Shown: positions 1 through 21,468 of the stretch, piece by piece
Layout of the letters: every line of letters begins with the position of its first letter
Position numbering within the stretch: the stretch's first letter is position 1
Virus record (IMG/VR): IMGVR_UViG_3300036979_000109
Location: 1 to 21,468 of that record
From: a virus
Reading direction: 5' to 3' (one strand)
DNA: 21,468 nucleotides
The notes under the pieces: generated by a model
Told to the model about the DNA's origin: nothing
Seen by the model: only the letters and a program-made list of their open reading frames with translations
Database searches by the model: none
Made by a program: the position numbers and the translations under genes

Positions 1-218
1 AAGTCAACAAAGCTGGTCGAGATGTCGGTGCGCGGTGCGCCGTTGATCGAGGTCGCAATGTAGGGCTGCGGACGCCAGATCACGTCGTTGGTGCGTTCCA
101 TCATCGAGCCGTCGGTGTTGTAAACCGACACGTTGCGCGACATTACGAGCGCATCGTTGAAGCCTTCGAGGATGTTCTCGAACGCTACGCGCTCTTCTTT
201 ACTAAACGAGTTCGCCAT
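1..218 (-). CDS. P22-type major coat protein, N-terminal fragment
   Basis: This is the first 72 codons of a capsid protein gene that continues past the left edge. The start ATG at 218 follows an AAGGA ribosome site and lies 25 bases beyond the scaffold stop. The visible N-terminus has a helical opening (MANSFSKEERVAFENILEGF), then a segment YNTDGSMMERTNDVIWRPQP that resembles the early part of P22 gp5-family coat proteins, where a basic/Asn/Trp stretch precedes the A-domain. Position supports the call, because the order portal, scaffold, coat is the standard head order and the upstream portal is P22-like. The product would assemble the procapsid around the scaffold and portal. The fold cannot be confirmed from 72 residues. 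Confidence 0.72.
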   Translation of the reverse strand, partial: MANSFSKEERVAFENILEGFNDALVMSRNVSVYNTDGSMMERTNDVIWRPQPYIATSINGAPRTDISTSFVD

Positions 219-243
219 TTTAGCGGTCCTTCATGTGTGGGGG

Positions 244-1092
244 TTAGCCCTTGGCCTTCTGCTTCTTATACTGGAAAACCTTTGAATAGTCGCCAGTCTT
301 TTCTGCTTCAGACCGCAGGCGGTCTAGGGTGCTGTCAACCGCGCCAGACGGACGGGCAGTGCCGCTGATCTTGCGCTCGGGTGACGATTGAGCCTTACGG
401 TTCGAGATTTTCAACTGCGTCTCCAATTTCGCAACCGCGAAGGCGAACTTCACGGGATCTGTGATGGAAGCGATTTCCTTCGCCTTTTTCGGGTTCTTGC
501 CCAGAGCATAAACGACGAGGGCCGGGTTGTCGGCGCCTTGCAAAATCATGCCCTGCTGCATGACGCTGAGATTGTCTTGGACGACATCCTCGGCGAACTC
601 GAAGTCACGCACCTTCAGGCCGGCCTTCGCCCCCTGATAGCTTTCCAGCTTGCGCTCCCATTCTTTCTGAACGGCTTGGTGTTCAGACTTTACGGCAGCC
701 TCGCGCTCGTCATGCTGGCGCTTCTTCTCATACCACGCAGTCAGATCCTTCTCATATCGGTCAGTGTCGTAATCGGCTTTCTCAAGCGTTGGCTTCGGTC
801 CAAGGGGCGCGACCCCAGGTGTGTTCCGCTGTTCGACCTGTGCTAGACGCTGTTCCAGTTCCTTGGCACGACGTTTCTCTTCACGATACTGCTTGCGAAG
901 ATCCCGGACCCAATCAGGGGCGCGGGCTTCCTCATCTTCCTCCGGGGCTGGCGCTTCCCCGTCAATCGAAATCACAACCTCTTCGTCTTCTGCTTCGGCC
1001 TCATCGCCTTCGGCCATCTCGGCCTCGTCAACTTCGGTTTCTTCAGTTTCGACTTCAAAGTCCTCTTCGATCTGTTCTGCCAATTCAGTCAT
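244..1092 (-). CDS. capsid scaffolding protein
   Basis: A 282-residue protein with the composition expected of a phage scaffold. Residues 1-60 are extremely acidic and contain no obvious fold. Residues 60-90 and 120-160 are charged heptad-like helices (predicted coiled coil). The C-terminus is a short basic helix ending KVFQYKKQKAKG, the kind of tail that contacts coat subunits in P22-like scaffolds. It lies between portal and coat genes, exactly where scaffolds sit. The ATG at 1092 is preceded by GAGGA. It would act in the host cytoplasm, guide coat assembly, and leave the procapsid before or during packaging. No protease domain is visible. The function rests on composition and position, since scaffolds conserve little sequence. 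Confidence 0.78.
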   Translation of the reverse strand: MTELAEQIEEDFEVETEETEVDEAEMAEGDEAEAEDEEVVISIDGEAPAPEEDEEARAPDWVRDLRKQYREEKRRAKELEQRLAQVEQRNTPGVAPLGPKPTLEKADYDTDRYEKDLTAWYEKKRQHDEREAAVKSEHQAVQKEWERKLESYQGAKAGLKVRDFEFAEDVVQDNLSVMQQGMILQGADNPALVVYALGKNPKKAKEIASITDPVKFAFAVAKLETQLKISNRKAQSSPERKISGTARPSGAVDSTLDRLRSEAEKTGDYSKVFQYKKQKAKG

Positions 1093-1117
1093 GCGATCCT
1101 CGCGATTTTCTCACCCA

Positions 1118-3178
1118 TTACATTGTGCGGCTGGGTGGTTGCCGCATTCCGGGGGCGACGGCTTCTTGCAGAGCCTTCGCCGTGTTCACTACGTTGGTGC
1201 GCTCTTTCTGCTGAATGCCAGCAAGCACCTCGACGGTCTTGGCGCGGGTTTCTTCCGCACGCGCCAAGGTGTATTCTGTGTTGGCCTGAGCCTGGCCTGC
1301 CTTGGCCTGCGCTTCCATCGCGGCAGCTTGCAGATACTGCGCCTGCGGATCGGGCTGCTGCGCGGCCTGCATCTCGGCCAGCAGCTTCTCGCCTTCCTGC
1401 TCGGTCGGCTGGATGACGCCCATCTTGATGAGCTTGTCGCGGAAGTAGGCGCGCACCTCGCCGATGCCCTCGCCGTCCATGTTCATCATGGCCATCGATG
1501 TCAGCACCTGCTGCGTCTCGGGATCGGGCGCAAGCTGGATCATGCCCAACAGCGCGCGAACCGTGGCGCTGCGCTTGGTGGCGCTGGCCGGGCCGACTTC
1601 AACAGCCACGTCGAACTTGGCGTTGCTCAGGTCGTTTTCGTATTCCACTTCGCCGGTTTCGACGTTCAGGATCGGCTTGCCCATCTCAATGCTGGACAAC
1701 TCACCGCCGACGCCCACGGCCTTCATCTTGCGGCCAGGCTCGACAAGGATGTCGCGCGCCATCGAAAGCCAGATCTCGCCGCAACGCTTGATCGCCTTTG
1801 ACATGTTCGACATGTAGATGAAGGTCTGCATGTCCAGGCGCTGCTGGATCAGTTCCACAGCCTTGCCGCTGACGTTGGAGACGACTTCCTCGGCAGCGTC
1901 GGGCTTGCCCAGCAGATCGCTCATGTCCTGCTCGGTGATCTGCAACAGGCCAGCCAGCGCAGGCGGGATCTGCGGCGGCTTGGTGTAGCCGACTGGGCCA
2001 GACAGAACCTCGCCGCCATTGGCGTCCGTCACGGTGTTCAACAGCAGGTAGGGATAATTCCGCAGGTTGTCCTCGGACCACATCATTTCGTGGCCGGCCA
2101 CCTGCTCGGGCGTGAAGATCGGCTTCTCAACGGTCGAGAGCGCGCTGATCTCGCCCAGCTTGGAAAGCTGCATGTTCTTCAGCCGCTGGGCATCCTTGGC
2201 CAGACGGACGTGGCCCATGCACCGCTCGATGTTGTCCACGAACCAGCGCTTGCCGTAGACCGGGACAATCGGGATCTGGTCGCCGGCAATGTAGCCGCTG
2301 TCTTCCAGCACCTTGCCGCCAGACATGATATACTTGCGAACCTTGCGGCGCTTGACGCGGCGCTGGCGGACCTCTTTGGTGCCGACAGCCTCCAGCATCA
2401 TCTCGAGTTCTTCGTCGTCCTCGAAGTCCTTTTCGGAATACTTTTCTTCCTGCCCGTCGATGGTCTGGAAAATGCGGATGGTTTCTGACGCCTCCTCGAC
2501 GCGGTAGACCTCGGCCACATAGACGACATCAGGCGTGGCCCAGTCAAAGGCCCACTGCTCAATGCCCTTCGGCCAGGTGGTCGGGTCGTCATCCCATGCG
2601 GCCCGGTACGCGTCACGGGTCATCGCGGTCAGAACGTAGCACAGCCGCGCGTCGGCCTTGTCTTGGCGCTTGGCGTCCAGATCAAAGAACACCGTGCTGT
2701 CGGCGTCGTAGATCGGCTCGATGCGGATGCGCTGCTTTTCGTTCTCTTCGTCGTATTCGTCCTCATAGACGGCACGCAGGCGGAACGCACCGAAGCCGCC
2801 GCCGACGGCCTCCTCGAATGCGTTATCGTAGGCCTCGTTGGAGCCGCTGTCCTGCTCGTCGGCCCGGAACAGCCCATCGCACACGTCGGCCAGCTTGTCG
2901 TCGGCTGTGCCGTCCTTGCTGACAAAGTCAACCGTGATGCGGTTGTTGCGGTATTCGTTGATGATGCGCATGACGGCGAGGTGGACCTTGTTCACCTCGA
3001 ACTTGGGCTTGTTCAGATATTGCTCATAGAGGTTGCCCTCCCACTGCGCGCCGGCGATGGAGTAGAAGCGGCGATCCTCCAGGCACTGCAAACGCTCATC
3101 GCGCATCACGCCCTGGATGTCGTCGAACTCGGCCAATGCTTCTGCATGGACGTTTGCAAGCCGCTGGTCTTTGGTCAT
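1118..3178 (-). CDS. P22-type portal protein
   Basis: A 686-residue protein that forms the dodecameric portal at one capsid vertex, through which DNA enters and leaves. Its length is close to the roughly 700 residues of P22 gp1-type portals. Visible family features are an N-terminal helical region with EFDDIQGVMRDERLQCLEDR, a stem/clip region with conserved acidic segments, and the block SDLLGKPDAAEEVVSNVSGK followed by a long helix (about residues 420-480). The C-terminus is an Ala/Gln/Glu-rich helix (about 600-680), as expected for the barrel that projects into the head. A TTG nine bases upstream (3187) is in frame, but ATG 3178 is preferred. The gene follows terL with a 66-base gap and is followed by the scaffold gene. 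Confidence 0.93.
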   Translation of the reverse strand: MTKDQRLANVHAEALAEFDDIQGVMRDERLQCLEDRRFYSIAGAQWEGNLYEQYLNKPKFEVNKVHLAVMRIINEYRNNRITVDFVSKDGTADDKLADVCDGLFRADEQDSGSNEAYDNAFEEAVGGGFGAFRLRAVYEDEYDEENEKQRIRIEPIYDADSTVFFDLDAKRQDKADARLCYVLTAMTRDAYRAAWDDDPTTWPKGIEQWAFDWATPDVVYVAEVYRVEEASETIRIFQTIDGQEEKYSEKDFEDDEELEMMLEAVGTKEVRQRRVKRRKVRKYIMSGGKVLEDSGYIAGDQIPIVPVYGKRWFVDNIERCMGHVRLAKDAQRLKNMQLSKLGEISALSTVEKPIFTPEQVAGHEMMWSEDNLRNYPYLLLNTVTDANGGEVLSGPVGYTKPPQIPPALAGLLQITEQDMSDLLGKPDAAEEVVSNVSGKAVELIQQRLDMQTFIYMSNMSKAIKRCGEIWLSMARDILVEPGRKMKAVGVGGELSSIEMGKPILNVETGEVEYENDLSNAKFDVAVEVGPASATKRSATVRALLGMIQLAPDPETQQVLTSMAMMNMDGEGIGEVRAYFRDKLIKMGVIQPTEQEGEKLLAEMQAAQQPDPQAQYLQAAAMEAQAKAGQAQANTEYTLARAEETRAKTVEVLAGIQQKERTNVVNTAKALQEAVAPGMRQPPSRTM

Positions 3179-3244
3179 GCGGGCCAAGGTGCGCGCCTTT
3201 CGCTGGATATTTGGGCCGAAGTATACGGCAGGACCATTAGAATA

Positions 3245-4474
3245 TCAATGCCGTGCCATCGGCATCATCACAGGGACGAGGCGAGGCTTCGCCTTCTCCT
3301 GCTTGCCCGCCCGGCGTGCGCCTTCGCAGGCATAGCGCAGGGCGTCGATGACGTGGTTTTCCTTGTCCTCCAGCATCGGCAAGATGCTGCCCGTGTCGCG
3401 GTCGGTCTTGTAGCTGTAGAGCGTCAGTTCATCGATGGTGTGCTTGCAGCGGGGATGCACCACGATGTCAAAAGACTTCAGCCATTCCACGCCCTCCTCG
3501 ACCGACTTCGGCCCTTTGACGGCGGGCTGGATCTTCGGGAAGCCGTTCTTGCGCATATGGCTGATGGTCTCAGGACGGGCGCTGTCGGCCACCATCGGCC
3601 AGCGTTCAGCGTCAGGGATCGTCATAAACAGCGCCGGCGTGTCCACGATCTCGCAGCCGACCTGGTAGGCTTCGTGGTCAATATATAGCTTCCGTCCTAT
3701 AATGTGGCAGCGCACGCCAACGGTCGGATCGGTGGCAAAGCCCCAGTCGGCGCCGAGGCGATGCACGGCATCTGGCGGTGCCTCAAACTCTTCAATGGCC
3801 CAGTTCTTGAACACGCGGGTTTCGCTGTTGCGGACGTACTCGCCCTTCCAGACGTGCATGTATTTGTCAGGATCGCGCCGCTTGTCGTATTCCATTTCCT
3901 CGCGCAGCACCTCGGGAAACCAAGGGTTGTCGCTGTAGTTGACCTCGATCACCACCGTCTTGTCAGGCGCTCCAGGCCCACGCAGCAACTGCTCGATCGG
4001 GTCAGTGTCGTATCTCGGGTTCCATGTAAACCAAAGCTGCGATGCGGGCTTGCGGATGGTCGGGCGCAGGATGTCCAGCGAGAACTGGCTGATCGATTGC
4101 GCCTCTTCCACCCACGCGATGTCGAAACCTTCCAGCGACTTGATGCTGTCTGCCGTGTGGTTCTGCATCCCCTGGAACACGATCACGCCGCCGTGGACAG
4201 ACTTGATCTGCGTCTGCTGGATCTCGAACATGTGGCCAACGCCCATCTCCTCGATCTTGTTCTCGATCAGCTTCTTGACCGACTGGGCCAGAGACTTCTG
4301 CACCTCGCGCACGCAGACCGCGTCAACCTTTTCGCTGACGCTGCGCTCAATCAGCATCTCTGCGAAGAAGTGCGACTTGCCTGAGCCTCGGCCACCGTAT
4401 GCCCCAAGATAGCGGGCGTCTGGGCGCTTGAGGATCGGCAGAGACCAGCGTGGGGTCTTTAGCTGGAGTTTCAT
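3245..4474 (-). CDS. terL: terminase large subunit
   Basis: A 409-residue packaging motor with N-terminal ATPase and C-terminal nuclease. The Walker A motif is GGRGSGKS (residues 27-34). Walker B is FDIAWVEEAQ (about 117-126), ending in the catalytic glutamates. The coupling motif is SQLWFTWNPR (about 145-154). RNase H-like nuclease acidic residues appear in GADWGF (about 241-246), VADSARPE (about 297) and ENHVIDALRY (about 373-382). The arrangement fits the Terminase_3/PBSX and Sf6 gp2-like group. ATG 4474 overlaps the TGA of the preceding gene as ATGA, which argues for translational coupling; an in-frame GTG at 4501 is less likely. It should cut concatemers and drive DNA into the portal encoded next. 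Confidence 0.95.
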   Translation of the reverse strand: MKLQLKTPRWSLPILKRPDARYLGAYGGRGSGKSHFFAEMLIERSVSEKVDAVCVREVQKSLAQSVKKLIENKIEEMGVGHMFEIQQTQIKSVHGGVIVFQGMQNHTADSIKSLEGFDIAWVEEAQSISQFSLDILRPTIRKPASQLWFTWNPRYDTDPIEQLLRGPGAPDKTVVIEVNYSDNPWFPEVLREEMEYDKRRDPDKYMHVWKGEYVRNSETRVFKNWAIEEFEAPPDAVHRLGADWGFATDPTVGVRCHIIGRKLYIDHEAYQVGCEIVDTPALFMTIPDAERWPMVADSARPETISHMRKNGFPKIQPAVKGPKSVEEGVEWLKSFDIVVHPRCKHTIDELTLYSYKTDRDTGSILPMLEDKENHVIDALRYACEGARRAGKQEKAKPRLVPVMMPMARH

Positions 4475-6942
4475 TGGGGTCCGACTACTAACTGGTCCCA
4501 CTGGCTGGGCGGAACTGCGATTGAGATCGCCTCTTCAATGTCGCGCCGAGAAACGCCAAGGATTTGAGCCGCGCCGCTGACACCAGACTGCTTGACGAGA
4601 TCCATGATCTGCGTCTCTGGCGTCCCAGCTTCTGCGTCGTCACCGAGAGCCGTCAGCACGGCAGCGCCACCAACGCCGGCGCTTAGGTTGCGGAGGTGGC
4701 GAAACTCAGGGTCGAAAAGAGCGAAGCGAGAGCGGATGCGTGTTGGGTCAGTCATCGCCAATGCAAGCCCGCTTTCGTCCTGCATGGTGAAGCCAGTGTT
4801 GCCAATGGATTTTGTGTAATCAGAAATTGGCCTCTCGCTCATACCCTCTGAATAATGCGCGAACTGCTTACCAGAAATGTCTGATCGCAGGTTGGGACCG
4901 TAGGACAATGGCTGCTTAGGCCTATATTTTATAATCCCTTCAGGGATAGGGGCGTCTGGATTGGCGTCTCTGAATTTTGTTAAAGCATCGTAATCAGTGA
5001 GATCATCAAAGAAATACGTCCAATTTCCGTAACGAGGGGCCATATCGGATGCCATAAGGGCGTCCACTTCAGCTTCAGTGTAGATACGATCTGGCAACGA
5101 TGCGCGGAATTCATTCATGTCCTGCCTGCCATACGCGCCAAGACCTTCAACCCTGCTTGTGTCGACCCTAACCGGCATGGTTATTTTTGAGCCAGATCCG
5201 ACCCCCTCATTAGCACTTGCAGACGCACCGCGCGCCGCGCCTTCAGGTGTCGGGCCAAAAAATGAAGCCCCTCGGAACTCGCTTGGAATAAACTTCTGAA
5301 AGTCTTTTCCTGTCGAATGATATGCGGTGTCAGGAAAATATTGATCCGCCCGCGCCATCCGGCTGGCATAATCCATCGGCAGGGGCGTGTTGAGATACAT
5401 GTATTGCGGGTCAGCCGCTGCCCTCATCTGATCTGTCACCTCGCCAGCCCGCCCTTCGGCGCGAAGCTGTAGGATGTCGCGCGCCATCGCTTCAGCCTCG
5501 TTGCGTGGGGTTGGCAGGGCTGGCGCCGCTGGCGCAAGCCGCTCCTGCATGGCAGGCGAGACCATGTTGACAGACGACATCTCATCAATGTCTGCGAACA
5601 CTTCTTCGAGGGTCGCGTCTGGCTTGCCCGGTGGTCTGCGCCCGAGGCGATATGCTGTCGTTGCTGCCGCCTTGGATGACACCTGCCCGCCCATCATCGG
5701 GAAGTCCTGCATCACGCGCTCTTGCAGCGTCTGGCCTATGCCCTGGCCGCGAGATGCTTCCGGCACCTCCAACTCAAGAACAGACGCGCTTCCGTCAGGA
5801 CGCACGACAACCTCAATGGTGCCGCCGCTTTGCGGGTCGGTGTATCTGACCCGCTCAGAGCCTTCGCCGAAAATGTTTGATGCGTCACGGCGTGATACAT
5901 CGAGCGGCGCGCGCTCAGTTCCAGCCCCGAAAAGGGCTTCAAATTCAGCATCAATCTCTGGAGAGGATGAAGGTCGCGCTGCCGCTGTTGGGGTCTCTGG
6001 AGCCTTGAAGCCCAATCTTTGATCTGCGTTTGGACCGGCAAACGCCTTAAACCCACCGCCAAACCTATCAGCGGCTGTTGGCACCAGCCCAAGTCTCGGG
6101 TTGCTGACAAATTCGGTGAACTCTTGCCCAGCCTCGTTCTGAAGTTTGTAGCCAAAGATATTTGGGTTTTGCTGGTCAACCCAGTATCCAGAAACGCGCA
6201 AGTCTGAACCCATCTCATAAGTAGATGGGGGCGATACTCTCGTTCCTACTCGAAGGGGAAGGTTGCCAGACTTGTGAAGTTCGAACGCATTTTCATCTAG
6301 TCTGGCCTGATATGCGCCAGACGACACGTCTTCAATGGCACCTTTGACTTTTGAAATAAGATCCTGCCTTGCCCGTTCTTGCCTGAATTGCCCCAAGTTC
6401 ACAGGCTGCTCTTCCTGCATCGCCCTGGCGACATCATCAAACGTCAACGGAGGCCGTCCAGGCCCACCACCCGGCAGCGCCCCGCTTTCGCTGCGTGCGA
6501 ACTGCGTTGCCATATCACCAGCCGCTTGGCGTGCCGGCGAGAACCCCAGCAGCCCCTCCATCATCGCGCTGGCCGCTGGCACGCCGATAGCCTTGGCTGC
6601 TGCGATAGGCGCGGCGATGCTGGCCACGCCTGACACCATCTCGCCCAAAGATGCGATGCGGTCCCAGTAGCTTTGATCGGGCGCCAACATGCGAGATCCG
6701 GCACGCATGGCGCTGCCGATGCCTTCGACCGGGTTGAACGTCTGGTTCAGGAACGCAAGCCGCTCGGTGACGCCGTTGCCGATGTCGAGGATGCCCGGCG
6801 CTGTGCGGCGCGGCGCCATCGTGTCGCCAGGCTCATCCACGCGCACCCACTGACGGCCTTCTGGCGCAGGGGGGACGGGGCCAGCGTTTGGGTCGTTGCT
6901 GTCCCAGACTGCCTGCCCTGTTGCCGGATCGATCAGCTTCAT
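4471..6942 (-). CDS. phage polyvalent protein: GNAT-like + ADP-ribosyltransferase-like + C-terminal HTH
   Basis: An 823-residue multidomain protein encoded between the terminase subunits. Residues 1-60 are Pro/Gly-rich. Residues 95-135 are Ala-rich and hydrophobic. Residues 250-290 look like a small beta domain. Residues 365-437 resemble a GNAT acetyltransferase: beta strands, then the acetyl-CoA loop RGQGIGQTL (398-406) and a late SSKAAATTAYRLGRRPPG segment. Residues about 541-745 match phage ADP-ribosyltransferase polyvalent domains: AYHSTGKDFQKF, then GASFFGPTPEGA, and the diagnostic ending IRSRFALFDP (736-745). A helix-turn-helix-like AAQILGVSRRDIEEAI (791-806) ends it. Such proteins are thought to be packaged and injected to modify host proteins. 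Start ATG 6942 lies 3 bases after terS. GC dips around 4780-5060 and 6000-6380 suggest mosaic origin. The ART call is firmer than the GNAT call; targets are unknown. Confidence 0.75.
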   Translation of the reverse strand: MKLIDPATGQAVWDSNDPNAGPVPPAPEGRQWVRVDEPGDTMAPRRTAPGILDIGNGVTERLAFLNQTFNPVEGIGSAMRAGSRMLAPDQSYWDRIASLGEMVSGVASIAAPIAAAKAIGVPAASAMMEGLLGFSPARQAAGDMATQFARSESGALPGGGPGRPPLTFDDVARAMQEEQPVNLGQFRQERARQDLISKVKGAIEDVSSGAYQARLDENAFELHKSGNLPLRVGTRVSPPSTYEMGSDLRVSGYWVDQQNPNIFGYKLQNEAGQEFTEFVSNPRLGLVPTAADRFGGGFKAFAGPNADQRLGFKAPETPTAAARPSSSPEIDAEFEALFGAGTERAPLDVSRRDASNIFGEGSERVRYTDPQSGGTIEVVVRPDGSASVLELEVPEASRGQGIGQTLQERVMQDFPMMGGQVSSKAAATTAYRLGRRPPGKPDATLEEVFADIDEMSSVNMVSPAMQERLAPAAPALPTPRNEAEAMARDILQLRAEGRAGEVTDQMRAAADPQYMYLNTPLPMDYASRMARADQYFPDTAYHSTGKDFQKFIPSEFRGASFFGPTPEGAARGASASANEGVGSGSKITMPVRVDTSRVEGLGAYGRQDMNEFRASLPDRIYTEAEVDALMASDMAPRYGNWTYFFDDLTDYDALTKFRDANPDAPIPEGIIKYRPKQPLSYGPNLRSDISGKQFAHYSEGMSERPISDYTKSIGNTGFTMQDESGLALAMTDPTRIRSRFALFDPEFRHLRNLSAGVGGAAVLTALGDDAEAGTPETQIMDLVKQSGVSGAAQILGVSRRDIEEAISIAVPPSQWDQLVVGPQ

Positions 6943-6945
6943 TCG

Positions 6946-7353
6946 TCAGTCCTTCGGATCAATGATGACGCGCTCGATCTTCTGGATGATCGCGCCGCCG
7001 TCTGGGCCGCTGTGTTCGCTCTTCACCGTGTCGTTCCAGTCCGCACGGAAACGGTTCTTCATGTTGAAGATCCATGCTGTTGCGTTGAAGCCGTCGATTT
7101 CGCCCCTTACGCCCTTCAGACCAAGACGCTCCCACTCAAGTTTTTGCAAGCGTAAAGCCTCTGCCAGCTTTTCGGAGGGGAAGTCTTCGGGGAACTCAGC
7201 CATGTATCGCTCAACTGTATCCCAATCAGCCAGTGGGAAACTTGCCTTTGAGAAGCCTTCCGCCAAATGTGAGCAAACAGCCTCGCACGCCGCTTTGCGT
7301 TCTTCTGGTGTCTTCCACTTGACGTTGAAGTTGTTGTTCTTAGGAGCGGGCAT
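6946..7353 (-). CDS. terS: terminase small subunit
   Basis: A 135-residue DNA-recognition subunit of the packaging complex. The N-terminus MPAPKNNNF is the familiar opening of Sf6/P22-style small terminases. Residues 15-45 form a charged helical region, and the C-terminal third contains FNATAWIFNMKNRFRADWND followed by SGPDGGAIIQKIERVIIDP, a combination seen in many phage small terminases. It would bind the pac or cos site and recruit TerL. It is the second gene of the late packaging operon, overlaps the GIY-YIG gene by 14 bases and ends 3 bases before the polyvalent-protein start. TerL lies one gene further on rather than directly adjacent, which is unusual. The call is from sequence recall plus position. 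Confidence 0.85.
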   Translation of the reverse strand: MPAPKNNNFNVKWKTPEERKAACEAVCSHLAEGFSKASFPLADWDTVERYMAEFPEDFPSEKLAEALRLQKLEWERLGLKGVRGEIDGFNATAWIFNMKNRFRADWNDTVKSEHSGPDGGAIIQKIERVIIDPKD

Positions 7354-7861
7354 CTATCGCTTCCCTCCATGCTTTGCATTGTCCGCCGATGGCGCTTGCT
7401 GCGAAAATATCAGAAAACCTCTTCTCAAGCGATAGCCTGTCTTGCTGTGATAAGGTTGCGACGTGACGCTTCAACCACTCGCACGACTGTCCGAAGGCAT
7501 TGCGCATGTGACGCATGTATATTGTTGACGGCAACTGCAGACCAGCGACGGCCCAAGGCTTTGTGCTTTTTGCATACCGCAGCGCCTCATCCTTGCTGAG
7601 TATAAGGTTTACCAATTCAGATCTTGCTGAGATTTCCTCAAATTCAGCTTCAGTCAGATTGTCTGGATCATCTCTCAAAACTACTGGGTTGACGCCGTGC
7701 AAAAAAATCATATCGGCCAATCCGCCGTTCTGATGAAACCTGCCAGATTTATAGGCCGAAATACGTTTTTTTAGGTTTTTGGTTTGACCAACGTAAAAAA
7801 CTTTTCCGTCTCGGTCCACCAACCCATAAATTACGCCTTTCGTTGATCTTCCAAGCGGCAT
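7340..7861 (-). CDS. GIY-YIG family endonuclease (homing-type, free-standing)
   Basis: A 173-residue protein. Residues 9-40 carry the GIY-YIG core: VIYGLVDRDGKVFYVGQTKN, with Y12 and the YVG triad at 24-26, followed by KKRISAY with the catalytic Arg (R33). The metal-binding Glu probably lies in TEAEFEE (70-76). Residues 90-173 are helical, of unknown fold, and may recognise DNA. Free-standing GIY-YIG enzymes are commonly mobile homing nucleases, and packaging genes are a frequent insertion point. It is the first gene of the late operon after the terminator at 7928-7957. ATG 7861 follows AAGGTGGG. It is more AT-rich than its neighbours, consistent with transfer. It could also assist DNA processing at the packaging site. 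Confidence 0.85.
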   Translation of the reverse strand: MPLGRSTKGVIYGLVDRDGKVFYVGQTKNLKKRISAYKSGRFHQNGGLADMIFLHGVNPVVLRDDPDNLTEAEFEEISARSELVNLILSKDEALRYAKSTKPWAVAGLQLPSTIYMRHMRNAFGQSCEWLKRHVATLSQQDRLSLEKRFSDIFAASAIGGQCKAWREAIDARS

Positions 7862-7927
7862 GATTTCCCACCTTCATCTCGGGCGATGCGGCCCGGTCGC
7901 TCGGGCGCAGTTTAGCGCAAGGTTCAG
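7862..7927 (-). promoter_or_regulatory. leader region of the packaging operon
   Basis: This short gap between the early-operon terminator and the GIY-YIG start should hold the late promoter of the packaging genes. No good -35/-10 pair is visible. It is GC-rich, with a small dyad GCGC-N6-GCGC around 7910-7923. A phage- or host-encoded activator would be needed if a promoter lies here. Alternatively, the packaging genes are read from further upstream by antitermination through the 7928-7957 terminator. Confidence 0.3.
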
Positions 7928-7957
7928 GCAAAAGAAAGCCCAGCGCGAAGCTGGGCT
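7928..7957 (-). terminator. rho-independent terminator of the early replication operon
   Basis: Read on the minus strand, an 8-bp GC-rich stem AGCCCAGC/GCTGGGCT with a 5-base loop is followed directly by TTCTTTTG. This is a textbook intrinsic terminator. It lies 43 bases after the last gene of the early operon and ahead of the packaging genes, so it separates early from late transcription. Confidence 0.85.
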
Positions 7958-8000
7958 AAGTAGAGGCAGGTGTCCAACAGGGAGGTGTTGTGCGGGAACC

Positions 8001-8219
8001 TTACCGCTTGACGGCGAGATATGCAAACAGTCCTTTGCTGACGCGCTTGCAGAACAGCAGGCACATGCCGGCGTCTGAGGCTGCTGCGGCATCGAGGCGG
8101 TGCGGGCCGCCGCAGTGCTGGCCGATCCAGTACAAGATCCTGTCGCCCTTCTTGGCCTCATGCAAGGCCAGCGGGAATATGCCGCGATGCAGGCCGGTGA
8201 TGTCGGTTGGATCTTTCAC
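8001..8219 (-). CDS. conserved-looking small phage protein, unknown function
   Basis: A 72-residue protein starting with GTG at 8219, whose first bases overlap the TGA of the preceding gene as GTGA. The overlap is the main support for the reading frame. Visible features are a mid-protein ILYWIGQHCGGPHRLDA segment and a hydrophobic C-terminus, CLLFCKRVSKGLFAYLAVKR, with three cysteines in all. The two CxxG/CxxxC-like clusters and a histidine could bind metal, but this is not shown. It is the last gene of the early minus-strand operon, before the terminator. I do not recognise a named family. The overlapping 95-codon frame on the same strand (7874-8161) has no such context and is judged a shadow. 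Confidence 0.6.
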   Translation of the reverse strand: MKDPTDITGLHRGIFPLALHEAKKGDRILYWIGQHCGGPHRLDAAAASDAGMCLLFCKRVSKGLFAYLAVKR

Positions 8220-8800
8220 TCAATCACCCCGTCGCTGAGAAAGTCAAAGTCATCTTCCAGATCGGCCTGCGGTCGGCGCACGGCTTTCACCTCGGCACCG
8301 GGGAAGGATAGCTTGATTGCGTCCACAAGGCCATTGCGGTGAGCGTGCAGGGCCACTGCGACTTCCCTGAGCGTGTGGATGGCGATGCCTGGACGCTTGG
8401 CGTATGCAGCGGGCCACTGGCGTCCATCCTCGATGATGCCGAATGTTGTGCCTTCGTATTTGTATTCCCAGATCATGGGGTCCGAGACGGGCCGACCGAG
8501 GCTGACGGCTTCGGCGTCCATCGCTGCCAGCCCGCGCAGGCAGACCTCGACCCAGAATTTCACCTTGTCGGGATCTTGTGCGTCGATGGCACCGTTCAGG
8601 CCAGCGACGGCCTTGCCCCATTTCGCGGCGCTCTCAACCGAGACAAGTTCTGGCAGGCGATCCACGCCCCAGCGTTTGTCCATCTCGCGGACAGCCTTGT
8701 CGAAGGGTGCCAACGACAGGTCCGCTTTGATCTCGTTTGCCGTCGCACCCCTGTGCAGGATGCGGTCGTCTTTCTTCTGCCGGGTTGGTCTCTGTGCCAT
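8216..8800 (-). CDS. hypothetical protein of the early operon (194 aa)
   Basis: A soluble, mixed-charge protein with no signal or membrane segment. Residues 1-40 are basic and then helical (KKDDRILHRGATANEIKADL). Residues 45-110 are helical with conserved-looking Trp residues (AAKWGKAVAGLNGAIDAQDP). The middle contains IWEYKYEGTTFGIIEDG, a beta-rich stretch, and the C-terminal tail is acidic (ADLEDDFDFLSDGVIE). The acidic end is reminiscent of proteins that act on ssDNA complexes, but no annealase or nuclease motif is visible. ATG 8800 has a strong AGAGGAG site. Its place right after the primase-helicase and the repeat array suggests a replication or recombination accessory role, which is inference only. 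Confidence 0.8.
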   Translation of the reverse strand: MAQRPTRQKKDDRILHRGATANEIKADLSLAPFDKAVREMDKRWGVDRLPELVSVESAAKWGKAVAGLNGAIDAQDPDKVKFWVEVCLRGLAAMDAEAVSLGRPVSDPMIWEYKYEGTTFGIIEDGRQWPAAYAKRPGIAIHTLREVAVALHAHRNGLVDAIKLSFPGAEVKAVRRPQADLEDDFDFLSDGVIE

Positions 8801-8822
8801 CGTTTAACTCCTCTCTGTTTTC

Positions 8823-8958
8823 CTCACCCTCACCTCACCTCACATAACCAACACCTTCACCTCCTCACCCCTCACCCCCTTTAGGGGGTGGGGTGAGGAG
8901 GAAGGGTGTTTTACCTCACCTTTCCTCACCTTTCCTCACCTGTGAGGCTCTAGGTGAG
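8823..8958. repeat. CTCACC repeat array (iteron-like) next to the primase-helicase gene
   Basis: The plus strand carries CTCACC at 8823, 8829, 8834, 8864, 8871, 8915, 8925 and 8935, a near match at 8839, and inverted copies (GGTGAG) at 8892 and 8953. The three copies at 8914-8940 are spaced exactly 10 bp (CCTCACCTTT repeated), so they face the same side of the helix. The array fills the 170-base gap between the primase-helicase stop and the next gene. It could be a replication origin, an operator, or an RNA-level control element. It is too irregular and too short for CRISPR. Confidence 0.7.
8850..8910. repeat. long imperfect palindrome inside the repeat array
   Basis: The two halves pair over about 26-28 bp around a TTTA centre at 8880-8883. 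The outer part AACACC..TTC pairs with GAA.GGTGTT, and the inner part CTCCTCACCCC pairs with GGGGTGAGGAG; 1-2 base bulges interrupt the stem. No T-run follows on either strand, so it is not a standard terminator. It could extrude as a cruciform or fold in the early transcript just upstream of the 8800 start. Confidence 0.7.
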
Positions 8959-8970
8959 GTGACTTTTTTA

Positions 8971-11292
8971 TCACACTTCGTCATGGCTGATCCATTCTCC
9001 GACCACCACGACGGCCACGTCTCGGGCCTGTCTTGGGTCTGTTATCCGCTCGACGGCCAGCACGTTTGTCTTGATCCACGTCTTCAGGATGGAGGCGATT
9101 TTGGCCTTCCCTTTCTTCTCTGTGATGTCGATGCCGAGCATGTCTGCTATCGGGACGCCAACCCAGTTCTTGGACTGCGAACTCTCTCTCAGAGACTCTC
9201 CAGCGGTGTGGGCGTCGGCCACGATCCTTTGGGCTGCTTTGGCATCCTTGCCGCTGATGCCGTCGAAGGCGTCTGGCAGGCTGTAAGGGATGCAGACACC
9301 GATCCACTCGCCGTTGTCGATCTTGACGCCCTCCATCTTGCGGTAGACCGCAGACGCCGCTGGCGGGGCCAGGTTGGCCTTGCCGTCATCCACGCGGAAG
9401 ATGCTGCGCGCCTCGGTCTCGTTGATGCCCAGCTTGGCTGCGTCGTCGGCTGACATGCGGTTGATCACGCGGGCCGCACGGGCTGCCCCGATCAGGCTTC
9501 CTGCGCCACGCACGCTGTCGATCGACGCATCCTCGCCGTTGCCTTTGCGGATGTGATGGACCAGGCCGATGGCAGACTTTGTCTCGTCAGCCACGCGCCT
9601 TATTTCCGCCACAATGGCGTTCACAGCCATGTTGTCGTTCTCGTTGATGTTGTGAGCGCCGACGAAGGGATCGATGAACACGCATCCGATCTGCTTTTCG
9701 GGGATCTTCTTGCAGAGGTATTCGACCAGCTTTGTGTTGGGCAGGACGCCGTCGCGTGTCTGGATGCCGAACTTGAGGCTGAAGTCTCGGCCAGCGTTGA
9801 CGAACAGGCGGCCCTCGACCTCGGCGGGCTTGATGCCATAGTGGCGCATCGCAGACAGCACGCGGCGCTGGATCTCTTCCAGCGGGTCTTCAAGGTTGAC
9901 GATCCACACGTTGGTGCGCTCTTTGACATCCTCGCCAAGCAGCGGGCGCCCTGTCACGATGGCCAGGGCTTCCACGATCTGAAGCGATGTCTTGCCGATG
10001 CCGCCAGCGGATGCCAGCACGCTGACGAAGGAGCGCAGGTAATGGTGGGCATAGATCCACTTGCGCGGCTCGATGCTGGCCTCGTCGAACATGTCGTAGA
10101 GGCTGGGCCAGTCTGGGGCTGCGTCAGGCGCGTCTGCCGGCGCGTCGGGGATCTCGGGCGGCGCTGCATCGTCTTCGGAAGAGATCGCGCTGGCAGGTGC
10201 CTCTGACGCAGCGGTCGGGGCGATGTAGTCGAAATCATCCATTCCGTTGTCTGGCATCTCGTTGCGGGCCGGGTTGATCTCGGCACCATAGGCGCGCACG
10301 GCGCCGTCGAAGTCACCGTTGTGTTCGTAGTGGACGAACAGATCGAAAGCATCGCCCCAGCAATATGAGTTCTCGCCCAGAGACTTTGGCCTTCCCACGC
10401 CGGCGGCTGCGTCTGAGCCTGATAGGCTTACCCAATGCGATAAGAAGTTCTCTGTCGCGTAGCTGTGGCTCGTTTGATACCGAGAACGGTAATGCTGGGA
10501 TGATCCGCGCCGCTCATATTGATAGCGGGCCAGCAGATCCTCGATGCTGTGGTCAGCGTTGAAGGCATCGACCGGGCTGACCTCGTCGGGAAACTTCTGC
10601 CGTCGATCCGCACGCTGGCGCTCACGCTCGGCACGCGCACGGTCGGCCTGCTCTGCGGCCAGGCGGCGCTGTTCTGCCTTGCGGTGCAGTTCTTGCAGGA
10701 TCGGGCTGTCGGCGTCGAGGCGCAGCGGTTTGCCGCGAATGATGCGGTGTTCGTAGAAAATCGGAGACAGATCGGGGTTGCGGCGATCGATCGGCACGTT
10801 GGGCAGGTAGATCGGCTGGCCGCAGCGTGCCAGGGCGCCGTCAGGGTGTACGCCATTGACGTGCAGCAGATCGAAGAAGGCTGTTTGGATCTCTTCGTAT
10901 TCGGCACCGGTGACGACGGCGGCCAGCGGGATGATCGCGCGCCATTTGCGGTTCTCCGGGCTTGCCCCCGAGGATGAGTAGATCAGGATGCTGACATCAC
11001 CGCAGACGGCCTGCACGGCGTCTTGCACGTCGTCGATCGATGGGTTGCCACGGTCCACGTCGATGGCAAGCGCACGGTACGCGCCATGCTCACGCTGGGC
11101 TTCGTGGGCGCGTCCGTCGTGCGCCCGGTAGGTCGATGGGATAAAGAAATCAGCGTCGCGCTTTTCTTTGGCCTGCGGGGTCTGCACCAGCTTGACGATC
11201 TCGTTCCAGCCGATGCCTGGGTAGTATTCGCCGGGCTTGTCGATGAGCGTGAAGAAAGATCCTGGCGCTGTCAGGAAACGGACATCAGACAT
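8971..11292 (-). CDS. phage primase-helicase (AEP-like primase + RepA/AAA_25 helicase)
   Basis: A 773-residue replication protein. The N-terminal 1-190 looks like a primase-polymerase of the archaeo-eukaryotic type: acidic pair in RALAIDVDRG (D78, D80), then YSSSGASPENRKWRAIIPL (105-123), which resembles the sxH/basic block, and GQPIYLPNVP (158-167). Residues 200-235 are a highly charged helix. Residues 345-395 are an acidic Ala/Pro linker. From 405 it is a hexameric helicase core: Walker A SAGGIGKTS (428-436), Walker B IGCVFIDPF (D541), GLVHHIRKG (576-584), and SVRGAGSLIGAARAARVI (593-610), typical of RepA-like AAA_25 ATPases. The C-terminal 640-773 may be a winged domain. It should unwind DNA and prime at the phage origin. 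ATG 11292 has AAGGA 8 bases upstream. Confidence 0.9.
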   Translation of the reverse strand: MSDVRFLTAPGSFFTLIDKPGEYYPGIGWNEIVKLVQTPQAKEKRDADFFIPSTYRAHDGRAHEAQREHGAYRALAIDVDRGNPSIDDVQDAVQAVCGDVSILIYSSSGASPENRKWRAIIPLAAVVTGAEYEEIQTAFFDLLHVNGVHPDGALARCGQPIYLPNVPIDRRNPDLSPIFYEHRIIRGKPLRLDADSPILQELHRKAEQRRLAAEQADRARAERERQRADRRQKFPDEVSPVDAFNADHSIEDLLARYQYERRGSSQHYRSRYQTSHSYATENFLSHWVSLSGSDAAAGVGRPKSLGENSYCWGDAFDLFVHYEHNGDFDGAVRAYGAEINPARNEMPDNGMDDFDYIAPTAASEAPASAISSEDDAAPPEIPDAPADAPDAAPDWPSLYDMFDEASIEPRKWIYAHHYLRSFVSVLASAGGIGKTSLQIVEALAIVTGRPLLGEDVKERTNVWIVNLEDPLEEIQRRVLSAMRHYGIKPAEVEGRLFVNAGRDFSLKFGIQTRDGVLPNTKLVEYLCKKIPEKQIGCVFIDPFVGAHNINENDNMAVNAIVAEIRRVADETKSAIGLVHHIRKGNGEDASIDSVRGAGSLIGAARAARVINRMSADDAAKLGINETEARSIFRVDDGKANLAPPAASAVYRKMEGVKIDNGEWIGVCIPYSLPDAFDGISGKDAKAAQRIVADAHTAGESLRESSQSKNWVGVPIADMLGIDITEKKGKAKIASILKTWIKTNVLAVERITDPRQARDVAVVVVGEWISHDEV

Positions 11293-11338
11293 GCTTGATG
11301 TCCTTGTAATAGGCGCGCGTGGGCTGTATTATTTGCAT
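11285..11338 (-). CDS. putative 17-residue leader peptide overlapping the primase-helicase start
   Basis: A tiny frame (MQIIQPTRAYYKDIKHV) begins at ATG 11338 and is preceded by AGGAG at 9-base spacing. The same AGAGGAG-style site precedes the ssDNA-binding protein gene and the 8800 gene. Its TGA lies 8 bases inside the primase-helicase coding region, in a different frame, so ribosomes ending here could restart at 11292. It may be a coupling leader or a chance frame. Confidence 0.4.
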   Translation of the reverse strand: MQIIQPTRAYYKDIKHV

Positions 11339-11370
11339 TGGAAGGTTCTCCTCTCGCTTCCGTTAATTTG

Positions 11371-11401
11371 AACCCCGGCAAGTTGCTCGCTTGCCGGGGT
11401 T
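11371..11401. terminator. strong hairpin between the SSB and primase genes
   Basis: A perfect 12-bp stem, AACCCCGGCAAG/CTTGCCGGGGTT, with a 7-base loop. On the plus strand it is followed by CTTCTTT, so as an intrinsic terminator it best stops antisense transcription. On the minus (coding) strand the following bases are CAAATTAA, a poor T-run. There it may act as a partial terminator or as a 3' stabiliser of the SSB message. Confidence 0.6.
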
Positions 11402-11411
11402 CTTCTTTATG

Positions 11412-12059
11412 TCACCAAGGAATATCGTCTGCCAATTCTTCTTTGATGCTCTGGCGCTTTTCTTCGGCCAGCGGCTTCTGCTCAAACGGGTCCGACTTGC
11501 TCTCGACGGTGTCGAAGTCATCCATGCCGCCGTCGCCATAGCGGGCTTCGACCACCTGCACGGCATCCAGCAGCATCGAGATGCCGCCGTTGCCGTCCGG
11601 GTCGATCACGGCCACGGCCCACGCACGCACGGTGCCTTTGGAGCCGCCCCAGAAGGCCAGATCGGCGAGGGGCTGCTTCTGCCCGTCGATGACGGTGGGC
11701 GCCTTGTTGGGCGTGCCGTCTTTCTTCATGCCGTTGCGCTTGGCGGTGAACTGGACCATGCCGGTCTCGTTGCCATTCTCGTCCTTCAGCTTCTTCATGC
11801 CGAAGACGGTCTTGAACTGCGGCATCTTCGGGTTGCGGCCACGGCAGGCGTCGTAGTGCGCCTTCAGGCTTTCGAAGATCGGACGGGCGTCGTCCTTGGT
11901 CATCTCGAAGGCGACCGACCATGCCGCCCCGGATGCGGTGGGTGCGCAGGGTTCGCTGGCCTGCTTCTGCGTGTTGAACCGATAGGTCTGGTTCAGCTTT
12001 GGATATTGAAGGGTGACGTTTTTAGCCAAGACCTTCATGAAGTCATCGTTATTTGCCAT
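11412..12059 (-). CDS. phage ssDNA-binding protein (DUF2815-like)
   Basis: A 215-residue protein that resembles the DUF2815/T7 gp2.5-like ssDNA-binding family. Residues 10-30 give the typical opening (VTLQYPKLNQTYRFN). The middle has TVFGMKKLKDENGNETGMVQFTAKR, then KKAP-type and GGSKGTVRAWAVAV segments expected of an OB-fold core. The last 30 residues are acidic and end ADDIPW, like the acidic-plus-aromatic tip of SSB proteins that recruits replication and recombination enzymes. It lies between the exonuclease and primase-helicase genes, and a strong AGAGGAG site precedes ATG 12059. It would coat ssDNA made during resection and replication. Family assignment is from recall; the tail is directly visible. 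Confidence 0.82.
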   Translation of the reverse strand: MANNDDFMKVLAKNVTLQYPKLNQTYRFNTQKQASEPCAPTASGAAWSVAFEMTKDDARPIFESLKAHYDACRGRNPKMPQFKTVFGMKKLKDENGNETGMVQFTAKRNGMKKDGTPNKAPTVIDGQKQPLADLAFWGGSKGTVRAWAVAVIDPDGNGGISMLLDAVQVVEARYGDGGMDDFDTVESKSDPFEQKPLAEEKRQSIKEELADDIPW

Positions 12060-12085
12060 TGGTTTTCTCCTCTCTGGCGGTGGTT

Positions 12086-12898
12086 TCAGAAGTCAACGGT
12101 TTCATCGAACACGTCGGCTTCAGGCTCTTCGGTCTGCCAACGCGGCAGATCGACATGGTTAATCAAGGGCCAGCCGGTTGTGAAGGTGTTTGCGGCTTCG
12201 GCTCTGGATATTTTTTCGAGGGTGTCGGTGACGCGCAGATCGGCGGCAGCGAGGTAACGATCCGTCAGCGCGTGCAGGCCGACAGCGTAGGGGGCTTCTT
12301 TCTCCACGCAGACGAAGATGAAGGTGTGGGCCTTACAGCCAGCGGCAGACAGGCACCTCAAGTAATGAGCCGCCTGGAGATCGTATCCGTAGTTGCGGAT
12401 CTCACGCGGGAAGCCGTCGGGGCTGGCATCGCGCGTCGTCTTGATGTCGAAGACGATGCCGGCGTCAGGCAGATAGCCGTCGGGGCGGCACTTGATCTTG
12501 ACGCCTGTTTGGGGATCGGTGGCGAAGAAGCTGGCCTCGGCGACAAAGCTGGGATCAGCGATCCAGGCCTTGACGACTTCGTGGTCAATGATCGGCGCCG
12601 CGATCTTCTCGGCCAGATCATAGTCGCCTTCGGTAAGCAGGATCTGGCCGTCCAGATCGGCGGCAAGTTGCGCCTTTTTCCACTTGTCGCCACGGCGATC
12701 TTCGGGGCCACGCAGGACGAGGTTCTTTTCCGGCTCAAGCACAAGGGCGTGGACGGCGCTACCAAGGGCGAAGGCGCTGCTGTCTTTCCAGACCTTGCCT
12801 TTCCAATGTGCCAGCGATTTGCCCGCGACTGCTTTGACATCGCTGCTGCTGATCGCTGGGTGTGCGTGGTAGTTTGCGTTTGATATGTTGCGGATCAT
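12086..12898 (-). CDS. PD-(D/E)XK exonuclease, RecE C-terminal-like (DUF3799)
   Basis: A 270-residue 5'-3' exonuclease candidate for phage recombination. The start NANYHAHPAISSSDVKAV (7-24) is the characteristic opening of the RecE-C/PDDEXK_1-like family. GSAVHALVLEP (46-56) supplies the His of the active site. The metal site is D140 in CRPDGY and D151-I-K153 in FDIKTT, and YDLQAAHYL (172-180) gives the trailing Gln/Tyr motif. ATG 12898 is chosen because GGAGG lies 6 bases upstream and it overlaps the RuvC-like stop as ATGA; the longer upstream frame is unrelated sequence. It would resect DNA ends to ssDNA for the SSB encoded next. No RecT/Redbeta-type annealase is recognisable beside it. Confidence 0.9.
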   Translation of the reverse strand: MIRNISNANYHAHPAISSSDVKAVAGKSLAHWKGKVWKDSSAFALGSAVHALVLEPEKNLVLRGPEDRRGDKWKKAQLAADLDGQILLTEGDYDLAEKIAAPIIDHEVVKAWIADPSFVAEASFFATDPQTGVKIKCRPDGYLPDAGIVFDIKTTRDASPDGFPREIRNYGYDLQAAHYLRCLSAAGCKAHTFIFVCVEKEAPYAVGLHALTDRYLAAADLRVTDTLEKISRAEAANTFTTGWPLINHVDLPRWQTEEPEADVFDETVDF

Positions 12899-13332
12899 TT
12901 CTTCCTCCATCCGTAAAGTGCGATCAGGGCCGCCTCGGCTCTGCCGTCGTCTTTGACCCGCGCCCACTGGTCGGAGCAGTCGGGGAAGTATTGGCTGGCC
13001 AGCGCGCGGCTGGCATTCTTGTCGGTCGAGAGCCGCATGTTTTTCTTCCACGCGGACGGATCGACCTCGAAGGTCGGCACGCCGGCGAAGAACAGGCAGG
13101 CCTTCAATTCTCCGTAAGCCTGCGCGATGGTCACGGCGTTCTTGATCCCGATCATGCGGGGGAAGAACGGGCGTTCAAGCCATGCGCACTTCACAGATCC
13201 GATGTCCGAGATCAGCGCACGCTTTTCGTCCAGCGTGCCGGGCATGTCGTAGGTGCTGACCTGCATGTCGTCGCAGTCCAGCAACGCGAAGGCGCCCTGC
13301 TTGCCGGGGTCGATGCCAAGGATCAGGGTCAT
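12895..13332 (-). CDS. RuvC-like Holliday junction resolvase
   Basis: A 145-residue RNase H-fold nuclease. Motifs in order are ILGIDPGKQGAFALLD with D8 (1st acidic), AWLERPFF with E53 (2nd acidic), a helix AVTIAQAYGELKACL (66-80), and KDDGRAEAALIALYG (127-141) with the last acidic residues D128/D129 and E133. This is the pattern of RuvC and its phage relatives, slightly shorter than E. coli RuvC (173 aa). It would resolve branched DNA before packaging or during recombination. Start ATG 13332 overlaps the upstream stop by 4 bases and its own stop overlaps the exonuclease start, so resolvase and exonuclease are co-translated. Confidence 0.88.
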   Translation of the reverse strand: MTLILGIDPGKQGAFALLDCDDMQVSTYDMPGTLDEKRALISDIGSVKCAWLERPFFPRMIGIKNAVTIAQAYGELKACLFFAGVPTFEVDPSAWKKNMRLSTDKNASRALASQYFPDCSDQWARVKDDGRAEAALIALYGWRKK

Positions 13333-13535
13333 GAAGGCCTCCGCAAATCAGCCAGCGCACGGGTGAGCGTCATTGACGCCCGACGCACGGCAGCGGTTTC
13401 CTTAAAGCCGACGATGCCTTGCATCAGGCGGAAATAGTCATCCTTGGCATGGCGCTCCCGAAGAGCTTCCACAGCGTTGATGAAAGCCTGACCTGCGTTT
13501 ACGGCATCTGCCAGTTTTGTGCTTGTAAGTGGCAT
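13329..13535 (-). CDS. small hypothetical protein of the early operon (68 aa)
   Basis: An all-helical, basic 68-residue protein with no membrane segment. It starts at ATG 13535, which shares an A with the preceding TGA (TGATG); a GTG one codon earlier is possible. It ends in a 4-base overlap with the RuvC-like gene. Visible blocks are NAGQAFINAVEALRERHAKD and FKETAAVRRASMTLTRALAD. I do not recognise a family. The tight overlaps on both sides support that it is translated. Confidence 0.65.
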   Translation of the reverse strand: MPLTSTKLADAVNAGQAFINAVEALRERHAKDDYFRLMQGIVGFKETAAVRRASMTLTRALADLRRPS

Positions 13536-13804
13536 CACACTTCACCCGTCGCGATCTCGCCGCCGCAGGCCAGATAGCCGCAGCCGTCCACCCAATTGTC
13601 AGCGTGTCCTGGGTTGGCCTTGGCGCGTGCCAGCTTCATCAGGGTCATCATGATGGCAACATCTTCCGGACCGATGCCGGCGTCGAGGTGCGCTGACCAG
13701 TAACACGCGATCAGGCCGAAGTTGCTTTCGGCGTCACCGTGCGTGTCGGCGCGGTCTTTGGTGACGTATTCTTTGGCGGTGTCGAGGATTTGACTGCGGT
13801 TCAT
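13535..13804 (-). CDS. DUF6378 family protein (MazG-like)
   Basis: An 89-residue protein matching the DUF6378 pattern from recall: THGDAESNFGLIACYWSAHL (25-44), PEDVAIMMTLMKLARAKANP (49-68), HADNWVDGCGYLACGGEI (70-87). The spaced acidic residues and the E/D..D..D helix pattern resemble all-alpha NTP pyrophosphohydrolases of the MazG type, so a role in nucleotide pool cleaning is plausible but not shown. ATG 13804 overlaps the HTH gene's stop as ATGA and has GGAG upstream; a second in-frame ATG at 13816 lies before that site and is less likely. Confidence 0.75.
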   Translation of the reverse strand: MNRSQILDTAKEYVTKDRADTHGDAESNFGLIACYWSAHLDAGIGPEDVAIMMTLMKLARAKANPGHADNWVDGCGYLACGGEIATGEV

Positions 13805-14007
13805 GTCTTGCTCCATTGGTCTGCCGCAATATCGCCGCCTGTTAGCCTCTCGATTCGTTCAGCGACGTGAGGCTTTGGCGCGCGTTTGCCGTTGATGATC
13901 TTGCTGATAACGTCCTTGCTGACGGGGATCAGCGCCCCGAAAGCCCCTGCCTTCATGCCTCTAGCTGTGAGCCAGGCCGCGAGCAGGGCGTGCGTTGGTA
14001 AGTTCAT
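13801..14007 (-). CDS. Cro-like HTH transcription regulator
   Basis: A 68-residue DNA-binding protein, first gene of the early minus-strand operon. Residues 5-45 are a lambda-type HTH: THALLAAWLTARGMKAGAFG, then ALIPVSKDVISKIINGKRAP as turn and recognition helix. The ending AERIERLTGGDIAADQW is common in Cro-type phage regulators. ATG 14007 has a strong AAAGGAGA site; a longer in-frame start at 14079 has none and would run across the promoter. It probably binds the dyads just upstream (14039-14112), repressing its own promoter and perhaps the divergent one. No partner repressor or integrase is in the window, so a CI/Cro switch cannot be confirmed. Confidence 0.85.
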   Translation of the reverse strand: MNLPTHALLAAWLTARGMKAGAFGALIPVSKDVISKIINGKRAPKPHVAERIERLTGGDIAADQWSKT

Positions 14008-14029
14008 TGTGGTCTCCTTTCTGCCCCGA

Positions 14030-14058
14030 GATATGATGGCGAAAAATATTCGTGTCAA
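14030..14058 (-). promoter_or_regulatory. promoter of the early replication operon
   Basis: On the minus strand a perfect -35 TTGACA (plus positions 14053-14058) is followed after 17 bases by CATATC (14030-14035), a 3-of-6 match to the -10 box. The HTH gene starts 23 bases further on. Position and the perfect -35 make this a good sigma-70-type candidate. Confidence 0.65.
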
Positions 14059-14112
14059 GTGGCGATTTTTCGCTTGCACGCGGTGTAGCAGGCTGTATGG
14101 TGATTACACGAA
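14039..14112. promoter_or_regulatory. operator-like nested inverted repeats between divergent operons
   Basis: Three symmetric elements lie here. GCGAAAAAT (14039-14047) pairs with ATTTTTCGC (14065-14073), a perfect 9-bp dyad that brackets the -35 box. TTCGTGT (14049-14055) pairs with ACACGAA (14106-14112), perfect over 7 bp. CGTGTCAAG (14051-14059) resembles the inverse of CTTGCACG (14073-14080) with one base extra. The sites cover the promoter and fit binding of the Cro-like protein. Confidence 0.6.
14074..14101 (+). promoter_or_regulatory. possible promoter of the plus-strand accessory operon
   Basis: TTGCAC at 14074-14079 and TATGGT at 14096-14101 with 16-base spacing. Only 3 of 6 and 4 of 6 positions match consensus. 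It is in the right place, 34 bases before the first plus-strand start, but it is weak and may need activation. Confidence 0.35.
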
Positions 14113-14134
14113 CTAGCAAACAAGGATGACCAAG

Positions 14135-14386
14135 ATGACCTTCGCCTTCATCAAACTGACCTCCTACGAACACCGCGTGATCCAGTTCTGGAAAGATAAC
14201 GTCAACGCCGCATCAGCCACCGCGCTTGAGGCCCTGATCGACAGCTACGACGAGTATGTCGCCGAGGCTGGCCCGAACGGCCACCTGTGCGAATACACCC
14301 GCGAAATGCTGGCGCCGCTCAAGGCCGAGATTGATGACCGCTTGGAAACGATCCTTGAGCGTTATGCGGATTGGGCGTCCGACTGA
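14135..14386 (+). CDS. hypothetical protein, first gene of accessory operon (83 aa)
   Basis: A soluble, acidic, mostly helical protein (MTFAFIKLTSYEHRVIQFWK at the start; long C-terminal helix LAPLKAEIDDRLETILERYA). ATG 14135 is preferred because AAGGA lies 8 bases upstream; the ATG at 14126 sits on top of that site. It ends in a TGATG overlap with the next small gene. I do not recognise a family. As the first gene after an early promoter it is a candidate host-takeover or regulatory protein, which is inference from position. Confidence 0.65.
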   Translation: MTFAFIKLTSYEHRVIQFWKDNVNAASATALEALIDSYDEYVAEAGPNGHLCEYTREMLAPLKAEIDDRLETILERYADWASD

Positions 14387-14520
14387 TGACCCTAGACGAC
14401 CACCTCGACCTGCTGGGGATCATCCCCCGGCAGGCCCCGCCGAAGCCAGCCCCACAGCCAGCAGCCTACGCGCCGCCCCAGTGGAAACCAACTTACCCCG
14501 GCGAAGATCCGCCGTTTTGA
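14386..14520 (+). CDS. proline-rich 44-residue protein with SSB-tail-like C-terminus
   Basis: A small frame starting at the ATG that shares its A with the preceding TGA (TGATG). It begins MTLDDHLDLLGIIPRQ, continues with a Pro/Ala/Gln-rich unstructured stretch (residues 17-36) and ends TYPGEDPPF. The tip (acidic pair, Pro, Phe at the C-terminus) resembles the acidic-hydrophobic tail of SSB proteins. A host- or phage-protein docking peptide is possible. Support is the coupling overlap and the absence of another gene in this stretch. Confidence 0.5.
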   Translation: MTLDDHLDLLGIIPRQAPPKPAPQPAAYAPPQWKPTYPGEDPPF

Positions 14521-14532
14521 TAGGAGACTAAA

Positions 14533-14637
14533 ATGAAATACCGCATTCGTGACGCCATCGCCGACCTGATCGCCTGCATCGCAATCTTCGCCATCGGCTA
14601 CGGCCTGATGCTGATTGGCTATGCTATGGGGTTTTAA
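14533..14637 (+). CDS. 34-residue single-pass membrane microprotein
   Basis: Starts at ATG 14533 with GGAG 7 bases upstream. Short basic N-terminus (MKYRIRD), then one hydrophobic helix from about residue 8 to 34 (LIACIAIFAIGYGLMLIGYA). It would insert in the inner membrane. No family is recognised. It ends 2 bases before the next start. Confidence 0.6.
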   Translation: MKYRIRDAIADLIACIAIFAIGYGLMLIGYAMGF

Positions 14638-14639
14638 TC

Positions 14640-14831
14640 ATGGCAGTAAAACTGGGATCCATGGACACCCACATCGTGCTGACCGCGCTGTGGGATTATC
14701 GGGAAACGCTGACCATCGTCAATGACACTGCGCCAAACCCGCAGATTGCCGCGAAGATCGACAGCGTGGATCGCCTGATAGAGAGCTACAAGAAATCATA
14801 CTTCGCCTTAGACAGATTGGGGATCATGTGA
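14640..14831 (+). CDS. small hypothetical protein (63 aa)
   Basis: A soluble helical protein (DTHIVLTALWDYRETLTIVN; IDSVDRLIESYKKSYFALDR). It starts 2 bases after the preceding stop and its own TGA overlaps the methyltransferase start as TGATG. A second ATG at 14661 is possible. No Shine-Dalgarno sequence is obvious, so it may depend on coupling to the gene before it. Family unknown; the heptad-like second half could dimerise. Confidence 0.6.
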   Translation: MAVKLGSMDTHIVLTALWDYRETLTIVNDTAPNPQIAAKIDSVDRLIESYKKSYFALDRLGIM

Positions 14832-15388
14832 TGCGCGTCCTTGTTGCCTGCGAATACTCTGGCCGTGTGCGCGATGCGTTCATCAAGCGCGGCCACGATG
14901 CAATGTCCTGCGACCTGCTGCCGACAGAAACGCTAGGCCCGCACTATCAAGGAGATGTGCGCGACATCATCCGAACCGGCTGGGATCTGATGATCGCGCA
15001 TCCGCCATGCACCCACCTTGCGGTGTCTGGCGCTAGGCATTTCGCGGCGAAGAAAGCCAGCGGTGTGCAGGACGAGGCTTTGGATTTTGTGCGGTTTCTC
15101 TTGGATGCGCCAATCACGCATATTGCACTGGAAAACCCGGTCAGCATCATATCAAGCCGCATCCGCAAGCCAGACCAGATCATTCAGCCTTGGCAGTTTG
15201 GCCATGGCGAGACGAAAGCAACCTGCCTTTGGCTCAAGAACCTGATGCCGCTGCGACCGACCAACATTGTCGATGGCAGAGATGATCGCATCCACAAAAT
15301 GCCGCCAAGCCCAAATCGCTGGAAAGAGCGCAGCAGAACTTATCAAGGCATTGCAGAAGCGATGGCCGAACAATGGGGAACAGAATGA
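14831..15388 (+). CDS. small cytosine-C5 DNA methyltransferase-like protein
   Basis: A 185-residue Rossmann-type methyltransferase homologue. Motif I-like VACEYSGRVRDAF (5-17) would bind SAM. CDLLPTE (27-33) fits the acidic end of strand 2. IAHPPCTHLAVSG (55-67) carries the PPC motif, equivalent to the PCQ catalytic loop of C5 enzymes. IALENPVSII (98-107) matches motif VI ENV. No large target-recognition domain is present, so it is much smaller than typical C5 enzymes (about 300-450 aa). Similar short proteins are common in phages and usually named DNA cytosine methyltransferases. It may protect phage DNA from restriction or work as a base-modifying enzyme. ATG 14831 (TGATG overlap) is preferred to the GTG just before it. 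Confidence 0.75.
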   Translation: MRVLVACEYSGRVRDAFIKRGHDAMSCDLLPTETLGPHYQGDVRDIIRTGWDLMIAHPPCTHLAVSGARHFAAKKASGVQDEALDFVRFLLDAPITHIALENPVSIISSRIRKPDQIIQPWQFGHGETKATCLWLKNLMPLRPTNIVDGRDDRIHKMPPSPNRWKERSRTYQGIAEAMAEQWGTE

Positions 15389-15576
15389 CCGACAAAACCA
15401 TCGAAAGCCTGGACGCCTACATCGCCGACAGGATGGCCAAGATTGAGGATCTGGAAAAACGCTATGGCACCGGGGTTCGCCCTGGCTGGGTCGGAGAAGA
15501 AATCATGGTTCTTGAGTTCTACATCCAAGACGCAATCGCAGCACGCAATGAACTGGAAAGCAAAAATGCAGAATGA
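15385..15576 (+). CDS. small hypothetical helical protein (63 aa)
   Basis: A charged helical protein (MTDKTIESLDAYIADRMAKI; ELESKNAE at the end) with a central GTGVRPGWVGEEI turn. ATG 15385 overlaps the methyltransferase TGA as ATGA, so it is translationally coupled to it; an upstream in-frame ATG at 15373 is less likely. Two helices separated by a Gly/Pro turn suggest a helical hairpin. It could be a partner of the methyltransferase, but only the coupling suggests this. Confidence 0.6.
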   Translation: MTDKTIESLDAYIADRMAKIEDLEKRYGTGVRPGWVGEEIMVLEFYIQDAIAARNELESKNAE

Positions 15577-15985
15577 CCTTACCGAAATCATCATCAGCAA
15601 CATCCTGCCAACGCTGACAGGCTTCGGCGTCGTGGCGGACAACATGCACGAAAGCGTGTTCATCCCATCGCGCATCATGCACGACGCCAACCTGCGCCCT
15701 AGAGACCGCGTGTCGGCCATGCTGGTGCCGAACCCTACGCGGCCCGACAAGACGCCGTGGCTGGCTGTTTCGCTGGCATCCGACCGGGCGCCTGTATCAC
15801 CGCGTGATACGCTGGCCCCCTTCATCTTGGGCAATTTGCAAGCCGATGGCCGCGCCACGCTCGAGGAGATCGCGGAGGATCTGAACATGGCCGACGACAA
15901 GATCGCCGCCAAGCTGGCCGAGATGGTGGCAGATGGCCGCGTGGTGCGGCTGGTGTGCTACGATCTGTCGGGAGATGAAGCATGA
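15566..15985 (+). CDS. putative nucleic-acid-binding protein: OB/cold-shock-like + winged-helix-like
   Basis: A 139-residue protein with two apparent parts. Residues 15-68 (TGFGVVADNMHESVFIPSRI, then LRPRDRVSAMLVPNPTRPDK and TPWLAVSL) follow the strand order and FVP/GD-type signatures of cold-shock or S1-like OB folds. Residues 80-135 (APFILGNLQADGRATLEEIA, then AKLAEMVADGRVVRLVCYDL) look like a winged helix-turn-helix. ATG 15566 follows GGAAAG and overlaps the previous gene by 11 bases. RNA or ssDNA binding is likely from these shapes, but the assignment is visual and unproven. A regulatory role in phage or host gene expression fits its place. Confidence 0.65.
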   Translation: MQNDLTEIIISNILPTLTGFGVVADNMHESVFIPSRIMHDANLRPRDRVSAMLVPNPTRPDKTPWLAVSLASDRAPVSPRDTLAPFILGNLQADGRATLEEIAEDLNMADDKIAAKLAEMVADGRVVRLVCYDLSGDEA

Positions 15986-16248
15986 GCGATCTGTCCCCCA
16001 ACATGACCGAAGAACACCTGCAAGCCGTGATGGATGCGCTGCCGGATGAGATGGACGAGGCGGAACTGTGCGCCCTAACCCTGACCATCCACTGCGCGTA
16101 TCACGACGACGCTGCCGAGGTGATTTCTGGCCTGGTCGCATCGATCTACACCTATGGCCAGACACGCGGATTGGACAGCAGAGTGGTTTCGATGGGGCTG
16201 CGCCGGATGGCAGACCTGCACGACATCAAACCACAAACCCAGCACTGA
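15982..16248 (+). CDS. acidic hypothetical protein (88 aa)
   Basis: A soluble, strongly acidic helical protein (TEEHLQAVMDALPDEMDEAE; ALTLTIHCAYHDDAAEVISG). ATG 15982 overlaps the preceding TGA as ATGA and has GGGAGA upstream. Its start region, GGGAGATGAAGCATGA, is repeated exactly at the next gene. No family is recognised. Net negative charge and small size are properties shared with some phage anti-defence DNA mimics, but there is no other evidence for that. Confidence 0.65.
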   Translation: MSDLSPNMTEEHLQAVMDALPDEMDEAELCALTLTIHCAYHDDAAEVISGLVASIYTYGQTRGLDSRVVSMGLRRMADLHDIKPQTQH

Positions 16249-16260
16249 GGGAGATGAAGC

Positions 16261-16455
16261 ATGACCGAAATCACCTACATGACGATCCTGTGGATCACCG
16301 CATTGAGTGGCCCGCTCGACGGTGCCAACTACGGCATCCCCTACGTCACCGAGGAGGCCTGCAAGGCGGCAATGGTAGCCGTTGGCGACACCCTCGATTA
16401 CGACCACAAAATGCAGTGCGAGACGCTGCCCGTGGAGAAGGAGATGGAGCCATGA
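16261..16455 (+). CDS. small hypothetical protein with hydrophobic N-terminus (64 aa)
   Basis: Begins MTEITYMTILWITALSGPLD, a hydrophobic stretch that is short for a membrane helix, then GANYGIPYVTEEACKAAMVA and a tail with a second cysteine (MQCETLPVEK). The two cysteines and the hydrophobic start could mean an exported, disulfide-bonded protein, though no clear cleavage site is seen. Strong GGGAGA site, 16-base copy of the one before 15982. Ends in ATGA with the next microprotein. Confidence 0.6.
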   Translation: MTEITYMTILWITALSGPLDGANYGIPYVTEEACKAAMVAVGDTLDYDHKMQCETLPVEKEMEP

Positions 16456-16526
16456 GCGAAACCTGCCCACCCTGCCACGGTGACTGCAACCAAGGAAGAG
16501 ATTGCCCACTGAGGAGGACGAAATGA
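16452..16526 (+). CDS. 24-residue Cys-rich microprotein
   Basis: A tiny frame (residues 4-21 TCPPCHGDCNQGRDCPLR) whose ATG overlaps the preceding TGA as ATGA and follows GGAG; its own stop overlaps the next start as ATGA. Cysteines at 5, 8, 12 and 18 plus His9 form a possible zinc-binding site. Very short CNQGRDCP-type proteins recur in phage genomes from recall. Function unknown. Confidence 0.6.
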   Translation: MSETCPPCHGDCNQGRDCPLRRTK

Positions 16527-16693
16527 GAGACTTCTGGTATAACATCTTGCCGCTAGCGGCTATCGCCTGTCTTGCGTTCTTTATCTACGGCATCGGTCAT
16601 CTGATCCTTACCGACTGGGAGCGAGGTCAGGCGCGCTACGAGCAGTGCATCGCCGCCGACAAGCAGTGGGTGCAGGGGAGCTGTGTGAAATGA
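16523..16693 (+). CDS. single-pass membrane protein (56 aa)
   Basis: Starts MRDFWYNI, then a hydrophobic helix LPLAAIACLAFFIYGIGHLI (about residues 9-28), then a charged 28-residue tail containing two cysteines (YEQCIAAD, QGSCVK). ATG 16523 overlaps the microprotein stop and follows GAGGAGG; a longer start at 16502 is ignored because it precedes that site. Orientation cannot be decided with confidence. The paired cysteines suggest an oxidised periplasmic tail. Candidate for superinfection exclusion or host-membrane effects by analogy only. Confidence 0.65.
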   Translation: MRDFWYNILPLAAIACLAFFIYGIGHLILTDWERGQARYEQCIAADKQWVQGSCVK

Positions 16694-17232
16694 CCGACGC
16701 AGAACTGATCGCACGGCTGAACCGCTGGATAGAGCAGCAGGTTTTGGTGCTTGTCGATAGTGACCTTTTACCGATCCGTGACCGCATCGAAGCCCTCACC
16801 GAACAACTCGCCGCCGCACAGCAGGACGCCAAAGAGGCCGAGGCTTATGCGGAGGAGTTGGAGGCAGACCGCAAGAAAACATACGAAGCCCTGCTTAAAG
16901 TGTCGCGCATCCACGGCGAGGTGGAAGCCAAGCTGGCCACCTGCGAGAAATACCGTGACGCCTATGCCGAGATGGACAGGATCGGGACGCAGGCTGTGCG
17001 TGACCTTGAAGCCGAGCTGGCCCTGATGATGTTTGAACGTGATGAAGCATGGAAACGTGCAGCCCACTCAGAGAAGATGTGGGGAGAGGCTGAGGTTAAG
17101 CTGGCGGAGTGCGAAGCACGACTTCGTAAGGCGGTGGATGCAGGACAAACGATGGATGACGGATGCGACTGTGAACGATGCAGCAAAGCCCGCGCCACCC
17201 TCGCAGAGATCAAAGGAGAGAGCCATGAGTGA
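16690..17232 (+). CDS. coiled-coil protein with C-terminal Cys cluster (180 aa)
   Basis: Almost wholly helical, with long heptad-rich stretches (IEALTEQLAAAQQDAKEAEA from about residue 31; GEVEAKLATCEKYRDAYAEM around 75-95; RDLEAELALMMFERDEAWKR around 100-120; EAEVKLAECEARLRKAV around 131-147). Near the end DDGCDCERCSKARATL (about 154-169) carries a CxCxxC cluster that could bind metal or mediate contacts. ATG 16690 overlaps the upstream TGA as ATGA after a GGGGAG site. It would form dimers or oligomers. I recognise no specific family; similar coiled-coil proteins are common in phage accessory regions. Confidence 0.7.
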   Translation: MTDAELIARLNRWIEQQVLVLVDSDLLPIRDRIEALTEQLAAAQQDAKEAEAYAEELEADRKKTYEALLKVSRIHGEVEAKLATCEKYRDAYAEMDRIGTQAVRDLEAELALMMFERDEAWKRAAHSEKMWGEAEVKLAECEARLRKAVDAGQTMDDGCDCERCSKARATLAEIKGESHE

Positions 17233-17398
17233 CATCCGCGTTTTGAAGGGCGACGGCAAGCGGGCCGAGGACGTGACCGGGGAGCTGGGCGACCGCATCA
17301 AGGCGCTGGTCTATGAGTATAGCGGGCGCATCCCTCTCGCCGCGGCCATCGGTGTCCTGCACCTTATGGCTTACGAGATCACAAAGGACAGCGACTGA
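17225..17398 (+). CDS. small hypothetical protein (57 aa)
   Basis: Begins MSDIRVLKGDGKRAEDVTGE and ends with a helix LAAAIGVLHLMAYEITKDSD. ATG 17225 lies 8 bases inside the coiled-coil gene, preceded by AAAGGAGA. It ends in TGATG with the next gene. It has an amphipathic rather than transmembrane C-terminal helix. No family recognised. Confidence 0.6.
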   Translation: MSDIRVLKGDGKRAEDVTGELGDRIKALVYEYSGRIPLAAAIGVLHLMAYEITKDSD

Positions 17399-17595
17399 TG
17401 ACCCGCACCCGGCACGACACATCGCCCCAAGCACAGGCCATCCGCGCCGCTGGCTTTGTGCGCGTGCCGGGAGGGCTTTGGCTGACCAAAGAGGACAGGG
17501 ATTTAGTGATGTTCTTGGCGGAAAAGCATCTGCGCGAGATCAATCGGATTAAAGAACAAGTCAAAGAACTTGAAGACCGAAGGTGGCAAGAGTAA
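17398..17595 (+). CDS. small hypothetical protein (65 aa)
   Basis: A basic protein: MTRTRHDTSPQAQAIRAAGF, a short RVPGGLWLTKEDRD beta/turn segment, then a helix LVMFLAEKHLREINRIKEQV with heptads. The layout (short strand pair then helix) resembles small DNA-binding or adaptor proteins, but no family is recognised. The ATG shares an A with the preceding TGA, so it is coupled. The operon is interrupted after it by the HNH unit and its hairpin. Confidence 0.6.
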   Translation: MTRTRHDTSPQAQAIRAAGFVRVPGGLWLTKEDRDLVMFLAEKHLREINRIKEQVKELEDRRWQE

Positions 17596-17601
17596 CATAT
17601 C

Positions 17602-17636
17602 GGGGCGAGAGACGTTGCAACCGTCGATCTCGCCCC
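17602..17636 (+). repeat. hairpin upstream of the HNH gene
   Basis: GGGGCGAGA (17602-17610) pairs perfectly with TCTCGCCCC (17628-17636). The loop can extend the stem with GACG/CGTC and a 2-base bulge. No T-run follows, so it is not a clear terminator. It fills the 68-base gap before the HNH gene and may limit read-through or mark the edge of an inserted unit. Confidence 0.6.
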
Positions 17637-17663
17637 TATCAACAGCGAACTGGAGACTTCGCC

Positions 17664-18188
17664 ATGACTGATAAGAATTTACCGTCCATTGAATATTTGC
17701 ACAAGCGTCTCCGCTATGAGCCGGAAACTGGCAAGCTGTTCTGGCGGGATTGTGAGGATATGCCGCAAAGGTGGCGCACGCGTTATGCTGAAGCTGAAGC
17801 GTTTACTGCCTCAGATAGCCGTGGATATCGTCATGGGTCTATCAACGGCACGACCCTTTGGGCGCATCGAGTCGCTTACGCTATTTACAGCAGTGAATGG
17901 CCAACTCATCAAATCGACCATCTGAATGGCGCTAAGTATGATAATCGCATTGAAAATTTACGCGCTGTCACCAGCCAAGAAAATAACCGGAATGCGTCTA
18001 TGCGAAGTGACAACTCAAGCGGGGTCACTGGCGTGTGCTGGAATAAGAACAGAGAGAAATGGCAGGCTAATATCTCGTTAGGAGGTCGCAACAAGAACCT
18101 CGGGCTTTTCGATACCATTGATGCCGCATCATCTGCCCGCTTGAAAGCGTCTCTCGAGTACGGCTTCACCAACAGACACGGAACATAA
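17664..18188 (+). CDS. HNH homing endonuclease with AP2 domain
   Basis: A 174-residue protein. Residues 60-105 hold the HNH core: LWAHRVAYAIY (65-75), THQIDHLNGAKYDNRIENLR (81-100) with D85-H86 and the Asn-containing DNR.ENLR motif. Residues 116-165 (NSSGVTGVCWNKNREKWQAN, then LGLFDTIDAASSARL) are an AP2-type DNA-binding domain. HNH-AP2 is a standard homing-endonuclease architecture. It would cut an unoccupied allele to promote its own copying. ATG 17664 has GGAG upstream; the frame extends further 5' but without a site. It is AT-richer than the surrounding operon and is flanked by non-coding gaps, unlike neighbouring overlapping genes, which supports insertion. Confidence 0.9.
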   Translation: MTDKNLPSIEYLHKRLRYEPETGKLFWRDCEDMPQRWRTRYAEAEAFTASDSRGYRHGSINGTTLWAHRVAYAIYSSEWPTHQIDHLNGAKYDNRIENLRAVTSQENNRNASMRSDNSSGVTGVCWNKNREKWQANISLGGRNKNLGLFDTIDAASSARLKASLEYGFTNRHGT

Positions 18189-18201
18189 GGAGAAAAATCC
18201 A

Positions 18202-18513
18202 ATGGCCCCGCCACGGCGTCATATCACTAAAGACATGCTTATCGCCTGCCGAGAAAAAGGGTGGCATTTAACGTTAGCCGCTGCTCACCTAGAAATGCAC
18301 AGATCCAGCATCGCAGCCGCCTGTGAGCGTTTCGGGATCGTGCTGCCGATGCACCAGTTCTCGCCGCAGCGGGTCAGCTCCAAAAGCAAGGTGTGGGTTG
18401 ACGTGATCGACGGCGAAACCAAACCCAAGGTCAAGCTGTCGGCCAGCCCTGCCGCGATCCAACGCGCCATCGACGACATCGATCGTCAAAAGCGGTTGCA
18501 GGCGCAGGGGTGA
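18202..18513 (+). CDS. HTH-containing hypothetical protein (103 aa)
   Basis: The last gene of the plus-strand operon. Residues 6-45 look like a helix-turn-helix: HITKDMLIACREKGWHLTLA, then AAHLEMHRSSIAAACERFGI, i.e. an AAxxLxMxRSSIxxAC turn-plus-recognition helix. The second half is basic (SSKSKVWVDVIDGETKPKVK) and ends with a helix AAIQRAIDDIDRQKRLQAQG. It could be a transcription regulator (for example of late genes) or a DNA-recognition adaptor; a small terminase is less likely because a better TerS lies at 6946-7353. A GGAG site precedes ATG 18202. No transcription terminator with a T-run follows. Confidence 0.7.
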   Translation: MAPPRRHITKDMLIACREKGWHLTLAAAHLEMHRSSIAAACERFGIVLPMHQFSPQRVSSKSKVWVDVIDGETKPKVKLSASPAAIQRAIDDIDRQKRLQAQG

Positions 18514-18527
18514 TTTGATACGAAATC

Positions 18528-18606
18528 CGCGAGGGGCGCAGCACAGGCTTTGTGTTGGTCAAGATCAGACTGCGCTACGGCTCATCTTCATCAGGCGCCC
18601 CTCGCG
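18528..18606. repeat. 12-bp perfect inverted repeat enclosing a foldable 55-base loop
   Basis: CGCGAGGGGCGC (18528-18539) and GCGCCCCTCGCG (18595-18606) pair perfectly. Inside, CACA..TGTG can form a short hairpin and AAGAT..ATCTT a second, interrupted one, giving a three-way-junction shape. It fills the gap between converging operons and abuts the phosphoesterase stop codon. T-runs are poor on both strands, so a terminator, a small RNA, or a recombination/attachment site are all possible. Confidence 0.65.
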
Positions 18607-18607
18607 A

Positions 18608-19765
18608 TTAATCCAAAAACCTGTCGATCGGGTCCAGCGCCCGCATCACAAGGCCGTCCATCTTGTGGAAGGTCATCGACTGCAAAGCGCGTCGGCCACC
18701 GTATCCCATGCCGGCGGCATAAGCGTCGGGCGGGCAGAAGGCGCGCAGGCTTTCGTATCGCAGCGGCCCGAGATCCTTGGCCTGGTCATGGTGAACGTGG
18801 CCCGTCAGATAGTGCCGGTGCCGCGTCTGCGACCAGAACGGGCAGACATCCGACAAGTAGAGCGCCATCTGTTGCGGCTTCCCCTTATCCCCGTGGTGGG
18901 CGAAGATCGCGCACTTGCCCCACTGCATCATAAACAAATCGCGCGGATCTTTCTCAACCGAAACCCGGCCTTCGTTGCGATACCGCTCTGCCAGGGCGAA
19001 GTTGAGCGTCATGCTGCTGTGCGGGTCATGGTTGCCACGCAGCACGCGCACCAGCACGTTGGCGTGCTTCTGGAGCAACTTGTGGATCGTCTCGGCGATG
19101 ATGCCGATGCCAACGTCCAGCACCTTCCAGAAGCGCCCGTCAACGTCCAGCTTGTGGCGGTTGGCAGGCGTCTCGGATCTGGTGTCGTCGCTGTGGAAGT
19201 AGTCGCCCCCGATCAGAAGCACGGCCTGCTCGGCGGCAGGCGTGAGCGCCAGAACCTTGCCAAAGGCGTGCCGCATGTCCTGAGCCGCGTGGCCGAGGTC
19301 GTAGTCCTGTGAGCCTGTTTCGCGGCCCCACGCCATCATGCCGACGTGCGCGTCCATGAGCGGATAAACAGCGCACAGATCGGCCATCACGCTTTCAGGG
19401 GCCGGCACAGGCTCGGCAGGCTGCATGCCCTCCAGAGCCGCGCGTATGCGATCAGCGACGGCCTCTGGCTGCTCTGTCTCGGGCCGCAGCATGACGGAAT
19501 AGCCAGGCTCCTCGTCTTTGGCCGGAACCTTCACCCACGCCAGCGACGGCACCATGTTCGTGCCGGCGGCCTTCATGCTGTCAGCAATGGCCGGATCTAC
19601 CCGGTAATCATCCCGGACATCCGAGGTCATCCCGGCGCGGTCCAGCATCCGCTGCATGTCGCGCCGATTTATCCCGATCTCACGCGCAGCCTCGGCCACG
19701 TTGCCCGTGCGCTTGAAAGCCTCGACGGCCTGTTGCTGTCTAGGTGTCATTGGCACACCCGGCAT
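18608..19765 (-). CDS. calcineurin-like metallophosphoesterase with N-terminal HTH
   Basis: A 385-residue protein. Residues 6-45 are HTH-like (TPRQQQAVEAFKRTGNVAEA, then AAREIGINRRDMQRMLDRAG). Residues 130-330 carry the metallophosphoesterase motifs in order: PLMDAHVGM (D138, H140), LLIGGDYFHSDD (D188), VLRGNHDPHS (N245, H246), IFAHHGDKG (H290) and YLTGHVHHD (322-327). This is the full dimetal site of the calcineurin-like family. HTH-plus-MPP proteins recur in phage late regions; their substrate (nucleic acid, cyclic or 3'-5' bonds) is generally unknown. Start 19765 overlaps the Rz1-like gene by 26 bases, and a second ATG at 19750 is possible; neither has a good ribosome site, suggesting coupling to lysis genes. 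Confidence 0.88.
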   Translation of the reverse strand: MPGVPMTPRQQQAVEAFKRTGNVAEAAREIGINRRDMQRMLDRAGMTSDVRDDYRVDPAIADSMKAAGTNMVPSLAWVKVPAKDEEPGYSVMLRPETEQPEAVADRIRAALEGMQPAEPVPAPESVMADLCAVYPLMDAHVGMMAWGRETGSQDYDLGHAAQDMRHAFGKVLALTPAAEQAVLLIGGDYFHSDDTRSETPANRHKLDVDGRFWKVLDVGIGIIAETIHKLLQKHANVLVRVLRGNHDPHSSMTLNFALAERYRNEGRVSVEKDPRDLFMMQWGKCAIFAHHGDKGKPQQMALYLSDVCPFWSQTRHRHYLTGHVHHDQAKDLGPLRYESLRAFCPPDAYAAGMGYGGRRALQSMTFHKMDGLVMRALDPIDRFLD

Positions 19766-19967
19766 CGATCATGCGGATCAGCCGCGCGCCCGTGACCACC
19801 GAAAGCGGCCCGCCATCGTCAGCCAGAGCCGCCGCATGTTCCGTCCGCGCCGCCTCGGTCCCGTCGCAGATCGCCTCACCGCTTCCCACGCTCACGCAAG
19901 AAATCAAGGGCAGCGTCAGCATCAGACATGCGGCCCACCTCGTCCATGCGTTGGCGTGTTTCAACAT
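19740..19967 (-). CDS. Rz1-like outer-membrane spanin lipoprotein
   Basis: A 75-residue protein with a signal sequence (MLKHANAWTRWAACLMLTLP) ending in a lipobox LISC, so Cys24 would be the lipidated N-terminus of a 52-residue mature protein. The mature part has two further cysteines (EAIC, DAGC). The start lies inside the Rz-like gene in another frame, overlapping it by 92 bases, the classic arrangement of spanin pairs. It would sit in the outer membrane and bridge to the inner-membrane partner to fuse membranes at the end of lysis. The mature sequence is not proline-rich as in lambda Rz1, so confidence is moderate. Confidence 0.65.
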   Translation of the reverse strand: MLKHANAWTRWAACLMLTLPLISCVSVGSGEAICDGTEAARTEHAAALADDGGPLSVVTGARLIRMIDAGCANDT

Positions 19968-20094
19968 AATCTTCAAGCCCTTCAACTTTGGCGTCAGCCT
20001 GAGCCGTCTTTTTGCCGCCAAACCAGCTTGCTGCCAGCATGGCGACAAAAAGAAACAGCTTCGAGACAGCGCCGACCAGCGCCTGCCAGATCAT
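19876..20094 (-). CDS. Rz-like inner-membrane spanin
   Basis: A 72-residue protein: one N-terminal membrane helix (ALVGAVSKLFLFVAMLAASW, about residues 5-24), a Lys pair (GGKKTAQADAKVEGLEDYVE) and a charged helical tail to the end (TRQRMDEVGRMSDADAALDF). This is the N-in, periplasmic coiled-coil layout of Rz proteins, though much shorter than lambda Rz (153 aa). ATG 20094 overlaps the holin stop as ATGA; a longer TTG start at 20118 is rejected. The Rz1-like gene begins inside it. Spanin function is inferred from topology and nested context. Confidence 0.6.
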   Translation of the reverse strand: MIWQALVGAVSKLFLFVAMLAASWFGGKKTAQADAKVEGLEDYVETRQRMDEVGRMSDADAALDFLRERGKR

Positions 20095-20255
20095 GCGCGC
20101 TTGGAGTAGATCGACCAAGCCGCAGCGGCCAGCGTGGCAACAGCGCCCCCGATGGTCGTCACGGTCTCGGCGTCAACCAGACCCTGGCCGACGAAATAGC
20201 CGCCGACAGCAGCAACGATGGCGCGCACGACGCCTGCGATTTGTTCACCAGTCAT
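20091..20255 (-). CDS. holin, Pam3-gp28-like
   Basis: A 54-residue membrane protein. MTGEQIAGVVRAIVAAVGGY opens the first helix (about 5-24), a short VDAETVTTI loop follows, and GGAVATLAAAAWSIYSKRA is the second helix ending in basic residues. From recall this closely resembles the Pam3-gp28 holin family. It would form inner-membrane holes that time lysis and release the M15 endolysin. ATG 20255 has AAGGAGA upstream. Its stop overlaps the Rz-like start and it lies right after the endolysin gene, as expected of a lysis cassette. Confidence 0.82.
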   Translation of the reverse strand: MTGEQIAGVVRAIVAAVGGYFVGQGLVDAETVTTIGGAVATLAAAAWSIYSKRA

Positions 20256-20268
20256 GTCAGTCTCCTTT

Positions 20269-20676
20269 TCAAGCCGGATATTTCCGGCGATCTAACTCAA
20301 AGTGAGGCATGTCTTTAAAGGTGCGCCAATCACCGCCCCAGATAATAGGCACGTTTTCCGCCAGAGCCGCTGCCTTGATGGCGTCAGCGATCTGCTTGAG
20401 CAATCGCGGGTTTGACATTTCAACAAACTCAACGGCTCCGTCGCGGTTGAGGTCCACCCAAGCGTAGAGATCTACGGCATGGCCAGTTAGGTGACGGGAG
20501 TTCATGGTGGTCGATGCACCGATGCGGAGCAATTCGCGCTGCCGAGCCACAGATCGCAGGCCCTCGGTGATGACAAAATCAACGGGGCTTTCTTGCAGCG
20601 CTCGATCAAGAACCGCGCGCAGATCCGGGTGGATGCCTTGCAAATTGGCGAGGCTGCGCTTGCTCCATTGTCTCAT
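20269..20676 (-). CDS. M15 family endolysin (L-Ala-D-Glu / D-Ala-D-Ala-type peptidase) with EF-hand-like loop
   Basis: A 135-residue zinc peptidase that cuts peptidoglycan cross-links at lysis. Residues 58-70 (MNSRHLTGHAVDL) hold the first zinc ligands (H62, D69) and MPHFEL (123-128) the third (H125), in the usual VanY/M15 spacing; EGLRSVARQ (38-46) is the conserved Arg region. No signal peptide is seen, so it needs the holin. An unusual stretch, D75-L-N-R-D-G-A-V-E-F-V-E86, matches a canonical EF-hand calcium loop, absent from most small M15 lysins I recall. Phage T5 endolysin is a calcium-regulated M15 enzyme, so calcium control is plausible. ATG 20676 overlaps the preceding stop. Confidence 0.92.
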   Translation of the reverse strand: MRQWSKRSLANLQGIHPDLRAVLDRALQESPVDFVITEGLRSVARQRELLRIGASTTMNSRHLTGHAVDLYAWVDLNRDGAVEFVEMSNPRLLKQIADAIKAAALAENVPIIWGGDWRTFKDMPHFELDRRKYPA

Positions 20677-20906
20677 TTTATGCCGACCCGCGCGATCAAA
20701 GACTTTATGTCGTCGCGGATCTCGCCAAGCATCTTGTTGGTTTCATCACGCGCCTGCTTTGACAGTTCCAAGTCCTCTTTCCGCTGGTTCCAAAGCCGCT
20801 TGATCTCTTTGGTGTTCTCAACGCTGCGCCCCTCAAGCCGGATCAGCCAAACGATGGTTGCGACGAAGGCAACAGCGAGCGGCCAAAAGGTGCGGATGAT
20901 TTCCAT
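20673..20906 (-). CDS. small membrane + coiled-coil lysis-region protein
   Basis: A 77-residue protein with a single N-terminal membrane helix (FWPLAVAFVATIVWLIRLEG, about residues 7-26), then a long charged coiled coil (VENTKEIKRLWNQRKEDLEL; DETNKMLGEIRDDIKSLIAR). This is the general layout of i-spanins and of some holin accessory proteins. Since an Rz/Rz1-like pair is already present downstream, it may be a holin partner or antiholin. Its start region GGAGACTGACATG is repeated at the holin gene. Its stop overlaps the endolysin start as ATGA. Confidence 0.7.
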   Translation of the reverse strand: MEIIRTFWPLAVAFVATIVWLIRLEGRSVENTKEIKRLWNQRKEDLELSKQARDETNKMLGEIRDDIKSLIARVGIK

Positions 20907-20922
20907 GTCAGTCTCCGGCGCA

Positions 20923-21468
20923 TTACTTCAAATTGAACTGCTGTAGGATAGCATAAGGATCGTATGCCGCCAGTGCATCCGACTGCGTGCTGCGCAGTTG
21001 TGGAAGCCGGAACATAGGCATCTGAGCCGTCGAGGCGATGCCGTAGTCCTCGCCGGCAGGTTGACCCATCGCCAGCGGCAGGTTGGCCGACCGACCATTG
21101 AAGGCGCGATCAGCGGCGCCCGTGCCGAGGATCTTGGCAACGTAGTTCTGCGTTTCCTCGAACGGCGGGACACCACCGTATTTGCGCACATTGCCGGGGC
21201 CAGCGTTATAGGCGGCCAGGGCCAAGCGCGTGTCACCAAACTCATCAAGCTGTTCGCGCAGGTATCTAGCACCGCCGCGCAGGTTCTCTTCAGGGTCCAT
21301 AGGATCAACGCCGAGATACTCGGCTGTGCCTGGCATCAATTGCGCCAGACCCAACGCGCCGGCAGATGACACGGCGTCGGGGTTGAAGTTGCTTTCCTGT
21401 TGGATCAGCCGCAAGAACAGATCGGGGTCAACACCTTCCTCGCGGGCGGTAGCGGTGGCCATCTCAAT
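20923..21468 (-). CDS. SLT-type lytic transglycosylase, probably C-terminal part
   Basis: At least 179 residues. [20 protein letters not shown] carries the catalytic Glu (E23 from the ATG at 21462). [10 protein letters not shown] (35-44), the AYNAGPGNV motif (84-92) and ETQNYV (103-108) complete the Slt70-like pattern. Residues 120-179 are unstructured. The frame stays open to the right edge and no ribosome site is visible before ATG 21462, so the protein probably extends upstream, perhaps as a virion-borne enzyme that opens the wall during DNA entry. It is the first visible gene of the lysis block and ends 17 bases before the membrane/coiled-coil gene. Confidence 0.85.

Follow-up and report, generated by a model that had tools for sequence, protein, structure and literature searches.

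Gene content and organization of the locus

The window analyzed here is a 21,468-base virus fragment (IMGVR_UViG_3300036979_000109), whose minus strand carries packaging and head genes of a P22-like phage. These encode a terminase small subunit (TerS; 6946..7353; phrog_309, E = 3.5e-10), a terminase large subunit (TerL; 3245..4474; PF04466, E = 9.6e-38), a P22-type portal protein (1118..3187; PF16510, E = 7.5e-160), and a head scaffolding protein (244..1092; phrog_648, E = 3.4e-58). Exactly between TerS and TerL, which form the upstream and downstream borders of the slot described below, lies the open reading frame (ORF) of a polyvalent-type effector (4471..6942, minus strand; 823 amino acids plus stop). 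Its ATG is found 4 nt past the TerS stop, and its own stop codon overlaps the ATG start of TerL by 4 nt (ATGA). The initial annotation had placed an 823-residue protein at 4522-6942 and named no strand; the length held, while the true span is 4471-6942 on the minus strand. The motifs it listed occur in the order it gave, with RGQGIG at residues 398-403 (nt 5751-5734), YHST at 541-544 (5322-5311), and RSRFALFDP at 737-745 (4734-4708).

Searches with the single protein against Pfam, PHROGs, NCBIfam, and PDB sequences returned no significant match. Two matches, one to T2SS_GspK in NCBIfam (E = 0.009; 15.6 bits, cut-off 130) and one to CatAgl_D1 in Pfam (E = 0.19), fell far short of cut-off and were dismissed. 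Relatives were recovered from other viral contigs in four overlapping scans (30, at least 80 [the best 80 of 107], 53, and 42 loci). This conservation, together with dN/dS values of 0.04-0.10 for the GNAT module (usable in 7 of 33 pairs, the rest being saturated), argues that the ORF is not a chance reading frame. A broken or frameshifted gene was likewise rejected, as the frame is single and intact and dN/dS is well below 1. Outside viral contigs, neither the full protein nor the GNAT-A alignment had a confirmed relative in 84,980 bacterial and archaeal genomes, nor did the GNAT module in plasmids, in scans that were seeded from a few short peptides and that distant copies can escape.

Modular architecture and the GNAT domain

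In an AlphaFold2 model of the protein (72-row alignment, mean pLDDT 64), residues 1-30, 341-520, and 781-810 were the best-predicted regions (block means 75-97). The constant N-terminal module (residues 1-156; 6475..6942, minus), referred to as Nb, is encoded by DNA shared with four phages that carry different payloads. It was predicted as a short confident beta hairpin followed by hydrophobic Ala/Gly-rich helices at about residues 92-135, the latter with low confidence, and the Kyte-Doolittle maximum of the module is 1.62 at residues 103-121. Module U1 (residues 187-342; 5917..6384, minus) has no Pfam match, and a stand-alone homologue of it is gp66 of Roseobacter phage CRP-902 (32% identity). 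The segment LNK (residues 481-540; 5323..5502, minus) is a conserved flank ahead of the ADP-ribosyltransferase (ART) core with the pattern GRAxEVT...LPMDxASRxARA. The C-terminal tail (residues 757-823; 4474..4674, minus) is helical, and its final part is common to proteins with a different ART type. A C-terminal helix-turn-helix, as had been suggested for this region, was not borne out: Pfam gave no match, the best PDB profile match had E = 1.7, and the predicted model contained helices only.

GNAT acetyltransferases bind acetyl-CoA through motif A, with the pattern R/Q-x-x-G-x-G/A. RGQGIG at residues 398-403 satisfies this pattern and lies within the GNAT-A module (residues 343-468; 5539..5916, minus); R57, G58, G60, and G62 were invariant across the 11 rows of GNAT alignment A1. 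The Pfam family PF14542 matched the window protein at E = 0.018 with 15.6 bits, under the Pfam cut-off of 30. In the first set of relatives scanned it matched 5 of 10 at E<=0.05 (best 1.6e-4) and in the second 1 of 10 at E<=0.01, all of them again under the Pfam cut-off. One carrier of GNAT-A, L016, had no Pfam match at 0.05, and L116 had no GNAT match at 0.01. A profile of 11 GNAT-A copies matched YjdJ (5i0c), a small GNAT of known structure, at E = 0.007.

Residues 341-470 were modeled by AlphaFold2 with block means of 75-97, and comparison of the model region 342-421 with the PDB returned mainly acetyltransferases, including RimI. The best structural match had Z 7.8 over 72 residues (rmsd 3.4), a value below 8 and thus in the zone where the comparison tool warns of common arrangements; the best Foldseek match to the PDB had E = 0.013 (prob 0.99), with none under 0.001. 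We accepted the GNAT fold despite the Z score because the motif and the profile matches agree with it. The module is 64-99% identical among proteins with several different N-termini. Motif, relatives, predicted fold, and selection therefore agree on a maintained, travelling GNAT domain, confirming the acetyltransferase-like segment of the initial annotation.

A probable ADP-ribosyltransferase domain

The ART-like domain (residues 541-745; 4708..5322, minus) ends in the conserved flank RSRFALFDP. The published polyvalent ART family is described as having H-Y-D catalytic residues (Iyer et al. 2017, PMC5512222). In ARTs of the Tox-ART-HYD2 type, the His belongs to strand 1, the Tyr to strand 2, and the Asp to strand 5. 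In the window protein, the predicted first catalytic residue is H542 (5317..5319, minus), and 54 of the 61 cassettes tabulated have H there. The second position, Tyr in the consensus of the ART-PolyVal type, is occupied by F561 (5260..5262, minus). The candidate third residue is D732 (4747..4749, minus), at a position that is D in 33/61 cassettes, S in 11/61, and N in 6/61. This table was built by regular expression, and a few of its rows are misplaced (e.g., L076). H542 falls within a predicted strand (539-544), and D732 lies two residues past another (725-730), at an end where the alignment is uncertain.

The window protein had no match to Pfam ART-PolyVal (PF18760) at E<=0.01 or E<=1, and a genome-style search for the same family found none, as was also the case for all 14 of its controls. 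Among related cassettes, 18 of 45 matched ART-PolyVal at E<=0.01, the best at 1e-7. Alignment by hhalign of the 45-cassette profile with a profile of eight clear ART-PolyVal-type proteins gave E = 7.7e-5 and a probability of 61.8% over 37 columns only; in this alignment the catalytic His is paired with H542, and F561 replaces the Tyr. Modeled in isolation, the domain reached a pLDDT of 70 and a pTM of 0.62, with a disordered stretch near residues 677-700. The top Foldseek match of this model in the PDB was AcrIF11 (6kyf; E = 7.5e-3, prob 0.99, 10% identity in the structural alignment), none being under 0.001, and the low end of the list held unrelated folds (phosphofructokinase and others).

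VIA-align listed 50 rows for the ART model, of which 40 were tankyrases and 10 were single or paired others: ParT and NatRT with two each, and MbcT, AcrIF11, Xre-RES, SAIP, VPA0770, and a cyanophage A4 ejectosome chain with one each. The ART fold is common to ParT, MbcT, NatT, RES domains, and PARPs. Among the rows listed, Z was at most 7.8, which is below 8 and not decisive, and for this reason we graded the ART fold as probable rather than proven. This grade rests on the relatives, the short profile-profile alignment, and the predicted fold rather than on the sequence of the window protein by itself. We set aside the match to the cyanophage A4 pre-ejectosome chain (9k3a_B; Foldseek E = 0.023, Z 6.5): it is without sequence support, since the profile of the second ART type (ART-2) retrieved nothing from the PDB but designed helical proteins and comparable spurious matches, and our literature search found nothing on this fold match.

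The ART-like region of the initial annotation thus stood in part, with the relatives' ART-PolyVal matches, the profile alignment, and a fold predicted at moderate confidence in its favor and the failure of the window sequence to match ART-PolyVal against it. The same is true of the catalytic residues, as the H and a candidate D are present but the Tyr position holds Phe. Structure prediction, which that annotation had proposed as a check, yielded both folds, the GNAT and, at moderate confidence only, the ART.

The ART scan covered the best 80 of 107 relatives, and 60 of 61 cassettes were separable into flanks and core. Between the window cassette and the 59 others, median identity was 56% in the upstream flank, 75% in the downstream flank, and 26% in the core. 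Clustering of the cores gave 23 groups at an identity threshold of 40% and 8 at one of 30%. For the pair with locus L158, the one ART pair of six with dS below 1, dN/dS was about 0.07; three other pairs, with dS of 1.3-2.2 and different cores, gave dN/dS of 0.29-0.43, and the remaining two were saturated.

Payload exchange at the TerS-TerL junction

The TerL scan took the best 80 of 437 relatives, and adding loci from earlier scans gave 138 loci with a TerL start. After 43 with less than 78% TerL identity were dropped, the other 95 reduced to 52 distinct loci once those sharing one sequence across the 600 bp surrounding the TerL start had been collapsed. In this set (TerL at least 78% identical; drawn from the best 80 of 437 and the other scans), 33 slots were filled, 7 were empty, and 12 had no recognizable TerS. 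In the empty slots, the TerS stop overlaps the TerL ATG with the same ATGA junction, and TerL is 78-85% identical to that of the window. Every one of the 33 filled slots had one of two N-terminal modules, either Nb, the type of the window (17), or N22 (16). At least one module was held in common with the window by 23 of the 32 other inserts, and the remaining 9 share the alternative N-terminus; an unrelated moron gene was rejected on these grounds. L194 and L204 were counted as filled, although what is left of the insert there is short (160 and 67 aa), and in L185, L193, L203, and L207 the insert ORF ends 100-150 nt ahead of the TerL start, without overlap.

Five phages whose TerL DNA is 95-97% identical to that of the window carry different inserts, and their portal DNA is 95.6-97.1% identical over the 76-100% covered. 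Four of them (L157, L159, L160, and L002) match the window at 94-98% identity over 85-100% of the first 468 bp of the gene, and 0-25% of the remainder is covered; the 25% belongs to L002, in which GNAT-A is shared. The fifth, L185, has an altogether different insert protein of the N22 type. Phages that are 95-97% identical in TerL and portal DNA therefore differ in the insert, and they differ in TerS as well. Behind the Nb N-terminus, the window carries U1+GNAT-A+ART-1. The same type of N-terminus precedes GNAT-A+ART-1 in L158 (where TerL is cut off at the contig end), GNAT-B+GNAT-A+ART-2 in L002, ART-2 in L160, U5 in L157, U8 in L159, and GNAT-C+ART-1 in L163. Payloads are thus exchanged behind a constant N-terminal module in a single slot. 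GNAT-A and the ART cassettes were also found in other phages at other positions, so they are not tied to this slot, one among several places where they reside.

We tentatively propose, at somewhat less than even odds, that the TerS-TerL junction is, in a group of P22-like phages, a dedicated slot in which enzyme cassettes are exchanged as units behind one of two constant, virion-directing N-termini, together making up a polymorphic injected anti-host system. Part of the same tentative proposal is that the catalytic core of the ART cassette is freely replaced while its flanks stay conserved. The exchange slot with its swapped payloads, the main point of this analysis, is invisible from the window sequence alone.

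Comparison with known systems

Polyvalent proteins were named by Iyer et al. 2017 (PMC5512222), who included two GNAT families among them; one of these is described as typically neighboring an ART in the same polypeptide, as in BAR32501.1. A GNAT+ART polyvalent effector is therefore already established as a kind. The window protein combines unrelated enzymatic domains in one polypeptide, as polyvalent proteins do with two or more, its GNAT being firmly and its ART probably identified. Its gene lies near virion genes of a portal-terminase phage, inside the packaging and head cluster, and the polyvalent-effector reading of the initial annotation accords with the published examples. The window family differs from them in its constant N-termini, its exchanged payloads, and its fixed TerS-TerL position. 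In this respect, polyvalent proteins were described as not following the layout of secreted toxins, with an N-terminal delivery domain and a variable C-terminal toxin (PMC5512222). A 2022 survey (PMC9503650) notes that ART genes frequently lie close to those for terminase and portal, and that the ARTs are likely packaged. In the titles and abstract openings of the open-licence literature searched, we recognized no published account of a TerS-TerL slot of this kind, with payloads exchanged behind constant N-termini at a single site.

Another comparison is with the MuF polymorphic toxins that Jamet et al. 2017 (PMC5576092) described in temperate phages. Like the window family, these have a constant N-terminus, a variable payload, and a place in the phage packaging module. 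They are reported to carry a MuF domain and to be encoded next to the portal gene, in most cases with small ORFs behind them that were interpreted as immunity genes. The window effector had no Pfam match to MuF at E<=1. Whereas MuF genes come just after the portal gene, the window gene sits between TerS and TerL, and it has no downstream immunity ORF, TerL starting inside the effector stop.

AcrIF11 is an ART that protects phages by modifying a CRISPR complex, and in one homologue activity is reported to be lost on mutation to H20A/Y46A or to D146A/E147A (PMC12421852). It is thus a phage ART directed against host defence, as well as the top Foldseek match of the ART model, but it differs in being a small stand-alone protein (137 residues in 6kyf) without a GNAT. 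Alt of phage T4 is described as a head-packaged, injected ART that acts on host RNA polymerase (PMC5512222); the likeness is by description. Alt belongs to the R-S-E clade of ARTs, and T4 is a different type of virus. A review of ejection proteins (PMC8954989) reports functional domains swapped between phages, a parallel to the payload exchange seen here.

Proposed function and alternative explanations

The explanation that we favor, with moderate confidence, is an exchangeable effector that is built into the virion and ejected with the DNA, its GNAT acetylating and its ART ADP-ribosylating host proteins early in infection. The family is lodged between terS and terL, where a constant N-terminal module carries interchangeable payloads, here U1, GNAT, and ART. 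The effector would be expressed together with the packaging and head genes, would probably be incorporated into the head, and would leave it along with the DNA. In the first minutes of infection, the GNAT may then acetylate, and the ART ADP-ribosylate, proteins of the host defence or gene-expression machinery. By analogy, an AcrIF11-like counter-defence role would be one concrete possibility for the ART domain. In three relatives (L015, L116, and L175), Nb occurs in one protein with a phage tail-lysozyme domain, and these fusions, together with the position among packaging and head genes, suggest a virion-associated protein that is ejected with DNA. A Pfam search for a metallopeptidase domain able to release the effector domains found none, which counts against the injected-effector explanation. 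The lack of an immunity ORF beside the window gene, together with the empty slots, argues for a dispensable anti-host tool rather than a weapon toxic to its maker or a part that packaging cannot do without. The weakest links in this explanation are ART catalysis, given the Tyr-to-Phe replacement, and virion packaging.

Packaging is what separates this explanation from one in which the protein is a late, unpackaged product that acts in the producing cell, through superinfection exclusion or late modification of host proteins. The slot adjoins the genes for terminase, a protein that is not itself part of the virion structure, and payload exchange would also be compatible with phage-phage competition. 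However, a protein made late would have little time in which to affect the host, the fusions of Nb to tail-lysozyme domains speak against an unpackaged late protein, and published contextual reasoning leans to packaging, so that we regard a late intracellular product as unlikely. The stop/start overlap with TerL and the 4-nt spacing to TerS suggest coupled translation, and one of two N-terminal modules is kept in 33/33 inserts of the 52-locus set, as might be expected if the protein had an accessory part in packaging or morphogenesis and used its enzyme domains on phage proteins such as terminase, portal, or scaffold. Yet the gene is missing from seven relatives (TerL 78-85% identical), in which TerS abuts TerL, and payloads differ among phages with TerL and portal DNA 95-97% identical. 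These two facts make the payload at least dispensable for packaging, and a morphogenetic role is accordingly quite improbable.

The injected effector might also have the GNAT as its sole enzyme, with the ART part a degenerate, non-catalytic fold used in binding. Such decay would account for F561 where a Tyr is expected, for a third position that varies among D (33/61), S (11/61), and N (6/61), and for a window sequence that misses the Pfam ART-PolyVal model. On the other hand, 54/61 cassettes keep H at the first position, and the dN/dS of about 0.07 against L158, the single pair of six with dS below 1, points to constraint on the ART. An aromatic residue can stack on nicotinamide, and F561 could therefore still do so. 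On balance we consider a purely binding ART rather unlikely, and prefer the two-enzyme form of the injected effector.

If the injected-effector explanation is true, reading the ORF between terS and terL would list the counter-defence arsenal of a phage group, and payloads could be matched to hosts, as phages 95-97% identical in TerL and portal DNA differ at the slot. The payloads U5, U8, and U1, which have no Pfam match, would be candidate new effectors. Should the dedicated-slot proposal hold, the family would connect MuF-type polymorphic toxins to polyvalent proteins, and the cassettes exchanged within it would amount to a natural inventory of counter-defence enzymes.

Relatives in isolated phages

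The ART module also has relatives in isolated phages, gp6 of Octadecabacter virus OANV2 and gp5 of Sulfitobacter phage phiGT1, whose genes both sit among terminase, head, and tail genes, a further indirect pointer to delivery with the virion. The former carries the same LNK-ART cassette type as the window. The latter (QLB38217.1) is a relative of the ART-2 type, and its GenBank annotation names BAR32501 as closest. Virion proteins of phiGT1 were identified by mass spectrometry, and gp5 is not named in the main-text passages on these proteins (PMC10386132); the term "mass spectrometry" is absent from the main text of the OANV2 paper (PMC9239159). With OANV2 gp6 and phiGT1 gp5 available in isolates, both packaging and ADP-ribosylation are testable now.

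Mosaicism of the terminase small subunit

In five phages with a TerL 95-97% identical to the window's, matches at 93-98% identity spanned only 15-37% of the DNA of the TerS gene. Judged by sequence comparison, TerS is thus itself a mosaic, both in the window (6946-7353) and in the related contigs, and an SEHSGPDGG...DPK tail recurred among divergent TerS proteins. An ORF for a GIY-YIG endonuclease (7340-7861, E = 5.5e-7) overlaps the start of TerS and adjoins the slot, i.e., the TerS-TerL junction of P22-like phages in which the window carries its 823-aa effector (4471-6942, minus strand).

Payload diversity and exchange at the slot

Two further large payload families occupied the same slot, namely U5 (445 aa, in L157/L186) and U8 (622 aa, in L159/L188). 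Neither U5 nor U8 had a match in Pfam, and U8 did no more than graze phrog_2563. The L194 and L204 slots retained the effector only as short remnants of 160 and 67 aa, respectively, as if payloads had been lost by deletion. In locus L171, near 8298, the 18 nt preceding the TerL start are shared with the window (4471-4500). The protein end differs from that of the window despite these common 18 nt, the retention of which in L171 may, on sequence grounds, mark an exchange boundary.

Elsewhere, in other phages, a tail lysozyme domain (Phage_lysozyme2) is followed in the same fusion protein by Nb, the constant N-terminal module of the window's effector, and payloads (L015 2211-4508, L116 4528-7086, and L175 5819-10375). 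Both ART types occur in one 1,921-aa protein (L113 5944-11709): its residues 20-263 form a cassette of ART-1, the type found in the window, and its residues 1594-1877 a region of the ART-2 type.

Similarities to pre-ejectosome and internal virion proteins

Across 137 residues, the predicted structure of the effector's ART-like domain aligned with a pre-ejectosome protein of cyanophage A4 (PDB 9k3a, chain B), at a Z of 6.5 and an rmsd of 4.2. If chain B does have an ART fold, an ART would lie within a solved ejection machine. Separately, a transglycosylase (SLT) ORF truncated by the window end (20923-21468) resembles the proteins of phrog_342 (E = 9.7e-24), which are internal to the virion and have an endolysin domain.

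Follow-up and report, generated by a model that had tools for sequence, protein, structure and literature searches.

A candidate iteron-type replication origin that changes together with the C-terminal winged helix of a RepA-type primase-helicase in environmental phages

The pairing of an initiator with iterons of its own is already known in principle from SaPI Rep, lambda O and PLE RepA. SaPI Rep and SCCmec Cch2 are initiator helicases whose C-terminal domain reads short iterons situated immediately 3′ of the helicase gene (PMC7581432). Related lambdoid phages differ jointly in initiator and in iteron type, as seen with lambda O, P22 gp18 and phage L gp18 (PMC8022706). Among the PLE satellites of Vibrio cholerae, cognate pairing between the swapped DNA-binding domain of a RepA_N initiator and its origin has been proven experimentally, and the origin-directed nuclease Odn (PLE/ICP1) targets one PLE origin type (PMC8263062). 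At the oriV of RSF1010 the tasks are divided, with RepC reading iterons, RepA unwinding and RepB′ priming at stem-loops, while pRN1 ORF904 is a primase-helicase with a C-terminal winged helix and an origin stem-loop 3′ of its gene, the structure of which is kept despite sequence change (PMC4234260). In the literature that we searched, with most subscription journals outside its scope, there was no description of such an origin in a RepA-type phage group, of its constant core, or of cassette exchange as extensive as that reported here.

The DNA analysed here (the window) comprises positions 1-21,468 of the IMG/VR virus record IMGVR_UViG_3300036979_000109, 21,468 bases in all. It encodes a P22-type portal, terminase, scaffold, exonucleases and a Gp2.5-like protein, and blastn detected no direct homologues of its DNA in cultured phages. 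The original prediction placed a candidate replication origin at a cluster of CTCACC repeats, with eight direct and two inverted copies, three of them at exact 10-bp spacing. A recount on both strands recovered exactly these copies, starting on the + strand at 8823, 8829, 8834, 8864, 8871, 8915, 8925 and 8935, with − strand copies at 8892-8897 and 8953-8958. The repeat unit is better described as the 7-mer CCTCACC/GGTGAGG, of which 10 copies (8 direct, 2 inverted) occupy 138 bases at 8822-8959: CCTCACC on the + strand at 8822, 8828, 8833, 8863, 8870, 8914, 8924 and 8934, and GGTGAGG on the same strand at 8892 and 8953. Read in gene orientation, one inverted copy is followed by three direct copies 10 bp apart (8914-8940, + strand), by the palindrome CACCCCCTAAAGGGGGTG with facing copies, and by three further direct copies. 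The same phasing is found again in other repeat classes. Several short direct repeats, some helically phased, are thus present, as in iteron-type origins.

The number of CTCACC copies in the whole window is unremarkable (17 vs 10.9 expected); it is their clustering that stands above every dinucleotide-preserving shuffle of the window. Within 200 bases, CCTCAC occurs 12 times against a maximum of 6 in the shuffles, and CCTCACC 10 times against a maximum of 8 (mean 4.4). The array is the densest repeat of the window. The gap that contains it (8801-8970, 170 bp) is the larger of two beside the primase-helicase gene, and not the only sizeable one as had been proposed, a 119-bp gap lying on the other side at 11293-11411. 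An A+T-rich unwinding element and DnaA boxes are common to many origins, though not all. The gap is 48% A+T and has no A+T-rich stretch, and dependence on host DnaA was discarded because the window has no DnaA box.

Overlooked in the original prediction were a central palindrome, CACCCCCTTTAGGGGGTG (8873-8890), and a longer imperfect hairpin around it (8850-8911), with facing iterons in its arms. The palindrome contains the core CCTTTAGG at 8878-8885, the single occurrence of CCTWWAGG in the window. This core is constant across iteron classes, being present at near-fixed positions in 41 of 43 close and 25 of 32 distant arrays, whereas 151 kb of gene bodies contain it twice; class D (two loci) is without it. 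Its arms use several pair types, and compensatory changes maintain the pairing: positions 4-7 are paired in 41, 32, 36 and 28 of 42 distinct contexts, where base composition would give 57, 35, 40 and 32%. Arm pairing and core constancy therefore indicate a symmetric or hairpin element that is kept while the surrounding words change.

The array follows the stop codon of a 773-aa primase-helicase gene (8971-11292, − strand), the proposed initiator, which matches AAA_25. The best solved relative of its helicase part is the hexameric helicase RSF1010 RepA, matched by single sequence (E=4e-7), by profile (1g8y, E=2.1e-18) and by fold (1olo, Z 16.5); the window protein is thus a RepA-family helicase, with a predicted hexameric state. 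AlphaFold2 gives a confident winged helix near residues 680-765, within a C-terminal domain (residues 671-773; 8974-9282, − strand) that we predict to be iteron-binding and whose wing spans residues 745-764. Structure comparisons with Foldseek and VIA returned generic winged helices (RecQ RQC at Z 8-9, MarR/MecI at about 6), and no specific initiator relative was found in either list. The N-terminal part is probably a primase, judging from phage-family matches and from a weak match to RepB_primase, below the curated cut-off, in one plasmid relative. Downstream of the array lies a 194-aa gene (8216-8800, − strand) that is conserved across iteron classes, and a GIY-YIG endonuclease gene (7340-7861, − strand) is situated near the replication module.

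From IMG/VR we obtained 79 closely and 76 more distantly related loci. An array nearly always occupies the slot behind the gene, but its word varies, in a set of about 130 IMG/VR relatives, Roseobacter phages in culture and alphaproteobacterial plasmids. Among loci with enough sequence, at least six copies of one 6-mer directly follow the gene in 45 of 59 close and 65 of 78 more distant cases, compared with 6 of 108 and 1 of 266 control stretches taken inside genes; in most of the remaining loci the copies number 3-5, the words are mixed or the array is displaced. The close family uses GGTGAGG, GGTGGGG, GGTGGGA, GGTGTGG, GGTGTGC and GTGGCGC; the distant family uses TGTATAAA, CTACAAA, GTCCTAAA, ATGTGAAA, GTATGAA, TGTAGAA, CGTACCA, ATACCA and others. 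At least five members are cultured (CRP-811, -821, -822, -823 and -831), of which CRP-821 and CRP-831 carry GTATAAA and CRP-823 and CRP-811 carry CTACAAA, all four with the same synteny and layout. The paper describing this Roseobacter phage group contains neither the word iteron nor the word primase, and does not mention an origin of replication (PMC12629253).

Near-complete records of the window's class with fully listed places have a single array each. Dense short repeats (CCTGGTC, CTGTGCC, CGACCGA) also occur outside the origin slot, at L010:10639-11059, L018:12021-12201 and L073:4170-4370. In three loci (L207, L210 and L202) there is no recognisable array within 2.5 kb although the winged-helix C-terminus is intact; only degenerate remains are left in the slot, and loss or relocation of the origin is possible. 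A Parasedimentitalea locus (L166) is likewise without an array. A scan of genome contigs for prophage hosts found no more than three loci, two of which came from metagenome-assembled genomes.

Which word a phage carries follows the C-terminus of its primase-helicase. For 48 non-redundant close relatives, we compared repeat-word distance with protein-segment distance, and the Mantel correlation rose from 0.10, 0.05 and 0.05 for residues 1-200, 201-400 and 401-610 to 0.65 for residues 611-690 and 0.77 for residues 691-773. Given any of the three segments within residues 1-610, the partial correlation of residues 691-773 is about 0.76, and none of 2000 permutations was as high. In the distant family, the partial correlation reaches 0.51 over the C-terminal 85 residues, against 0.12 over the helicase. 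The 194-aa gene, which lies just as near the array on its opposite side, serves as a control and reaches only 0.16-0.23. Similarly, the tree of residues 1-610 requires 23 changes of repeat class (shuffled mean 23.1), so that class is scattered on it like shuffled labels, while the downstream-gene tree requires 19 and the C-terminal tree 7, the minimum being 5.

The exchange can be seen directly between close relatives. Some phages with 98% identity in residues 1-610 differ in both array and C-terminus, the flanks on either side being conserved, and in two pairs (the window with L020, and L012 with L052) a block of about 0.5-0.7 kb has been replaced between flanks of roughly 90-97% identity. 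In the window, this specificity cassette of C-terminal coding part plus array extends over approximately 8801-9470. Since the array adjoins the C-terminal coding region, part of the coupling could reflect joint transfer. However, the downstream-gene control and displaced arrays argue against this being the whole of it: in thirteen loci an insertion of 0.4-1.2 kb separates gene from array, and the word still matches the C-terminus. These insertions (L006, L008, L010, L011, L013, L016, L017, L022, L029, L030, L052, L057 and L075) lie between the primase stop codon and the array and leave array class unchanged; several contain small reading frames, and several share a similar leader (TTGCATCG...GAACTAGCAAACAAGGA).

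The array thus sits beside what appears to be its cognate initiator gene, in most relatives and with covariation confined to one neighbour. Two proteins had been suggested for footprinting, the primase-helicase and the 194-residue protein. The first is retained, its C-terminal winged helix being the likely binder, and the second was rejected because it does not covary with the repeats. Conservation in relatives, also suggested as a check, holds at the level of the array but not of the exact word, which has often changed despite 95% identical flanks and is then replaced by another array with its own predicted binding domain. To count repeats that are not conserved between conserved flanking genes as evidence against an origin would consequently mislead, because the word is swapped jointly with the predicted binding domain.

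Among the GGTGNNN classes, which are homologous, the residues that distinguish one class from another map to the wing. At position 755, GGTGAGG is accompanied by Q, GGTGGGG and GGTGGGA by K, GGTGTGC by R and GGTGTGG by T. Taken together, residues 754-755 are RQ with GGTGAGG (class A) and KK with GGTGGGG/GGTGGGA (class B) in 41 of 41 loci, including 10 absent from the set that revealed the pattern. For example, one locus (L201) has an A-like R at 749, yet KK at 754-755 and a GGTGGGG array. Seven independent pairs on the N-terminal tree all switch repeat and residue jointly; they show the cassette travelling, and not seven independent mutations, because C-terminal lineages are few, and for that reason the 754-755 pattern is partly inherited. 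We hypothesise that the wing tip may read the variable base of the GGTGNGG classes, with Gln matched to A and Lys to G.

The module is also found on circular alphaproteobacterial plasmids of Methylobacterium, Microvirga and Rhodoplanes. The repeats of Methylobacterium pVL1_6 are GGTGGGG, and inspection by eye gives a K where the window protein has residue 755; the gene table of this plasmid, which is incomplete, lists no other annotated replication initiator. Two Microvirga plasmids mix GGTGAGG and GGTGGGG words in their arrays. In the Rhodoplanes plasmid, the repeat is GGTGACGCA and the core CCCCTTTAGGGG, and the primase is fused to the helicase, this being the protein with the weak RepB_primase match. 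The three plasmids from Methylobacterium and Microvirga encode the primase in a gene of its own (annotated as toprim in 3/3, and Pfam-confirmed in the one tested), so the array goes with the helicase/winged-helix protein and not with one primase type. The Microvirga lotononidis plasmid (L307) additionally carries repB and repC; the module therefore need not be the maintenance origin there, and may serve lytic replication. Alongside a second Microvirga plasmid (L309), it and the Rhodoplanes plasmid (L310), which has terminase and portal genes, combine a RepA-type helicase with an array; these features suggest that L310 and L307 are phage-plasmids, L307 with two replicons.

We consider the array very likely to be a self-encoded replication origin of the iteron type, the comparative evidence of array conservation and of coupled change in word and winged helix being strong. 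The C-terminal winged helix would bind the 7-bp repeats, several of which would lie on one face of the DNA through their 10-bp spacing and the copies facing each other around the central palindrome. Binding would then assemble and load the hexameric RepA-type helicase. The core CCTWWAGG with its complementary arms would extrude as a hairpin, a putative single-strand initiation site at which the N-terminal primase part would start. This role for the core is proposed by analogy with RSF1010 and its division among RepC iterons, RepA unwinding and RepB′ stem-loop priming. Cumulative GC skew had been suggested as a further check. Its minimum in the window, at 9628, is near the array; in the complete circular genomes of CRP-821 and CRP-811 it lies off the array, at the point of divergent transcription. 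The skew thus speaks neither for nor against the array, and we set it aside as an origin marker.

Covariation establishes a partnership between protein and repeat but is silent on its purpose. The winged helix might accordingly bind the repeats as an operator and regulate its own operon, with replication starting elsewhere, and the location of the array between two co-directional genes would suit this. We regard it as unlikely. A search of 8700-9100, covering sigma-70 type alone, found no sigma-70-like promoter; the array follows the initiator gene instead of preceding it, stays with that gene where an inserted gene separates the downstream gene, and is found with the helicase also in plasmids where the neighbouring genes are different.

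Less probable still, in our estimate, is a role at the RNA level, in which the intergenic part of the transcript would act as a structured element, an attenuator or a terminator. Single-strand folding is strong (z −6.7 and −7.7), but folding and apparent pair covariation arise from inverted iterons alone, and the domain with which the word covaries is predicted to bind DNA. A direct and an inverted iteron form a terminator-like hairpin, CCTCACCTGTGAGGCTCTAGGTGAGG then TGACTTTTTT, at 8934-8959 on the + strand (T-run to 8967); if active, it would act on antisense transcription, and the main hairpin is without a T-run in the sense direction. There is a full-length match to Rfam RF02953 'DUF1874 RNA' at 8859-8953 on the − strand, with 29 bits against a gathering cut-off of 42, most likely a by-product of the inverted repeats. 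No Rfam family reached its gathering score in 20 relatives, and the RNA element was rejected on the sub-threshold nature of these matches. Partition (centromere-like) and packaging sites likewise use direct repeats near DNA-processing genes, and there are plasmids among the relatives, but such a site is highly improbable given that the word follows the helicase C-terminus, that terminase and portal lie several kb off in the window and that none of the loci examined has a gene of ParB type next to the array. Equally implausible are neutral tandem repeats carried along with the gene end by recombination, which would explain why array and adjacent C-terminal coding region move jointly but not why the gene on the other side fails to covary, why displaced arrays still match the C-terminus, why the core is conserved, or why distant families show the same layout built from unrelated words.

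As an iteron-type origin, the locus resembles each of the systems described above in part. It shares with SaPI Rep-ori the position of iterons directly 3′ of the helicase gene; their reading by the C-terminal domain is predicted here from covariation. SaPI Rep and Cch2 are AAA+/D5-like helicases, whereas the helicase here is RSF1010-RepA-like, with a RecA fold, and not of AAA+/SF3 type; many repeat words, coupled C-terminal swaps and a constant palindromic core also set it apart. As with lambda O, P22 gp18 and phage L gp18, part of the initiator changes together with iteron type, although their iterons lie inside the initiator gene and that initiator is not a helicase. PLE likewise has a DNA-binding domain and origin that covary and are swapped as a module, yet with a RepA_N initiator that is not a helicase, semi-palindromic iterons of about 30 bp and two groups only. 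pRN1 ORF904 shares the C-terminal winged helix and the hairpin 3′ of a primase-helicase gene, but has an SF3 helicase and no iterons. RSF1010 has the same helicase family (1g8y/1nlf/1olo) and iterons; its primase hairpins may have a counterpart in the palindromic core. Its three proteins are separate, whereas here neither a separate RepC nor a separate RepB′ is found: the predicted repeat-reading domain is fused to the helicase, as usually is the primase (apart from the separate toprim of three plasmids).

These findings point to the origin and initiator of a widespread environmental phage group, which is directly testable because at least five members are cultured. They suggest a helicase-primase that chooses its own origin, performing in one or two proteins the job that RSF1010 gives to three. 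The many natural pairs of repeat and winged helix represent a data set on the evolution of initiator specificity, and their frequent swapping raises the question of what pressure drives change of origin type. More tentatively, and with slightly less than even confidence, we propose that a single RepA-type primase-helicase backbone works with a large set of winged-helix/iteron cassettes, interchangeable with one another and arranged around a hairpin core that stays constant. Exchange would be so frequent that the type bears no relation to the phylogeny of the remainder of the protein. If true, this cassette set would suggest selection for origin diversity, arising from incompatibility between co-infecting phages, or from escape from origin-targeting defences and parasites, as with Odn and PLE.
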